From Candidatus Caccoplasma merdavium (GTDB taxonomy: Bacteria; Bacteroidota; Bacteroidia; Bacteroidales; UBA11471): a DNA stretch of 64,000 nucleotides. The notes under the pieces were generated by a model, which ran no database searches, was not told where the DNA came from, and saw only the letters and a list, made by a program, of their open reading frames with translations. The stretch lies in NCBI GenBank assembly GCA_018715595.1, contig DVLI01000026.1, positions 253,966 through 317,965 of the forward strand. Direction: 5' to 3'. The position numbers and the translations under genes were made by a program. Below are positions 1 through 64,000 of the stretch, in pieces. The stretch's first letter is position 1, and each line of letters opens with the position of its first letter.

Positions 1-1102
1 TCGATTTTCCTTCGCCGTTTTTACCCACGAAGGCCACCTTCTCGCCCCGCTTAATCGTAAAATCGGCATGTGCAAAAACGACATGGTCGCCATAGCTTTT
101 ACCCAAATCTTTGGCAATGACCGGATAATCGCCCGAACGGGGTACCGGCGGGAAACGCAACCGCAGCCGTGAATTGTCGACCTCGTCGACTTCGATGCGT
201 TCTATCTTTTCGAGTTGTTTGATACGCGACTGCACCTGCACCGACTTGGTGGCTTTGTAGCGGAAACGTTCGATAAAAGCCTCCGTGTCCTGTATCTGCT
301 TCTGCTGGTTTTCATAAGCCCGCTGCTGCTGTTCGAGCCGTTCGGCCCGCAACTGCACATATTTGGAATAATTGACCCGGTAATCATAAATGTGGCCGAG
401 CGAAATTTCTATCGTGCGATTGGTCACATTATCGATAAAAGCCCGGTCGTGCGACACCAGCACCACGGCATTGGCTCGGGTAGCCAGGAATGTTTCGAGC
501 CACTGAATCGACTCGATGTCAAGGTGGTTGGTCGGCTCGTCGAGCAGCAATACGTCGGGGCGCTGCAACAGCAGCTTGGCCAACTCGATGCGCATGCGCC
601 AACCACCGCTAAACTCCGATGTGGGCCGGTCGAAATCAGAACGCAGGAATCCCAGTCCCAACAGCGTCTTCTCTATCTCGGCCAAGTAATTGCCCGAGCC
701 CGACAAGGCCAACTGCTCGCTCACCTGTGAAATGCGATCTATCAATTCCTGATAGGCATCACTCTCGTAATCAGTTCGCTCGGCCAGTTCGGCATTCATC
801 TGGTCGAGACGTTCCTGCATCTCCTGAATGTGCGAGAACGCCAGTGCGGCCTCCTCGGTAACCGTCCGGCTGTCGGAGAGTTGCATCTGTTGCGGCAAAT
901 AACCGATGGTTATGTCCTTCGGCCTATTCACCACCCCCGAGGTAGGCTGTTGCAAGCCGGCGATAATTTTGAGCATGGTCGACTTGCCCGCGCCATTTTT
1001 TCCCACCAGCGCAATGCGGTCGCGCTTGTTGATGACATACGTTATCTTATCGAGCAAGGTAAAGCCCCCAAACTCCACGGTCAAACCTTCTATTGAAATC
1101 AT
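1..1102 (-). CDS. ABC-F family ATP-binding protein, 3' part missing
   Basis: This is a soluble ABC-F ATPase of the kind that acts on ribosomes (translation factor or antibiotic-resistance relatives); no membrane domain is present. About 367 residues from the start ATG (1100-1102) are visible and the gene continues off the left edge. The first nucleotide-binding domain has Walker A GKNGAGKS (residues 34-41), a signature FSGGWRMR and Walker B LLLDEPTNHLD, followed by a basic coiled-coil linker and the beginning of the second domain with another GKNGEGKS. A -7 box lies about 52 bases upstream. The subfamily (EttA, Uup, or a resistance type) cannot be fixed without the C-terminus. Confidence 0.93.
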   Translation of the reverse strand, partial: MISIEGLTVEFGGFTLLDKITYVINKRDRIALVGKNGAGKSTMLKIIAGLQQPTSGVVNRPKDITIGYLPQQMQLSDSRTVTEEAALAFSHIQEMQERLDQMNAELAERTDYESDAYQELIDRISQVSEQLALSGSGNYLAEIEKTLLGLGFLRSDFDRPTSEFSGGWRMRIELAKLLLQRPDVLLLDEPTNHLDIESIQWLETFLATRANAVVLVSHDRAFIDNVTNRTIEISLGHIYDYRVNYSKYVQLRAERLEQQQRAYENQQKQIQDTEAFIERFRYKATKSVQVQSRIKQLEKIERIEVDEVDNSRLRLRFPPVPRSGDYPVIAKDLGKSYGDHVVFAHADFTIKRGEKVAFVGKNGEGKS

Positions 1103-1153
1103 AATCGTGTACCTTCATTATATACCGTAACACACGGTCGTTTCAAAACACGG

Positions 1154-1161
1154 CAAAGGTA
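1154..1161 (-). promoter_or_regulatory. -7 promoter box of the ABC-F gene
   Basis: On the minus strand the bases read TACCTTTG, a perfect match to the Bacteroidota -7 consensus TAnnTTTG, and it points at the ABC-F start about 52 bases away. Confidence 0.7.
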
Positions 1162-1636
1162 CACATTTTTACCCGAAGAGCATATATCCGTTTTCGTATT
1201 AAAAAAATCAGGGAAGAATCCTTACCAATTTTATGCAAAGTTACAAAAGACCTCCGGAGAAAAGCTGCCTCATTCAGCCATTCCTCATACAATACACCAT
1301 CTGTAAGGCAAAGTTGTAGCGCCATCTCCTCATGCGTCGCCAACCCGTACTTTAAGGACACTCTCCCCATATTTGAAGATCTACCACCACTGTTGTATAC
1401 CGTTTTAAATATAACAAACAAGCATAAATAAATTTCAGAATATTTATACACACAAAATAATACATTTATTTATTGTTGTATATAAACTATTGCATTTCCA
1501 ATAAGCATACAACCGATGTTATTCGATTTTCTACAATCTGCACGCAAAAGTCTTCTCATTCTTTGAAAAATTTATCACCCGTTTTCGTAACGATAAAAAA
1601 TACCGAAAATATTTTCTTCCACACTTCCCCTCGTGC

Positions 1637-1644
1637 TATCTTTG
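1637..1644 (+). promoter_or_regulatory. -7 promoter box of uxuA operon
   Basis: TATCTTTG matches TAnnTTTG. A TTTTC element about 21 bases upstream (1612-1616) can act as the -33 box. The uxuA ATG follows 25 bases downstream. Confidence 0.7.
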
Positions 1645-1669
1645 TCGTAATCTTATAAAATTATCTGTC

Positions 1670-2851
1670 ATGGAGAAGACATGGAGATGGTTCGGTCCCA
1701 ACGATCCCATCACGCTCGACATGCTGCGGCAAATCGGCGTGGAAGGTATTGTTACCGCCCTGCACGATGTGCCCAACGGTGAAGTATGGAGCATCGAAAA
1801 AATAGAAACGACAAAGACTTTTATCGAATCGCACGGTCTCCGATGGTCGGTCGTCGAGAGTCTCCCCGTGTGCGAAGCCATCAAGTATGGTGGCACCGAG
1901 CGTGACCGCCTCATCGAAAATTACATCACAAGTCTCTCCCATTTGGGTCGGTGCGGCATAAAGACCGTCTGCTACAACTTCATGCCGGTTATCGACTGGA
2001 TACGCACCGACCTGCATCACCCCTGTGCCGACGGTACGACGTCGCTTTACTTCGACCGGGTGCGCTTTGCCTATTTCGACATACACATTCTCAAACGCCC
2101 TCAGGCCGAGAATGATTATTCCGAAGAGACGCTGGCCGACGTACACGCTCTCGACAAGACTATTACCGAGAAAGAGAAAGACGAACTTATCGACACCATC
2201 ATCGTCAAGACCCAAGGTTTTGTCAACGGCAACATCAAGGAGGGCGATAAAAATCCGGTAGAACTGTTCCGACGCCTGCTGTCGCTTTACCAGGGCATCG
2301 ACCGAGATGCGCTGCGGGAGAACTTGCGGTATTTCCTCTCGGCCATCATGCCCGTGTGCGAGACGTTCGGCATCAACATGTGCATACACCCCGACGACCC
2401 GCCATTCCAGGTGCTGGGGCTCCCCCGCATCGTAACCGACGCCGACGACATCGCATGGATTCTGAATGCGGTCGACAACCGCCACAACGGGCTCACCTTC
2501 TGTGCCGGCTCGCTGAGTGCCGGCGAGCAGAACGACACACGAGAACTGGCCCGACAGTTTGCCGGGCGCACCCATTTCGTGCACCTGCGCAGCACCGAGG
2601 CACTGCCCGGCGGCAACTTTATCGAGAGCCCGCACCTATCGGGCCGCGGCCACCTCATCGACCTTATCCGCATTTTCGAGAAAGAAAATCCCCGACTGCC
2701 CATGCGTGTCGACCACGGACGCACCATGCTGGGCGACGAGTCGATGGGTTACAACCCCGGCTACTCTTTCCACGGGCGCATGATGGCCTTGGCACAAGTC
2801 GACGGCATGATGGCAGTCGTGAAAGATGAACTACAAAACAAACTCCTCTAA
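1670..2851 (+). CDS. uxuA: Mannonate dehydratase
   Basis: UxuA removes water from D-mannonate to give 2-keto-3-deoxygluconate, a cytoplasmic step in hexuronate breakdown (EC 4.2.1.8). The 393-residue product has the family's usual length. It starts MEKTWRWFGPNDPITL, a typical UxuA opening, and keeps the metal-site and active-site segments CIHPDDPP, FCAGSLSAG, FVHLRS and VDHGRTM. It is the first gene of a two-gene operon; the glycosidase gene begins three bases after its stop. That pairing suggests the glycosidase feeds a uronic acid into this pathway, which is inference. No uxaC or uxuB homologue lies in the window. Confidence 0.96.
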   Translation: MEKTWRWFGPNDPITLDMLRQIGVEGIVTALHDVPNGEVWSIEKIETTKTFIESHGLRWSVVESLPVCEAIKYGGTERDRLIENYITSLSHLGRCGIKTVCYNFMPVIDWIRTDLHHPCADGTTSLYFDRVRFAYFDIHILKRPQAENDYSEETLADVHALDKTITEKEKDELIDTIIVKTQGFVNGNIKEGDKNPVELFRRLLSLYQGIDRDALRENLRYFLSAIMPVCETFGINMCIHPDDPPFQVLGLPRIVTDADDIAWILNAVDNRHNGLTFCAGSLSAGEQNDTRELARQFAGRTHFVHLRSTEALPGGNFIESPHLSGRGHLIDLIRIFEKENPRLPMRVDHGRTMLGDESMGYNPGYSFHGRMMALAQVDGMMAVVKDELQNKLL

Positions 2852-2854
2852 AAC

Positions 2855-5833
2855 ATGAAGCGTACACCTCTCATCACCTCACTCCTCTTCGCACTATGTC
2901 TGATGCTCTCCTCACCAGCCGAGGGCGGCATACGAGAAAAATACAACTTCAACCTGCAATGGCTCCTGCACGTCGGCGACATGCCGGGCGGCGAAAAACC
3001 CAAACTCTCCGATAAAGGGTGGGAAGCCATATCTCTACCCCGGGCCTTCAACGAAGACGAAGCCTTCAAAGTACCCATCAAGGAGCTCACCGATACCGTC
3101 GTATGGTACCGCAAACATTTCAAACTGCCCTCATCGGCCAAAGGTAAAAAAGTATTCATCGAGTTCGAAGGGGTACGTCAAGGCGCCGACTTCTATCTCA
3201 ACGGACAACATCTCGGTCTGCACGAAAACGGCATTACCGCCGTAGGCTTCGACCTCACCCCATATATCAATTACAGGGGCGACAACGTCATCGCCATGCG
3301 GGTCGACAACGACTGGCGCTACAAAGAGCGTTCGACGGGCAGTACCTTCCAGTGGAACGACCAAAACTTCAACGCCAACTACGGTGGTATTCCCAAAAAC
3401 GTGTGGCTGCATATCACCGACAAACTCTACCAGACACTCCCCCTATACAGTCACCTCGGCACGACCGGCGTATATATCTATGCCACCGACATTCAGGTCA
3501 AAAGCCGCCGGGCCACCCTGCACGCCGAGTCACAGATACGCAACGAACACAACCGCACGATGAATGTCGGTTATGAAGTGAAGATATACGACATCGAGGG
3601 GAAAGAGGTAAGTGCGTTCACCGGCAAGCCGCAGACCGTAAAACCCAAGGAGACCATCACCCTCACGGCCTCGGCCACACTCGACGACATACACCTGTGG
3701 AGCTGGGGATACGGTTACCTCTACCGGGTCGCCACCCGACTGCTGGTCGACGGGGAAGTGGTCGATGAAGTGATGACAACGACCGGATTCCGCAAGACCC
3801 GTTTCGGCAACGGCAAGGTATGGCTCAACGACCGGGTAATCCAGTTCAAGGGCTATGCCCAGCGCACCAGCAACGAATGGCCCGGTGTGGGCATGTCGGT
3901 CCCGCCATGGCTGAGCGACTACTCCAACGGGCTCATGGTCGAGGGCAACGCCAACCTCGTACGATGGATGCACATCGCCCCCTGGAAACAAGATGTCGAG
4001 TCATGCGACCGAGTAGGTCTCATGCAAATGTTCCCGGCCGGTGATGCCGAAAAAGATGTCGACGGCCGCCGCTGGGAACAGCGCAAGGAGGTGATGCGCG
4101 ACGCCATCATCTACAACCGCAACAACCCGAGTGTCATCTTCTACGAATGCGGCAACAAGGCCATCAGCCGTGAACACATGCTCGAAATGATTGCCATTCG
4201 CGACCAGTATGACCCGCATGGCGGACGGGCCATCGGTTCGCGCGAGATGCTCGACGTGCGCGAAGCCGAATACGGCGGTGAGATGCTCTACATCAACAAG
4301 AGCGAACACCACCCCATGATACAGACCGAATATTGCCGCGACGAGGGGCTGCGCAAGTACTGGGACGAATTCAGCTATCCCTATCACAAACAAGGCGACG
4401 GGCCGCTCTACAAAGGGCAAGACGCCTCGGCCTACAACCAGAACCAGGATATGCTGGCCGTGGAGTTTGTGCGCCGTTGGTACGATATGTGGCGCGAACG
4501 TCCCGGCACCGGACGCCGGGTCAACTCGGGCGGCGTAAAAATCATCTTCTCCGACACGCAGACCCACTGCCGGGGTGCCGAGAACTACCGCCGCAGCGGC
4601 GTGGTCGATGCCATGCGCATACCCAAGGACGGCTTCTATGCCCATCAGGTCATGTGGGACGGCTGGGTCGATATCGAAACCTCCCGCACCCACATCATCG
4701 GCCATTGGAACTACGCTCCCGGTGTAAAGAAACCCGTATATGTTGTCTCCACGGGTCATAAGGTAGAATTGCTCGTCAACGGGCAATCGCAAGGATTCGG
4801 TCGACAAGAATACCGCTTCCTGCACACCTTCGACTCGATAGCTTGGGAAGCCGGAACGGTCGAGGCTGTCGCCTACGACGAGAACGGACGCATTGTGAGC
4901 CGTGATGTGTGCCGCACTGCCGGAGAACCGTCGGCCCTGCGGCTCACCCTGATGCAAGGTCCGAAAGGCACATTTGCCGATGGTGCCGACGTTGCCCTGG
5001 TCGAGATAGAAGTGGTCGACAAAGCGGGCAACCGTTGTCCGCTGGACAACCGCATGATAACCTTCGCCCTTGAAGGCCCCGCCGAATGGCGAGGCGGCAT
5101 AGCCCAAGGCGCCGACAACTACGCCTTGGCCACGACACTGCCTGTCGAATGCGGCGTTAACCGCGTCATGATACGCTCTACCCGTCAGGCCGGCCATGTG
5201 AAGCTGACCGCCACGGCCGATGGATTACCCGCTGCCACCATCACCTTCGCCACCCTCCCCGTGAAGGTTACCGACGGACTGAGCTCCTTCTTCCCGGCCG
5301 AGGACCTCCCCTCCCGCCTCGACCGCGGCGAGACACCCGCCACGCCGTCGTATGTCGACACCAAAGTCGATGTCAAGGTAGAAAAGGTCATGGCCGGCTC
5401 CAATACCGACAAAGCGCACCTGAGCTACGACGACAACGAACGCAGCGAGTGGAGCAACGACGGACGTCTCAGTACCGCATGGATTACCTACAAGCTCGAA
5501 CGTCGTGCCGAGATCGACGACATCTGCATCAAACTCGCCGGGTGGCGTCAGCGCTCCTATCCCATCGAGGTATATGCCGGCGACAGTCTGGTGTGGAGCG
5601 GAAACACGCCCAAGAGCCTGGGATATGTGCACCTCACCATCGACAAGCCGATACGGTCGGACAAAATCACCCTCCGCCTGAAAGGTGCCACCCATGATGC
5701 CGACGCATTCGGGCAGATTGTCGAGGTTGCCGAGGCACAAGCCGGAGAACTGGACATCATCAAGGAGAAAAAAGGAAAAAACAATTCGCTCCGCATCGTC
5801 GAAATCGAATTCCTGGAAACCCTCCACCAATAA
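2855..5833 (+). CDS. Secreted glycoside hydrolase family 2 protein with C-terminal discoidin-like domain
   Basis: A 992-residue exported GH2 enzyme. A signal peptide covers about residues 1-24, the jelly-roll sugar-binding domain about 60-185, an immunoglobulin-like domain about 200-310, the TIM barrel about 310-600, a DUF4982-like segment about 625-690, an Ig-like domain about 700-810 and a discoidin-like (F5/8) domain about 840-990. The likely nucleophile is E492 in QTEY. At the acid/base site, where GH2 enzymes have GNE, this protein reads YECGNK, so K435 replaces the glutamate; E431 lies four residues earlier. It is probably periplasmic or surface-bound. Sharing an operon with uxuA hints at a uronic-acid-containing substrate, but specificity (beta-galactosidase, beta-glucuronidase or other) cannot be read from sequence. 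Confidence 0.9.
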   Translation: MKRTPLITSLLFALCLMLSSPAEGGIREKYNFNLQWLLHVGDMPGGEKPKLSDKGWEAISLPRAFNEDEAFKVPIKELTDTVVWYRKHFKLPSSAKGKKVFIEFEGVRQGADFYLNGQHLGLHENGITAVGFDLTPYINYRGDNVIAMRVDNDWRYKERSTGSTFQWNDQNFNANYGGIPKNVWLHITDKLYQTLPLYSHLGTTGVYIYATDIQVKSRRATLHAESQIRNEHNRTMNVGYEVKIYDIEGKEVSAFTGKPQTVKPKETITLTASATLDDIHLWSWGYGYLYRVATRLLVDGEVVDEVMTTTGFRKTRFGNGKVWLNDRVIQFKGYAQRTSNEWPGVGMSVPPWLSDYSNGLMVEGNANLVRWMHIAPWKQDVESCDRVGLMQMFPAGDAEKDVDGRRWEQRKEVMRDAIIYNRNNPSVIFYECGNKAISREHMLEMIAIRDQYDPHGGRAIGSREMLDVREAEYGGEMLYINKSEHHPMIQTEYCRDEGLRKYWDEFSYPYHKQGDGPLYKGQDASAYNQNQDMLAVEFVRRWYDMWRERPGTGRRVNSGGVKIIFSDTQTHCRGAENYRRSGVVDAMRIPKDGFYAHQVMWDGWVDIETSRTHIIGHWNYAPGVKKPVYVVSTGHKVELLVNGQSQGFGRQEYRFLHTFDSIAWEAGTVEAVAYDENGRIVSRDVCRTAGEPSALRLTLMQGPKGTFADGADVALVEIEVVDKAGNRCPLDNRMITFALEGPAEWRGGIAQGADNYALATTLPVECGVNRVMIRSTRQAGHVKLTATADGLPAATITFATLPVKVTDGLSSFFPAEDLPSRLDRGETPATPSYVDTKVDVKVEKVMAGSNTDKAHLSYDDNERSEWSNDGRLSTAWITYKLERRAEIDDICIKLAGWRQRSYPIEVYAGDSLVWSGNTPKSLGYVHLTIDKPIRSDKITLRLKGATHDADAFGQIVEVAEAQAGELDIIKEKKGKNNSLRIVEIEFLETLHQ

Positions 5834-5860
5834 CCGATCCACAACTTACCACATACATTC

Positions 5861-5893
5861 GGGGCATGAATCACATAAAAGGATTCATGCCCC
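5861..5893 (+). terminator. Hairpin terminator after the GH2 gene
   Basis: A perfect 12-base stem (GGGGCATGAATC at 5861-5872 against 5882-5893) with a 9-base loop starts 27 bases after the GH2 stop and is followed by a T-rich stretch. It can work in both directions. Confidence 0.75.
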
Positions 5894-5922
5894 GCTCTAT
5901 TACTATCACTTATCGCTGCTTG

Positions 5923-6048
5923 TTATCTTACAGAATGTTTGAGAAAATCTGCATAAGGAATATACCTCTTTGAAATCAAGAGAGTTAGAAGAATTACTTC
6001 GTTTTCAGGTAATGAGTTGGCAACCGTTCTAATTGCCGTGGTCTGCAT
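5923..6048 (-). CDS. Candidate 41-residue small ORF at the island edge
   Basis: An ATG at 6046-6048 opens a 41-codon frame ending at a TAA (5923-5925). A perfect TACCTTTG box on the same strand (6080-6087) lies about 32 bases upstream, a normal Bacteroidota spacing. The peptide begins MQTTAIRTVANSLPENE and matches nothing I know. It could be a real small gene, or the start of a host gene cut off when the adjacent island inserted. Support is positional only. Confidence 0.22.
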   Translation of the reverse strand: MQTTAIRTVANSLPENEVILLTLLISKRYIPYADFLKHSVR

Positions 6049-6079
6049 CGCTTTGCTTGTTTGGGAAACTCTTACGGTA

Positions 6080-6087
6080 CAAAGGTA
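6080..6087 (-). promoter_or_regulatory. Orphan -7 box pointing leftward
   Basis: TACCTTTG on the minus strand lies just past the terminator of the efflux operon and points at the small ORF 5923-6048. No other leftward gene follows. Confidence 0.4.
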
Positions 6088-6092
6088 TGAAA

Positions 6093-6142
6093 AATATTCA
6101 GACTGAAAGGATCATTCCAAAAATTATTTTAGTCAGAATATT
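6093..6142 (-). terminator. Terminator of the SMR-MFS operon
   Basis: Two 16-base arms (6093-6108 and 6127-6142) pair at 14 of 16 positions around an 18-base loop. Read leftward, the stem is followed by a T-run (AATATTTTTC on the minus strand). It overlaps the MFS stop codon at 6133-6135. Confidence 0.7.
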
Positions 6143-7335
6143 GAGCATTCATCCTTATGCAGTCTTGGTTGGAAGCAATTAACGAACAAGGAAGCCACGG
6201 TAAAGGCAACTCCTACTCCTACCACGCCTGCCCATCCGTAATGTTGCCAAAACAGACCTGAAACGAACGTACCAGCAGAACCGCCCAAGAAGTAAATGGT
6301 CATATAAACGGTATTGACACGATTGATGGCAGATGCGTCAAGGGCGACTACGCTGGTCTGATTTGACAAATGGATGCATTGCATACCGGCATCAATCAAC
6401 AGGATGGCAACTATCATCCACAAGTAGCTGTCATTTCCAAAAAATGCCAACAACCATGCAGCCAAGATAACACATCCCCCGACAATGGAGAAGAACCTTA
6501 CGCCGTACTTCTGGATATAGCCGCTAATGAATACAACCGTAGACGCACCTGCCAATCCGCACAAACCGAGTGCCCCGATAATATCGTCATCCGCAAAGAA
6601 TGGCTCTTGCTTCATCCGGAAAGCAAGGCAACTCCACAACGCAAAGAACGAGCCATAAGCCAATGCCGCCCTCAGCGACGCGATACGCAAGTACGGGTAT
6701 TGGGAGAGCAGACGCAACAAGGATTTCATCAGCCCTGCATAACTTTCTTGAGAGCGGGCAGACAGCACGGGCAGCATCTTGTAAATCATCAGAAAACATC
6801 CGAGCATAAACACGCAAGCCACGAAATAGACGGAACGCCATCCCCACACATCAGCCAGAAAGCCACTGAACACCCGCGAGCCGAGAATGCCTATGAGCAA
6901 GCAGGATTGTATAATGCCCACATTGCGCACCTTGTGTGCAGGTGCTGAATGGTAAGACACCAACGGGATGAAGAACTGCGGCATGACCGAAGATGCGCCG
7001 GCAAGCAAGGATGCGCCCCACACCCAATAGATGTTCGGGGCAAGGGATATGGCAAGCAAGGCGCACGCAGAAACGATATAATTGGTCAATATCAGCTTCT
7101 TTCGTGAAACCAGATCACCAAGCGGGATGACAAATACAAGTCCGGTCACATAGCCTATCTGGGTCAATGTCGCTACCATGCTGGCAGAAAAGTCGTTTAC
7201 CGCGAAGTCTTTTGCCATGCTGCCCAACAAAGGCTGGTTGTAGTAGCAGTTGGCGACGGAAAGTCCGGTAGCGACCGCCATCAGAGCCAGCAGAGGTGCC
7301 GGAATGCCTTGGTTCTCCCTCAATTCATACTTCAT
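6133..7335 (-). CDS. MFS family efflux transporter
   Basis: A 400-residue inner-membrane protein with the 12-helix layout of the major facilitator superfamily. The loop between helices 2 and 3 carries a GDLVSRKKLI segment, the MFS motif A region. Helix 1 contains SVANCYYNQPLLG, as in YnfM/arabinose-efflux-type drug exporters. It is probably a proton-coupled exporter of small toxic molecules; the substrate is unknown. It lies 13 bases downstream of an SMR exporter gene and shares its promoter and terminator. Confidence 0.9.
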   Translation of the reverse strand: MKYELRENQGIPAPLLALMAVATGLSVANCYYNQPLLGSMAKDFAVNDFSASMVATLTQIGYVTGLVFVIPLGDLVSRKKLILTNYIVSACALLAISLAPNIYWVWGASLLAGASSVMPQFFIPLVSYHSAPAHKVRNVGIIQSCLLIGILGSRVFSGFLADVWGWRSVYFVACVFMLGCFLMIYKMLPVLSARSQESYAGLMKSLLRLLSQYPYLRIASLRAALAYGSFFALWSCLAFRMKQEPFFADDDIIGALGLCGLAGASTVVFISGYIQKYGVRFFSIVGGCVILAAWLLAFFGNDSYLWMIVAILLIDAGMQCIHLSNQTSVVALDASAINRVNTVYMTIYFLGGSAGTFVSGLFWQHYGWAGVVGVGVAFTVASLFVNCFQPRLHKDECSIF

Positions 7336-7348
7336 CGGTCGCCTCCTT

Positions 7349-7675
7349 TCAGTATGACACGACTTTCAATCCTATCAAGGAAGCAATGAGCGTGAACAGG
7401 AAGAAAAGCCGGATGGGAGTGGCAGGTTCCTTGAAAACGAATATTCCTATCAAGACCGTGCCGACCGCCCCGATGCCTGTCCAGATGGCGTATGCCGTAC
7501 CCAAAGGCAACGTCTGCACCGCCTTGGCAAGCAAAGCCATGCTCAGTATGGTGGAAGCAAGGAACCCGCTTCCCCACAGATAGAATCCAATACCCGATGC
7601 CGCCCTCGTTTTCCCCAAGCAGAATGTAAGGCTTACTTCAAACAATCCTGCCAACAATAAGATTATCCAATTCAT
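7349..7675 (-). CDS. SMR family transporter, Gdx/SugE-like
   Basis: A 108-residue four-helix small multidrug resistance protein. The essential membrane glutamate is E13 (LAGLFEVS). The segment LGTAYAIWTGIGAVGT resembles the signature of the Gdx/SugE branch, which exports guanidinium and some quaternary ammonium compounds. It would work as an antiparallel dimer in the inner membrane. It heads the operon with the MFS exporter. No guanidine riboswitch is visible in the 26 bases between the -7 box and the ATG. The subtype rests on motif likeness alone. Confidence 0.9.
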   Translation of the reverse strand: MNWIILLLAGLFEVSLTFCLGKTRAASGIGFYLWGSGFLASTILSMALLAKAVQTLPLGTAYAIWTGIGAVGTVLIGIFVFKEPATPIRLFFLFTLIASLIGLKVVSY

Positions 7676-7700
7676 ACCTATGATTTATTAAATTCGGGCG

Positions 7701-7708
7701 CAAAAGTA
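7701..7708 (-). promoter_or_regulatory. -7 box of the SMR-MFS operon
   Basis: The minus strand reads TACTTTTG, which fits TAnnTTTG, 26 bases before the SMR ATG. It is divergent from the crp-like promoter about 100 bases away, so the Crp-like protein could control both. Confidence 0.6.
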
Positions 7709-7804
7709 AGCAAGTAATCCCTAACAGCTTTTTACATTTGGCAAAAACCGATTTTGCATTTGACAAAAAGCAACCGTTCATTCTCGTTTCTATGTGCTAT
7801 TTTA

Positions 7805-7812
7805 TAATTTTG
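7805..7812 (+). promoter_or_regulatory. -7 box of the crp-like gene
   Basis: TAATTTTG fits TAnnTTTG and lies 24 bases before the ATG at 7836. An in-frame upstream start at 7794 would lie ahead of this box, so 7836 is the better start. Confidence 0.6.
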
Positions 7813-7835
7813 CACACCGAATACAACAATGCGCT

Positions 7836-8399
7836 ATGGATATAAAGGAAATCATCAATCAAAGATATGCTATGCCGGACACGTCTTTGGACAAGTTGCG
7901 GCAATGTTTGACGGAAGTTTCGTATCCCAAAGGATTCCGCGTGCTGGAAAGCGGCAAGGTGGAGAAGAACATCTTTTTCATCAAGGAAGGCATTGTCCGC
8001 GCCTATACCTCGGTGGACGGGAAGGAAATTACCTTTTGGTTTGGCAAGGAAGGAGCGACCCTTGTTTCCATGAAAGGCTATGTGAATGACGAGCCGGGAT
8101 ATGAAACAATGGAGCTGATGGAAGACTCGATATTATATGTATTGGAAAGGAAAGAACTGAAAGAGTTGTTTTCGGAAGATTTACACATCGCCAATTGGGG
8201 GCGGCGTTATGCGGAGATGGAGTTGCTTGCCACCGAGGAACGGTTGATTTCCATGTTGTCCGCCATCGCCTCTGAACGTTATAAGGAGTTGTTGGAGAAA
8301 GAACCTGATTTGTTACAGCGATTGCCGTTGGGAAGCATCGCCACTTATTTGGGTATCACACAAGCGAGTTTGAGCAGGATTCGGGCACAAATAAAGTGA
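7836..8399 (+). CDS. Crp/Fnr family transcriptional regulator
   Basis: A 187-residue regulator with an N-terminal cyclic-nucleotide-binding-type beta barrel (about residues 20-120, including FRVLESGKVEKNIFFIKEGIVR) and a C-terminal helix-turn-helix ending GSIATYLGITQASLSRIRAQ. No cysteine cluster is present, so it is not an FNR iron-sulfur sensor. It is transcribed away from the SMR-MFS exporter operon, and local control of that operon is a reasonable inference. Its effector is unknown. Hairpin repeat copy A follows its stop codon within 10 bases. Confidence 0.88.
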   Translation: MDIKEIINQRYAMPDTSLDKLRQCLTEVSYPKGFRVLESGKVEKNIFFIKEGIVRAYTSVDGKEITFWFGKEGATLVSMKGYVNDEPGYETMELMEDSILYVLERKELKELFSEDLHIANWGRRYAEMELLATEERLISMLSAIASERYKELLEKEPDLLQRLPLGSIATYLGITQASLSRIRAQIK

Positions 8400-8404
8400 C
8401 GTTT

Positions 8405-8481
8405 CAACCAACTGAGGATAGCAAGCGGTTTTGGTCTGCCCCAAACACAAACTTGCTATTTTTCCGTTGGTATTGTTTATA
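8405..8481 (+). repeat. Long hairpin repeat, copy A
   Basis: The core at 8414-8458 is identical over 45 bases to 11891-11935. The arms ATAGCAAG and CTTGCTAT (8418-8425, 8452-8459) pair perfectly. At RNA level the stem continues with G-U pairs (8414-8417 against 8460-8463) and again with CCAAC against GTTGG. A T-run follows the main stem, so it may also terminate the crp-like transcript. Similarity to copy B continues to 8481. Confidence 0.85.
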
Positions 8482-8527
8482 TGTGCTATAACAACAGATT
8501 CGCCACATTAGCTTGCCGTATTTTTAC

Positions 8528-8584
8528 GCTCGTCGGGACGGGTGGTCCCGCCCCTTGGCGCTGGCCGTTCCCCGACCGATGAGC
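8528..8584. other. GC-rich structured block, possible remnant of a mobile-element control site
   Basis: A 57-base GC-rich patch stands out from AT-rich surroundings. GCTC (8528-8531) can pair with GAGC (8581-8584), GTCGGG (8532-8537) with CCCGAC (8571-8576), and an inner CGGGAC with GTCCCG. No convincing protein frame runs through it. It lies between hairpin repeat A and the IS481 transposase. It could be a leftover oriT, a structured RNA or part of a lost gene. Confidence 0.35.
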
Positions 8585-8629
8585 TTAAAAGTGTTAACAG
8601 TCAGTGATATATTTGTAATTCTCCACAGT

Positions 8630-9568
8630 TTATTGAACAACAGCTTTCTTATTTCTATGTTTTATGAATTTAAGATATTCGTAATTACATGGCAGGATTT
8701 CTTCGTTTGACTCCAAGAATTTTTCACTCACATCGGGCTGGATTGGAATAAGGTGCTCAACAGACTTGAGTTTTTGCATCGGAGTCTTGCCGTTCAGCGA
8801 GGAATGTGGTCGTTTCTTATTGTAGAACTCCTGCCATTCCATAGCCATCGCATTCAAATCAAGTGTCTTATCCGACAAATCTATAAGATTCCAAAACTCT
8901 GTCTTATCGGTCTGCTGAGACCTTTCAACTTTGCCATTCAAATGTGGAGTCCTTGGTTTGATAGGTCTGAACTTGATAAAATGGTCATGCAGTTCATATT
9001 GGAAATCATAATTGAAGAATTCTGTTCCCCAATCAGTCTGTATCCGCTGAACGGGAAAAGGAAAGGTGTTCAGTATCTCTCCTAAAAAATGAATTGTACT
9101 TTCCGCTTTTTTATTGGGATATACACGAATGGTCCTCAAACGGGTACAATCATCTATGGCCGTGAACTGATATGCTCCATTTCGTACTTTCATTACATCC
9201 AGCTGGATCCTTTCCCCAGGAATTTCTTTACTATATCTGATATAGTCTGACTTTTTACGCCGTTTCACAACAGCTTTAACCTGATGCCTTTTTAACACAC
9301 GCCACACGGTCATGGCTGAGAGTTTTATTCTCTTCCTAAGCAGATAGTTGGCAATCCGTTGCGCTCCCCATTTTCTCGTCTCACGCAGATTAAGAATAAT
9401 GGTTTCAATTCCAGGCGTTACCTTCATATTTGCGAGTCTTGATGGGCGTTTAGACTTATCGGACAATTTTGACTTACCTTGTTCTTTCTCGCGATTTATC
9501 CAACGGTATAACGTGGAACGGGCAATCCCGCACCGAAGGGCTGTTTTTGTCACAGAATTCGATATCAA
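8630..9568 (-). CDS. IS481-type DDE transposase
   Basis: A 312-residue transposase. An N-terminal helix-turn-helix (GIARSTLYRWINREK) is followed by an rve-type catalytic core with the acidic triad in IQLDVMKV, IQTDWGTEF and the glutamate of GKVERSQQTDK. The order fits the IS481 family. The start is odd: the only in-frame options are TTG (9566-9568) or a GTG further in, and stop codons lie just upstream. The N-terminus looks about 20 residues shorter than in relatives, so truncation or a frameshift is possible. I could not find terminal inverted repeats. GC content is lower than in neighbouring genes. Confidence 0.85.
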   Translation of the reverse strand: MISNSVTKTALRCGIARSTLYRWINREKEQGKSKLSDKSKRPSRLANMKVTPGIETIILNLRETRKWGAQRIANYLLRKRIKLSAMTVWRVLKRHQVKAVVKRRKKSDYIRYSKEIPGERIQLDVMKVRNGAYQFTAIDDCTRLRTIRVYPNKKAESTIHFLGEILNTFPFPVQRIQTDWGTEFFNYDFQYELHDHFIKFRPIKPRTPHLNGKVERSQQTDKTEFWNLIDLSDKTLDLNAMAMEWQEFYNKKRPHSSLNGKTPMQKLKSVEHLIPIQPDVSEKFLESNEEILPCNYEYLKFIKHRNKKAVVQ

Positions 9569-9692
9569 AATAGGAATGGATTAGAAATAAGCTATTTATG
9601 AGCTTTTCTCAAAGGGTGAGGTAATGACTTGGAAACAGTCACAAATTCTGCAATATGCGGTAAATTTCTGTCAAACAACTCTTGTCTTAGCG

Positions 9693-9700
9693 CAAAGATA
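9693..9700 (-). promoter_or_regulatory. -7 box upstream of the transposase
   Basis: The minus strand reads TATCTTTG, about 125 bases before the transposase start and directly downstream of the hxlR-type gene. It could serve the IS or be a leftover host-type promoter. Confidence 0.4.
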
Positions 9701-9721
9701 CGGAAAAGCAACCAAATTCTA

Positions 9722-10072
9722 TTACCGTTTCCCATATTTCTTTTCAAATAATTCTGTATTCTTCTCTCCCCATGCAATCATAGCATCGATGATGGGAATA
9801 AGCGTCATCCCCAACGGAGTGATAGCATACTCCGAACGAGGAGGCAGTTCAGGGTAGATGGTCTTCGATACGAGCCCGTCCTCTACCAGTTCCTTCAGTT
9901 GCAAGTCGAGCACACGAGGCGTGGCTTCGGGAAATATCTTGTGCAATTCACTGGGACGCAGGGCACGGTGGCGCAGTTCGTCCAAGATGCATGACTTCCA
10001 CTTGGAATCAATCAGGCTCATGGTCAGCCGCAAGGGACAGCCCAAATCTACGGGTATCTTTCTTTCGTACAT
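9722..10072 (-). CDS. HxlR family regulator with N-terminal cysteine
   Basis: A 116-residue winged-helix regulator. It opens with a GCPLRLTMSLIDSKWKSCIL segment and has the recognition region RPSELHKIFPEATPRVLDLQLKEL and a wing at ELPPRSEYAITPLG, all typical of HxlR. C12 sits where redox-sensing members such as YodB and HypR carry their sensor cysteine; C28 is a second cysteine. It is divergent from an operon of three genes that includes two flavoproteins. By analogy it probably represses that operon and is released by quinones, aldehydes or other electrophiles; this is inference. Confidence 0.92.
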   Translation of the reverse strand: MYERKIPVDLGCPLRLTMSLIDSKWKSCILDELRHRALRPSELHKIFPEATPRVLDLQLKELVEDGLVSKTIYPELPPRSEYAITPLGMTLIPIIDAMIAWGEKNTELFEKKYGKR

Positions 10073-10101
10073 GGTTTTATCTTTATTGAATGTTACGCCT
10101 G

Positions 10102-10109
10102 CAAAGGTA
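10102..10109 (-). promoter_or_regulatory. -7 box of the hxlR-type gene
   Basis: The minus strand reads TACCTTTG 30 bases before the ATG. A perfect 10-base palindrome GGTATATACC (10129-10138) covers the place where the -33 box would be. Confidence 0.65.
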
Positions 10110-10128
10110 AGGATAATATATCGTAACG

Positions 10129-10176
10129 GGTATATACCGAATAATTTTTCAGTATATGAATAATTTTTCGGTACTT
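10129..10176. repeat. Candidate HxlR operator: palindrome plus 19-base tandem repeat
   Basis: A perfect palindrome GGTATATACC (10129-10138) is followed by two tandem copies of a 19-base unit (10139-10157 and 10158-10176). Each begins GAATAATTTTTC, and they differ at few positions. The block lies exactly between the divergent hxlR-type and flavoprotein promoters, and the second unit abuts the -33 region of the latter. Confidence 0.55.
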
Positions 10177-10197
10177 GTGCAAACTGGAGGAATCACC

Positions 10198-10205
10198 TAC
10201 CTTTG
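10198..10205 (+). promoter_or_regulatory. -7 box of the flavoprotein operon
   Basis: TACCTTTG lies 38 bases before the ATG at 10244. A TTGTG at 10175-10179 has the spacing of a -33 box. Confidence 0.65.
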
Positions 10206-10243
10206 CAGCATCAAAACAAGATAATCAATTAAACATTAGCATC

Positions 10244-10627
10244 ATGAGAGCAAATATCGAAGAGTACAAGGCAGTGGAAGAAGCTGCCATGAAGTTTGTG
10301 AAAAGTGTGGCAGAAGGCAACAGCAAGTATGCCCGCGAATTGTTTATTGACGAAGCCGTCTTATTCGGCTACTTGGACGGGAAGCTGGAGCACGGCAGCA
10401 TCGAGCAGTTCTACCACAATGTGGACACCGTAGGCGCAGGCGATGACTTCAAGGCACGCATCGACGTGGTGGACGTAGAAGAGACCCTCGCCGTGGTGCG
10501 CGTGCTGGAAGAGAAATGGGGAGGCCGTATCGACTTCACCGACTACCTGCTGCTGATGAAGATGGACGGCGAGTGGCGGTGCGTGGCGAAGGCGTACAAT
10601 CAGAATTCGAATACCATTCAAAAGTAA
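10244..10627 (+). CDS. NTF2-like / putative lumazine-binding fold protein
   Basis: A 127-residue cytoplasmic protein of the NTF2-like superfamily (Pfam Lumazine_bd_2 type). It starts MRANIEEYKAVEEAAMKFV and ends with the strand-rich DYLLLMKMDGEWRCVAKAYN. Such proteins bind small hydrophobic or flavin-like ligands or act as small-molecule isomerases; the activity here is unknown. An earlier in-frame ATG at 10175 lies upstream of the -7 box and is rejected. It is the first gene of an operon with two iron-sulfur flavoproteins, 12 bases ahead of the next. Confidence 0.82.
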   Translation: MRANIEEYKAVEEAAMKFVKSVAEGNSKYARELFIDEAVLFGYLDGKLEHGSIEQFYHNVDTVGAGDDFKARIDVVDVEETLAVVRVLEEKWGGRIDFTDYLLLMKMDGEWRCVAKAYNQNSNTIQK

Positions 10628-10639
10628 GGAGGAAGCGTC

Positions 10640-11179
10640 ATGAAGATAACAGTTATTACGGGAAGTCCACGCAAGCATGGCAACAGCTTTGCCATGACGG
10701 ACGCATTTATCAGGGAAGCGGAGACACTCGGCCACACGGTGCGACGATTTGATGCCGCACTGATGAAGATAGGCGGTTGCCGTGCCTGCCAGACCTGCTT
10801 CAAGACGGGCAAGGCTTGTTCGTTCGACGACGATTTCAACCTTATCGCACCTGCCATTATGGAAGCCGATGCTGTTGTATTCACCATGCCAACCTACTGG
10901 TATTCCATCCCGGCACAGATAAAGGGTGTGATTGACCGCCTGTTTTCATTCGTGGTGGGCGGAAAGGATATCGCCGGAAAGAAATGCGGACTGATAGCCT
11001 GCTGCGAAGAAAACGACGTGACGGTAATGGACGGCATCCGTATGCCGCTGGAACGTTCTGCCGCTCTGCTGAAATGGGAGATGGCTGGCGAAGTGCTTAT
11101 TACCGAAGTATTGAACGAAGGTGACATCAACAAGACGGACGGCTGCAAGCAAGCGGCTGAACTGGCGCATAAATTCTGA
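10640..11179 (+). CDS. Iron-sulfur flavoprotein / flavodoxin-family NAD(P)H reductase
   Basis: A 179-residue flavodoxin-fold protein. The phosphate-binding loop is TGSPRKHGNS near residue 8. It carries a compact cysteine motif CRACQTCFKTGKAC (C-x2-C-x2-C-x6-C), as in archaeal-type iron-sulfur flavoproteins with one [4Fe-4S] cluster and FMN. MPTYWYSIPAQIKGVIDR is the usual NADPH-dependent FMN reductase helix. It likely reduces quinones or nitro compounds in the cytoplasm. It lies four bases ahead of a paralogue. Confidence 0.87.
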   Translation: MKITVITGSPRKHGNSFAMTDAFIREAETLGHTVRRFDAALMKIGGCRACQTCFKTGKACSFDDDFNLIAPAIMEADAVVFTMPTYWYSIPAQIKGVIDRLFSFVVGGKDIAGKKCGLIACCEENDVTVMDGIRMPLERSAALLKWEMAGEVLITEVLNEGDINKTDGCKQAAELAHKF

Positions 11180-11183
11180 ACGT

Positions 11184-11816
11184 ATGAAGGTATTGTTGAT
11201 TAATGGCAGCCCGAATCAAACGGGCTGCACCTATACCGCCCTGCACGAAGTGGAAACCACCTTGCAGGCAAACGGCATTGAGACGGAATTGCTGTATTTA
11301 GGCAAGAAGCCCATAGCGGGTTGCATCGCCTGTGGAGCCTGCATGAATACAGGACATTGTTTCCGCGACGACCTCGTGCAAGAGATACAGAAACGGCTGG
11401 ATGAATTTGATGCCATCGTCATCGGTTCTCCGGTTTATTACAGTGCACCAACGGGACAACTCGTTTCGTTCCTGAACCGCCTGTTCTTCGCCACGGAGAA
11501 CCGCATGGCGGGCAAGCTCGGCGCATCAGTAGTATCGTGCCGCCGTGGTGGAGCCTCCGCCACCTTCGAGCAATTGAATCAATATTTCACTATTGCGAAT
11601 ATGCCTATCGTAGCATCGCAATACTGGAACTCGGTACACGGCTTCACACCCGACGATGTGCGCAAGGACAAGGAAGGCTTGCAGACCATGCGCATCTTGG
11701 GGCAAAATATGGCGTGGTTGCTAAAGTGCATTGAAAGCGGACGGAAGAACGGCGTTCGCAAGCCGGAATATGAACCGAGAATGCGGACGCACTTCATCCA
11801 AGACAAATATGAATAA
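11184..11816 (+). CDS. Second iron-sulfur flavoprotein / NAD(P)H reductase
   Basis: A 210-residue flavodoxin-fold protein related to the preceding gene. It has the FMN loop NGSPNQTGCTYTA, the cluster motif CIACGACMNTGHC (C-x2-C-x2-C-x4-C) and the helix GSPVYYSAPTGQLVSFLNR. The start MKVLLINGSP is chosen because it matches the family N-terminus; an earlier start would overlap the upstream gene. Two adjacent paralogues may form a heteromer or act on different substrates; the sequence does not tell. Confidence 0.87.
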   Translation: MKVLLINGSPNQTGCTYTALHEVETTLQANGIETELLYLGKKPIAGCIACGACMNTGHCFRDDLVQEIQKRLDEFDAIVIGSPVYYSAPTGQLVSFLNRLFFATENRMAGKLGASVVSCRRGGASATFEQLNQYFTIANMPIVASQYWNSVHGFTPDDVRKDKEGLQTMRILGQNMAWLLKCIESGRKNGVRKPEYEPRMRTHFIQDKYE

Positions 11817-11881
11817 CCAAACTTAACAAGAAAACTTATAGATTTTTGAGTAGAGGATGTTTCCTGTCCGATTTTGAATTT

Positions 11882-11958
11882 AACCAATGGGAGGATAGCA
11901 AGCGGTTTTGGTCTGCCCCAAACACAAACTTGCTACCCTCCCGTTGGCATCGTTTATA
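11882..11958 (+). repeat. Long hairpin repeat, copy B
   Basis: Arms 11884-11902 and 11929-11947 (19 bases each) are complementary apart from one A-C mismatch and one T-G pair. The 26-base loop holds a second small hairpin (GGTTTTGG against CCAAAC). Its 45-base core (11891-11935) is identical to copy A. It follows the last flavoprotein gene by 66 bases, just as copy A follows the crp-like gene. Confidence 0.85.
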
Positions 11959-11999
11959 ATCTCATGCCCTTGTCTCTCCTAAGCGGCTTAACAGTCCTT

Positions 12000-12404
12000 T
12001 TAATGGATGAGAACAGCCTGCCAAACTGTTCCTTGAACCATTCGCCAATCACTTGCCTCCTTGTCAAAGGCACGCAACAATGTTTCATACTCCGTGCCCA
12101 CACCTTGATAGGCATTACGTACCATTTCAGCCGTTACGAACGCCTCACGGTCGGAAAGCCGCTGGTAATGCTTCGTTATCTGCGCCTTGATGTTGTCAAG
12201 GGCATAATTGACCGCCACCGCCTCACGGCTCTTGCCTTTGGCACGGTTGCCTTTGGCATCCCAAAGTTCCTTTGAAATGCTCTGTTTGCAACTGAACTGC
12301 GCCACCGTTCCGTTGATTGTAACCCGTCCCATGATGGGGACAATTCCGTTCTTCTCCTTGCTGCCGTTCGCATAGAACAGCACGCGAAATGTACTTCTTG
12401 CCAT
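12000..12404 (-). pseudogene. Tyrosine integrase, N-terminal remnant
   Basis: About 134 residues remain from the ATG at 12402-12404. The opening MARSTFRVLFYANGSKEKNG and the following segment TVAQFSCKQSISKELWDAKG are the arm-binding domain typical of Bacteroides conjugative and mobilisable element integrases. The core-binding domain begins (YQRLSDREAFVTAEMVRNAY) and then the frame runs into unrelated residues after about FDKEAS. The catalytic domain with its R-H-R-Y residues is gone, so it cannot recombine DNA. The start faces the right end of the island. Confidence 0.85.
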
Positions 12405-12702
12405 ACTCGTCCTTTTTTGTTGCAAAACTATAAATCAACGAGTTAAACCTTGACAAGCAAACCTACGCAGAGCGGCGCAAACGGAACGGTGACTGTTAAA
12501 TCTGCATTTCTGACGGGTAACGATTAGGAAACCGTTCTCTTTCTCCAATCCGCTTTGAAACGCTATTCAGCCCTCTATCCAACTTCCGCGATTTTCTCCT
12601 AACTACTTAATTCACAGATTACATTGCGTTAATCTGCCGAATTTTGGAGGTTTTTCCACAGATTTTCCCTAAACTTGTAACCTTAAATTTCATGCAACGG
12701 GT
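12405..12702. other. Right junction of the island, no gene seen
   Basis: This 298-base stretch lies between the integrase start and the addB-like gene. It should contain the right attachment site if the integrase belonged to the island. I see no open frame, hairpin or -7 box of good quality. Confidence 0.4.
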
Positions 12703-15597
12703 ATGACACCTTTTTTAAAGCAAGTCGCCGAAACATTCTATGCCACCTACCGCGAAGAGATTCAGGAGATAACCTTTGTCTTTCCCAATCGACGGGCCGG
12801 CATCTTTTTCAAAAAATATCTCGCCGAGATTATCGACGGGCCACTCTTCTCTCCGACCGTCACTACGGTTACCGACCTCTTTACCCAACTTTCGGCATTG
12901 CAACCGGCCGACCACATCTATCTGCTGTTCACCCTCTACCGGCACTACGCCGAACTCTATCCGCAGAAAGAGAGTTTCGACGAATTTGTCCCACTGGGCG
13001 AAACGCTTCTCAACGACTTCGACGATGTAGACAAGTATATGGCCGACGCCCGGCAACTGTTTACCAACATTCACGACCTCAAAGAGATTGATGCCCACTT
13101 CGGCAGTCCGCTCACCGAGGAGCAGGTAGCCTACATTCGCCGCTTCTGGAAAAACTTCATGCCCATAGGCGAAAGCGACAACAAGAGCCATTTTGTCTCG
13201 CTGTGGTCTATTCTATACGAGCTTTATGAGCGGTTCCGTAACGACCTGCGAGATCATGGATTGGGCTACGAAGGCATGATATACAGAGCGGTGGCCGAGC
13301 AGGCCGATAGCAACATCGACCTGCCTTTCGGACGGATTGTTTTTGTGGGGCTCAACGTCTTGAACCGAGCCGAAGAGACCCTCATGAAAGCACTTAAAAA
13401 GAGAGGAATAGCCGATTTTTATTGGGACGACAAAGCTCCCACGCTACAAGACGAATACAACCGGGCCGCCTACTTCCTAAGACCCAATGCCAAAGAGTTC
13501 CCTTCGCAATTATCGCTCGAAGACGAGCAATCGGATTATGCCTTTCCACAAGTCGAACTCATGGGCATTCCCTCGGCAGTGGGGCAAGCCAAACAATGCG
13601 AGATCATTTTGCGGGAATTGATGAAAAGCAACGCGATTCCTTCTCCCGAGAAAGCGCTGAACACGGCCATCGTCCTGCCCGACGAACACCTGCTCCTGCC
13701 CATGCTCTATGCCATACCCCGCGAAATCGACCCGATAAACATCACCATGGGTTACACGCTGGCAAACACCACCGTAGCCGGACTGATGGATATTCTCGCC
13801 GACCTGCAAAAGCATATCCGTCCCGGGAACGAGGAGGTCCTCTTCTACCACCGCAACGTGCTCGCGCTGCTCAGCAACCGATACCTGCAACCCTCGGGAC
13901 AGGCCGAAATCAATCGCCTGACCGATGATATTCGCAAACACAACAAGATATTTATTCCGCAAAACGAACTGGGCGTAACACCGCTCCTGAAACAGATATT
14001 TGTCTATTTGAACAACGCCGATGAAGTCTGTGACTACCTTCTCACCTTGTTGACCATGCTTCAAGAAGAGTTGGACGATGCCGATGAGAATACCGACGAA
14101 GAGAATGCCGAAATTTCGGTTGTCGCTCTCGAACGGGAATTTATTTACCACTACTACCTGGCCATAAACCGGTTGAAAGGCATCATGCAGGAAAACGGCG
14201 TAGAAATGAATGTAGCCACATTCTTCAAGTTGCTGAAAAAGCTCACGGCCGGCATTTCCATTCCGTTCGAAGGAGAACCTCTCTCGGGGCTTCAAATCAT
14301 GGGAGTCCTCGAAACCCGTGCCCTCGACTTCGAGAATGTCATTATCCTCTCGATGAACGAGGGGGTATTCCCCGTGAAGAAAGTGGCCTCATCGCTTATT
14401 CCCTACAACCTGCGCAAGGGATTCGACCTCTCGACCACCGAGCACCAGGACAGCATCTACGCATACTACTTCTACCGGCTCATACATCGGGCCAAAAGAG
14501 TTTTCCTGCTCTACGACACCCGCACCGAAGACATGGCCAGCGGCGAAGTGAGCCGGTATGTGTACCAGTTGAAATACCACTACCGTCTCCCCATCAACGA
14601 AAAAATCGTGGGGTACCCCATCAAGGCCAAGAAAAACCAAGCCATCGCCATACCCAAAGACGAGTATGTCATGTCGCAACTCAGTCGCTACCTCAGTGGC
14701 GGCGACCGTTATCTCTCGGCCAGCGCCATCAACACCTACATCAGCTGCCCCATGCAATTCTATCTGAGCTATGTTGAGGGTTTCCAAGAGGGCGAAGATG
14801 TTGCCGAAGGTATCGATGCCGGAGTGTTCGGCAGCATCTACCACGAGGTAATGCAACAAATCTACGACCGCATGAAGGGGCAACCCATACAAGCCGAAGC
14901 CCTCAAAACGGCCGAACACGACGAGAAGATGTTGACGAGCTATATCGAACAGGCTTTTGCCGAGAACTACTTCAAGACCCCGCAACGCCCCAAGGCACTC
15001 ACCGGACAAAATTACCTCGTGGGCGAAGTCATACGCAAATATGTAAAAAAGACCCTTGCCACAGACCGGGCCCTTACGCCCTTTACCTACCTCACCTCCG
15101 AGCGGCTGATAAAACAGGTACACCGTCTCGATGACGGACGGGAAGTCCTATTGAAAGGATTTATCGACCGCATCGACATGAAAGAGGGGAAAATGCGTAT
15201 CGTCGACTACAAAACCGGAAAAGACAAAACCGACTTCAAGAGCATCGAAGAGCTCTTTGACAAGGAAAAGAAAGACCGACGCAAAGCCATCATGCAGGTA
15301 TTCATGTATGCCATGATGGTAACCGATGAAGACCGACCTCAATCGGCGATTGTCCCGGCCATCTACCAGGTACAGGAGCTATTCTCACCCCAGAAATTCG
15401 ACCCTTATATAAAATGGGGCTATTCTCCGCTCGATGATTATTCCACGATAGACAAAGAATTCAGGCAAGCATTCAACAACTGCCTGCAAGAAATATTCGA
15501 TGCGAACACCCCATTTACGCAAACAGTCCATATCGGTGATGAAGGACCCTGCTCCTATTGCCCGTTTGCCACGATATGCCTGCAATCGACACCCTAA
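12703..15597 (+). CDS. AddB-like PD-(D/E)XK nuclease with Fe-S staple
   Basis: A 964-residue cytoplasmic protein resembling the AddB/RexB subunit of the AddAB helicase-nuclease that processes DNA double-strand ends for recombination. The N-terminal half is helicase-like, but FVFPNRRAG stands where active helicases have a Walker A loop. The C-terminal nuclease domain has the catalytic RIVDYKTGK (D835, K837). Four cysteines, C682 and C950/C953/C959 (C-x2-C-x5-C at the end), match the AddB [4Fe-4S] staple that clamps the nuclease domain. The AddA partner is not in the window. It ends at a strong two-way terminator shared with proS. Confidence 0.88.
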   Translation: MTPFLKQVAETFYATYREEIQEITFVFPNRRAGIFFKKYLAEIIDGPLFSPTVTTVTDLFTQLSALQPADHIYLLFTLYRHYAELYPQKESFDEFVPLGETLLNDFDDVDKYMADARQLFTNIHDLKEIDAHFGSPLTEEQVAYIRRFWKNFMPIGESDNKSHFVSLWSILYELYERFRNDLRDHGLGYEGMIYRAVAEQADSNIDLPFGRIVFVGLNVLNRAEETLMKALKKRGIADFYWDDKAPTLQDEYNRAAYFLRPNAKEFPSQLSLEDEQSDYAFPQVELMGIPSAVGQAKQCEIILRELMKSNAIPSPEKALNTAIVLPDEHLLLPMLYAIPREIDPINITMGYTLANTTVAGLMDILADLQKHIRPGNEEVLFYHRNVLALLSNRYLQPSGQAEINRLTDDIRKHNKIFIPQNELGVTPLLKQIFVYLNNADEVCDYLLTLLTMLQEELDDADENTDEENAEISVVALEREFIYHYYLAINRLKGIMQENGVEMNVATFFKLLKKLTAGISIPFEGEPLSGLQIMGVLETRALDFENVIILSMNEGVFPVKKVASSLIPYNLRKGFDLSTTEHQDSIYAYYFYRLIHRAKRVFLLYDTRTEDMASGEVSRYVYQLKYHYRLPINEKIVGYPIKAKKNQAIAIPKDEYVMSQLSRYLSGGDRYLSASAINTYISCPMQFYLSYVEGFQEGEDVAEGIDAGVFGSIYHEVMQQIYDRMKGQPIQAEALKTAEHDEKMLTSYIEQAFAENYFKTPQRPKALTGQNYLVGEVIRKYVKKTLATDRALTPFTYLTSERLIKQVHRLDDGREVLLKGFIDRIDMKEGKMRIVDYKTGKDKTDFKSIEELFDKEKKDRRKAIMQVFMYAMMVTDEDRPQSAIVPAIYQVQELFSPQKFDPYIKWGYSPLDDYSTIDKEFRQAFNNCLQEIFDANTPFTQTVHIGDEGPCSYCPFATICLQSTP

Positions 15598-15610
15598 TGC
15601 GTCTATAATC

Positions 15611-15658
15611 AAGAAAGAGAGAGGGCCCCAGCCGTGGCTGGTGCCCTCTCTCTTTCTT
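15611..15658. terminator. Bidirectional terminator between the addB-like gene and proS
   Basis: A perfect 15-base stem (15611-15625 with 15644-15658) made of AAGAAAGAGAGAGGG and its complement continues into an inner GC stem. A- and T-rich flanks on either side suit the two convergent genes. Confidence 0.85.
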
Positions 15659-15671
15659 ATACTCCATTTTA

Positions 15672-17153
<1,482 letters not shown>

Positions 17154-17181
17154 ATCTTGTTTTTGTTAATTTTTCTTCTTG

Positions 17182-17213
17182 CAAAGATAGGGATAAATGC
17201 CGAATTTCGGCAT
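17182..17213 (-). promoter_or_regulatory. proS promoter with a 17-base palindrome
   Basis: The minus strand reads TATCTTTG at 17182-17189. Just upstream, ATGCCGAA (17197-17204) and TTCGGCAT (17206-17213) form a perfect palindrome around one base, covering the -15 to -33 region. It may be a regulator site. Confidence 0.55.
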
Positions 17214-17349
17214 CGCATTCCCTGAATCGATACGTTTTTTTGCCTTTCGCTCCTGCGTTATCGGGATTTCCGGTCCAATGCCGCCCACACCGAAAAGCAT
17301 ACAGCCAAAGGCTGCCGCGTCTTGAAAGAAAAGAGGAACTTATACCTTC

Positions 17350-17991
17350 CTATTGTTTCGCAGTCAACTTCTCTACCCAAGAGGCTGACGGAATGAGCCA
17401 AATCTCCACCCGTCGGTTTTCTTCCCGACCTTGATAGGTATTGTTACGAGCTATGGGTTCGGCCGCCCCTACTCCATAAGGGAGCACGATGGAGGTCGCG
17501 CCAAGCCGTTGTTTCAAAAGGGCCGCCACGGCATCGGCTCGCTGCTGGGAGAGTTGCGTTATGTAAGTGGCACTGCCGGCATTGGCCGTGTGTGCCGATA
17601 CGATGAAACGGAAATCGTCACCCGGGAAAAGCGTCGGGAGTTTTTCGAGAAGTTCTTTCCCCTTGCCAGACAGTTCGGCTCCGTTGGGAAGGAACAGTCG
17701 CGAAGCAGGCACAGTGACACATGCCACCACGCTGTCGCGCATGGTCGTAACCTGTGCCGGGAAGATTTTGAGAAGAGAAGCTATCCGCTTCTGCATCGCT
17801 TCACGCACATGAGGTTTCGTTTCGGGAGTGAGGGTCAGCCAGGCAATATGCTCTCCGCGAGTCATGGCATGCCAATCGGGGGCTGGCGTCAGGTCTTTTT
17901 TCTTGACCGCATCGGCGGAGCCGGCGACAAGCATGCCGCAAACAAAAAGCAGCCCCGTGATGAAAAGAGGTCTTATTCTCATCTGTTTCAT
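17350..17991 (-). CDS. OmpA-family C-terminal domain protein
   Basis: A 213-residue exported protein. A hydrophobic signal (RPLFITGLLFVCGMLVAG) is followed by a short unique region and an OmpA-like peptidoglycan-binding domain (about residues 105-205) with FIVSAHTANAGS, the QRADAVAALL helix and the closing NRRVEIWLIP. It probably sits in the periplasm near the cell wall. The chosen start (17989-17991) overlaps the stop of the upstream gene as TGATG, which implies coupled translation. Confidence 0.83.
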   Translation of the reverse strand: MKQMRIRPLFITGLLFVCGMLVAGSADAVKKKDLTPAPDWHAMTRGEHIAWLTLTPETKPHVREAMQKRIASLLKIFPAQVTTMRDSVVACVTVPASRLFLPNGAELSGKGKELLEKLPTLFPGDDFRFIVSAHTANAGSATYITQLSQQRADAVAALLKQRLGATSIVLPYGVGAAEPIARNNTYQGREENRRVEIWLIPSASWVEKLTAKQ

Positions 17992-18311
17992 CAATCTTCG
18001 AAGACGCCCAAGGAGTCGCAATAATCCAACTCGCCCTCTACGACAGCAGCAATGTCTTCGTCGCTGAGAGTGTATATTTTCTCTTTTCGCGCACTGGCGA
18101 TGACATACTCTATCAACTCGTCATCGGCAATCTCTACCGACTCTTCTTTGTCTTCATCGAGCAGGCCGCGCGACTCATAATAGTCATATACCAAATCGAT
18201 AATATAATTTATCTGATTGTCGTCGAGAGCCAATGATGGATTGTTTTTGCGAATGAACTTTACGGCGTCGTCTTCGTCGTATGTGAGCAAATCATTTTTT
18301 TCGGTCGTCAT
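17991..18311 (-). CDS. Small acidic protein of unknown function
   Basis: A 106-residue, strongly acidic cytoplasmic protein (runs such as YDEDD, DEDKEES and SDEDI) with predicted helices and no membrane segment. I do not recognise the family; it seems to be one of the conserved small hypothetical proteins of Bacteroidales. A near-consensus -7 box (TATCTTTA, 18334-18341, minus strand) precedes the ATG. Its last base overlaps the start of the OmpA-like gene, so the two are co-expressed. Confidence 0.75.
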   Translation of the reverse strand: MTTEKNDLLTYDEDDAVKFIRKNNPSLALDDNQINYIIDLVYDYYESRGLLDEDKEESVEIADDELIEYVIASARKEKIYTLSDEDIAAVVEGELDYCDSLGVFED

Positions 18312-18373
18312 ATCATGTTGTTTTTATGAGATGTAAAGATACGCAGGAAGGACGATTTATGCAAATGCCTCCG

Positions 18374-19324
18374 TCAAATATTTTTATTCCGAGAATGACT
18401 TTGCGCCGCGAGTTCGGCATCGAGCTGGGCTCTCGACTTACTTTGGGTTACAAAATAGACACCCGAGAATATCAACAGCACGGCCACTCCTATCGAGAAA
18501 GAGAATACACTCAACCCCAACGCCACAGAGACTATCGTGGCAACAACTGGCTGGGCGTAGTTATACATGCTGATGATGGTAGGCCGCAACAGATGCTGTC
18601 CCGTCGTCATGAAAAGATACGAGAGGAACGTCGCGCCGAATACCACAAAAGCAAGTCGCCAATAAATCGAGAAAGGCAACGAGAGGTAATCGACCGCCAA
18701 TATCTCATTGTACGAAAACGGGAGGAAACATATCGAGGCATAAAGAAAAAGCCACTTGCTCACCGTCACAGGGGAATAGCGAGATATAAGCCCTTTGAAA
18801 AGGGTAAGATAAATACAGAAACTGACTTGTGCCAACAAGCAAAGCAAGTCGCCCAAGGCATTACCCGAAGAGACTCCCCCATGCGACGAAGAGTTACCAA
18901 AAATAAGTATCAAAGCTCCCGAAACGCCCAACACGGTACCAATGACCTTCTTCCAAGTTATGGGTTCTCGCAGGAATATGGCCGAGAGTATCATCGTAAT
19001 GATAGGTGGCATGGAGGTGATGATGGAGGCATCTACCGGAGAGGTGAGAGACAAGCCATAGATGAACATGCCTTGGTTGAACACGATACCAAACAATGCG
19101 GCAAAAAGCAACATGACTTTATCGCGACGCGTCACATGTTCGTGAGGGAGAAAAAGCGAAAGAATCCAAAAGGCGAAACAAGCCCCCAGCATACGATAGG
19201 CCGTCACGGCCGTAGCCGATACGGCGGCAAGAGCTTCTTTCCCTATTGGGGCATTCAGTCCCCAAATAATATTGGCAGCCAATAATGCGACATGGCCTTT
19301 CCAAGAAAAATCACTTGTCTTCAT
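18374..19324 (-). CDS. EamA/DMT family transporter
   Basis: A 316-residue inner-membrane protein of the drug/metabolite transporter superfamily: ten hydrophobic segments in two EamA repeats, the first starting ALLAANIIWGLNAPIGKEAL and the second around LLCLLAQVSFCIYLTLFKG. It probably exports an amino acid or other metabolite; the substrate is not readable. ATG at 19322-19324 is preferred to the TTG one codon upstream. A -7 box (TATCTTTG, 19354-19361) lies 30 bases upstream. Confidence 0.88.
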   Translation of the reverse strand: MKTSDFSWKGHVALLAANIIWGLNAPIGKEALAAVSATAVTAYRMLGACFAFWILSLFLPHEHVTRRDKVMLLFAALFGIVFNQGMFIYGLSLTSPVDASIITSMPPIITMILSAIFLREPITWKKVIGTVLGVSGALILIFGNSSSHGGVSSGNALGDLLCLLAQVSFCIYLTLFKGLISRYSPVTVSKWLFLYASICFLPFSYNEILAVDYLSLPFSIYWRLAFVVFGATFLSYLFMTTGQHLLRPTIISMYNYAQPVVATIVSVALGLSVFSFSIGVAVLLIFSGVYFVTQSKSRAQLDAELAAQSHSRNKNI

Positions 19325-19353
19325 CAAAAATCAATACTTACTAAAAACCGCTG

Positions 19354-19361
19354 CAAAGATA
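19354..19361 (-). promoter_or_regulatory. -7 box of the EamA gene
   Basis: The minus strand reads TATCTTTG, 30 bases before the ATG. Confidence 0.65.
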
Positions 19362-19430
19362 GCGAGAAAGAAAATGACTACGCTCAATCTTATGCCAAAT
19401 TCTATCACAGAATGAGTGTGGATTAAACAA

Positions 19431-19464
19431 AAAAGAGCGGGCTACCTTGGCAACCCGCTCTTTT
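19431..19464. terminator. Terminator of clpB
   Basis: An 11-base perfect stem (AAAAGAGCGGG at 19431-19441 with 19454-19464) and a 12-base loop lie just beyond the clpB stop. The leftward product runs into a U-rich tail. Confidence 0.8.
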
Positions 19465-19476
19465 ATTTTCATGTTG

Positions 19477-22065
19477 TTAATTACGGAATATCAAGCCCGA
19501 TGCATCGGCATCGATGACAATGGGTTTCTCCTTGTCGACTTTCTGTGCCAACAAATCTTTGGACAACTGGTTGAGCACATAACGATGTATGACACGTTTC
19601 ACGGGTCTCGCACCGAACTCGGGATCATACCCTTGACGGGCAATGAAGTCGAGAGCCGCCGGTGTCACTTCGAGTTTCACATCATTGGCAGCCAAGAGTT
19701 TTCCGACGTTGTGCAACTGCATCGAAACGATTTCGCGTATCTGAGCCTCATTGAGCGGCGTAAACATGATCGTCTCGTCGATACGGTTGAGGAACTCGGG
19801 ACGTATGGTCTGTTTCAACATATCGAGCACTTGATTCTTGGTCTTCTCGGTAATCTCTTCCCGATTCGTATCGTTGAGGTGCTCAAAGTTCTCGCGTATC
19901 AACTGTGACCCCATGTTGGAGGTCATGATGATAATCGTGTTCTTGAAGTTGACCAATCGGCCCTTGTTGTCGGTGAGTCGGCCATCGTCGAGCACTTGCA
20001 GCAAGATGTTGAAGATGTCGGGGTGGGCCTTCTCTATCTCATCGAACAGCACAACCGAATAGGGCTTGCGTCGAATGGCTTCGGTGAGTTGACCGCCTTC
20101 TTCGTATCCGACATATCCGGGAGGCGAACCGATGAGTCGCGTCACGCTGAACTTGTCTTGGTATTCGCTCATGTCGATACGGGTCATCATGTTCTCGTCG
20201 TCGAACAGGTATTCGGCCAAGGCCTTGGCCAACTCGGTTTTTACGACACCGGTCGTTCCCAAGAAGATAAACGAACCGATAGGACGACGCGGGTCGCTCA
20301 GTCCCGCACGGCTGCGGCGCACGGCGTCGGCAACAGCCTGTATGGCTTCGTCCTGTCCCACGACACGCTTGTGCAGCTCTTCTTCGAGATGCAGCAGTTT
20401 TTCCTTCTCACTCTGCAACATCTTCTTCACGGGGATACCCGTCCAGCGTGAAACGACATCGGCAATATCGTCGGCATCGACCTCTTCCTTTATCATCGCT
20501 CCGCCGCCCTGCTGCTCTTTGAGTCGGGCCTGAATCTCCTTTATCTCATCTTCCTTGGCCTTGATTTTACCATAACGTATCTCGGCGACTTTCTCATAGT
20601 TGCCTTCACGCTCGGCACGGTCGGCCTCGAAACGGAGATTTTCGATTTCGATTTTGTTCTGCTGTATCTTGTTGTGCAAGTTTCGCTCGGCCTCCCATTT
20701 GGCCTTATAACGAGTCTCTTCTTCCTTCAAGTCGGCAATTTCCTTGGAAAGCGAAGAGAGTTTCACTTCGTCATTTTCCCGTTTGATGGCCTCGCGTTCG
20801 ATTTCGAGCTGTTTGATACGGCGGGAGATTTCGTCCAACTCCTGCGGGACGGAATCGATTTCGAGACGCAACTTGGCAGCAGCCTCGTCCATCAGGTCGA
20901 TGGCCTTGTCGGGCAGGAAACGGTCGGTAATATAACGTTCCGAGAGTTTCACGGCCGCAATGATGGCATCGTCTTTGATACGCACCTTGTGGTGATTCTC
21001 ATAGCGTTCTTTCAAGCCACGGAGGATAGAAATCGTACTCAACTCATCGGGCTCGTCGACCATGACAATCTGGAAACGACGTTCCAATGCCTTGTCTTTC
21101 TCGAAATATTTCTGGTATTCATCGAGCGTCGTGGCACCGATAGCCCGCAATTCTCCTCGTGCCAAAGCCGGTTTCAGAATATTGGCGGCGTCCATGGCCC
21201 CCTCTCCTTTACCGGCACCCACAAGGGTGTGTATCTCATCGATGAAAAGAATTATCTCGCCATCGGCCTGTATCACTTCATTGACTACGGCTTTGAGTCG
21301 TTCCTCAAACTCGCCCTTGTATTTGGCGCCGGCAACCAACGCGCCCATATCGAGCGAATAGATTTGCTTCGACTTCAAATTTTCGGGCACGTCACCGCGC
21401 ACGATACGATGAGCCAAACCTTCGGCAATGGCCGTCTTACCGGTACCGGGTTCTCCAATGAGAATAGGGTTGTTCTTGGTGCGTCGGCTCAAAATCTGCA
21501 ACACGCGGCGTATCTCATCGTCACGGCCGATGACAGGGTCCAATTTACCCGAACGGGCCCGCTCGTTGAGGTTAATGGCATATTTGCTCAACGAGTTGTA
21601 TGTATCCTCGGCCGAGGCATCTTTCACTTTCTGCCCCTTGCGCAACTCGTCGATGGCCAATCCCAGTTCCTTCTCGGCGACACCGGCATCTTTCAAGATT
21701 TTCGATGCCGTGCAAGAGGTCTGCAAAATAGCCATGATTATGGCTTCGAGCGGCACGAACTGGTCGCCCAATTTGGACGAATAATCGACCGCCTTCTGCA
21801 ATACGGTATTGCTCTCGCGACTCAGATAGGGCTCGCCTCCGCTGACTTTGGGCAACGAATCGACTTCTCGGTCAAGGGCAGTTTTCAACAGGGAGGTATT
21901 GACTCCCAGTTTTTGGAACAGGTAACCGATAAGACTCTCGCCCACATCCATGACACCCAACAAGAGGTGTGTAGGCTCGATCGACTGCTGATTGCGGCGC
22001 GTGGCCATATCGACAGCCTTCTGCACAGCTTCCTGCGACTTGATGGTAAAATTGTTAAAGTTCAT
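19477..22065 (-). CDS. clpB: ClpB disaggregase
   Basis: This Hsp100 chaperone hexamer pulls proteins out of aggregates with DnaK. The 862 residues hold the N-domain (1-150), NBD1 with Walker A GEPGTGKT (near 205), the coiled-coil middle domain (about 400-520), NBD2 and the C-terminal small domain. NBD2 is unusual: the Walker A loop reads GTTGVVKT, so V608 stands where the GxxxxGK motif needs its last glycine, next to K609. Walker [14 protein letters not shown] and the pore loop [10 protein letters not shown] are intact. The upstream AAAGGAG is one of the few good Shine-Dalgarno sequences here, which fits a strongly made stress protein. Confidence 0.97.
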
Positions 22066-22372
22066 ATCTTATCACTCCTTTCTTTTATTTTCAGGTCTTT
22101 TACCTTTAAATCTGCAAAGCCAGTGCCAGAGTCGACAAATAGACAAGTCGTCTGTTTTTCAATCTCTTAGTATGACAAAACGGCAGATACCCAGAGTGCC
22201 GCATCGCGATAAACAGGTTATCGAACGTCAATTAGCGGTCTATTTTTCACTGCCATTTTGACGGGTCGATAGGAAGGCCGCCCCGTGCCGACACAGATTA
22301 TAACACGTTTTAAAGGGCGGGAGTTGCGACAAACGGCAAGAAAAAGTTATCTTTGCAACGTATTTCATCTCT
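22066..22372. other. Divergent promoter region clpB / tgt
   Basis: This 307-base gap holds the tgt promoter near its right end and presumably the clpB promoter near its left end. No clear -7 box for clpB was found, so it may use another sigma factor. No further gene or RNA is evident. Confidence 0.5.
22348..22355 (+). promoter_or_regulatory. -7 box of the tgt operon
   Basis: TATCTTTG lies 17 bases before the tgt ATG. A weak TTGCG at 22324-22328 has the 19-base spacing of a -33 element. Confidence 0.65.
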
Positions 22373-23503
22373 ATGGATTTCATTCTACAACATACCGACC
22401 CGCAAAGCAATGCCCGAGCCGGCCTCATCACGACCGACCACGGAACGATAGAGACCCCGATATTCATGCCCGTAGGAACCGTAGGCAGCGTCAAAGCCGT
22501 GCATCAACACGAGTTGCGCGACGACATAAAAGCCCAAATCATACTGGGCAACACCTATCACCTCTATCTGCGGCCGGGGCTCGACATTCTCGAACGCGCC
22601 GGCGGACTGCACAAGTTCAACGGTTGGGACCGACCGATACTCACCGACAGCGGTGGGTTCCAAGTCTTCTCGCTCTCGGGCATACGCAAACTCACCGAGG
22701 AAGGCGTGCAATTCCGCTCCCACATCGACGGCTCGAAACATCTCTTTACCCCTGAAAACGTAGTCGACACCCAACGCATCATCGGCGCCGACATCATCAT
22801 GGCTCTCGACGAGTGTACCCCGGGTGATGCCGACTATGCTTATGCCCGCAAATCGTTGTCGCTTACCCAACGATGGCTCGACCGGGGTTGGAAGCACATG
22901 AATGAAACCGAAGGGAAATACGGTTACCGACAAGCCTTCTTCCCCATCGTGCAAGGGTGTGTCTATCCCGAATTGCGCCGCGAAGCCGCCCGACATGTCG
23001 CCGACTTGGGTGCCGACGGGAATGCCATCGGCGGTCTGGCCGTAGGAGAGCCGACGGAGAAAATGTATGAAATGATCGAAGTCGTCAACGAAATACTGCC
23101 GGCCGACAAACCTCGCTATCTCATGGGGGTCGGGACGCCGGCCAACTTGCTCGAAGCCATCGAACGCGGAGTCGACATGTTCGACTGCGTCATGCCCACC
23201 CGTAACGGGCGCAACGGCATGCTCTTTACCCGCAACGGCATCATGAACATGCGCAACCGCAAATGGGCCGACGACTTCTCTCCCATCGAAGAAGGTGGCG
23301 CGTCGTATGTCGATGAGCAATACACCCGCGCCTACCTGCGCCACCTCTTCATCGCCGACGAACTATTGGCACTGCAAATCGCCTCGATACACAACCTGGC
23401 CTTCTATCTGTGGCTCGTGCGCGAAGCCCGCAAGCACATCATCGCCGGCGACTTCACTTCGTGGAAAAAAGAGACGGTCGTCCGCGTTACCCAACGATTA
23501 TAA
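22373..23503 (+). CDS. tgt: tRNA-guanine transglycosylase
   Basis: Tgt swaps guanine 34 of tRNAs with GUN anticodons for a queuosine precursor. The 376-residue TIM barrel has ILTDSGGFQVFSL with the first active aspartate and MFDCVMPTRNGRNG with the nucleophile. The zinc site is not canonical: where bacterial Tgt has C-x-C-x2-C, this protein reads EGGASYVDEQ (307-316), so all three cysteines are absent, although H340 in SIHNLAFY remains. The fold must hold without zinc there. lptG-like follows after 17 bases in one operon. Confidence 0.95.
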   Translation: MDFILQHTDPQSNARAGLITTDHGTIETPIFMPVGTVGSVKAVHQHELRDDIKAQIILGNTYHLYLRPGLDILERAGGLHKFNGWDRPILTDSGGFQVFSLSGIRKLTEEGVQFRSHIDGSKHLFTPENVVDTQRIIGADIIMALDECTPGDADYAYARKSLSLTQRWLDRGWKHMNETEGKYGYRQAFFPIVQGCVYPELRREAARHVADLGADGNAIGGLAVGEPTEKMYEMIEVVNEILPADKPRYLMGVGTPANLLEAIERGVDMFDCVMPTRNGRNGMLFTRNGIMNMRNRKWADDFSPIEEGGASYVDEQYTRAYLRHLFIADELLALQIASIHNLAFYLWLVREARKHIIAGDFTSWKKETVVRVTQRL

Positions 23504-23520
23504 TCTCCCCGGCACTGAAT

Positions 23521-24591
23521 ATGGTAAAAAAAATCGACCTATATATTATACGGAAATTTTTAGGGACCTACGTCTTTGCCATAGCCCTGATTATCTCTAT
23601 CGTCGTGGTCTTCGATGTGAACGAGAAACTCGACGCCTTGCTCAAAGCCCCGCTCAAAGCGACCATCGTAGATTATTACCTCAACTTTATTCCGTACTTT
23701 GTCAGCCTGTTCAGCCCGCTGTTTACCTTCATATCGGTCATATTCTTTACCTCGAAACTGGCCGACAATTCCGAAATCATTGCCATGCTGGCCAGCGGCA
23801 TCAGTTTCAAACGGCTGCTCGTTCCCTACATGATTTCGGCAGGCATCATCGCCGGTCTCAATTTCTACCTCAACAGCTACGTTATCCCGCCGGCAACGGC
23901 CACCCGCATCGAATACCAAAACACCTATGTCAAGAACAAAAAGGTCGACTACGCCAGCAACATACAACTGCAAGTAGAGCCGGGAGTCATTGCCTACATC
24001 AGCCGATATGACAACCGCACCAAGACCGGATACCGTTTTTCGCTTGAAAAATTCGACGGGAAGATTCTGAAATCAAGACTCATTGCCCAATCGGTCACCT
24101 ATGACGAGAACTACCATTGGGTCGTAAAAAACTATGTGATTCGCGACTTCGACGGCATGCACGAGTACCTCTCCCGCGGTTCACAACTCGACACGCTCAT
24201 ACACATCGAACCGGCAGATTTCCTCATCTCAAAATATGACAGCGAACTGATGACCACCCCCGAACTGAAAACCTACATCGAACGGCAGAAACAACGGGGC
24301 GTGGCCAATATCATCGGCTTCGAAATCGAATACCACCGGCGTTTTGCCAACACGGCAGCAGCCTTTATTCTCACCCTCATCGGGGTATCACTTTCTTCCC
24401 GCAAGGTCAAGGGGGGAATGGGGTTCAACATCGCCATGGGTCTGTTGCTGAGTTTTTCCTATATCCTCTTCGACATGGTCTCCTCGACATTTGCCATATC
24501 GGGTGCCACATCACCACAAATCGCCGTGTGGATTCCCAACATACTTTACGCGTTCATCGCCATCGGTCTATACTTCAAAGCCCCGAAATAA
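23521..24591 (+). CDS. LptG/LptF family permease
   Basis: A 356-residue inner-membrane protein of the YjgP/YjgQ family, the permease part of the LptBFG complex that extracts lipopolysaccharide from the inner membrane. It has about three helices at each end with a periplasmic beta-jellyroll region between (about residues 130-255). ATG at 23521 is chosen because MVKKIDLYIIRKFLGTYV is the family opening; a longer frame would overlap tgt. Partner lptF and lptB genes are not in the window. Co-transcription with tgt is inferred from the 17-base gap. Confidence 0.88.
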   Translation: MVKKIDLYIIRKFLGTYVFAIALIISIVVVFDVNEKLDALLKAPLKATIVDYYLNFIPYFVSLFSPLFTFISVIFFTSKLADNSEIIAMLASGISFKRLLVPYMISAGIIAGLNFYLNSYVIPPATATRIEYQNTYVKNKKVDYASNIQLQVEPGVIAYISRYDNRTKTGYRFSLEKFDGKILKSRLIAQSVTYDENYHWVVKNYVIRDFDGMHEYLSRGSQLDTLIHIEPADFLISKYDSELMTTPELKTYIERQKQRGVANIIGFEIEYHRRFANTAAAFILTLIGVSLSSRKVKGGMGFNIAMGLLLSFSYILFDMVSSTFAISGATSPQIAVWIPNILYAFIAIGLYFKAPK

Positions 24592-24665
24592 CAAATCCGT
24601 AATTTCTCCAGGTTTATTTTTGAGACAAGATACATGTTCACCCACAGCAATAGGGTGCGACAGTC

Positions 24666-25649
24666 TTATTTCACGTTCCGTCTCAACCACTTATACTTGA
24701 CGTGCAGATAAACATAAAGCGCCATGCGGTAGAAAAAGCCCAAACGCATACGCCCCAATATCTTGCAACAACGTACTTTTCTCGTACGAGGAGGTTCCAT
24801 GCCCCATCTTGTCCGATAGGTACGGGTCAAATCGTCCATCTGACGGTACCGTCCCAGCAAGAGATAGTTCTCGATGAGCTCGACATAAAGTTGAGCAAGT
24901 TGCCCGGAGCAACGATAAGCCGCCATGTCATCGCCAAAACGTTCGAGCATGAGTTCTTGCGCTTTCATGCGACGTTCGATAAGTATGCGACGTGTCCTTA
25001 TCGTTTCCCGAGTCACGCTATCGGCACGCCCCCGTTCGCGTATCGTAACGATACGGTTGGTAAACAACATTTTGCCGGCCTCTTTATAAAAAGATAGGAA
25101 AAAGGCCCCTTCGTGTATGCGCACACGTTCATCGAACGGATAACGTTTCATTATCTCGGCATCGATGCAATGGATAAAATCCCCTCCTATCCGGCCACTC
25201 AAAAAGTCGAGGTAAGTCAGTTCCTTCGTTGTCCCGGCTTCCAGACGCATCGACGAATAATCGATGTCGTCGGGGGCGAACATGTAGTAGCGATAGCCGG
25301 GATTACTGCGTATTGTGGCATCGACAAACCTCAGGGCGTCACCGACAAAATAGTCGTCACTGTCGAGTATGATGATATAATCGCCTGAGGCGGCTCTTAC
25401 CGCGGCATTGCGGGCGGCATTGGTACCCCGGTTTTCGGGGAAATCGATATAATGCAAACGGGCACTTTCCCTTGCCCACTTCTCACAAAGAGTTCCAGTA
25501 TTGTCGCGGCTCCCGTCATTGACCACGATATGTTCTATTGCAAAGCCGTTTGCCTCGTCACCTTGGGGAGATTGATTGTCGACACTCCTTATGCAACGCT
25601 CTATACAGTCTTCTCGATTATATACAGGAGTAATGATACTGTATTTCAT
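24666..25649 (-). CDS. Family 2 glycosyltransferase
   Basis: A 327-residue GT-A fold transferase. The nucleotide-sugar-binding start is YSIITPVYNREDCIERCI and the metal motif is LDSDDYF near residue 108. A basic, weakly hydrophobic C-terminus suggests membrane association. It likely adds a sugar to a lipid-linked glycan; donor and acceptor are unknown. Its ATG overlaps the stop of the preceding glycosyltransferase as ATGA, so translation is coupled. It is the last gene of the five-gene envelope operon. Confidence 0.9.
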   Translation of the reverse strand: MKYSIITPVYNREDCIERCIRSVDNQSPQGDEANGFAIEHIVVNDGSRDNTGTLCEKWARESARLHYIDFPENRGTNAARNAAVRAASGDYIIILDSDDYFVGDALRFVDATIRSNPGYRYYMFAPDDIDYSSMRLEAGTTKELTYLDFLSGRIGGDFIHCIDAEIMKRYPFDERVRIHEGAFFLSFYKEAGKMLFTNRIVTIRERGRADSVTRETIRTRRILIERRMKAQELMLERFGDDMAAYRCSGQLAQLYVELIENYLLLGRYRQMDDLTRTYRTRWGMEPPRTRKVRCCKILGRMRLGFFYRMALYVYLHVKYKWLRRNVK

Positions 25650-26584
25650 TTTTCTTTCTTTTTTGTCATCAAGGTGCGTTTTTTATGACGGGCAATGGCC
25701 ATTACATAGGCGGCGTAAAATCGCGCCCGGCTCTTTATTTCCCAACCGAACATGGACTTGTAGGCATTTTTTATCGCCGCAAACGTACCTTTTTCCGAAG
25801 GATATTCCACAAATGAATAAATTCCTTGGTTGATGAGCCTGTCGCAATCATGATTCAATATGCGACACGTTTTTCCATCTTCGACCGAATAGGATTGGGC
25901 AATCTCCCGCAAACAATGAGCGGCACGGAACTGATGCAGGACCTTACGCAACGTATCGCGACTGGCACACGCCGATGTCGTATTGAGACGGTAAACATAC
26001 ACCGCTTCACGGCAATAGGCGATTTCCCTACAACAAGGTATCAGTCGATAGATAAAGAGGCGGTCTTCGGAATAGGCCAATCCATCGATAAATCGCACCT
26101 TATTTTCTCGAATAATGTCAGCACGGAACAAATATCCCCACAAGGCAAAATGCCTTATCGACGTCACGTCACACGGCAATACCTCATCGGGCCAGGAATG
26201 GAGAAGCGACATTTGTCCGTCTTTGAGCTTCATGGCGTTGGCAAGGACCACATCGGCATTGGTTGCCAAAGCTCTCTGCGAAAGAGTTGTCAAAGCACCG
26301 GGCAGGAGATAGTCATCGGCATCGACAAATGCAATCCAATCGCCCGACGCTCTCGCCAAGCCTTTATTACGCGCTTTACTGACACCTTCGTTCGGACCAT
26401 CGATAAGTTTTATTGCCGAATATGTTTTTTCATATTCGGACAAAATGGACAAAGATTCATCGGTACTTCCGTCATTGACCATTATCAACTCATAATCGTT
26501 GAACGACTGAGACAATATACTGTCGATGCACGCCCGCAAATAACGAGCCGCATTATAGACCGGTATAATTATCGAAATCATCAT
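25646..26584 (-). CDS. Family 2 glycosyltransferase
   Basis: A 312-residue GT2 enzyme opening MMISIIIPVYNAARYLRACI with the metal-binding VDADDYLLPG near residue 88. Its start is set at the first of two adjacent ATGs (26582-26584); an 11-codon upstream extension lacks support. It overlaps the next GT2 gene by four bases. With the flippase upstream it probably builds a short oligosaccharide on undecaprenyl phosphate. Confidence 0.9.
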   Translation of the reverse strand: MMISIIIPVYNAARYLRACIDSILSQSFNDYELIMVNDGSTDESLSILSEYEKTYSAIKLIDGPNEGVSKARNKGLARASGDWIAFVDADDYLLPGALTTLSQRALATNADVVLANAMKLKDGQMSLLHSWPDEVLPCDVTSIRHFALWGYLFRADIIRENKVRFIDGLAYSEDRLFIYRLIPCCREIAYCREAVYVYRLNTTSACASRDTLRKVLHQFRAAHCLREIAQSYSVEDGKTCRILNHDCDRLINQGIYSFVEYPSEKGTFAAIKNAYKSMFGWEIKSRARFYAAYVMAIARHKKRTLMTKKKEK

Positions 26585-26724
26585 CGCTCTGCTGATTTTA
26601 ATAATGAATGAGAACAAAAGAGCCCAAACGCCTGAACGTCATAATTGCCAAACGGCCTCTTATCCCCTACAAATATAAGGATTAATCCCAAAGTGTACCA
26701 CAAAACATCGGCAAGAAATCGCAA

Positions 26725-28257
26725 TCAATGTTTGCTCGAAAGGTGCAAACGCCGAAGTCTTTGTAACAAAAAATTCCGTTCACCCGAGGTGAGGCCGATA
26801 AGATATATCAGCAAGAATATCACACACAGGCTCAGAAGCGAGGAAGAAACGAAAGAAAGGAAGTCGGGGTGCGGTTTATAAAAAAGGAACAACAACACGA
26901 GGAATGCGGTAATAAGAGAAAGAGGGGCTACAACCACCTGTAAATAACGCTTCACGGGCAACTGTATAAGGGGAAGAATATAATGTACACGCAACACCTG
27001 GGTAAAAAATTCGACACAAAAATATACCACAAACACCACCTCAGGTCGTGTTACGCCGCTTTTGAGAAGAAGATACGATATAGGAACAATCATCAGCAAC
27101 GAACAACTCTCAATAATCTGCACCTTGCGTATGCGTCCCGTGGCATGGAGAGAGGTAAGTACCGACTGTTTGAGCGACTCCAATGTCGAAATGGCAAGTG
27201 TCAACTGCACAAAAACGACGGTATGTTGCGGGACCTCCCCCAACCACAAATGTAAAATATACTCGGCATTGATGGTGATGGGGAAACTCAACACCAGCAT
27301 CAAGAAAAAGGCATATTTCGAGCTATACAGCACCAACTTGTGCATATAATCGAGGTCATTGGCCGCATAAGACTTGGTTATTTGTGGATTAATCGCAACC
27401 TGAAAGTTGGAAACAAACCGGGAAACAGCTCCCTGTACCTGCACCGAAATACCCCGAGCGGCATTGACCAACGGGCCGAAAAAGATATTCAGCAAAATAT
27501 TCAGACCCTGGGTGTAACCGGCTATGGCCAAATTTCCCAATGAAGTCCACCCCGAATAGGCAAACATCTCTTTGAGGCGGTTCCGTTCGTAAACCAACGG
27601 AGCTTTACTCTCCGCAAAATTCCGTCGACAATAGAACGCATAAAAGAGACAAACGCCCAGTTGCAAAGCCAGCAAAAGCAAAGCATAGACGATGAGTTTA
27701 TCGCCATAGAAACACTGTACGAGATATGCTATCGCCAAACGGGAGATTGCTTCAAAAACCGAAATATAGGCAAAAGCCTTCATCTGCTCGTGAGCAATAA
27801 TCAAAGCATTGTATGGAGCCGTAAGGATTGATAGCATCGACGTAATCACCGAGCATTGGTAAACCCACATGGCAGCCGTCATTCGTTCGGCCGGGATAAC
27901 CAGTTTGTTCAACAACAGCCACAATCCCAAAGTCTCGCCCAAAACAAAAATAATAACTGCAAAGATTATCTGTATAAGCCGGGTCGTGCTCACAACCCGC
28001 CTCAACTCATTGGCATCGCCTCCGCCGAGAGCCACCGTGATGTAACGCGACGAAGTGCGGGCCATGGAGTCGGAGATAAACAAAAAGATGGTAATAACAC
28101 CCCCGACCACATTGTAAAGACCGAAATCGACCTCACCCAATGCCTGCAAAATCGTCCGCGAGGTAAACAGGCTCACGCCCATGATGAGTATCATGCGCAG
28201 ATACAGGAAGAATGTATTGCGGGCTATACGCTTGTTGTTTTCGTGCTGGTTATCCAT
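26725..28257 (-). CDS. Wzx-like polysaccharide flippase
   Basis: A 510-residue polytopic membrane protein with about 12-14 helices and the MOP-superfamily start RIARNTFFLYLRMILIMGVSLFTSRTIL. Members flip lipid-linked oligosaccharides to the periplasmic side of the inner membrane. It lies between a DUF368 gene and two GT2 genes, all leftward. No polymerase (Wzy) or ligase is recognisable nearby, so the product may be a short glycan or the cluster may work with distant genes. Confidence 0.87.
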   Translation of the reverse strand: MDNQHENNKRIARNTFFLYLRMILIMGVSLFTSRTILQALGEVDFGLYNVVGGVITIFLFISDSMARTSSRYITVALGGGDANELRRVVSTTRLIQIIFAVIIFVLGETLGLWLLLNKLVIPAERMTAAMWVYQCSVITSMLSILTAPYNALIIAHEQMKAFAYISVFEAISRLAIAYLVQCFYGDKLIVYALLLLALQLGVCLFYAFYCRRNFAESKAPLVYERNRLKEMFAYSGWTSLGNLAIAGYTQGLNILLNIFFGPLVNAARGISVQVQGAVSRFVSNFQVAINPQITKSYAANDLDYMHKLVLYSSKYAFFLMLVLSFPITINAEYILHLWLGEVPQHTVVFVQLTLAISTLESLKQSVLTSLHATGRIRKVQIIESCSLLMIVPISYLLLKSGVTRPEVVFVVYFCVEFFTQVLRVHYILPLIQLPVKRYLQVVVAPLSLITAFLVLLFLFYKPHPDFLSFVSSSLLSLCVIFLLIYLIGLTSGERNFLLQRLRRLHLSSKH

Positions 28258-28296
28258 CGGGACGACATCAAGGCATTTGGGTCTTTACGACAAAAA

Positions 28297-29217
28297 CTAT
28301 TCGCTTTTCTTTGCCGATAATTTTTCCAGGAAGTAGACAAGAGCAAAACCGACCACCATTAAAGCAAATCCTGCGATAATATGCTCATTGGGCCAAATAT
28401 TGTTTTCGATCAAAGGTTTCACTTCGTCATGGCTGTCGACATAAGTTTCTACCACCTCTTTCCACGGCCACACCTTGTTGAGCGAACCCAACATGAAACC
28501 GGTGAGGACCGCCAACGTGATGTTGCGAAAATGCTTCAACGCAAAAGAGAGTACCCGCGAGAAGCTCGTGATACCGAGCAATGCGCCGAACGCAAAAACA
28601 CCCAAGACGACAAAATCGAGCGTATTGACCGCCTCCATGATGTAAAAATATTTCCCCAGCAAGACCAAGATGAAGCTGCCCGATATGCCAGGAAGAATCA
28701 TGGCACAGATGGCAATGGCTCCGCAAAGGAAGATAAACAACAGATTGGTCGATGTCTCGGCAGGAGTCGCAACCGTGATGTAATAGGCAACCACTGCCCC
28801 GACAGCAAACCCCAAAATCGTCTTCCAATTCCACTCCTTGATGTCTTTTGAGACAAACCATGTCGAAGCCAATACCAGTCCGAAGAAGAATGCCCACACC
28901 AATACCGGCTCATTTACAAGCAAAAACGTAATGAGTTTGGCCAACGAAAAAATACTGATGCCAATCCCCAATATCAGAGAAAACAAGAAATTGGCGTTTA
29001 TCGCTTTCCAAAAAGCAGCAATCTTACCCGTAAACAAGAGTTTCAACGAATGCATGTTGATGCTTTTTATTGAGTCTATCAACTCGTCGTATATTCCTAC
29101 GATGAAAGCAATCGTCCCGCCCGACACACCGGGCACAACATCGGCAGCTCCCATACCCATGCCTTTCAGCATCAAAATCACATAATCTTTGGCACTTCGT
29201 TTTTCCATAAATGTCAT
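28297..29217 (-). CDS. DUF368 family undecaprenyl-phosphate transporter candidate
   Basis: A 306-residue inner-membrane protein starting with the DUF368 hallmark KGMGMGAADVVPGVSGGTIAFIVGIY and with eight or more hydrophobic helices. DUF368 proteins (PopT type) have been reported to return undecaprenyl phosphate to the cytoplasmic face. An alternative start lies three codons in (29206-29208). The setting, between a TPR protein and a lipid-linked-sugar flippase, fits carrier recycling for the same glycan route; that link is inference. Confidence 0.88.
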   Translation of the reverse strand: MTFMEKRSAKDYVILMLKGMGMGAADVVPGVSGGTIAFIVGIYDELIDSIKSINMHSLKLLFTGKIAAFWKAINANFLFSLILGIGISIFSLAKLITFLLVNEPVLVWAFFFGLVLASTWFVSKDIKEWNWKTILGFAVGAVVAYYITVATPAETSTNLLFIFLCGAIAICAMILPGISGSFILVLLGKYFYIMEAVNTLDFVVLGVFAFGALLGITSFSRVLSFALKHFRNITLAVLTGFMLGSLNKVWPWKEVVETYVDSHDEVKPLIENNIWPNEHIIAGFALMVVGFALVYFLEKLSAKKSE

Positions 29218-29227
29218 TTATAATTCA

Positions 29228-30673
29228 TTACAAATTCGTATTCAGGTTTCTACCCAGTTCGTCTCGCAGAAGTCGCATGATGTGAGCCAAAGACTCCACC
29301 TTCCGACGATTCTCGTCGTCCATGTTGTTCAAAGTCTCCGCATTGCCCATGAGAGTCTCTATCTCTCCGGCCAACTGCATGGCCTCTTCCACATCACCAT
29401 ATTTGAAATGAGCCAATGCCAGGCTCAACAACATCTCCACATCGGTATAGTGCGAATAATCGGCCGCCTTGGTGTAATATTCAATGGCTTTTCCGAGATA
29501 AAGCGACCGCTCCTCTCCCTCTGCCAATGAGGCCAACTGCTCCATGAGTTGGGCCAAGTTTTTGCAGGCATACGCATTTTCGGGGTCAAGAACAAGGGCT
29601 TGCTGAAAATGTTTCTCGGCATCGGCCCAATGTCTTTCATACATATCGAGTTCTCCCAGGAAAAGAATCGCATCGACATGATAAGTGTCTATTTCGAGTG
29701 TCTTTTCCAAAGCTTCGCGCGTATGAGCCAAATCGTTGATGCTGTAATAGTTGGTAGCCAACTGATAATAAAAATCAGCGTTCGGATAATCGGCATAACG
29801 TATGGCCAGCAACAGCGAATTGATGGCTCGCTCGTAGAGCCCCATGTGAGAATAGCAGGCCGCCAACATGGCATGAGCCAAACTCTTGTCGCCGGCGACT
29901 TCGAGTACTTCATCGAAAATGCGCATGGCCGACTGGAAATCGCCTTTGTCATAGAGGCAGCACCCCTTAGATATCATCGTCTCGACATTGTTCTCGTCGA
30001 TAGCCAATGCAAAGTCACAGGCTTCGATAGCCTCGTCATACCGGCCTTGCAAGGCCAACAAACGAGCCAAGTCGAACCAGTCGGAGTGCGAATAGGGATC
30101 CTTGTCGAGCAACTTGTTGTAAATGTCGATGGCCTTGTCGTTCTGCTGCTGGTCTTCATAGATGTGAGCCAACTCCCGCATCAGGGCATCTTCATCTTTG
30201 GGCAATCGACGGCAAGCCTCATCGATAAAGGCGTATGTCTCCGAAAGGCAATCGTAGTCGAGGAACAAATCGATGACATCGAGACAAATGTCCAACGACA
30301 ACTCATCGGAATCGAGCAATTCATCGATATAGGCAATCGCCCGTGTCTTTTCGGAACGAATCAATGCTATTTCGGCTTGGATAAGAAGGGCATCGACCGA
30401 ATGACTGTGAAGCACCGATATTTGCTTCTCGGCCTCGTCGATGCGGTCGAGACACAGCAAATACCCGGCACGTCGCACCAGCAACTCGGGATTGCCGGGG
30501 TGCAACTCCAATCCATACTCAATAACGTCGAGAGCCTCCTGGTATTGTTCCGAGAGCTCATATTCATAGGCGATGTCTTCGAGGTCCTCGGCATCAAAAT
30601 AGCGGCGTTCTCCCCGCCGAAGCATCTCCTCATAGCGGCGTATCAATTCTGAATCGATTTCTTCATTATCCAT
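29228..30673 (-). CDS. Tetratricopeptide repeat protein
   Basis: A 481-residue protein of stacked 34-residue helical hairpins (about twelve TPR units from residue 20 onward, for example NDKAIDIYNKLLDKDPYSHS and DKSLAHAMLAACYSHMGLYERA). No signal peptide or membrane segment is seen, so it is probably a cytoplasmic scaffold. Partners are unknown. It is the first gene of the leftward operon and ends 10 bases before the DUF368 gene. Confidence 0.88.
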   Translation of the reverse strand: MDNEEIDSELIRRYEEMLRRGERRYFDAEDLEDIAYEYELSEQYQEALDVIEYGLELHPGNPELLVRRAGYLLCLDRIDEAEKQISVLHSHSVDALLIQAEIALIRSEKTRAIAYIDELLDSDELSLDICLDVIDLFLDYDCLSETYAFIDEACRRLPKDEDALMRELAHIYEDQQQNDKAIDIYNKLLDKDPYSHSDWFDLARLLALQGRYDEAIEACDFALAIDENNVETMISKGCCLYDKGDFQSAMRIFDEVLEVAGDKSLAHAMLAACYSHMGLYERAINSLLLAIRYADYPNADFYYQLATNYYSINDLAHTREALEKTLEIDTYHVDAILFLGELDMYERHWADAEKHFQQALVLDPENAYACKNLAQLMEQLASLAEGEERSLYLGKAIEYYTKAADYSHYTDVEMLLSLALAHFKYGDVEEAMQLAGEIETLMGNAETLNNMDDENRRKVESLAHIMRLLRDELGRNLNTNL

Positions 30674-30696
30674 AAATGCCCATTTTTACGACAATA

Positions 30697-30734
30697 CCGG
30701 AGCAAAACGAAAAAATATTTCCGTATTGCTCCGG
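30697..30734 (-). terminator. Candidate terminator downstream of glnS
   Basis: A perfect 9-base stem CCGGAGCAA (30697-30705) with TTGCTCCGG (30726-30734) encloses an A/T-rich loop. It lies 24 bases beyond the glnS stop. A weak -7 box for the TPR gene (TCGTTTTG, 30703-30710, minus strand) overlaps it. Confidence 0.45.
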
Positions 30735-30757
30735 CAGGGAATAGATTGTATAACGGT

Positions 30758-32461
30758 TCAATGTTTATCTTTTATTTTCTCCCAACTATCTTTCAAGGAG
30801 ACGGTACGGTTGAAGACCAAATGTCCCGGGGTCGTATCGGGGTCGACCGAGAAATAACCGATACGCTGGAATTGATAGTGGTCGCCACATTTTGCCGTCT
30901 CGGCCAAATAGGGCTCGATATAGGCTTTTACGACCTTCAACGAATCGGGATTCAAAAGCTCTCTGAAATCCTTCTCTTTCTCCTCGGCCGGATTTTCGAC
31001 CATGAAAAGACGGTCATACATGCGCACTTCGGCTTCGACCGCATGACGCGCCGACACCCAGTGCAACGTACCTTTCACCTTGCGGTTGCTCTCGGGCAAT
31101 CCGCTGCGGGTGGCGGCATCGTATTCGCAATATATTTCCTCGATTTCCCCGGCCTCGTTTTTCTTGCAACCGGTACATTTCACGATATAAGCCGATTTGA
31201 GTCGCACCTCTTGTCCCGGCGTCATACGGAAAAATTTCTTGGGCGGATTCTCCATGAAATCTTCCCGTTCGATGTAAAGTTCCCGAGTGAAGGGCATCGA
31301 GTGCACTCCGGCTTCGGGCTTCTCGGGATTGTTTTCGGTATCGAGGTATTCGACTTGGTCTTCGGGATAGTTCGTAATGACCAGTTTCACCGGATTGACC
31401 ACGGCCGCCACGCGATTGGCGTTTTTGTTGAGGTCTTCGCGTATGCTGTGTTCGAGCAACGCCACGTCGATGAGACCGTCGAATTTGGTGTAGCCGATTT
31501 TGTCGACAAAATTGCGTATCGACTCAGGGGTGTACCCGCGACGGCGCAATCCGCAGAGGGTCGGCATGCGGGGGTCGTCCCAACCGCACACGAGTTTCTC
31601 TTGCACGAGCTGCAACAATTTGCGCTTGCTCATCACCGTATAGGTGAGATTGAGGCGGTTGAACTCGATCTGTCGCGGGCAATAGCTCTCGTCGGCAAGG
31701 AATTTCACGAACCACTCATACAGGGGGCGGTGTACTTCAAACTCCAACGTACATATCGAGTGGGTCACCCCTTCGAAATAGTCCGACTGTCCATGGGCGA
31801 AATCGTACATGGGATATACGTTCCATTTCGTTCCCGTACGGTGATGCGGGTGCTTGATGATGCGATACATGATCGGGTCTCTCATGTGCATGTTCGAAGA
31901 GGCCATGTCGATTTTTGCGCGCAATACCATCGAACCTTCTTCAAACTCACCTTTGTTCATGCGTTCAAAAAGGTCGAGATTCTCTTCTATGGGGCGGTCG
32001 CGATAAGGGCTGCTCACGCCGGGTTGGGTGGGGGTACCTTTCTGCTGGGCAATCTGCTCCGAGGTCTGCTCGTCGACATAGGCATAGCCCTCTTTTATCA
32101 TGCGTATGGCCAAATCATACAATTTGGGGAAATAATCCGATGCATAATAGAGACGGTCTCCCCAATCGAAGCCCAACCAATGTATATCTTCCATGATGGA
32201 ATCGACATATTCCACATCTTCACGGGCAGGGTTGGTGTCATCGAAACGCAAATTGCAGGTTCCGCCAAATTTCTCGGCAATACCAAAGTCCATGCATATC
32301 GCTTTCGCATGGCCTATATGCAAATAGCCATTCGGCTCGGGCGGGAAACGGGTATTCAACCGACCTCCGTTTTTGCCGGCAGCCAAATCGGCCTCGACAG
32401 CCAGTTCTATAAAATTCAGGCTTTTCTTTTCCTCTTCATTTTGTTCTGCTACTTGTGTCAT
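30758..32461 (-). CDS. glnS: Glutaminyl-tRNA synthetase
   Basis: A 567-residue class I synthetase that charges tRNA-Gln. It has the HIGH motif in [12 protein letters not shown], the KMSKS counterpart VMSKRKL and the GlnRS-specific two-barrel anticodon-binding domain in the last 220 residues. The start at 32459-32461 ([12 protein letters not shown]) is chosen because a longer frame would read back through the -7 box (32510-32517). Presence of GlnRS suggests tRNA-Gln need not depend on amidation by GatCAB. Confidence 0.96.
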
Positions 32462-32509
32462 GGTCAAAGTTTTTCTACTTGCAGATATATCACGTTTGTT
32501 TAATAGCGG

Positions 32510-32517
32510 CAAAGATA
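32510..32517 (-). promoter_or_regulatory. -7 box of glnS
   Basis: The minus strand reads TATCTTTG, 48 bases before the chosen glnS start. Confidence 0.6.
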
Positions 32518-32635
32518 GCGAATAAAATCCATTTATCACATTCCTTTATTTTATTTACATCGACCCGAATACTTTTTTCCACGCTGGCCAGCATAACATG
32601 TTCCCCATAATGAAACTTTATAATCATGTAGTGGT

Positions 32636-32708
32636 ACAATTATTTTCACTGTGAAAAAAAATTGTAATCTGAATGTAACATCTTTTTCGCATTATAATAT
32701 GAATTTTG
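32636..32708 (+). promoter_or_regulatory. pst promoter with Pho-box-like direct repeat
   Basis: TGTAATC (32663-32669) and TGTAACA (32674-32680) are 7-base direct repeats separated by four bases, the 11-base spacing of a PhoB box. They end 20 bases before a near-consensus -7 box GAATTTTG (32701-32708). An imperfect inverted repeat (32636-32665) lies next to them. Control by a PhoB-type regulator is inferred. Confidence 0.5.
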
Positions 32709-32721
32709 CATCGTCAAATCA

Positions 32722-33555
32722 ATGCCGAATAATATGTATAAAAACATTCTTTTGATTCTCCCGTTGTTCCTCATCTTTTCTCAACCATCTGCTTCACAAC
32801 GCATCAAAGGCAGCGACACGGTTCTTCCTCTCACCCAAAAATGGGCCGAAACATTCATGCACGAATATCCAAATACATCGGTCACCGTCACCGGTGGTGG
32901 CAGCGGAGTGGGCATTTCGGCCATTATGGAAGGGACGACCGATATTGCCATGTCTTCCCGGCGCATCAAATTCGGAGAGAAAATGAAACTGAAACAAAAC
33001 AGCACCGAGGTCAACGAAGTCATTGTAGCTTACGATGCATTGGCAGTAATCGTCAATCCGTCAAATCCGGTCAACAATCTCACGCGAGAAGAATTGGAGG
33101 CCATTTTTCGGGGGAAAATAACCAACTGGGAAGAAGTGGGCGGCCCCGATGCCAAAATCATCGTATATTCACGGGAAACCTCATCGGGCACATACGAATT
33201 TTTCAAAGAAAGCGTGCTGGAAAACAAGAACTACACCAACAATATCCTTTCCATGCCGGCAACAGGAGCCATCATACAATCGATAAGACAAACCAAAGGA
33301 GCCATCGGTTATGTGGGCATGGCCTACCTCAACCCTTTTGTTAAAGCCATCAACGTATCATACGACGGTGGAAAGAACTATGTTCACCCGTCGATAGAAA
33401 ACGCCCGGGCAAAAAAATATCCCATCGTGCGGCCGCTTTACTATTATTACAATAAAAAAGACGAAGAAAAAGTCCGTCCTTATATACAATTCATCACATC
33501 AGAAAAGGCCGAAAACATTTCTTTGGAATTAGGATTCATTCCCGCCACATTATAA
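32722..33555 (+). CDS. pstS: Phosphate-binding protein PstS
   Basis: A 277-residue periplasmic phosphate-binding protein of the high-affinity Pst ABC importer. A signal peptide ends near residue 25, and the mature part begins RIKGSDTVLPLTQKWAE. Phosphate-site segments include GGGSGVGISA (58-67) and SRETSSGTYEFF. The second-lobe motif GKITNWEEVGG lies at 131-141. No lipoprotein cysteine is seen. It is the first gene of pstSCAB-phoU, and the downstream gaps of 4-17 bases support one transcript. Confidence 0.94.
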   Translation: MPNNMYKNILLILPLFLIFSQPSASQRIKGSDTVLPLTQKWAETFMHEYPNTSVTVTGGGSGVGISAIMEGTTDIAMSSRRIKFGEKMKLKQNSTEVNEVIVAYDALAVIVNPSNPVNNLTREELEAIFRGKITNWEEVGGPDAKIIVYSRETSSGTYEFFKESVLENKNYTNNILSMPATGAIIQSIRQTKGAIGYVGMAYLNPFVKAINVSYDGGKNYVHPSIENARAKKYPIVRPLYYYYNKKDEEKVRPYIQFITSEKAENISLELGFIPATL

Positions 33556-33565
33556 AAAATTCTAT

Positions 33566-34759
33566 ATGAAAAAATGGATTGACTATATTGCAACGCGGTT
33601 GTTTACCGTCAGCGGCTTTGTAACCAGCGCGGCCATTTTGTTGATTATTGGTTTCTTGTTTACCGAAGCAGTCGGTCTCTTCAACAATCCGATAATCGAA
33701 GACGGATATACGCTCGCCGTCAACAAAGAAAACAAAATCAAATCGTTAAGTGCAGAGCAGATAAAAAACCTCTTCGATGAAGAAATACCCAACTGGAAAG
33801 AGTTGGGAGGCGAAGACATTCCCGTGCAAACATTCCGGCTCGAAGATTTGTCCCAATATTATTCCGAAGAAGAACTCGGAGCCGAATATGAATATGCGGG
33901 GAATAAAATAGGAGACATCATTCGGCAAGAAAAGGGCATGATTGCTTTTGTCCCCAAAAACCTGGTTCAAAACGAACCCGGCATACGCTTGATTGAAGAC
34001 AAAAACATTCCGGTAAAAGATGTCTTGTTGGGCAAAGAATGGTACCCCACCGCCACACCGTCACCCATTTTCGGAATCCTGCCATTGCTGTACGGAACTC
34101 TTTGGGTAAGTTTCTTTGCCATACTGATAGCTCTTCCTTTCGGGCTTTCCATAGCCATATACATGTCAGAAGTGGCCAATCCCAAAATCAGAAAAATATT
34201 GAAACCGATTATCGAACTTCTCAACGGCATACCTTCTGTCGTATATGGATTTTTCGGATTGGCCGTCATCGTTCCTTCCCTGCAAAACGTCTTCGACCTC
34301 CCTGTCGGAGAATCCGGACTGGCCGGAAGCATCGTTTTGGCCATCATGGCTCTGCCTACCATCATCACCGTTGCCGAAGATGCCATGCGCAGTTGCCCAA
34401 GATCCATGCGAGAAGCCAGTTTGGCACTCGGTTCCTCACAATGGCAAACCATATACAAGGTCGTCATACCGTTTTCGATATCGGGTATCACCTCAGGTGT
34501 CGTTCTGGGCATAGGCCGCGCCATCGGCGAGACAATGGCCGTGCTTATGGTGACCGGCAATGCGGCGGTCATACCGACATCGATCATGGAACCGCTGCGT
34601 ACTATCCCCGCTACGATTGCAGCCGAATTGGGAGAAGCCCCGGCCGGAGGGGCCCATTACCAATCCCTGTTCTTGCTCGGTGTCATTCTATTCTTTATCA
34701 CATTGTTCATCAACTCCTGCGTGGAAATCGTTTCGGCACGCAACAAAATAAAAAAATAG
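33566..34759 (+). CDS. pstC: Phosphate permease PstC with inserted PstS-like segment
   Basis: An inner-membrane permease subunit of the Pst importer. At 397 residues it is about 100 longer than the common PstC. TM1 (about residues 16-38) is followed by a periplasmic insertion of about residues 42-145, after which the BPD_transp_1 core runs to the end, with the EAA loop AMRSCPRSMREASLALGSSQ. The insertion contains LSAEQIKNLFDEEIPNWKEL (61-80), which parallels PstS residues 120-139 (LTREELEAIF...NWEEV), and later EKGMIAFVPKNL, which parallels TKGAIGYVGMAYL of PstS. It probably helps dock or pass on phosphate. Confidence 0.93.
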   Translation: MKKWIDYIATRLFTVSGFVTSAAILLIIGFLFTEAVGLFNNPIIEDGYTLAVNKENKIKSLSAEQIKNLFDEEIPNWKELGGEDIPVQTFRLEDLSQYYSEEELGAEYEYAGNKIGDIIRQEKGMIAFVPKNLVQNEPGIRLIEDKNIPVKDVLLGKEWYPTATPSPIFGILPLLYGTLWVSFFAILIALPFGLSIAIYMSEVANPKIRKILKPIIELLNGIPSVVYGFFGLAVIVPSLQNVFDLPVGESGLAGSIVLAIMALPTIITVAEDAMRSCPRSMREASLALGSSQWQTIYKVVIPFSISGITSGVVLGIGRAIGETMAVLMVTGNAAVIPTSIMEPLRTIPATIAAELGEAPAGGAHYQSLFLLGVILFFITLFINSCVEIVSARNKIKK

Positions 34760-34763
34760 TATT

Positions 34764-35645
34764 ATGAGTTTCAACACCACCTCTTTTATCAAACGGAGGA
34801 AATTAGCTCAAAATTCGGCATTCGCTTTATTCCGGATTTTCAGTTACAGCATTGTCGTCATACTCTTTTTTATCTTGGGATTTATCCTCATCAAAGGGTT
34901 TGGTGTCATCAACTGGGACTTTATCACCCAAGCTCCCAGCGACGGCATGACCAAGGGAGGAATCTGGCCGGCCATCGTCGGGACATTTTATTTGATGATT
35001 GGCAGCGCCATATTTGCGTTTCCCATAGGAATCATGAGCGGCATATACATGAGTGAATATGCCCGTTCGGGGAAACTGGTCAATTTCATACGGACCATGA
35101 CCAACAACTTGGCCGGCATACCGTCGATTGTATTCGGCCTCTTCGGAATGGCATTTTTTGTCAATCGGTTAGATTTCGGCGACAGCATTTTGGCCGGCTC
35201 CCTTACATTGGGACTGTTGGCACTTCCCATCATTATTCGCACGACCGAAGAAACATTCAAAGACATTCCGAACCACTTCAGAGAAGGAAGCCTTGCTTTG
35301 GGTGCCACAAAAGCCCAGACCATCTGGAATGTACTGCTTCCGATGGCCACTCCCCGTGTCATAACAGGATTGATTTTGTCTCTGGGACGAGTTTCGGGCG
35401 AAACAGCTCCTATCCTATTCACTTGCGCGGCCTATTTTTTACCCAAATTACCCACGGGGATTTTTGACCAATGCATGGCCCTGCCCTATCACCTTTACGT
35501 CGTAGCCACCAGTGGAACCGACATCGAAGCCCAAGAACCCATTGCTTACGGGACGGCTTTTGTCCTCATCGTCATCGTTCTCATCATGAATCTGGCCGCC
35601 AACGGCATACGCAACCACTTCGACAAAAAAATAAAGTTAAAATAA
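34764..35645 (+). CDS. pstA: Phosphate permease PstA
   Basis: A 293-residue inner-membrane permease, the partner of PstC. It has six predicted helices, the conserved FYLMIGSAIFAFPIGIMSGI and NNLAGIPSIVFGLFGMAFF segments, and the cytoplasmic EAA loop HFREGSLALGATKAQTIWNV that contacts PstB. It starts four bases after the pstC stop and has normal length. Confidence 0.95.
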   Translation: MSFNTTSFIKRRKLAQNSAFALFRIFSYSIVVILFFILGFILIKGFGVINWDFITQAPSDGMTKGGIWPAIVGTFYLMIGSAIFAFPIGIMSGIYMSEYARSGKLVNFIRTMTNNLAGIPSIVFGLFGMAFFVNRLDFGDSILAGSLTLGLLALPIIIRTTEETFKDIPNHFREGSLALGATKAQTIWNVLLPMATPRVITGLILSLGRVSGETAPILFTCAAYFLPKLPTGIFDQCMALPYHLYVVATSGTDIEAQEPIAYGTAFVLIVIVLIMNLAANGIRNHFDKKIKLK

Positions 35646-35660
35646 CAAACAAGAAACATC

Positions 35661-36413
35661 ATGGACAAAATAAAGGCAACCAATGTAGATTTTTATTATG
35701 GGAATTTCCATGCCTTGAAAAATATATCCTTAACAATCCCCGAAAATCAAGTCGTGGCATTTATCGGCCCATCGGGTTGCGGAAAATCGACTTTTCTGCG
35801 TCTCTTCAACCGCATGAACGACCTGATTCCCAATACAAGGCTGACCGGCAATATCTCCATCGACGGACAAGACATCTATGACAAGTCGGTCGAAGTAGAT
35901 GTTTTACGGAGAAACGTAGGCATGGTATTCCAACGCCCCAATCCTTTTCCCAAAAGCATCTTCGAGAATGTGGCCTATGGTTTGCGTGTCAACGGGGTCA
36001 AAGACAAAGAATACATTTCACACAAAGTGGAAGAAGCCTTGAAAGGTGCCGCTTTATGGGAAGAGGTGAAAGACAAGTTGAAAGAGTCGGCTTATGCTCT
36101 CTCGGGGGGCCAACAACAACGTTTGTGCATAGCCCGGGCCATGGCCGTGTCACCATCGGTTCTGCTGATGGACGAACCGGCCTCGGCCCTCGACCCCATA
36201 TCGACGGCAAAAATCGAAGAACTGATATGCGAATTATGCAAGCAAACAACGATTGTCATCGTTACCCACAGCATGCAACAAGCCGCTCGCGTCAGCCACA
36301 AAACAGCATTTTTCTACTTAGGAGAAATGGTAGAATATGACGATACGAAAAAAATCTTTACAAATCCTTCCAAGGAAGCCACACAAAATTACATTACAGG
36401 ACGTTTTGGATAA
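35661..36413 (+). CDS. pstB: Phosphate transporter ATPase PstB
   Basis: A 250-residue ABC ATPase that powers PstCA. Walker A is GPSGCGKS (36-43), the signature is [15 protein letters not shown] and Walker B is [12 protein letters not shown]. The [18 protein letters not shown] segment is typical of PstB. It lies 15 bases after pstA and 17 before phoU. Confidence 0.97.
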
Positions 36414-36430
36414 AATAAAAGCAATTTATT

Positions 36431-37120
36431 ATGGTAAAATTTGTTGAAAACGAACTTATCGCGATAAAAAATGAAGTGAGTGACATGTGGTTGCTGGTGC
36501 AACAACAGCTCGAAAATGCTTTCGAAGCCTTGCGCAACCACGACGAGGAGTTGGCAAACAGCGTCGCCTCAAGAGAAAAACGGGTAAATGCATTCGATTT
36601 GAAAATCGATAGCGACATTGAAGACTTCATCGCATTGTATAATCCGGTGGCCGTAGACCTCCGTTTTATGTTGGCCATGTTGAAAATCAACAACAACCTC
36701 GAACGCATCGGCGATTATGCCGACAGCATAGCCAGGTTTGTGGTAAGAAATGCCATTTCCGATGCAGACAAGCAACTTTTCAATGCCAAAGAATTGACCG
36801 ACATGTATGAACAAGTGCTGCAAATGTTCACGACAACATACAAAGCATTAGAAACGTCCAATGTATCTTTGGCCAAGTCGGTCATCGAGAAAGACGATCT
36901 TTTGGACTCTCTCAACAAAAAAGCACTCGACAAGCTGGCCGAGTATGCAAAAGATTACCCCTCGGCCATTCGGTTCTGTCTGGAAATAGCCGCCATTTTA
37001 CGCAAACTTGAACGTACCGGCGACCACATCATCAACTTGGCCGAAGAAACCGTGTTTTATATCGACGCCGAAGTGTTGAAACACCTCTACTCGGCTGCGC
37101 CATCGATTCATGAAGATTGA
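36431..37120 (+). CDS. phoU: Phosphate signalling protein PhoU
   Basis: A 229-residue all-helical protein with two PhoU three-helix repeats. Each repeat carries the metal-binding motif: NLERIGDYADSIA in the first and KLERTGDHIINLAE in the second. PhoU restrains the PstSCAB transporter and damps PhoR/PhoB signalling when phosphate is plentiful. No phoR or phoB gene is in the window. Confidence 0.95.
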   Translation: MVKFVENELIAIKNEVSDMWLLVQQQLENAFEALRNHDEELANSVASREKRVNAFDLKIDSDIEDFIALYNPVAVDLRFMLAMLKINNNLERIGDYADSIARFVVRNAISDADKQLFNAKELTDMYEQVLQMFTTTYKALETSNVSLAKSVIEKDDLLDSLNKKALDKLAEYAKDYPSAIRFCLEIAAILRKLERTGDHIINLAEETVFYIDAEVLKHLYSAAPSIHED

Positions 37121-37158
37121 TTATGGCCCGACCGATAAACAGAACATGAATAATCGTG

Positions 37159-37193
37159 AAAAAGGGGCTCGACGTGATATCGGGACCTTTTTT
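37159..37193 (+). terminator. Weak terminator after phoU
   Basis: AAAAAGG (37159-37165) can pair with CCTTTTT within 37186-37193 across a 20-base interior, followed by more T. It closes the pst operon before the convergent sodB gene. Confidence 0.45.
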
Positions 37194-37217
37194 CCCCGAT
37201 TTCATTTGTAAAATGAC

Positions 37218-37790
37218 TCATAAACGACCTGCCACCTTATCCCAATCGACAAGCCCCCAAAAAGCTTTTACAAAATCGGCTCGGCGGTTGCGATAGTCGA
37301 TGTAATAAGCATGCTCCCACACGTCAATGGTCATGACGGGTTTGAGATTCTTGATCAACGGATTTCCCGCATTTCCCATGGCATCGATCGAGAGATGGCC
37401 GTGCTTGTCGGCAGCCAACCACACCCAGCCTGAGCCGAAGAGGGAAATGGCCGCCTTGGAGAACTGGTCCTTAAACGTCTCGACCGAACCGAAATCGCGT
37501 GTCAACACGTCGAACAGATTCGCCGGAATCTCCTTTTTGCGGGGTGTGAGCATATCGAAAAAGAAGGTATGGTTCCAGGCTTGTGCCGCATTGTTGAAGA
37601 TTGCCCCATCGGAACTCTTCACGATTTCTTCGAGCGACATGCCGTCATAAGGCGTATTCTCGATAAGCCGATTGAGATTGTCGACATAGGTTTGCAGATG
37701 TTTTCCGTAGTGATAATCCATGGTCTCTTTGCTCATGACCGGAGCAAGGGCATCGACCGCATAAGGAAGTTTGGGCATCAAATGTTTCAT
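37218..37790 (-). CDS. Superoxide dismutase (Fe/Mn type)
   Basis: A 190-residue cytoplasmic enzyme that converts superoxide to peroxide and oxygen. The ligands are H27 (MDYHYGKHL), the histidine of AWNHTFFF, and the aspartate and histidine of DVWEHAYY. AISLFGSGWVWLAAD fits the Fe/Mn SOD fold; metal preference (Fe, Mn or cambialistic) cannot be settled. The start MKHLMPKLPYAV is chosen by family fit over an 11-codon longer frame. tspO lies 29 bases upstream, so the two probably share a transcript. Confidence 0.95.
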   Translation of the reverse strand: MKHLMPKLPYAVDALAPVMSKETMDYHYGKHLQTYVDNLNRLIENTPYDGMSLEEIVKSSDGAIFNNAAQAWNHTFFFDMLTPRKKEIPANLFDVLTRDFGSVETFKDQFSKAAISLFGSGWVWLAADKHGHLSIDAMGNAGNPLIKNLKPVMTIDVWEHAYYIDYRNRRADFVKAFWGLVDWDKVAGRL

Positions 37791-37819
37791 AGGTTTATAA
37801 TTTGAAGTTAGACCGGATT

Positions 37820-38278
37820 TCAAGAATTATAAAAGAAGATATAGGCATTCAGATAGGTTGCCAGCAGCAACCACAAAGCATAGGGCACAAAAAGCCACGA
37901 AGCCGCACGGCTCACGACATAGCTCTTAAAGAGATATACAAATACCAGGACATCGAGCAGCAGAATATCGACCAGTCCCGCCAACGGACTGCGACAAGTG
38001 AAGAACAATATCGTCCACAAAAAATTGCAAAAGAGTTGTCCCCCCCACACGACAACGAGCCACCGAGCCGGTTGCCGGTCGATGAGCAGGGATAAAGAAA
38101 GCCCCATCAGGACATAGAGAATCGTCCATACCACCGGAAAGACAATGGCCGGAGGCGTTATGGCCGGCTTTTGCAAACCGGGGTACCACTCCAATATGGC
38201 CGTTCCTTGTAAAAAAGCTCCTGACACACCGACTCCCAAACAGAGCAATATGGGCCACAAGTAATTCAAAGTTTTCAT
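37820..38278 (-). CDS. tspO: TspO/MBR family protein
   Basis: A 152-residue membrane protein with five helices rich in aromatic residues. LEWYPGLQKPAITPPAIVFPVVWTILY is the hallmark of the tryptophan-rich sensory protein family. TspO proteins bind and degrade or transport porphyrins. Being upstream of a superoxide dismutase on the same strand suggests a joint response to oxidative or photosensitiser stress; this is inference. Confidence 0.9.
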   Translation of the reverse strand: MKTLNYLWPILLCLGVGVSGAFLQGTAILEWYPGLQKPAITPPAIVFPVVWTILYVLMGLSLSLLIDRQPARWLVVVWGGQLFCNFLWTILFFTCRSPLAGLVDILLLDVLVFVYLFKSYVVSRAASWLFVPYALWLLLATYLNAYIFFYNS

Positions 38279-38409
38279 CACAATAAAGATATTCAAATTC
38301 TAACTCAAAAACAACAATCTACCCTGTTTTTTTGTTCATTGTCATGCTATTTCCCCATCGAAACAGGGATATTTTACAGCATTTCGGCATATCCGACGAG
38401 AATATCTTG

Positions 38410-38417
38410 TATCTTCG
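38410..38417 (+). promoter_or_regulatory. -7 box of corA
   Basis: TATCTTCG differs from TATCTTTG at one base and lies 35 bases before the corA ATG. It also excludes the in-frame start at 38339. Confidence 0.45.
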
Positions 38418-38452
38418 AAGCGAAAAGAGCCGAACCAATATCTGACCGACAA

Positions 38453-39478
38453 ATGAACAACAACAATCTCCTCACCGACCGCCTCAGCTACCGCAGCGAG
38501 CACATGGCACCCACGCAATTGCACCTGTTCAGTTACAATGCCACCGACATCGACGAGCACGTCGAGAAAGAACCCGAAAGCCTCATTCCCCTCATGGAGC
38601 GCCCCGGATACATTCACTGGCTGCAAATATGCGGATTGCAAAACACGGCTCACATACAAAGCATCTGCACCCACTTCGGCATCAATTTCCTCATCATGCA
38701 GGATATTCTCAACCCCAACCACCCGTGTAAAATCGAGGAGTATGAAAAATTCAACATTGTCATTGCCAAATATTTCGACCAAGACAAAGAGTCGCAGGTA
38801 AGCATCGTGCAAGGCGAAAATTTCATACTCACGTTCATGGAATACGAAACCGAGTCATTTCATGGCATCGAGAACGCCCTGCGCAACAATATCCTGAAAA
38901 TTCGCACCCGCACCTCAGACTATCTGCTCACAGTCCTGCTCAATGATTTGGTCTCGAACTTCATTTCAGTATCGGCCCAAATCGACAACGCGCTCGAAGA
39001 TTTGGAGTCGGAACTTCTGCTCGAAAAAAGCGCATACGAAATAGGCATCGAAATACAGACCTTGCGAAGGAGGTACCTCCTGCTCAAACGCACGGTCACG
39101 CCACTCAAAGAGCAATATATGCGACTGATACGCTCCGACTCGCCCCTGATACACAAGACCAACCGAGCCTTTTTCAATGACCTCAACGACCACATCAATT
39201 ATGTCGCCCAAAACATCGAAATCTGTCGCGAGACCCTCTCTTCGCTGGTCGACCTGTATATATCGAACAACGATTTGCGCATGAACTCCATCATGAAACG
39301 GTTGACCATCGTCTCGACCATCTTCATACCGCTCACCTTTCTTGCCGGGGTATGGGGCATGAACTTCGACTACATGCCCGAACTCAGTTGGGAATACGGC
39401 TACTTGGGCGCATGGCTGCTTATGATAGGTATCGGCGTGGGGGTGTATGTATTTCTCAAAACGAAAAAATGGAAGTAA
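38453..39478 (+). CDS. corA: CorA-family magnesium/divalent cation channel
   Basis: A 341-residue inner-membrane protein. A large cytoplasmic funnel (1-280, with long helices in the second half) precedes two C-terminal helices joined by the selectivity motif GMN (302-304) in GVWGMNFDYMPEL. It forms pentameric Mg2+ channels; some relatives carry Co2+ or Ni2+. The ATG at 38453 (MNNNNLLTDRLSY) fits the promoter. Length and ending (KTKKWK) are normal. Confidence 0.93.
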   Translation: MNNNNLLTDRLSYRSEHMAPTQLHLFSYNATDIDEHVEKEPESLIPLMERPGYIHWLQICGLQNTAHIQSICTHFGINFLIMQDILNPNHPCKIEEYEKFNIVIAKYFDQDKESQVSIVQGENFILTFMEYETESFHGIENALRNNILKIRTRTSDYLLTVLLNDLVSNFISVSAQIDNALEDLESELLLEKSAYEIGIEIQTLRRRYLLLKRTVTPLKEQYMRLIRSDSPLIHKTNRAFFNDLNDHINYVAQNIEICRETLSSLVDLYISNNDLRMNSIMKRLTIVSTIFIPLTFLAGVWGMNFDYMPELSWEYGYLGAWLLMIGIGVGVYVFLKTKKWK

Positions 39479-39513
39479 GCTGTCCGACAGCCCATAATCC
39501 CGATAAGATTTCG

Positions 39514-39521
39514 TACCTTTG
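39514..39521 (+). promoter_or_regulatory. -7 box of mutS2
   Basis: TACCTTTG lies 22 bases before the mutS2 ATG. Confidence 0.65.
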
Positions 39522-39543
39522 CGGCTCATCATAATGCAGAGAA

Positions 39544-42015
39544 ATGACCTACCCACAAAACTTTGAAGAGAAAATCGGATTCGACAAAATACGCTATCTC
39601 ATCAGCGAACGTTGCCTGAGCACTTTGGGCAGCGAACGCGTGAATGAAATGAAATTTCTCACGTCGTGCGATACAATCGAACGGCTGCTGCGGGAGACCG
39701 AAGAATTCACCCGCATACTGCAAAGCGAAGACGACTTCCCGGCCGACTATTTTTTCGACATACGCCCCTCATTGCAACGGGTTCGCATCGAGGGCACATT
39801 TCTCGATGAAACCGAACTTTTCAACCTGCGGCGTTCGCTCGAAACGATTCGCAACATCGTAGGCTATTTCATAACCGAAGAAGGCGAAGAGTGCCTCTAT
39901 CCTTATTTGCAGGCATTGGCCGCCGATGTCGTCGTTTTTCCACAACTACTCACCCGCATCGACCAAATAATCGACAAATTCGGGCACATCAAAGACAACG
40001 CCTCTCCCGAGCTGGCACAGATACGACGGGAACTCAACCATACCCTCTCGGGCATCTCCCGCAGTCTGAACATCATTCTCAGAAATGCCCAAAACGAAGG
40101 CATCGTCGACAAGGAGGTGGCTCCCACCCTGCGCGAAGGGCGGCTGGTCATACCCGTCATACCGGCTCACAAGCGGCGCATCAAAGGCATCGTGCATGAC
40201 GAGTCGGCCAGCGGGAAAACCGTGTATATCGAGCCGGCCGAAGTCGTGGAGGCCAACAACCGCATCAGGGAACTCGAAGGCGAGGAACGTCGCGAAATCA
40301 TGCGCATTCTCACGCTCTTTACCGATGAATTGAGACCGCACCTGCCCGACATCGCCTATTCTTATGAATTTCTCGCCGACATCGACTTCATACGGGCCAA
40401 AGCCTTGTTTTCGCTCGAAACAAATGCACTTCTTCCCCATTTTGAGAAGTGTCGGCAAATCGAGTGGTACCATGCCGTGCACCCCCTGCTCTACCTGGCG
40501 CTCAAAAAGCAAAACAAAAGTGTCGTGCCGCTCGACATCACACTTACCCCCGAACAACGCATACTGCTCATCTCGGGGCCGAATGCGGGTGGGAAATCGG
40601 TATGCCTCAAAACGACCGGACTACTGCAATATATGTTGCAATGCGGCCTGCTCATTCCCGTGTATGAAAATTCGCACGCGGGCATCTTCGACCACATCTT
40701 CATCGACATCGGCGACGAACAGTCTATTGAGAACGACCTGAGCACATACAGTTCTCACCTGACAAACATGAAATATTTTGTCAAGAACTGCAACGAAGGG
40801 ACCTTATTGCTCATCGATGAATTTGGCGGCGGCACCGAGCCCCAAATCGGCGGAGCCATCGCCGAAGTGCTCCTCGACCGTTTCAATCGCAAAGGAGCTT
40901 ACGGAGTAATCACCACCCACTACCAAAACCTGAAACAGTTTGCCAAAGATACCCCGGGCATCATAAACGGGGCCATGCTCTATGACCGCCACATGATGCA
41001 ACCGCTCTTCAAACTCTCCATCGGTAACCCGGGTAGCTCCTTCGCCATAGAAATAGCCCGTAAAATCGGTCTGCCCGAAGATGTCATTGCCGACGCTTCG
41101 GAGAAAGTGGGTTCGGACTATATCGACATGGACAAGTACCTGCAAGACATCGTCCGCGATAAACGCTACTGGGAAAACAAACGGCAAAACATACGGCAAC
41201 GCGAAAAGCAGTTAGAAGAGCTCACCCGGAAATACAGCGACGACTTGCAAGAAATCGAGAAGGAACGGAAACGCATCTTGAAAGAGGCCAAACAGAAAGC
41301 CGAACAACTGATTGCCGAGTCGAACGCCCGCATCGAAAACACCATTCGCACCATTAAGGAGGCCGAAGCCGAAAAAGAAAGGACCAAGGCCGCCCGTCAA
41401 GCCCTCCATTCGTTCAAAGACGAGCTGTCGAACGACGAAGAAAACAACGATGCCATATCGAGGGAAATAGCCAAAATCAAAAATCGGGAAGAGAAAAAGA
41501 ACCGGCGGAAAAGTGAAAACCGAAACGAACCGACCAACCTCACTCCCATCACCGCTGGCGATGCCGTATGCATCAAAGGGCAAACCATGGTAGGAGAAGT
41601 CGAGTCGGTCCAAGGCAACAAGGCCGTCGTCATTTTCGGCCAAATCAAATCATCGGTCAAACTCGAACAACTCGAAAAAGTCAACCGCAACCGGCTGAAA
41701 CGGGAACAGGCCGTGAAAGCGACGTTCGTAAGTGAAGAAACAACCAACAGCATGCGGGAGAAAAGTCTCAACTTCCACCGAGAAATCGACATTCGCGGAT
41801 TCAGAGCCGACGAAGCCCTCCAAGCAATTATCTACTTCATCGACGACGCCATTCAGGTAGGAGCCCAACAGGTACGCATCTTGCACGGTACCGGGACAGG
41901 CGCCCTGAGGCAACTGGTAAGAGACTACCTCAAAGGGGTGTCGGGAGTACGCACTTTTCACGATGAACATGTGCAATTCGGAGGCGCCGGCATCACCGTC
42001 GTGGAACTCGATTGA
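39544..42015 (+). CDS. mutS2: MutS2 endonuclease/ribosome-rescue ATPase
   Basis: An 823-residue MutS-family protein without the mismatch-recognition domain. The ATPase has Walker A GPNAGGKS (345-352) and the switch DEFGGGTEP. A long charged coiled coil (about 510-660, including KRYWENKRQNIRQREKQLEE) leads to a KOW-like region and a C-terminal Smr domain (about 745-823) with DIRGFRADEAL and HGTGTGALRQ. MutS2 limits recombination, or senses collided ribosomes in Firmicutes; which role holds in Bacteroidota is unsettled. Confidence 0.95.
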   Translation: MTYPQNFEEKIGFDKIRYLISERCLSTLGSERVNEMKFLTSCDTIERLLRETEEFTRILQSEDDFPADYFFDIRPSLQRVRIEGTFLDETELFNLRRSLETIRNIVGYFITEEGEECLYPYLQALAADVVVFPQLLTRIDQIIDKFGHIKDNASPELAQIRRELNHTLSGISRSLNIILRNAQNEGIVDKEVAPTLREGRLVIPVIPAHKRRIKGIVHDESASGKTVYIEPAEVVEANNRIRELEGEERREIMRILTLFTDELRPHLPDIAYSYEFLADIDFIRAKALFSLETNALLPHFEKCRQIEWYHAVHPLLYLALKKQNKSVVPLDITLTPEQRILLISGPNAGGKSVCLKTTGLLQYMLQCGLLIPVYENSHAGIFDHIFIDIGDEQSIENDLSTYSSHLTNMKYFVKNCNEGTLLLIDEFGGGTEPQIGGAIAEVLLDRFNRKGAYGVITTHYQNLKQFAKDTPGIINGAMLYDRHMMQPLFKLSIGNPGSSFAIEIARKIGLPEDVIADASEKVGSDYIDMDKYLQDIVRDKRYWENKRQNIRQREKQLEELTRKYSDDLQEIEKERKRILKEAKQKAEQLIAESNARIENTIRTIKEAEAEKERTKAARQALHSFKDELSNDEENNDAISREIAKIKNREEKKNRRKSENRNEPTNLTPITAGDAVCIKGQTMVGEVESVQGNKAVVIFGQIKSSVKLEQLEKVNRNRLKREQAVKATFVSEETTNSMREKSLNFHREIDIRGFRADEALQAIIYFIDDAIQVGAQQVRILHGTGTGALRQLVRDYLKGVSGVRTFHDEHVQFGGAGITVVELD

Positions 42016-42124
42016 AACAAATTTGTCACACCCACACACGCTGCAAGTCATTGGTGCGGCACGAAGGAATCGGAGTCACATCGATAATTATGCCATAGAT
42101 TGACGATATTGCAAAGAAAAAATG

Positions 42125-42132
42125 TATCTTTG
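42125..42132 (+). promoter_or_regulatory. -7 box of the dxs operon
   Basis: TATCTTTG lies 18 bases before the dxs ATG. TTGAC (42100-42104) 20 bases upstream may be the -33 element. Confidence 0.65.
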
Positions 42133-42150
42133 CGTGTTAATCACACCGAA

Positions 42151-44043
42151 ATGATTACCGAAAAAAGACCTATACTTCCCGACCTATATAATCCCGACGA
42201 CCTACGGAAATTGTCTCTCGACCAACTTCCGCAAGTGTGCGACGAACTGCGACAATTCATCATCAATGCCCTTTCACAAAATCCCGGGCATTTCGCATCA
42301 AGCTTGGGAACAATCGAATTGACCGTAGCCCTGCATTATACGCTCAACACCCCCTACGACCGCATCGTGTGGGACGTCGGGCACCAAGCCTATGCCCATA
42401 AAATCCTGACCGAGAGACGAGAACGATTCTCTACCAACCGCAAACTCGGCGGGCTCAGCGGGTTCCCGTCACCCATGGAAAGCCCCTACGACACATTCGT
42501 GGCCGGGCATGCCTCCAACTCCATTTCGGCCGCACTCGGCATGTCGGTAGCCTCCAACCTGAAAGGAGAAAAAGGCCGCAAAGTCGTTGCCGTCATCGGC
42601 GATGCCGCCATAGCCGGCGGCTTGGCGTTTGAAGGGCTCAACAACGCATCGACCAACCCCAACAACCTGTTGATAATTCTCAACGACAACAACATGGCCA
42701 TCGACAACAACGTCGGTGCATTCCACCATTACCTGTCTCATATCAACACGTTGCCATTCTACAACAACATACGCTATCTGCTCTACCGGACATTGGTGAA
42801 GATGCGCCTTGTCTCGGAACAGCAAAAAGGAGCCATTCTCCGATTCAACAACAGTTTGAAAGCTCTCATCGCAAGGCATCAGAACATATTCGAAGGGCTG
42901 AACATCAGATACTTCGGACCCATAGACGGGCATGATGTGACACAATTGGTGCGGGTACTGAACAATATCAAAGATATGTCGGGACCCAAAATACTGCACA
43001 TCAAAACCGTCAAAGGAAAAGGTTTTGCCCCGGCCGAGAAAGACGCTGTCGCGTGGCATGCACCGGGTCGTTTCAACAAGGAGACGGGCGAACGCATCAC
43101 AAACCACAGCCAAAACCAACCACCGCTCTTCCAAGATGTATTCGGACATACTTTGGTGGAACTGGCCGAGCAAAACGAAAAAATAGTGGGCATCACGCCC
43201 GCCATGCCCACCGGCTGTTCCATGACCTACATGATCGAGAAGTTTCCCAACCGCGCTTTCGACGTGGGCATCGCCGAGGAACATGCCGTCACGTTCTCGG
43301 GCGGACTGGCCAAAGAAGGGCTCATACCTTTCTGCAACATCTACTCCTCATTTATGCAACGGGCCTTCGATGAAGTGATACACGATGTGGCCATACAAAA
43401 CCTCCCCGTCGTGTTCTGTCTCGACCGCGCAGGTCTCGTCGGTGAAGACGGCATGACCCATCATGGAGCATTCGACCTCGCCTATATGCGTTGCATACCC
43501 AACATGACCATTGCCTCACCCATCGACGAACATTATCTGCGCCATCTCATGTTCACGGCACAATCGACGGGACATTGCTTCACCATACGCTATCCCCGCG
43601 GACACGGCTCACTCATCGAATGGCAATGCCCCATGCAACGCCTCGAAATCGGCAAAGGCCGCTTGTTGTCCGATGGCAACGACATGGCAGTCCTGTCGAT
43701 AGGGCCCATCGGGAAATCGGTGCAAAAAGCCGTCGCCTCGGCACGGGAACAAGGGGTGTCGGCCGCCCACTACGACATGATATTCCTCAAACCCATAGAT
43801 ACCGAAATACTCCATCATGTAGGGAAGCATTTCAAACGCATCATAACCGTCGAAGACGGTACCATCGAAGGAGGCTTGGGAAGTGCCGTCATGGAATTTA
43901 TGGCCGAAAACAACTACACGCCCCACATCAGACGGATAGGTATACCCGACCGGTTTATCGAACAGGGAAGCATTCCCGAACTTTATGCCTTGTGCGGCAT
44001 GGACGAAGCCAGTATCGAAAAACGCATTCTCGAAACGTGGTAA
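42151..44043 (+). CDS. dxs: 1-deoxy-D-xylulose-5-phosphate synthase
   Basis: A 630-residue thiamine-diphosphate enzyme that joins pyruvate and glyceraldehyde 3-phosphate, the first step of the MEP isoprenoid pathway. The ThDP/Mg motif is [16 protein letters not shown] with the closing NDNNMAI. The second domain has [16 protein letters not shown] and the third ends [15 protein letters not shown]. The start at 42151 is fixed by the promoter; a longer frame begins upstream of it. trkA follows after 49 bases. Confidence 0.96.
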
Positions 44044-44092
44044 CAAACGACAGACACCAAGAAAAATTTATAGCATCGACATACCCCAAATT

Positions 44093-45427
44093 ATGAAAAT
44101 CATTATCGCAGGAGCAGGCGAAGTCGGAACACACCTGGCCAAATTATTATCGAATGAGAATTTGGACATCGTTCTCATCGACACCGATGTGGAAAAGTTG
44201 AATTGGCTTGATGCCAACTACAATCTGATGACCATCGCAGGGTCGCCCACTTCTCTGAAAATCCTGAAACAAGCCGGCATCGAAGAGGCAGACTTGTTTA
44301 TTGCCGTCATGCCTTATGAAACACGCAACATCGTGGCGTGCCAATTTGCAAAAAAATTCGGCACACGCAAAACCGTCGCCCGCATCGATAACTATGAATA
44401 TATGTTACCCGAAAACAAGGCATATTTCAAAGAAACGGGTGTCGACGAACTGATTTATCCCGAAATGCTCGCCGCAGAAGAAATCGTAACGGCATTGAGT
44501 CATAACTGGGCACGCAACTGGTTCGAATTATGTAATGGAGAACTTATTCTCATCGGTGCGAAAATTCGTGAAAACGCCCGAATCCTAAATCAGAAACTGT
44601 CGGAATTGAACAAAGCCCACTTACTATACCACATAGCCGCCATCAAACGTAAAGATCGGACCATCATTCCGAGAGGTTCTGATGAAATACTGGTAGGTGA
44701 TATCGTATATTTTACCACAACACCGGGACACATACACGACATTCAACAACTCACCGGCAAAAAAGAAATCGACGTGCACAAAGTCGTCATCATGGGAGGC
44801 AGCCGCATAGCGATAAGGCTCGCACGCATCTTGCCCGACTCCATGCGCATGAAAATTATCGAAATCGACAAAGACCGTTGCTACAAACTGGCCAACTCCA
44901 TACCCGAAGTCATGATTGTCAATGGAGACGGCCGCGATACCGAATTTCTCAAAGAAGAAGGCATCAAAGACACCGATGCATTCGTCGCACTGACCGACAG
45001 TGCCGAGACCAATATCCTAGCCTGCCTGTCGGCCAAGCGTTTCGGTGCCGTAAAGACTGTCGCCGAGGTAGAGAACCTGTCATTCATACCTACGGCAGAA
45101 AGTCTCGACATCGGGTCGGTAATTAACAAAAAGCTGCTCACGGCAAGCCGCATTTTCCAAATATTGCTCGACGAAGACTCTTCCAACGTCAAGTGCCTTG
45201 CCATGTCCGATGCAGAAGTAGCCGAACTCATCGTCAAGGAAAACGCCCCCATAACACAAAAACCCATCAAAGACCTCAATCTACCCCGTGACATCACGCT
45301 GGGCGGTCTTATCCGCGACGGCAAAGCAATGATCGTAAACGGTAACACGCAGATACAAGTCAATGACCATGTAATGGTTTTCTGCCTTGATACCGTCATT
45401 CACAAATTAGGCAAATTATTTGGATAA
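44093..45427 (+). CDS. trkA: Trk potassium uptake regulatory subunit TrkA
   Basis: A 444-residue cytoplasmic protein that gates the TrkH channel. Two RCK halves each have a Rossmann start: IIIAGAGEVGTHLAKLL (3-19) and VVIMGGSRIAIRLARIL (about 229-245). The first half keeps the acidic residue after beta-2 (LIDTD) for NAD(H) binding. Each half is followed by a TrkA-C domain. One base separates its stop from the trkH ATG, so the pair is surely co-translated. Confidence 0.95.
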   Translation: MKIIIAGAGEVGTHLAKLLSNENLDIVLIDTDVEKLNWLDANYNLMTIAGSPTSLKILKQAGIEEADLFIAVMPYETRNIVACQFAKKFGTRKTVARIDNYEYMLPENKAYFKETGVDELIYPEMLAAEEIVTALSHNWARNWFELCNGELILIGAKIRENARILNQKLSELNKAHLLYHIAAIKRKDRTIIPRGSDEILVGDIVYFTTTPGHIHDIQQLTGKKEIDVHKVVIMGGSRIAIRLARILPDSMRMKIIEIDKDRCYKLANSIPEVMIVNGDGRDTEFLKEEGIKDTDAFVALTDSAETNILACLSAKRFGAVKTVAEVENLSFIPTAESLDIGSVINKKLLTASRIFQILLDEDSSNVKCLAMSDAEVAELIVKENAPITQKPIKDLNLPRDITLGGLIRDGKAMIVNGNTQIQVNDHVMVFCLDTVIHKLGKLFG

Positions 45428-45428
45428 A

Positions 45429-46892
45429 ATGGCTGATATCAATTACCGCATCATACTGAGAATCATAGGCGTACTGTTATGGTTAGAAGCCTTGTCGATG
45501 CTTCTGCCGTTGGCCGTCGCATTATACTACGGCGAGCACGACATCAATGCCTTTTTACTGACGATAGGTATAGCTGTCGCAAGCGGAAGCATACTCTTTT
45601 TCCAATATTCCAACAAAGAACGGAAAACACTGGGGAAACGCGATGGAATCATGGTCGTAACCCTATGTTGGATATTTTTCTCATTGGTAGGTTCCCTGCC
45701 ATTTATCTTCTCCGGTTCCGTCGAAAATTTGGCCGGAGCTTTCTTTGAAACTGTTTCGGGAGTTACAGGAACCGGAGCAAGCATAATACCCGATGTGGAA
45801 AAACTTCCACACGGCATTCTCATGTGGCGCAGCCTCATACAATGGTTGGGCGGATTGGGAATCATTCTTTTCACCCTCGCCCTCCTGCCTTTGCTGAACA
45901 GTGGAGGCAGTATGCAGTTATTCAATGCCGAGACAACAGGTATCATGAACGACAAACTCGGCCCCCGCATAGGCCAAACCGCCAAGCTCCTATGGACGAC
46001 TTATTTGGGAGTTACACTCGTGCTTACGGCACTTCTCTACATGGGCCCCATGAACCTTTTCGATGCGTTATGCCATGCTTTTACGACTTGTGCAACGGGG
46101 GGATTTTCCACTAAAAATGCCAGCGTTGCATATTGGAACTCAGCATACATCGAATATGTCATCACAGCGTTCATGCTCATTTCGGGTATCAATTACGCAC
46201 TTGTGTACCGTGCGATACGCGGCGAAGTAAAAAAAACATTCGGAAACGAAGAAGTGAAATGGTATCTGATTATAGTGGCCGTATTTACAATCCTCATCAC
46301 AATCGGTTTGTTTTTCAACGGGGTTGCCGACAAATTAGGTATCGAAGCCACCATACGGGCGGCATTGTTCCAAGTAGCCTCAACCATCACCTCTACCGGC
46401 TACATAACGGCCGATTTCGTCGCATGGGGGCCATTCTTCTGCATACTCATCTGTCTGCTGATGTTTAGCGGAGGCTGCGCCGGTTCGACCAGTGGTGGGG
46501 CAAAAGTCATACGCATTGTTGTGCTACTCAAAAACACCATATACGAATTTTACCGGCAGGTACACCCCAATGCCATCGTCCCGGTGCGCATAAACCAACA
46601 GGCCATATCGCACGAGATCGTATCCAAAATACTGGCATTTCTTTTTACCTACGTATTCATCGTCATCATTGGCGCATTAGCTTTGGCAACGATGGGTCTC
46701 ACTATCGACGAAGCATTTGGCTGTTCACTTTCCTGTATCGGGAACATAGGTACCGGATTGGGACGGACATTATATTCATTTGCCATCATACCCGATGCCG
46801 GGAAATGGATACTATCATTCATCATGCTGGTGGGACGACTCGAAATTTTCACCGTACTGATTCTTTTCACCCCATATTTCTGGAAAAAATAA
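45429..46892 (+). CDS. trkH: Trk potassium channel subunit TrkH
   Basis: A 487-residue inner-membrane K+ uptake channel with four repeated M1-P-M2 hairpins. Filter glycines occur in SGVTGTGAS, TTCATGGFS, ASTITSTGYIT and CIGNIGTGLG. The ATG at 45429 is preferred to a TTG three codons earlier inside trkA. Length is typical, and no residue of the filter set is obviously lost. Confidence 0.94.
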   Translation: MADINYRIILRIIGVLLWLEALSMLLPLAVALYYGEHDINAFLLTIGIAVASGSILFFQYSNKERKTLGKRDGIMVVTLCWIFFSLVGSLPFIFSGSVENLAGAFFETVSGVTGTGASIIPDVEKLPHGILMWRSLIQWLGGLGIILFTLALLPLLNSGGSMQLFNAETTGIMNDKLGPRIGQTAKLLWTTYLGVTLVLTALLYMGPMNLFDALCHAFTTCATGGFSTKNASVAYWNSAYIEYVITAFMLISGINYALVYRAIRGEVKKTFGNEEVKWYLIIVAVFTILITIGLFFNGVADKLGIEATIRAALFQVASTITSTGYITADFVAWGPFFCILICLLMFSGGCAGSTSGGAKVIRIVVLLKNTIYEFYRQVHPNAIVPVRINQQAISHEIVSKILAFLFTYVFIVIIGALALATMGLTIDEAFGCSLSCIGNIGTGLGRTLYSFAIIPDAGKWILSFIMLVGRLEIFTVLILFTPYFWKK

Positions 46893-46947
46893 TCATAAAA
46901 AGAGCTATATTCTTCGATAAAACCGCACTTCTTCTTTTTAAAACGAT

Positions 46948-46955
46948 TATTTTTG
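46948..46955 (+). promoter_or_regulatory. -7 box of ftsK
   Basis: TATTTTTG fits TAnnTTTG and lies 24 bases before the ftsK ATG. Confidence 0.55.
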
Positions 46956-46979
46956 TGAGAAGATTTAACTTGCTGAAAC

Positions 46980-49517
46980 ATGGCTACCAAAAAGACCGAA
47001 AAAACAACTTCGAAAAAAGAAAATGCATCTGCACGGGAAATCAAAGAACCGTTCCGCCGCAAATCCATGCGCATATTGCGTGACGAGCGCACGCGGTTTG
47101 TCATAGGTCTCATCGTGCTTTTCTTCTCGATATTCATGGCCATCTCGTTCATCTCCTTCTTTTTCGACGGAGCTGCCGACCAAAGCATTATCGATTACCA
47201 ATCGTCAAAAGAGATGAACAGCATAGGCAATGGCATACAAAATTGGGGCGGTTCACATGGCGCAGCCTTTGCCGACTTCTTTATCAACCGCTGGATCGGT
47301 GTCTCGGCCTTTTTCATACCCATCTTCCTGGCACGGCTTGGGTTGAAGCTCATGAATGTCTTCTCCATGTCGATAGTGCGTTCTTTGGCCTATACATGCG
47401 CACTCATCATCATTTGCTCGCTCACGTTCGGATTCTTTTTCAAACATTTTTACGAAGATTCTTATCTTTTCCTGGGCGGTTACCACGGGTATTACGCCAC
47501 CGAATGGCTCGAAGCCCAAATCGGCTGGCCGGGCACATTGTTGGTAATCCTCTCGGGCATATTGCTTCTGTTGATAGCCGTCAGCCGCCGCACAATCGTG
47601 ATTTTGAGACATCTCTTCCGCATGGATTTCCTTCCGAAAAAGAAACCCGCCGACACAACCATGCCGGCTTCTGAACCTGCGGGAGCAACCGGCAGCAATG
47701 TGGAGATTCCCAATGATGAAACTTCAACGGCCACGGATACGGAAATTCCCGCCATCAACGACAACCCGACAGCAGAACCCGGAAACCTCGATGAAATGCC
47801 GGTCGATGAACCTCATGACGAAAACGAGCCTTCATACGACGTCCATGCAGAAAGCACCGATGATTTCATGCCCGAGCAGGAAATGCGCGTGGAGGATGAA
47901 GTCTACAAAGTGATGTCCACCGACGAAACATCACCCGTCGTAACCGAACCGACATTCACCATCGATCAAGGGGTTGTGGAAGACGAGGCCAAAGAACAGA
48001 CGGAACTCGATGAATATGACCCGACACTCGATTTATCGTATTACAAAGCGCCTACATTTGACCTGCTTCGCGAAGACAAGTCGAGCACAAATACCATCGA
48101 CATCAACGAACAAGAGGCCAACAAACAACGCATCATCAATACGCTTGAAAATTACGGCATACGCATCAGTTCGATAAAAGCCACTGTCGGCCCCACCGTC
48201 ACCCTATATGAAATCGTACCCGAAGCCGGTATCAAGATTTCGAAAATAAAAAACCTCGAAGACGATATAGCCCTCAGTCTGGCCGCCCTCGGCATACGCA
48301 TCATCGCGCCTATTCCCGGCAAAGGGACCGTAGGTATCGAAGTCCCGAACCGCAACCCGCAGATGGTACCGATGCGCCCCATCATCGCTTCGCGCAAATT
48401 CCAGGAATGTGACTACGAACTGCCGTTGGCCTTGGGAAAAACCATCACCAACGAGATATTCATGGTCGACCTCTGCAAAATGCCGCACATACTGGTGGCC
48501 GGAGCCACAGGACAAGGTAAATCGGTCGGCTTAAATGCCATCATCACCTCGCTCCTCTACAAGAAGCACCCCTCGCAACTGAAATTTGTGATGGTCGACC
48601 CCAAAAAGGTTGAGTTCAGTATTTACAGCGTCATCGAGCGGCATTTCCTGGCCAAGTTGCCCGACAGCGAAGAGGCCATCATTACCGATACCGACAAAGT
48701 GGTGCAGACCCTCAGCTCGGTATGCGTCGAAATGGACAACCGCTATAAATTGCTGCAAATGGCCCGAATGCGTAACATCAAAGAGTATAACGCCAAATTC
48801 ATCTCGCGCCAACTCAATCCCGAAAACGGGCATCGCTATATGCCCTATATCGTCGTTATCATCGACGAGTTTGGCGACCTGATTATGACAGCGGGCAAAG
48901 AGGTGGAACTGCCTATTGCCCGCATCGCCCAACTGGCCCGCGCCGTGGGTATCCACATGATTATCGCCACGCAACGTCCATCAACCAACATCATCACCGG
49001 CAGTATCAAAGCCAACTTCCCGGCCCGTATAGCCTTCAAAGTAGCCTCCATGATCGACTCCCGCACCATTCTCGACACCCCGGGTGCCAACCAGTTGATA
49101 GGCAAGGGAGATATGCTCGTATCGTGCAATGGCGGCCTCACCCGCGTGCAATGTGCCTTCGTCGATACGCCCGAAGTGGAGAACATCTGCCAATATATCG
49201 GTTCCCAACAAGCCTACCCGACCGCCTATCTGTTGCCCGAATACGTCTCCGACAACAACGGGGCAAATAGCAATGCCGTCGACCTGAAAGACCGGGATCC
49301 ATTCTTCGAAGAGGCAGCCCGGCTCATCGTTGCCAACCAACAGGGTTCAACCTCATTAATTCAACGGAAATTCTCTATCGGGTACAACCGCGCTGGTCGT
49401 CTGATGGACCAACTCGAAGCCGCCGGAATCGTAGGCCCCTTCGAAGGCAGCAAAGCTCGTCAAGTGCTTGTCGCCGATGAAATCCAACTTTCCCAGATTT
49501 TGAACACCCTCCGATAA
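46980..49517 (+). CDS. ftsK: DNA translocase FtsK
   Basis: An 845-residue cell-division DNA pump. About four N-terminal helices (residues 40-205) anchor it at the septum. An acidic linker (about 215-365, with many D/E/T/P) connects to the motor. Walker A is GATGQGKS (508-515), Walker B is IVVIIDEFGDL, and the C-terminal winged-helix gamma domain (about 775-845, SLIQRKFSIGYNRAGRLMDQ) would read KOPS-like sequences and contact XerD. It heads ftsK-lolA-trxB. Confidence 0.96.
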   Translation: MATKKTEKTTSKKENASAREIKEPFRRKSMRILRDERTRFVIGLIVLFFSIFMAISFISFFFDGAADQSIIDYQSSKEMNSIGNGIQNWGGSHGAAFADFFINRWIGVSAFFIPIFLARLGLKLMNVFSMSIVRSLAYTCALIIICSLTFGFFFKHFYEDSYLFLGGYHGYYATEWLEAQIGWPGTLLVILSGILLLLIAVSRRTIVILRHLFRMDFLPKKKPADTTMPASEPAGATGSNVEIPNDETSTATDTEIPAINDNPTAEPGNLDEMPVDEPHDENEPSYDVHAESTDDFMPEQEMRVEDEVYKVMSTDETSPVVTEPTFTIDQGVVEDEAKEQTELDEYDPTLDLSYYKAPTFDLLREDKSSTNTIDINEQEANKQRIINTLENYGIRISSIKATVGPTVTLYEIVPEAGIKISKIKNLEDDIALSLAALGIRIIAPIPGKGTVGIEVPNRNPQMVPMRPIIASRKFQECDYELPLALGKTITNEIFMVDLCKMPHILVAGATGQGKSVGLNAIITSLLYKKHPSQLKFVMVDPKKVEFSIYSVIERHFLAKLPDSEEAIITDTDKVVQTLSSVCVEMDNRYKLLQMARMRNIKEYNAKFISRQLNPENGHRYMPYIVVIIDEFGDLIMTAGKEVELPIARIAQLARAVGIHMIIATQRPSTNIITGSIKANFPARIAFKVASMIDSRTILDTPGANQLIGKGDMLVSCNGGLTRVQCAFVDTPEVENICQYIGSQQAYPTAYLLPEYVSDNNGANSNAVDLKDRDPFFEEAARLIVANQQGSTSLIQRKFSIGYNRAGRLMDQLEAAGIVGPFEGSKARQVLVADEIQLSQILNTLR

Positions 49518-49527
49518 TTCGACCACC

Positions 49528-50142
49528 ATGAAACTTTCGCATATCTTGTGGCTATTCCTCACATTGACCCTCCCGCTGACAGCCGGGGCCGAGACCAAAG
49601 CGACACGACTGCTCGACAGGGTCGTGGAGCAAATCAATTCCCCCAAAGGCATCTCGCTGAGTTTTATCCTGCGACAAGGCGACATGCCCGACGCCACAGG
49701 GACAATCGACATGCAAGAGAACCGGTTCAAGATTGATGTCGATGAGATGACGACATGGTTCGACGGTACCACTCAATGGACCTACTTGAAACCAGCGGGA
49801 GAGGTAAACATCTCCCTTCCGGGGGAAGAAGAGCTCACACAGACCAATCCTTATCTCCTCCTGCAAAACTATAAAACGACATTCGACTGCCGATTCATCG
49901 GGAAAAAGGGCAATGTGTGCGAACTCGCCCTCCTTCCCCGGGAAGAGTCGGAAATCACCGAAATACATGTCTTTATCGAAGAAAAGCAGTCGGTGCTCTC
50001 CCGCCTTGTGGTAACCCAACGCGGAAGTCAAAATTCCGAAATAACAATCACTCGGTATGAAACCGACCCGAACTTTTCCGAAAAACATTTCGTTTTCGAA
50101 AAAGAACATTACCCCCAAGCCATCATCATCGATTTGCGTTAA
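49528..50142 (+). CDS. LolA-like outer membrane lipoprotein carrier
   Basis: A 204-residue periplasmic protein with a signal peptide (about 1-21, ending AGA) and an unclosed beta-barrel fold. Opening and core features (LLDRVVEQINSPKGISLSF and MQENRFKIDVDEMTTWFDG) match LolA-like proteins that ferry lipoproteins from LolCDE to the outer membrane. It begins 10 bases after ftsK and precedes trxB, an order common in Bacteroidales. No LolB-like receptor is in the window. Confidence 0.87.
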   Translation: MKLSHILWLFLTLTLPLTAGAETKATRLLDRVVEQINSPKGISLSFILRQGDMPDATGTIDMQENRFKIDVDEMTTWFDGTTQWTYLKPAGEVNISLPGEEELTQTNPYLLLQNYKTTFDCRFIGKKGNVCELALLPREESEITEIHVFIEEKQSVLSRLVVTQRGSQNSEITITRYETDPNFSEKHFVFEKEHYPQAIIIDLR

Positions 50143-50174
50143 AACAAATTATTCATCATAAAACGAACAGCTAT

Positions 50175-51119
50175 ATGGAAACCATCGAAAGAATACGTTG
50201 CCTTATCGTAGGTTCGGGACCGGCAGGATATACCGCAGCCATCTATGCCGCCCGCGCCAACCTCTCTCCAGTCTTATATGAGGGCATACAACCCGGCGGA
50301 CAGTTGACCACCACCACCGAAATCGAGAACTTCCCCGGTTACCCCGAAGGCATATCGGGCAGTGAAATGATGGAACAACTCCGCCAACAGGCTCTGCGTT
50401 TCGGCACCGACATACGCACCGGCATCGTCACGGCCAGCGATTTTTCCACCACGCCCTATCGTCTCACGATCGACGGGGAGAAAATTGTTGAAGCCCACGC
50501 CATCATCATTGCCACCGGTGCTTCGGCCAAATACCTGGGTCTCCCCGATGAAATCAAATACGCGGGACAAGGTGTTTCGGCTTGCGCCACCTGCGACGGT
50601 TTCTTTTATCGCAAGAAAGTCGTTGCCGTGGTGGGCGGTGGCGACACGGCCTGTGAAGAAGCCGTGTACCTGTCGCACTTGGCCAGCAAGGTGTATATGA
50701 TTGTGCGTAAAAACTACCTGCGGGCTTCGAAAATCATGCAAGAACGTGTCATGGGTAGTGAAAACATCGAAGTCCTCTTCGAGACACAAACCGTGGGTCT
50801 CTTCGGTGAAAACGGCGTCGAAGGCGCACATTTGGTAAAATACAAGGGAACCGACCGTGAAGAGTATGTCGACATTGCCATTGACGGGTTCTTCCTGGCC
50901 ATCGGACACACCCCCAACACCAAGGCATTCCCGGCCATAACAACCGACGAAGCCGGCTACATCGTTACCAACGGCCGCACAACGGCGACAAACATTCCCG
51001 GCGTATTTGCAGCCGGAGACGTTGCCGACCCGCTTTACCGCCAAGCCGTCACCGCCGCGGCAGCCGGTTGCCGGGCAGCCATCGATACCGAAAAATACCT
51101 ATTGGAGAAAGGGTTGTAA
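50175..51119 (+). CDS. trxB: Thioredoxin reductase
   Basis: A 314-residue FAD enzyme that passes electrons from NADPH to thioredoxin. It has the FAD loop GSGPAGYTAAIYAARA, the redox pair C137-A-T-C140 (VSACATCDGFF), the NADPH loop GGGDTACEEA and the C-terminal FAD contact GVFAAGDVADP. It ends the ftsK-lolA-trxB operon at a strong terminator. Confidence 0.96.
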   Translation: METIERIRCLIVGSGPAGYTAAIYAARANLSPVLYEGIQPGGQLTTTTEIENFPGYPEGISGSEMMEQLRQQALRFGTDIRTGIVTASDFSTTPYRLTIDGEKIVEAHAIIIATGASAKYLGLPDEIKYAGQGVSACATCDGFFYRKKVVAVVGGGDTACEEAVYLSHLASKVYMIVRKNYLRASKIMQERVMGSENIEVLFETQTVGLFGENGVEGAHLVKYKGTDREEYVDIAIDGFFLAIGHTPNTKAFPAITTDEAGYIVTNGRTTATNIPGVFAAGDVADPLYRQAVTAAAAGCRAAIDTEKYLLEKGL

Positions 51120-51144
51120 CCACCCTTCTCACCCGCGATACCGA

Positions 51145-51178
51145 CAAAAGGGACGACCTATTCGTGTCGTCCCTTTTG
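51145..51178 (+). terminator. Terminator after trxB
   Basis: AAAAGGGACGAC (51146-51157) pairs perfectly with 51166-51177 around an 8-base loop, 26 bases after the trxB stop. The stem is followed by a short T-containing tail. Confidence 0.8.
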
Positions 51179-51260
51179 CTTTACAAATCCCCCAAAAACG
51201 GCGCGGCCTCTTTGCGAATAAACATTCTCTTCCCCGAAATGCTATTTTCGGAACAAATCT

Positions 51261-51318
51261 TTTGCTTCGCGACGCTTTTTTCGTATATTTGTAATTGTAT
51301 AACACTGTTATATAACAG
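51261..51318 (+). promoter_or_regulatory. Complete promoter plus 14-base palindromic operator of the Crp/Fnr gene
   Basis: TTTG (51261-51264) and TATATTTG (51284-51291) are separated by 19 bases, the best full Bacteroidota promoter in the window. Downstream, CTGTTATATAACAG (51305-51318) is a perfect palindrome ending two bases before the ATG. It is a good candidate for an autoregulatory site. Confidence 0.72.
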
Positions 51319-51320
51319 CC

Positions 51321-52022
51321 ATGGTAAAAAAGAACTCAATAGAGGCCCTTATAAACGAAGCTCTCGCCGGAATGCTATCGATACTCAACGACGACGAGAA
51401 ACGCCTTATTACGGAAAATTTTCATATTCAGACGTTCAAAAAAAATGAGATGATCTATAACGAAGGCGAAAAAGCCGAATTGCTGATGTGTCTCATCAAG
51501 GGAAAAGTGAAAATCTTCAAAGCGGGAATAGGCGGACGATGCCAAATCATGCGATTGATTCGCCCCATACAATACTTCGGATACCGGGCCTACTTTGCAG
51601 GAGAAGATTACATAACGGCAGCCTCGGCCTTTGAGAACGCCACCATCGGATTCCTTCCCATGCCGCTTATCGAGAGTCTCGTCAAACAGAACAATCGCCT
51701 CGCCTACTTTTTTATCAAGGAACTCGCCATGGACTTGGGCATGTCCGATACCCGCACCGTCAACCTCACCCAGAAACACATTCGTGGCCGGCTGGCCGAG
51801 TCGCTTCTCATGCTCAAAGACAATTACGGCATGGAAGAAGACGGCATCACCATAGGCATATACATGGGACGGGAAGACTTGGCCAACCTGTCGAACATGA
51901 CTACCTCGAACGCCATACGCACCCTGTCGTGTTTTGCCGATGAAAAAATCATCGTGGTCGACGGTCGAAAAATCCAAATCATCGACGAGAACCGCTTGCG
52001 GAAAATCAGCCGTTTCGGATAG
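51321..52022 (+). CDS. Crp/Fnr family transcriptional regulator
   Basis: A 233-residue regulator. A cNMP-binding-like barrel (about 30-140: KNEMIYNEGEKAELLMCLIKGKVKIF) is joined to a helix-turn-helix (about 175-220) reading MGREDLANLSNMTTSNAIRTLSCF. There is one cysteine in the barrel (LLMCLI) but no FNR cluster motif. It resembles the stress- and redox-responding Crp-like regulators of Bacteroides. The palindrome in its leader suggests autoregulation. The terminator behind it is shared with uvrA. Confidence 0.88.
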   Translation: MVKKNSIEALINEALAGMLSILNDDEKRLITENFHIQTFKKNEMIYNEGEKAELLMCLIKGKVKIFKAGIGGRCQIMRLIRPIQYFGYRAYFAGEDYITAASAFENATIGFLPMPLIESLVKQNNRLAYFFIKELAMDLGMSDTRTVNLTQKHIRGRLAESLLMLKDNYGMEEDGITIGIYMGREDLANLSNMTTSNAIRTLSCFADEKIIVVDGRKIQIIDENRLRKISRFG

Positions 52023-52054
52023 TATGTAATCCATCTCGATAGATATCTCACAGA

Positions 52055-52092
52055 AAAATGCCCCTTGCAAATGATTTTGCAAGGGGCATTTT
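52055..52092. terminator. Bidirectional terminator, crp-like gene and uvrA
   Basis: AAAATGCCCCTTGCAAA (52055-52071) pairs over 17 bases without mismatch with 52076-52092 around TGAT. A and T runs flank the stem on both sides. Confidence 0.88.
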
Positions 52093-52108
52093 CTTGTATC
52101 GGGGTGCA

Positions 52109-54937
52109 TTACAAGCCCAGTTCCGACCGCAAATAACGGGCCGTATATCCCACTTCGGGGTGAGAAGCCACCTCTTCGGGCGTACCGGTTATCAAAACCG
52201 TACCGCCGTTGCGGCCGCCTTCGGGGCCCATGTCGATGAGATAGTCGGCCGATTTGATGACATCGAGATTATGCTCGATGACCAGAACGGTATTTCCTTT
52301 GTCGACCAAGCGGTTCAACACGCCCAGCAGTACCCGAATATCCTCAAAATGCAATCCCGTCGTGGGTTCATCGAGAATATACAACGTCTTGCCGGTATCT
52401 TTTTTCGATAACTCGGTGGCCAGTTTCACCCGCTGGCTCTCTCCTCCCGAGAGGGTTGTCGAGGGTTGACCCAGCTTTACATATCCGAGACCGACATCTT
52501 GCAAGGTTTTTACCTTGGACAGTATGGCGGGGATTCCGGCAAAAAACTCGACAGCCTGATTGATGGTCATATCGAGCACATCGGCTATCGATTTCCCCTT
52601 GTAGCGTACATCGAGTGTCTCGCGATTGTAACGTTTCCCCTGGCAGGCTTCACAAGGCACCAGCACATCGGGAAGGAAATTCATTTCGATGGTTTTATAT
52701 CCGTTTCCGCCGCACACTTCGCAACGGCCGCCGGCCACGTTGAACGAGAACCTCCCGGCTTTATAACCGCGTATCTTGGCCTCGGGCAACTCCACGAACA
52801 GATTGCGAATATCGGCAAAGAGACCTGAATAGGTCGCCGGATTGGAACGCGGAGTCCTTCCCAAAGGAGACTGGTCCACATTGACGATTTTATCGATATT
52901 TTCGAGGCCGAGAATCTCGTCATAGGGCAACGGTTCGGCCATGGAGCGATAAAATTTTTGGCTGATAATGGGTTGCAGTGTGCCGTTTATCAACGACGAC
53001 TTGCCACTTCCCGAAACGCCGGTCACGCAAATAAATTTACCCAACGGAAATTCCACGGTGAGATTTTTGAGATTGTTACCGCGGGCTCCGCATAAAGTGA
53101 TGACCTTCCCATTGCCGGCTCGCCGCACAGGGGGTACCGGTATCGACATTTTCCCGTTGAGATAGGCGGCCGTGAGGGTGTCGCGCGACAACATCTCGCG
53201 AGGTGTTCCCGCGAAGACGACTTGACCGCCGAGCCGTCCGGCCCGTGGGCCGAGGTCGACGATGTAATCGGCTTCGAGCATCATGTCCTTGTCATGCTCC
53301 ACAACAACGACCGAATTGCCCATGTCGCGCAACCGTTTGAGTGAATGTATGAGCCGTATATTGTCGCGTTGATGCAGACCGATACTCGGCTCATCGAGGA
53401 TATACAAGACATTTACCAGTTGGGAGCCTATTTGGGTGGCAAGACGTATGCGCTGACTTTCCCCGCCCGACAAGGTCCCCGACGCACGCGACAGGCTCAA
53501 ATATTCGAGCCCCACATCTATCAGGAACTGCAACCGGGAACGTATCTCTTTGAGAATCTCCCGGGCTATGGCAGCCTGTTTCTCGGAGAGGCGGTCTTCG
53601 ATATTTTCGAGCCAACGGTAAAGCTCGGCTATGTCCATGGCCGACAGCTCTGCGATATTTTTCCCGTCGATGCGGTAATGCAATGCCTCCTTGTTGAGAC
53701 GTGCTCCCCCGCACTCGGGACAGGTAACGGTCGTCACAAATTGTCCCGCCCATTTCTGTGCCTTGGCCGTGGCATCGGACTGCTGTTGCATCTCGATGTA
53801 CTTGACCAATCCATCGAACGTCAAGAAATAATTGGAATTTCCCAACGAGAGATTTTTCACGTTGAGCCGCTCATCGGTTCCGTTGAGAATATCGTTGAGC
53901 GCCTCCTCGGGCAACTCTTTTATGGGGGTCTTCAATGATGCCCCGTATTTCTCGCAAATGGCCTCGATTTGCCAAAACAACAAGACATTGCGATATTTCC
54001 CGAGAGGCAATATTCCTCCCTGGTAAATCGAAAGTGAAGCATCGGGTATGATTTTTTCCTTGTCGATGATATTGAAATACCCCAAGCCCTTGCAACAGGG
54101 GCATGCACCTTGGGGAGAATTGAACGAGAAATTATGCGGTGCCGGTTCACTGTAAGAGAGACCCGTTGCGGGGTCCATCAACGTGCGGCTGAAATGGCGC
54201 AACTCGTTTTTATCGACATCGAGCACCATGAGCAGGCCGTCGCCCTGCTTCATGGCAACACGCACGCTGTCTTTGAGACGCCGGTCGTCTTTCTGCGTAA
54301 CGACCAGTTTATCGACCAGCAACTCGACACTGTGGTTTTTGTAGCGGTCGAGTTTCATGCCGGGGAGAATTTCCCGAATTTCTCCATCGACCCGCACCGA
54401 AAGGTAACCTTTGCGACGCAACTGTTCGAAAAGTTCCTTGTAATGGCCTTTGCGGTTGCGTACCAACGGAGCAAGAATATAGGTCTTGCGCCCCAAATAT
54501 CGCTCGCTGATAAGTTGTAAAATCTGCTCTTCGGTATATTTGACCATCTTCTCGCCCGATAAATAGGAATAGGCATCACCGGCACGGGCAAAGAGCAGAC
54601 GGAGGAAATCATAAATTTCTGTCGTTGTCCCCACTGTCGAACGGGGATTCTTATTGACCGTCTTCTGTTCGATGGAGATGACCGGACTCAGTCCCGTTAT
54701 CTTATCGACATCGGGACGCTCCATGTTTCCCAAGAAATTCCGGGCATAAGACGAGAACGTCTCGATGTAGCGGCGTTGTGCCTCGGCATATATCGTATCG
54801 AACGCCAATGACGACTTACCGCTTCCGCTCAAACCGGTAATCACGGTGAAAGCGTTGCGGGGTATCTCCACATCGATGTTTTTGAGGTTATGCACACGGG
54901 CACCCCATATCTCTATTTTTTCTTCGTTATCTGACAT
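52109..54937 (-). CDS. uvrA: Excinuclease ABC subunit A
   Basis: A 942-residue damage-recognition ATPase of nucleotide excision repair. The first Walker A is GLSGSGKS (35-42) and the second [10 protein letters not shown]. The three zinc sites are visible as [19 protein letters not shown] and [10 protein letters not shown]...[10 protein letters not shown]. Two signatures ([16 protein letters not shown] and [16 protein letters not shown]) are intact. It follows a secreted type IX substrate gene by 18 bases on the same strand, an unusual pairing for a repair gene. Confidence 0.97.
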
Positions 54938-54955
54938 ATTTACAGGGTAGAGAAG

Positions 54956-56221
54956 CTATTGATTTTTAGAGCGAAGGATATTGATGTGGCCTTTGAGCTT
55001 GTATTTTTGGCCATCGGCGCCCCGGGCCTCGATGACATAATAGTAGACGCCGGGAGGAACAATCTTGCCGTGATAACGGCCGTCCCACCCGCCAGCCGGG
55101 TCTTGATAATGGTAAAGTTGTTCGCCCCACCGGTTGAATATCCAACATTTAAACTCGACAATCGATTTGTAGGCGACCTTCCACTCGTCGTTCACCCCGG
55201 GGCTCCCATAAGGCGAAAAGACGTTTGGGGCTTCGAGTTTCGACTCTCCGACCGAAATCTCAAAAACCGTGTCGCGCTCGCAATAGTCATTGTAAGCATA
55301 CAGGCGCACATAGGTCGTCCCTTCGGTTTTGAAACTATATTCCAATTTCCGCTCGGCATAAATGGCGTCGACAACCGAAAAAGAGGGGTCGGAAGAAAGC
55401 TCCCACGCATAATAATGGTCGCCATATACATAGGCGGTAAAAGTCATTTCGACCGGAGCCGAACCGCCGAAGGCTCCCGATGGCTGCTCGGCTGCTTCGT
55501 TGGTGGCACCTCGCAAGGTCTGTTGCGCATCGGCATGGAAGAGAATGGCCGGAGACGAGAATTCGTCCGTGACAACACGCTCCACCGCTGCGCCCCAGGA
55601 CAAAGGAATCGAATCGACAACGGTAAAACAGGTTGTCCCATAGGGAACAGGCACCTCCATCTCGGTGTCGGAACGCACTTCGGCCTCGACCGAAACCGGC
55701 TGGTGGTCGATGAGAGCTGACGCCGTCTCGTCCCATCGGCAAGTCTCATAAGAGACCCTCCGGGGCAGATTCTGCAACCGGCCCAGAGTCGTGTAGTAAG
55801 GTATCAAGAATCCCGAACCCACAAGTTGCACCGTTTCACAAATATTACTTTGGTCCTCGGCTACGGCACACGATTGCACCGAACGGTGCGAGGCGACCCA
55901 GAAACAAAGCGAGTCGCCATTCTGTTTCACCATATAACCACAATCCTTGTGAGACGCAACCAGCACCGAAAGATTTCCACTCTGTGTGCCCAACACCTCC
56001 GTTCGCGAGGAAAGCCCATCTGCATCGAATCGATACCAATAAATGGGTTCGGTCGACGATGAAGAATAACGCATCGTCACCGCACTCGAAGCATCGACGA
56101 CATAAAGGGCCGACAACCCTGTCGACGCCTCGACGGGGTAACAGCGGCTCTCATCGACACTCACCTGCGCGAACACCGAAAGAGGAAAGAGGCAAACTAT
56201 GTAGAAAAGGAGGTTTTTCAT
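54956..56221 (-). CDS. Secreted protein with type IX secretion type B sorting domain
   Basis: A 421-residue exported protein. The signal peptide is MKNLLFYIVCLFPLSVFAQ. The middle (about 25-320) is beta-rich and of unknown function, with PKD-like character near MTFTAYVYGDHYYAWELSSD. The last 90 residues are a CHU_C/gliding-motility-type C-terminal domain: NVFSPYGSPGVNDEWKV, WIFNRWGEQLYHYQ, GWDGRYHGK and PPGVYYYVIEARG. That domain targets proteins through the type IX system to the surface or medium. It has a TACCTTTG promoter and runs into uvrA. Confidence 0.85.
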   Translation of the reverse strand: MKNLLFYIVCLFPLSVFAQVSVDESRCYPVEASTGLSALYVVDASSAVTMRYSSSSTEPIYWYRFDADGLSSRTEVLGTQSGNLSVLVASHKDCGYMVKQNGDSLCFWVASHRSVQSCAVAEDQSNICETVQLVGSGFLIPYYTTLGRLQNLPRRVSYETCRWDETASALIDHQPVSVEAEVRSDTEMEVPVPYGTTCFTVVDSIPLSWGAAVERVVTDEFSSPAILFHADAQQTLRGATNEAAEQPSGAFGGSAPVEMTFTAYVYGDHYYAWELSSDPSFSVVDAIYAERKLEYSFKTEGTTYVRLYAYNDYCERDTVFEISVGESKLEAPNVFSPYGSPGVNDEWKVAYKSIVEFKCWIFNRWGEQLYHYQDPAGGWDGRYHGKIVPPGVYYYVIEARGADGQKYKLKGHINILRSKNQ

Positions 56222-56238
56222 CGTTCGTAACTTTCGGT

Positions 56239-56246
56239 CAAAGGTA
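56239..56246 (-). promoter_or_regulatory. -7 box of the type IX substrate-uvrA operon
   Basis: The minus strand reads TACCTTTG, 17 bases before the ATG. Confidence 0.65.
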
Positions 56247-56380
56247 ACTCATTTCGCTTTAAGGAAGAAATAAAAAAAGCAAAAAGAGGCATTTCTCTTC
56301 ATGGCTCTTAAAGCGAATACCCCAAATTGCAAACTGTCTTAAAATTACGGGAAAGAATAGGGCAAAAAACGAAATTTTAC

Positions 56381-56388
56381 TACCTTTG
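56381..56388 (+). promoter_or_regulatory. -7 box of the LysM gene
   Basis: TACCTTTG lies 28 bases before the ATG at 56417. It rules out the in-frame start at 56327. Confidence 0.65.
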
Positions 56389-56416
56389 TCTCCTCACGTT
56401 ATCACTTTGGAATAAA

Positions 56417-58402
56417 ATGATGAGACACCTTTGCCACAAAACGATACTTTCTCTGGTCGTTTCGCTTATTTTAATTGCCCCGGCAGTCGGGCAGACAACT
56501 ACCAACAAAAACAAAAACCGGTCGCCGCAAACCACTTTCTCCCGCAAGACCATCGAAGGGAAAGAATATTACTTCTACCGCATCGAAGAAAATGACGTGC
56601 TCGACAGCATCGGGCTCAAATTCGACGTCACACCCGACATCATCATACAGTACAACCCCGAGATAAAACAATCGCCCCTCACCGAAGGGCACCTGCTCAT
56701 CATACCGGTGCGATACAACACGGCACAGATAGCCAATGCCCAAAAGACGTTTGACCACATCGTCGCAAGCGGAGAAACACTCTACTCGCTCTCTCGCATG
56801 TACGGCATCTCCATCAATCGGATAACAGCCCTCAACCCGGGCTCCGAAGAGGTCATAAAGGTGGGTGACACCTTAAAGATTCCGCAAAACGCCATCGTGG
56901 GCAATCCCATACAGTCACAAGACGCCTATGTCTACCACACCGTGGCCAAGGGAGAAACCCTCTACTCCCTCTCAAAACGGTATCGCACAACGGTCAACCA
57001 CATTCTGAAAGAGAACCCCGGCATCACGCCCGAGACGTTAAGTGTGGGAGAAGTCATACGCATCGCATCGGACAACAAAGAGTTGTCGCAACCGCAGCCC
57101 AAACCCGAAATTTTCTATTACAAGGTAAAAAGCCGCAAAGAGACCATCGAAAGTGTAGCTGAGGCGTTCGGCGTAACGGTCGAAGATATTCTTGCCGTGA
57201 ATGACGGAAAAGACAAGGTGCAACGGGGAAATACCGTCGCCATTCCCAAGAAGGTATCAAAAGAAAACACGACAAAGTCCTCGGTTCCGCAACTCAACCG
57301 AATAGAGAAACAGGCCGGCGAGCCCTATAATATTGCCATCATCTTACCATTCATGACCGACCGGCCACTCGACACGCGTTCAACACTCTACACCGAATTT
57401 TATCAAGGATTTCTCTTGGCTGCCGACAGCATGAAACAGGCCGGCATGTCGCTCAACATCTATGCCATCGACACCCGGGGAAACCATGAATATGTTGAGT
57501 CGCAACTCAAAACCCTGGCCGACAAGAAACTCGACCTGATTATCGGCCCGGTCGAAGACGACGATATGACCTCGGTCGCTCAATTTGCCAAGAAACACGA
57601 CATCAACATGGTGAACCCGTTCGCCGTAAAGAACAATGAGGCCGAACGCAATGAGAAAGTGTTCCAATGCAACATACCGCACGATAACCTCTACACACAA
57701 AGCCGCGAAAAAATCATTGAGGAGATAAACGACCGTTATGTCGTCTTCGTCATCGACGACAGTGGCAAAGAAAACAGCAAAAACAGTTACCTCGACCTCA
57801 TCAAGAAAACACTCTTGCAACAGGAACGCGATTTTGTCGAAATCTCCTTGGGACAAGACCCCTACATGGAAACGTTCAGCGAAATGGTTCCGAACGCCAC
57901 CGACATCATGTTCCTTACCAACGCATCGAGCCGCAGTTCGGTGGGGAAAGTGCTGGCACCTCTGAGCAAGCTGAAAGAGGAAAAGCCCCAACTCAATATC
58001 TCGCTCTATGGCTACCCCGAATGGCAACTCTACACCAAAGAGTATATCAACCAGTTCCACCAACTCAACACCACCTTCTTCTCCCGTTTCTACATGTTGC
58101 CCACCGACTCGGCGGCCATGGAGATACAAGACAAATTCTTGTATTGGTTCCATCGCGATATGTTGCCGGCCAATCCCCAACACGTCTTGCTGGGATACGA
58201 CACGGGGCTTTTCTTCCTGACAGCCCTGCAACAGTTCGGACGTTGCTTCGACCGGGAAATATCGACATTGGCCTACCCGGGAATACAGACCGGATACCAT
58301 TTCCAACGCATCAACAATTGGAGTGGATTTTTCAACAACACCATCTACTTCTTGCGTTTCAAGCCGACACTCGAAATCGTAAGAGAAACCATTACCGAAT
58401 AA
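56417..58402 (+). CDS. LysM-repeat protein with periplasmic-binding-protein fold
   Basis: A 661-residue exported protein with a signal near 8-26. Four LysM-type modules follow (51-97, 112-156, 171-217, 233-277); the second and third share SGETLYSLS/KGETLYSLS, and the fourth is more divergent. From about residue 300 to the end there is a type 1 periplasmic-binding fold (PYNIAIILPFMTDR, EFYQGFLLAADSMKQAG, DLIIGPVEDDD). It probably binds peptidoglycan and a small ligand or a peptide in the periplasm; the ligand is unknown. It is paired with an outer-membrane barrel gene 7 bases downstream. Confidence 0.85.
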   Translation: MMRHLCHKTILSLVVSLILIAPAVGQTTTNKNKNRSPQTTFSRKTIEGKEYYFYRIEENDVLDSIGLKFDVTPDIIIQYNPEIKQSPLTEGHLLIIPVRYNTAQIANAQKTFDHIVASGETLYSLSRMYGISINRITALNPGSEEVIKVGDTLKIPQNAIVGNPIQSQDAYVYHTVAKGETLYSLSKRYRTTVNHILKENPGITPETLSVGEVIRIASDNKELSQPQPKPEIFYYKVKSRKETIESVAEAFGVTVEDILAVNDGKDKVQRGNTVAIPKKVSKENTTKSSVPQLNRIEKQAGEPYNIAIILPFMTDRPLDTRSTLYTEFYQGFLLAADSMKQAGMSLNIYAIDTRGNHEYVESQLKTLADKKLDLIIGPVEDDDMTSVAQFAKKHDINMVNPFAVKNNEAERNEKVFQCNIPHDNLYTQSREKIIEEINDRYVVFVIDDSGKENSKNSYLDLIKKTLLQQERDFVEISLGQDPYMETFSEMVPNATDIMFLTNASSRSSVGKVLAPLSKLKEEKPQLNISLYGYPEWQLYTKEYINQFHQLNTTFFSRFYMLPTDSAAMEIQDKFLYWFHRDMLPANPQHVLLGYDTGLFFLTALQQFGRCFDREISTLAYPGIQTGYHFQRINNWSGFFNNTIYFLRFKPTLEIVRETITE

Positions 58403-58409
58403 CCCGCCC

Positions 58410-59108
58410 ATGAAACGCATATCCTGCATCGGACTCTTATTCGCGCTGTTCTTCACGTTTGCCACCCAGACCCCGGCCCAACGCCGCTACAACGATTACC
58501 GAGCTGTCTCATTCGGCGTCAAAGGCGGAGCCACGCTTTCGAAAGTCAATTTCAGGCCATCGGTGCGAGAAGGATTCCTTCCCGGCATGACGGCAGGTGC
58601 CTCGGTGCGCTATATCGAAGAGAAATATTTCGGAATTATCGGTGAGGTCAATTTCTGCCAATTCGGCTGGAAAGAAGACTTTTCGCGCCAAACGCCCGAT
58701 ACCTACCAATTCAGCCACACGATGAATTACCTCACGGCGGCGATGCTCTCCCACATCTTTTTCGGCAATGAACCGATACGGGTATTCATCAACATGGGTC
58801 CTCAAATCGGATTCTATCTGTCAGACAGTTACACCTCGAACTTCGACATCAATGACTTGCCCAATTTTTCAGCCAGTTGGGAGACCCAGCAATACTATGA
58901 GCCTATCAAGACGAAACTCGATTACGGTATTACTGCCGGTCTCGGCATCGAACTGAAACTGAAAAAACACAGCATTATCCTCGAAGGTCGTTATTATTAC
59001 GGGCTGAATGATTTCTTCGAAAACAGCAAGGGTAAAGATGCCTATTTCTCGGCATCGGCGCACCAACAAATAACGGCAGGCATCGCCTACATGTTCCATC
59101 TCAAATAA
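58410..59108 (+). CDS. PorT-like outer membrane beta-barrel protein
   Basis: A 232-residue protein. A signal peptide (about 1-23, ending AQ) precedes alternating beta strands of an eight-strand-type barrel (SFGVKGGATLSKVNF, GASVRYIEEKYFGIIGEVNF, AGLGIELKLKKHSIILEGRYYYG), and it ends in an aromatic-rich strand (ITAGIAYMFHLK) recognised by the Bam complex. It resembles the OMP_b-brl_2/PorT family in general. Whether it is the true PorT of the type IX system is not clear. The gene pair with the LysM protein suggests a cell-wall-to-outer-membrane link. Confidence 0.8.
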   Translation: MKRISCIGLLFALFFTFATQTPAQRRYNDYRAVSFGVKGGATLSKVNFRPSVREGFLPGMTAGASVRYIEEKYFGIIGEVNFCQFGWKEDFSRQTPDTYQFSHTMNYLTAAMLSHIFFGNEPIRVFINMGPQIGFYLSDSYTSNFDINDLPNFSASWETQQYYEPIKTKLDYGITAGLGIELKLKKHSIILEGRYYYGLNDFFENSKGKDAYFSASAHQQITAGIAYMFHLK

Positions 59109-59128
59109 TCCTCAATCCTCCATAAGTG

Positions 59129-59168
59129 ACAAGGAAGGGGCGCTGTCGCGACAGCGCCCCTTCCTTGT
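59129..59168. terminator. Perfect 20-base hairpin terminator
   Basis: The inverted repeat 59129-59148 / 59149-59168 is perfect with no spacer, centred on TCGCGA. It stands between the convergent barrel and MATE genes. Confidence 0.85.
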
Positions 59169-59190
59169 GGATTTTATAATCAAATCTTTC

Positions 59191-60552
59191 CTACTGCACC
59201 TGCAAATTCCGTCGCGACATCTTGCGTATGTGATACAAGAGCGCTATGACCGCAACGACAAAAGCCACCATGTCGGCAATCGGAATGCTCCACCACACAC
59301 CGTCGGTACCATAATGACGGGGAAGCACCAAGAGACAAGGTATCAGGAAGAGTAATTGCCGAGAGAGAGAAAGGAAAATCGAAATCTGCGATTTGCCAAT
59401 CGACTGGAAGAACTGGGTAATGACAATCTGCAACCCGACAATGGCAAAGGCCGCACTCATGATGCGCAGGCCGTTACGCGAGACGGCCAGCAGTTCGGGA
59501 CTGTCGGTAAAGAAACTGACTATCACGCCGGGAATCAATTCATTGGCCAGGAATCCGAGTGTCGTAATGCAACCGCCGAAAATCAAGCCATAGTGCAACG
59601 TCTGTTTCACCCGGTCGAAACGGTTGGCTCCGTAATTGTATCCGATAATGGGTTGCATACCTTGCGTCAGCCCCAACACTACCATTACAAACAGCGTAAG
59701 CATGCGGTTGACGATACCATAAGCTCCGATGGCCATGTCTCCGCCATAACTTTGCAGAGAGGTATTGATGATAATGACCACGATGCACGAGCATGAGTTC
59801 ATCAGGAATGGAGACATGCCGATGCCCAAAATGGCCGACACAATGCGACGATGGAGCTTGAAATATCCTTTCTTGAACGAGATGAAACTGTTTTTTCCCA
59901 AGAAATGAGACAAGACCCATATCAACCCCGTGAGTTGCGCTATCGCCGTGGCCAAAGCCGCCCCCCGTATGCCCCAACCGAGCAGGAAAATAAATATAGG
60001 GGCTGCTACGACATTCACCGCTACCGTGAGAAACGATGAGAGCATGGCTTTGCGTGGATAGCCCGTTGCCCGCATCAAGTTATTCAATCCTACAAACAAA
60101 TAGGCTATGGGATTGGCCAACAGGATAACCTGCATAAAATCCCGTGCATAGGGCAAGGTCTCTTGACTGGCTCCGAAAAAGAGCAAGATGGGGTCGAGAA
60201 ATATAAGCGTCACAATCGTCACCAACACGCCATTGATAAGCAACAAAATCGTGGCGTTGTGCAACACGCAGGTGGCCCGTTGGGTATCTTTTTGTCCCAT
60301 ATAAATCGAACTTATCGTCGCGCTACCCACTCCGACAAGGGTACAAAAAGCTATTATCAAATTCATCAACGGGAACGTTATGGCCAAGCCGGCAATGGCC
60401 ATGGCACCTACTCCATGACCGATGAAAATACTGTCGATGACATTATACAACGACACAACGGTCATGGCAATAATAGCCGGCAGAGAATACTCTACAAGCA
60501 ACTTCCCGATGGGCGCTGTGCCCAAAATTTGAGGAGATTGATCATTTGGCAT
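59191..60552 (-). CDS. MATE family efflux transporter
   Basis: A 453-residue inner-membrane exporter with twelve helices in two MatE repeats, beginning LVEYSLPAIIAMTVVSLYNVIDSIFIGHG in the first and LNSCSC-containing helix 7 in the second. It probably expels cationic or other drugs in exchange for Na+ or H+. The substrate is not known. A -7 box TACCTTTG (60582-60589) lies 30 bases upstream. Confidence 0.92.
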   Translation of the reverse strand: MPNDQSPQILGTAPIGKLLVEYSLPAIIAMTVVSLYNVIDSIFIGHGVGAMAIAGLAITFPLMNLIIAFCTLVGVGSATISSIYMGQKDTQRATCVLHNATILLLINGVLVTIVTLIFLDPILLFFGASQETLPYARDFMQVILLANPIAYLFVGLNNLMRATGYPRKAMLSSFLTVAVNVVAAPIFIFLLGWGIRGAALATAIAQLTGLIWVLSHFLGKNSFISFKKGYFKLHRRIVSAILGIGMSPFLMNSCSCIVVIIINTSLQSYGGDMAIGAYGIVNRMLTLFVMVVLGLTQGMQPIIGYNYGANRFDRVKQTLHYGLIFGGCITTLGFLANELIPGVIVSFFTDSPELLAVSRNGLRIMSAAFAIVGLQIVITQFFQSIGKSQISIFLSLSRQLLFLIPCLLVLPRHYGTDGVWWSIPIADMVAFVVAVIALLYHIRKMSRRNLQVQ

Positions 60553-60581
60553 AATGCACTTTTCCTTTACAATATCGACCG

Positions 60582-60589
60582 CAAAGGTA
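60582..60589 (-). promoter_or_regulatory. -7 box of the MATE gene
   Basis: The minus strand reads TACCTTTG, 30 bases before the ATG. It faces away from the HAD gene promoter. Confidence 0.65.
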
Positions 60590-60620
60590 GCAAATATTTG
60601 TGTAGTCGGTCGATTTTTAT

Positions 60621-60628
60621 TTCCTTTG
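60621..60628 (+). promoter_or_regulatory. -7 box of the HAD gene
   Basis: TTCCTTTG differs from TAnnTTTG at one position and lies 26 bases before the ATG. Confidence 0.45.
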
Positions 60629-60653
60629 CAGCGTTAAACAAATACAATAATTG

Positions 60654-61292
60654 ATGGACAAAAATATGGCTTTCCTTTTTGATTTAGACGGGGTCATCGT
60701 CGACACCGAACCCCAATACAGCATCTTTTGGGACAAAGTGGGTAATGACTACCTTCACGATTCCGACCATTTCGGCATGAAAATCAAAGGGAACACGTTG
60801 CGGCAAATTTTTGAACGTCATTTTGCCGGCCATGACGATTGGCAAAAACAGATTGCCTCGGATTTGCTGGCTTGGGAAAGAGCCATGCGATTTGATTTGA
60901 TTCCCGGGATAGAGGAGTTCTTGAATAAAGTGCGGGAAGCCGGCATCAGCACGGCCATTGTGACCAGTTCGGACAATGAAAAGCTGGACAGTTTATGGCG
61001 AGCACACCCCCATCTCAAATCCTACTTCAACACCGTCATTTCGGCCGACGACATCACCCGTTCGAAACCCGACCCCGAAGGATACCTCCTGGCGGCTCAT
61101 CGATTGGGTGTGGCCCCCCAACAGGCATTCGTGTTTGAAGATTCCCTGGCCGGTCTGCAAGCCGGTCGTGCGGGCGGCATGACCGTCATTGGATTGGCGA
61201 CGACTCTTCCCGCTGAAAAAATCGCTCCACTTGCCGACCGTGTCATCGACCACTTCGTGGGAATTACGCCCGAAAACATCATAGCTCATTGA
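60654..61292 (+). CDS. HAD-family phosphatase, beta-phosphoglucomutase-like
   Basis: A 212-residue cytoplasmic phosphotransferase. HAD motif I is FDLDGVIVD with catalytic D10 and D12, a four-helix cap follows, motif II is VTSSD, motif III the lysine of RSKPDPEGYLLA and motif IV FEDSLAGLQAG. It resembles small sugar-phosphate phosphatases/mutases; the substrate cannot be read. ATG at 60654 is preferred to the TTG just upstream. Confidence 0.9.
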   Translation: MDKNMAFLFDLDGVIVDTEPQYSIFWDKVGNDYLHDSDHFGMKIKGNTLRQIFERHFAGHDDWQKQIASDLLAWERAMRFDLIPGIEEFLNKVREAGISTAIVTSSDNEKLDSLWRAHPHLKSYFNTVISADDITRSKPDPEGYLLAAHRLGVAPQQAFVFEDSLAGLQAGRAGGMTVIGLATTLPAEKIAPLADRVIDHFVGITPENIIAH

Positions 61293-61369
61293 TTGCCACG
61301 GGTACCCGTCTTCGACACCCGTCCACAGTCTACACTTACGGCCAATAAATAGGTCATCGCCCCTCTTTG

Positions 61370-62131
61370 TCAAGGACAATCGGGGTGGTGGTAGCGCCCT
61401 TTTTTCTCCGATATATGTCCGTACTCAATAGCCCGTTGCGGGCAACGATGGATACAAGCAAGGCATTGCACACACCCTTTTCGCTGCCACTGCGGGCGAC
61501 CGGTCGCGTCGGCGCTTATCACTCCGGCGGGACACAAGCGAATGCATTTGCCGCACTTGATACAATCTTCTGTCGCGTAAAAACGATTTTGTGAACGGGC
61601 ATATTTTACAAATAACGGATATATCCAACTTTTCAATCGCGGCAATCTGCCCGAGAAATAAAGCGAGTGCCCTTCTCCATTTTTTATCGCCGCGACAATT
61701 TCCCGCACACGCGCCGAGGCCGATGACAATTTTTGTTTGGCGACAGCCTGCTTATCCACATCGAAACCCGGTAAAAGGATATAGTTGTTGGGCATCTGCA
61801 CCGAGAAAGCCGACGTCAAATCGACTCCTCTCCTATGCAATAACCGAGCCATGATTTTATCGGTCCGCCCACAATCATCGCCACAGACGCACACCACATA
61901 TACAGGCTGCCGGACATATCCTTCAAACGACATCTGTGCGACATACTCATACATCGAAGCCGCCGGCCCCCATGAATGCACGGGGAAAACCAGTATGAGC
62001 GGACGTTCGTCGGGGAAAAACGCAAATGTCGGTTCCTGTTCTGTTATGGCTCTTACAGGCATGGCAAGAGCCTCGGCCAGTTGCCGAGCCACCCACATGG
62101 AATTGCCGGTTGCAGAGAAATAGAGAACCAT
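61370..62131 (-). CDS. EFR1 family flavodoxin-ferredoxin
   Basis: A 253-residue cytoplasmic redox protein. A flavodoxin-like N-terminus (VLYFSATGNSMWVARQLAEAL, about 1-150) is joined to two [4Fe-4S] ferredoxin motifs, CIKCGKCIRLCP and CVQCLACIHRCP (about 195-240). EFR1-type proteins shuttle electrons in anaerobes; the partner is unknown. It lies 7 bases behind kdsA as the last gene of the rsmE-kdsA operon. Confidence 0.9.
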   Translation of the reverse strand: MVLYFSATGNSMWVARQLAEALAMPVRAITEQEPTFAFFPDERPLILVFPVHSWGPAASMYEYVAQMSFEGYVRQPVYVVCVCGDDCGRTDKIMARLLHRRGVDLTSAFSVQMPNNYILLPGFDVDKQAVAKQKLSSASARVREIVAAIKNGEGHSLYFSGRLPRLKSWIYPLFVKYARSQNRFYATEDCIKCGKCIRLCPAGVISADATGRPQWQRKGCVQCLACIHRCPQRAIEYGHISEKKGRYHHPDCP

Positions 62132-62138
62132 TGGCGAA

Positions 62139-62969
62139 TTATATCCCGTGGAATGTATTGACGACTTGGCGCAAAGCCACTAAACGGCCCAACAAAGCAT
62201 CGAGCCGATGCAGGGGAAGCATGTTGGCGCCATCGGATTTTGCCTTGGAGGGTTCGGGGTGTGTCTCCATGAAAAGGCCGTCGACCCCGACCGCGATTCC
62301 GGCACGGGCCATCGTCTCGATAAGACGGGGCACCCCACCGGTAACGCCCGAAGTCTGATTGGGTTGCTGCAACGAATGGGTGACATCGAGCACCACCGGG
62401 AAACCAAAACTTTGCATCTGAGGGATTCCTCGATAATCGACAATCAAATCCTGATAACCGAATGTCGTACCCCGCTCGGTGAGCATAACCTGGTGATTGC
62501 CTGACTCGACGACTTTTCCGGCGGCAAATTGCATGGCCTCGGGCGAAAGGAATTGGCCCTTCTTGATGTTCACAATCTTACCGGTTCGAGCAGCGGCGAT
62601 AAGCAAATCGGTCTGTCGACAAAGGAAGGCCGGTATCTGCAAAATGTCGACATACTCGGCGGCCATAACAGCCTCCTCGGCAGAGTGAATGTCGGTAACA
62701 ACAGGAATATCAAACGACTCCCGCACCTTACGCAAGATGAGCAAAGCCTTCTCGTCGCCGATTCCCGTAAAGGAATCGAAGCGGGAGCGGTTGGCTTTAC
62801 GGTAAGAGCCCTTGAAGATATAAGGGATTTTCCACTTGTCGGTAATCTTCACGATGGTTTCGGCAATGTGCATGGCCATAGCCTCGCCTTCAATGACACA
62901 AGGCCCGGCCATCAGGAAAAAAGTGTTGGAATCGGTATGTTTCAGATTTTCGATTTGAGGGTACATCAT
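62139..62969 (-). CDS. kdsA: 3-deoxy-8-phosphooctulonate synthase
   Basis: A 276-residue TIM barrel enzyme that joins phosphoenolpyruvate and arabinose 5-phosphate to make Kdo 8-phosphate for lipopolysaccharide. It keeps FKGSYRKANRSRFDSFTG, TDIHSAEEA and DVTHSLQQPNQTSG. The N-terminal AGPCVIEGE has C24 where the metal-dependent class carries its metal cysteine; the metal-free E. coli type has asparagine there. A second ATG lies one codon in. rsmE ends four bases upstream. Confidence 0.96.
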   Translation of the reverse strand: MMYPQIENLKHTDSNTFFLMAGPCVIEGEAMAMHIAETIVKITDKWKIPYIFKGSYRKANRSRFDSFTGIGDEKALLILRKVRESFDIPVVTDIHSAEEAVMAAEYVDILQIPAFLCRQTDLLIAAARTGKIVNIKKGQFLSPEAMQFAAGKVVESGNHQVMLTERGTTFGYQDLIVDYRGIPQMQSFGFPVVLDVTHSLQQPNQTSGVTGGVPRLIETMARAGIAVGVDGLFMETHPEPSKAKSDGANMLPLHRLDALLGRLVALRQVVNTFHGI

Positions 62970-62973
62970 AGGA

Positions 62974-63693
62974 TTATTTATCAGCGTTATTTTTCAACAG
63001 GTTCATTACATGCAAGGTGTGACAGGCCACCACGCCGGCCGTTTCGGTACGCAACCGGCTATCGCCCAACGAAATGGGCCGAAAACCATTTGACAGGGCC
63101 AATTCCACCTCCTCGGGACTGAAATCGCCCTCGGGCCCTATCAGCACCAAGGCATCATGCCCGGGTGAATAGCTGTCGGTCAACAAATGTCGCTCTCCAT
63201 CGTGGCAATGGGCGATATATTTCTCCCCGTCAAAAGGTCGGGTGACAAAACTCTTGAAATCGGTCATCTCGTCGAGTTTCGGGCAAACGGCTTTGAGCGA
63301 TTGTTTCATCGCCGAAATCAATATTTTGCGCAGGCGGTCGATCTTCAACTCTTTTCTCTCCGAAAAACGGCACAGCAGCGGGGTTATCGCATCGACCCCT
63401 ATTTCGGTGCACTTCTCGGCAAACCACTCCATGCGGTCGAGATTTTTGGTGGGAGCTATGGCTATATGCACGTTGAAGCCCCATGCCGGAGGTGCCTGTC
63501 GGGTTTCGAGAATTTCTACGGCACAGTGTTTGGGGTGCGCCCATGTGATTCGGGCCCGATAAAAAGTGCCCTTGCCATCGGCGAGCAAAATCTCTTCGCC
63601 TTCGGGCAACCGCAACACCTTCACACAGTGATGCGATTCTTCCTCGGGCAATTCACTGACGGCAGCAATATCGGGCGTGTAAAAGATGTGCAT
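62974..63693 (-). CDS. rsmE: 16S rRNA m3U1498 methyltransferase
   Basis: A 239-residue SPOUT methyltransferase that methylates U1498 in the small-subunit rRNA. It has the N-terminal PUA-like domain (EESHHCVKVLRLPEGEEILLADG) and the C-terminal trefoil knot with LIGPEGDFSPEEVE and LGDSRLRTETAG, the SAM loop. Length is normal. It is the first gene of the rsmE-kdsA-EFR1 operon. Confidence 0.95.
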   Translation of the reverse strand: MHIFYTPDIAAVSELPEEESHHCVKVLRLPEGEEILLADGKGTFYRARITWAHPKHCAVEILETRQAPPAWGFNVHIAIAPTKNLDRMEWFAEKCTEIGVDAITPLLCRFSERKELKIDRLRKILISAMKQSLKAVCPKLDEMTDFKSFVTRPFDGEKYIAHCHDGERHLLTDSYSPGHDALVLIGPEGDFSPEEVELALSNGFRPISLGDSRLRTETAGVVACHTLHVMNLLKNNADK

Positions 63694-63769
63694 GCTTTCT
63701 ATTTTTGGAATAAGACATATCGTCCCCCTTGCCCATGACCTTCGGCAGACGTCGGGAAACGATAATGCA

Positions 63770-63777
63770 CAAAGGTA
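63770..63777 (-). promoter_or_regulatory. -7 box of the rsmE operon
   Basis: The minus strand reads TACCTTTG, 76 bases before the rsmE ATG. Confidence 0.6.
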
Positions 63778-63897
63778 ACAATTACGGCCGATTCATCGAC
63801 ATAAAAGGCGGCCTTTTTAGGGGACAAGGGAATAAAATGATTACAGTAGGACAAAGCGGTTTTTATCATTCTTCGGTTTCACTCGATGCAGACCGCT

Positions 63898-64000
63898 TTA
63901 AGCCAAAGGAGAGTCATTCGCCTCACGCCTTTTCAACTCCTGTTGTATGCGTGAAGCCATTTCATACTCTTCCTTATCGATAGCCTGCTGCAAACGTTGC
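63898..64000 (-). CDS. C-terminal tail of a UVR-motif protein, partial
   Basis: The last 33 codons of a leftward gene enter from the right edge and stop at a TAA (63898-63900). They read QRLQQAIDKEEYEMASRIQQ followed by a basic tail, which is the UvrB/UvrC (UVR) helix-pair motif. In Bacteroidales such a tail is typical of bifunctional-nuclease (DUF151) proteins, but ClpC-like or UvrB proteins also end this way. A possible stem AAAGCGGT (63853-63860) with ACCGCTTT (63892-63899) overlaps the stop. Confidence 0.6.
   Translation of the reverse strand, partial: QRLQQAIDKEEYEMASRIQQELKRREANDSPLA

Follow-up and report, generated by a model that had tools for sequence, protein, structure and literature searches.

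A PstS-like half domain without the phosphate loop lies inside the phosphate permease PstC of many Bacteroidia

The phosphate permease PstC encoded in the window (the whole stretch of 64,000 nucleotides that was analysed) carries an insert of about 100 residues between its first transmembrane helix (TM1) and the permease core. We are almost certain that this insert is lobe 2 alone, derived from a phosphate-binding protein of the PstS type. Judged by the residues it has kept and lost, the lobe should be ligand-less and inactive as a phosphate binder. Our leading explanation, to which we give a probability of roughly 0.4, is that the tethered lobe aids or tunes the docking of PstS, by analogy with the P2 domain of MalF.

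The host protein is a bona fide PstC. It scores 285 bits against TIGR02138, above the curated cut-off of 196.45, and its full-length AF2 model has E. coli PstC as best structural match (9k3y_B, Foldseek E 2e-13). Residues 60–307 of E. coli PstC align with the core, which from E. coli residue 60 on corresponds to residues 157–388 here. Because this alignment starts only at the core, some 100 additional residues sit between TM1 and the core. Arginine R318 corresponds to the E. coli transport residue R237 and is invariant here; transport is presumably carried out by an ordinary and working core together with a separate PstS. According to the positive-inside rule the N-terminus is cytoplasmic, so the loop after TM1 is periplasmic. 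From this topology, the EAA-like loop (residues 283–297) would lie on the cytoplasmic side and the insert on the periplasmic side.

Table 1. Positions of the pst genes in the window and of the features of PstC and PstS discussed in the text.
Feature	Position	Strand	Evidence
pstS, 277 aa	32722-33555	+	TIGR02136 256 bits, PF12849 176.6 bits
Lobe 2 of the operon PstS	about 33031-33339	+	
Phosphate loop R151-T157 of the operon PstS	33172-33192	+	
pstC (397 aa), permease of the phosphate ABC importer, carrying the lobe insert	33566-34759	+	ORF; TIGR02138 phosphate_pstC
TM1 of PstC, residues about 13-36	33602-33673	+	long helix 2-40 in AF2 model
PstS lobe-2-like insert, PstC residues 46-147 (~100 residues)	33701-34006	+	sequence, profile, AF2, Foldseek
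Scaffold motif LSAEQIKNLFDEEIPNWKELGG common to PstS, PstC residues 61-82	33746-33811	+	L61, I74, W77, G81, G82 conserved
Erased phosphate-loop site FRLEDLSQ, PstC residues 90-97	33833-33856	+	aligned with PstS YSRETSSGT
KGMIAFVP strand, PstC residues 123-130, counterpart of PstS KGAIGYVG	33932-33955	+	hhalign, BLASTP
Ordinary PstC permease core, residues 157-392	34034-34741	+	E. coli PstC alignment; PF00528 70.7 bits
pstA, partner permease, first loop without insert	34764-35645	+	ORF, sequence
pstB, ATPase	35661-36413	+	ORF with Walker motif
phoU-like gene	36431-37120	+	ORF, position 3' of pstB

The ORFs of the window run in the order pstS-pstC-pstA-pstB-phoU on the + strand (Table 1), and in Bacteroides finegoldii the gene in the equivalent order is annotated as phoU. 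A record labelled as a B. finegoldii plasmid (L211, NZ_OY725936.1) carries glnS, pstSCAB-phoU and riboflavin synthase, and may be a chromosomal contig under a plasmid label. The genome from which the window was taken has two Pst systems. Its second pst operon (contig C5:50954-52687; L002, L004) is ordinary, with an E. coli-type PstS of 352 aa and an E. coli-like PstC of 302 aa that has no insert.

The original prediction placed half of a PstS at positions 33686-34000, which correctly correspond to PstC residues 41–145 of the ORF 33566-34759 (+). The extent that it gave in residues, 42–145, is about right, the homologous stretch running from about 46 to 147. Except for a single letter, the order of motifs also agrees with the prediction, with LSAEQIKNLFDEEIPNWKELGG...KGMIAFVP in PstC and LTREELEAIFRGKITNWEEVGG...KGAIGYVG in PstS of the same operon. 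In BLASTP, the insert matched this PstS with an E value of 1e-9 (30% identity over 94 aa), and a profile of 22 inserts compared with one of 22 PstS gave a clear match over 90 columns (hhalign, 98.6%, E 1.3e-15). It is lobe 2 that is matched. When the insert profile was compared with the PDB, the top matches were all PstS (4exl at 6e-13, 4q8r and 4gd5 at about 2e-12), and within the window's own genome it matched only PstC itself and the operon PstS. The family model PF12849 (PBP_like_2) scored 27.3 bits with whole PstC and 28.4 bits with the insert, narrowly passing its gathering cut-off of 27, and covered profile positions 83–184 of 267 only; it matched 39 of the 39 PstC homologues scanned at E ≤ 0.1. 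The PstS family model TIGR02136 (NCBIfam) matched PstC with E 8e-9, under its whole-protein cut-off.

Structure prediction gave the same answer. Modelled on its own with AF2, the insert (pLDDT 75 overall, 82–92 over most of the lobe, low at both ends) has the lobe-like order beta-alpha-alpha-beta-alpha-alpha-alpha-beta-alpha-beta, and the first 27 Foldseek matches were all phosphate-binding proteins (best probability 1.00, E 7.8e-6). The fold predicted for the insert is thus closest to PstS and not an unrelated one. TM-scores against phosphate-binding proteins were moderate (0.45–0.57 by query) with a large rmsd, most probably owing to disorder at the ends and to the two lobes of the targets. 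The likeness of the insert to PstS is far beyond chance. Sequence, profile and predicted fold, together with the lack of the insert in ordinary PstC including the second one of the same genome, bear out the idea that a fragment of a binding protein was captured and tied to the channel.

We compared residue conservation between 28 main-clade inserts and 52 PstS of Bacteroidia. Both groups conserve N56, L61, I74, W77, G81, G82 and V87 (consensus I). The ligand residues are a different matter: R151, E152, S154, S155, G156 and T157, each found in 100% of the 52 PstS, are gone from the inserts, and the phosphate loop that they form (R151-E-x-S-S-G-T157) was missing from every insert examined. Conserved in inserts only are D71, F90, R91, D94, G105 and P130. 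Set against a functional PstS-type protein, the insert has only lobe 2, with neither lobe 1 nor the R-x-x-S-S-G-T loop. With the phosphate loop lost, it should neither bind phosphate in the manner of PstS nor itself hand over phosphate.

The insert is not peculiar to one genome. Among 148 genomes sampled from the phylum, insert-bearing PstC occurred in the class Bacteroidia only, and in 43 of 296 genomes of this class, from many families, the insert profile matched an ORF of PstC length. In a search with full PstC, 65 of 197 class genomes had a PstC at E ≤ 1e-40; 31 of these 65 matched along the insert, and the remaining PstC were mostly ordinary proteins of 280–320 aa. The insert-bearing group within Bacteroidia is large, and it includes common gut bacteria. 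Outside Bacteroidia, we found no insert-bearing PstC in the phylum sample or in the listed plasmid records; for other phyla (Gram-positives, Proteobacteria etc.) the comparison comprised only PstC encoded on plasmids and the E. coli protein in the PDB. An apparent case in Monoglobus (88% query coverage) was rejected, since tblastn had bridged the end of a PstS and a 284-aa PstC.

In a tree of the PstC core from which the insert columns were excluded, insert-bearing PstC formed one clade (SH-aLRT 93, quick search), and a lobe tree set 39 inserts apart from 96 PstS lobes (support 100). Both trees are consistent with a single ancient capture followed by vertical descent, which is the simplest reading. 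The insert had been likened to half of the PstS in the same operon, and this stands, the half being lobe 2; the insert is not a recent copy of that PstS, but an old insert shared among Bacteroidia. A recent duplication of the operon's own PstS was rejected, because many families have the insert and the inserts group apart from the PstS lobes. Most insert loci have a gene for a TIGR02136-type PstS in the operon itself or close by; in Parabacteroides-like genomes it is unlinked.

Divergent PstS paralogues of one family (f72), with the loops FRMPDLSGT and FSLENFNDT, join the inserts in a further tree (support 98). We do not claim them as donors of the lobe, since paralogues and inserts are both long-branched and few columns were available. 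In three loci of this family (L212 at 23-2155, L213 and L214), a complete PstS-like domain, its phosphate loop changed to FSLENFNDT, lies at the C-terminus of a region of about 450 residues that resembles TPR and a PD40-type propeller. Genomes of f72 also encode several stand-alone PstS paralogues with altered loops (L215-L223; FRMPDLSGT, RLPDESGT, YSxEDFSDT), which are possibly binding proteins of other function and possibly kin of the insert donor.

What might a dead lobe do on a permease? In the explanation that we favour, the pseudo-lobe would sit at the PstS docking site on PstC/PstA, contact PstS and enhance or adjust its productive docking when loaded with phosphate, leaving transport proper to the core and the separate PstS. 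The altered docking would change the transport state, read out via PhoU/PhoR. The position of the insert, in the loop adjoining the docking face in the AF2 model and in the E. coli alignment, is consistent with such a role. Insert-less PstC alongside a TIGR02136-like PstS occurs elsewhere (for example in genomes G220 and G245), so transport as such presumably does not require the lobe. According to a published hypothesis (PMC5775613), PhoU/PhoR sense the conformation of PstSCAB, and the pseudo-lobe module could tune this presumed Pho signal as well. We hold it possible, if somewhat doubtful, that the insert is a dedicated regulatory module, a dead half-PstS that competes or cooperates with PstS for the docking site and so would control, in Bacteroidia, the rate of transport as well as Pho signalling.

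As an autoinhibitory lid, a rival to the docking aid, the pseudo-lobe would mimic lobe 2 and cover the docking surface or the pore entrance until a closed PstS displaces it. The insert does retain the scaffold of the docking-involved lobe without its ligand site, and in other importers empty substrate-binding proteins compete with loaded ones for the permease (PMC11065425). However, only core residues, and not those of the docking surface, are clearly common to insert and PstS, and the short linkers make the reach of the lobe uncertain. We consider a lid unlikely.

A structural or adaptor domain that stabilises PstC or binds some other envelope protein, without touching PstS, would account for the newly conserved positions listed above, which are unrelated to PstS function, and for the unrelated insertions found in the same loop of other PstC. 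Yet no specific partner is indicated, and it would then be a coincidence that the domain stems from one lobe of the very binding protein that serves this importer; this explanation, too, has a low probability in our judgement.

The loop after TM1 of PstC looks like a recurrent insertion site. Apart from the lobe, PstC proteins of 720–740 aa (L142:736-2922, also L146-L149) carry a large domain in this loop, which in L142 (729 aa) is matched by several WD40/beta-propeller models, all under the cut-off. Other PstC (L109, L112, L116 and relatives in families f21 and f23) have long low-complexity loops after TM1, many of them with repeated YNPD motifs. The long loops of f21 and f23 (for example L109 and L116) were checked as candidate inserts of the binding-protein kind and are not PBP-like.

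Purifying selection maintains the lobe across much of Bacteroidia. In 17 independent pairs of close relatives, the dN/dS ratio was 0.090 for the insert and 0.018 for the core, compared to 0.020 for lobe 2 and 0.061 for lobe 1 of PstS. Taken with the loss of the loop, the value of 0.090 indicates that selection keeps the lobe, though not for phosphate binding in the style of PstS. The insert changes at about five times the rate of the core; this speaks against a docking role in so far as it also fits a loosely constrained structural spacer. The faster rate would suit a vestige as well, a drifting fragment that was fused into a permissive loop and is tolerated there, as would the strongly diverged inserts of some families (L198, L199; G331, G243, G268). 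We nevertheless find a vestige quite improbable, given the low dN/dS, the frame that is intact and the fold that is predicted across many families, the invariant residues that the inserts keep, and the absence of a clear insert loss within the clade from the trees made. A sensor lobe that still binds phosphate or another anion while fixed to the channel is very improbable: R91 adjoins the position of the PstS ligand arginine and is conserved in 89% of main-clade inserts, but it is absent from diverged inserts, acidic residues occupy the former S-S-G-T loop, and a lobe 1 that could close the cleft is lacking.

A literature search, with most subscription journals outside its scope, found no published description of the PstC insert, which is weak evidence; since Pfam detects the domain, the architecture is already visible in databases. 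One practical caution follows for annotation: PF12849 matches in PstC are not binding proteins.

Compared to E. coli PstC (TIGR02138; 9k3x/9k3s, chain B), the protein has the same core, EAA-like loop, transport arginine, predicted fold and pstSCAB-phoU operon, but about 20–30 residues separate TM1 from the aligned core in E. coli, and here the lobe is added to them. With PstS (TIGR02136/PF12849) the insert shares the lobe 2 fold and the scaffold residues N, L, I, W, GG and I, while being one lobe only, with neither signal peptide nor phosphate loop, fused inside a permease. The long PstC of L142 also has a domain between TM1 and core, of unrelated fold. MalF-P2 is an Ig-like domain in the TM3-TM4 loop and is not derived from a binding protein. 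Like the insert, it is a large domain that interrupts a periplasmic loop of a single permease subunit in a type I importer, but the loop and the ancestry differ, and we claim no homology between them. To judge by the titles of Daus 2009 and Grote 2009 (cited in PMC3328499), MalF-P2 interacts with MalE through the cycle; by analogy, contact with the binding protein would be expected for the insert. GlnP and OpuA likewise have binding-protein-derived domains covalently tied to the permease, but these are complete, two-lobed and active, bind the ligand and take the place of a free binding protein, whereas the PstC insert is a ligand-less half domain and a free PstS remains encoded in the operon. 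As a rule, permeases of type I ABC importers either contact their binding protein only transiently or have a complete one attached. To find half of a binding protein, conserved yet ligand-dead, built into the permease is unusual and, if our reading is true, would make the coupling of docking, transport and Pho signalling accessible to genetics in common gut bacteria.
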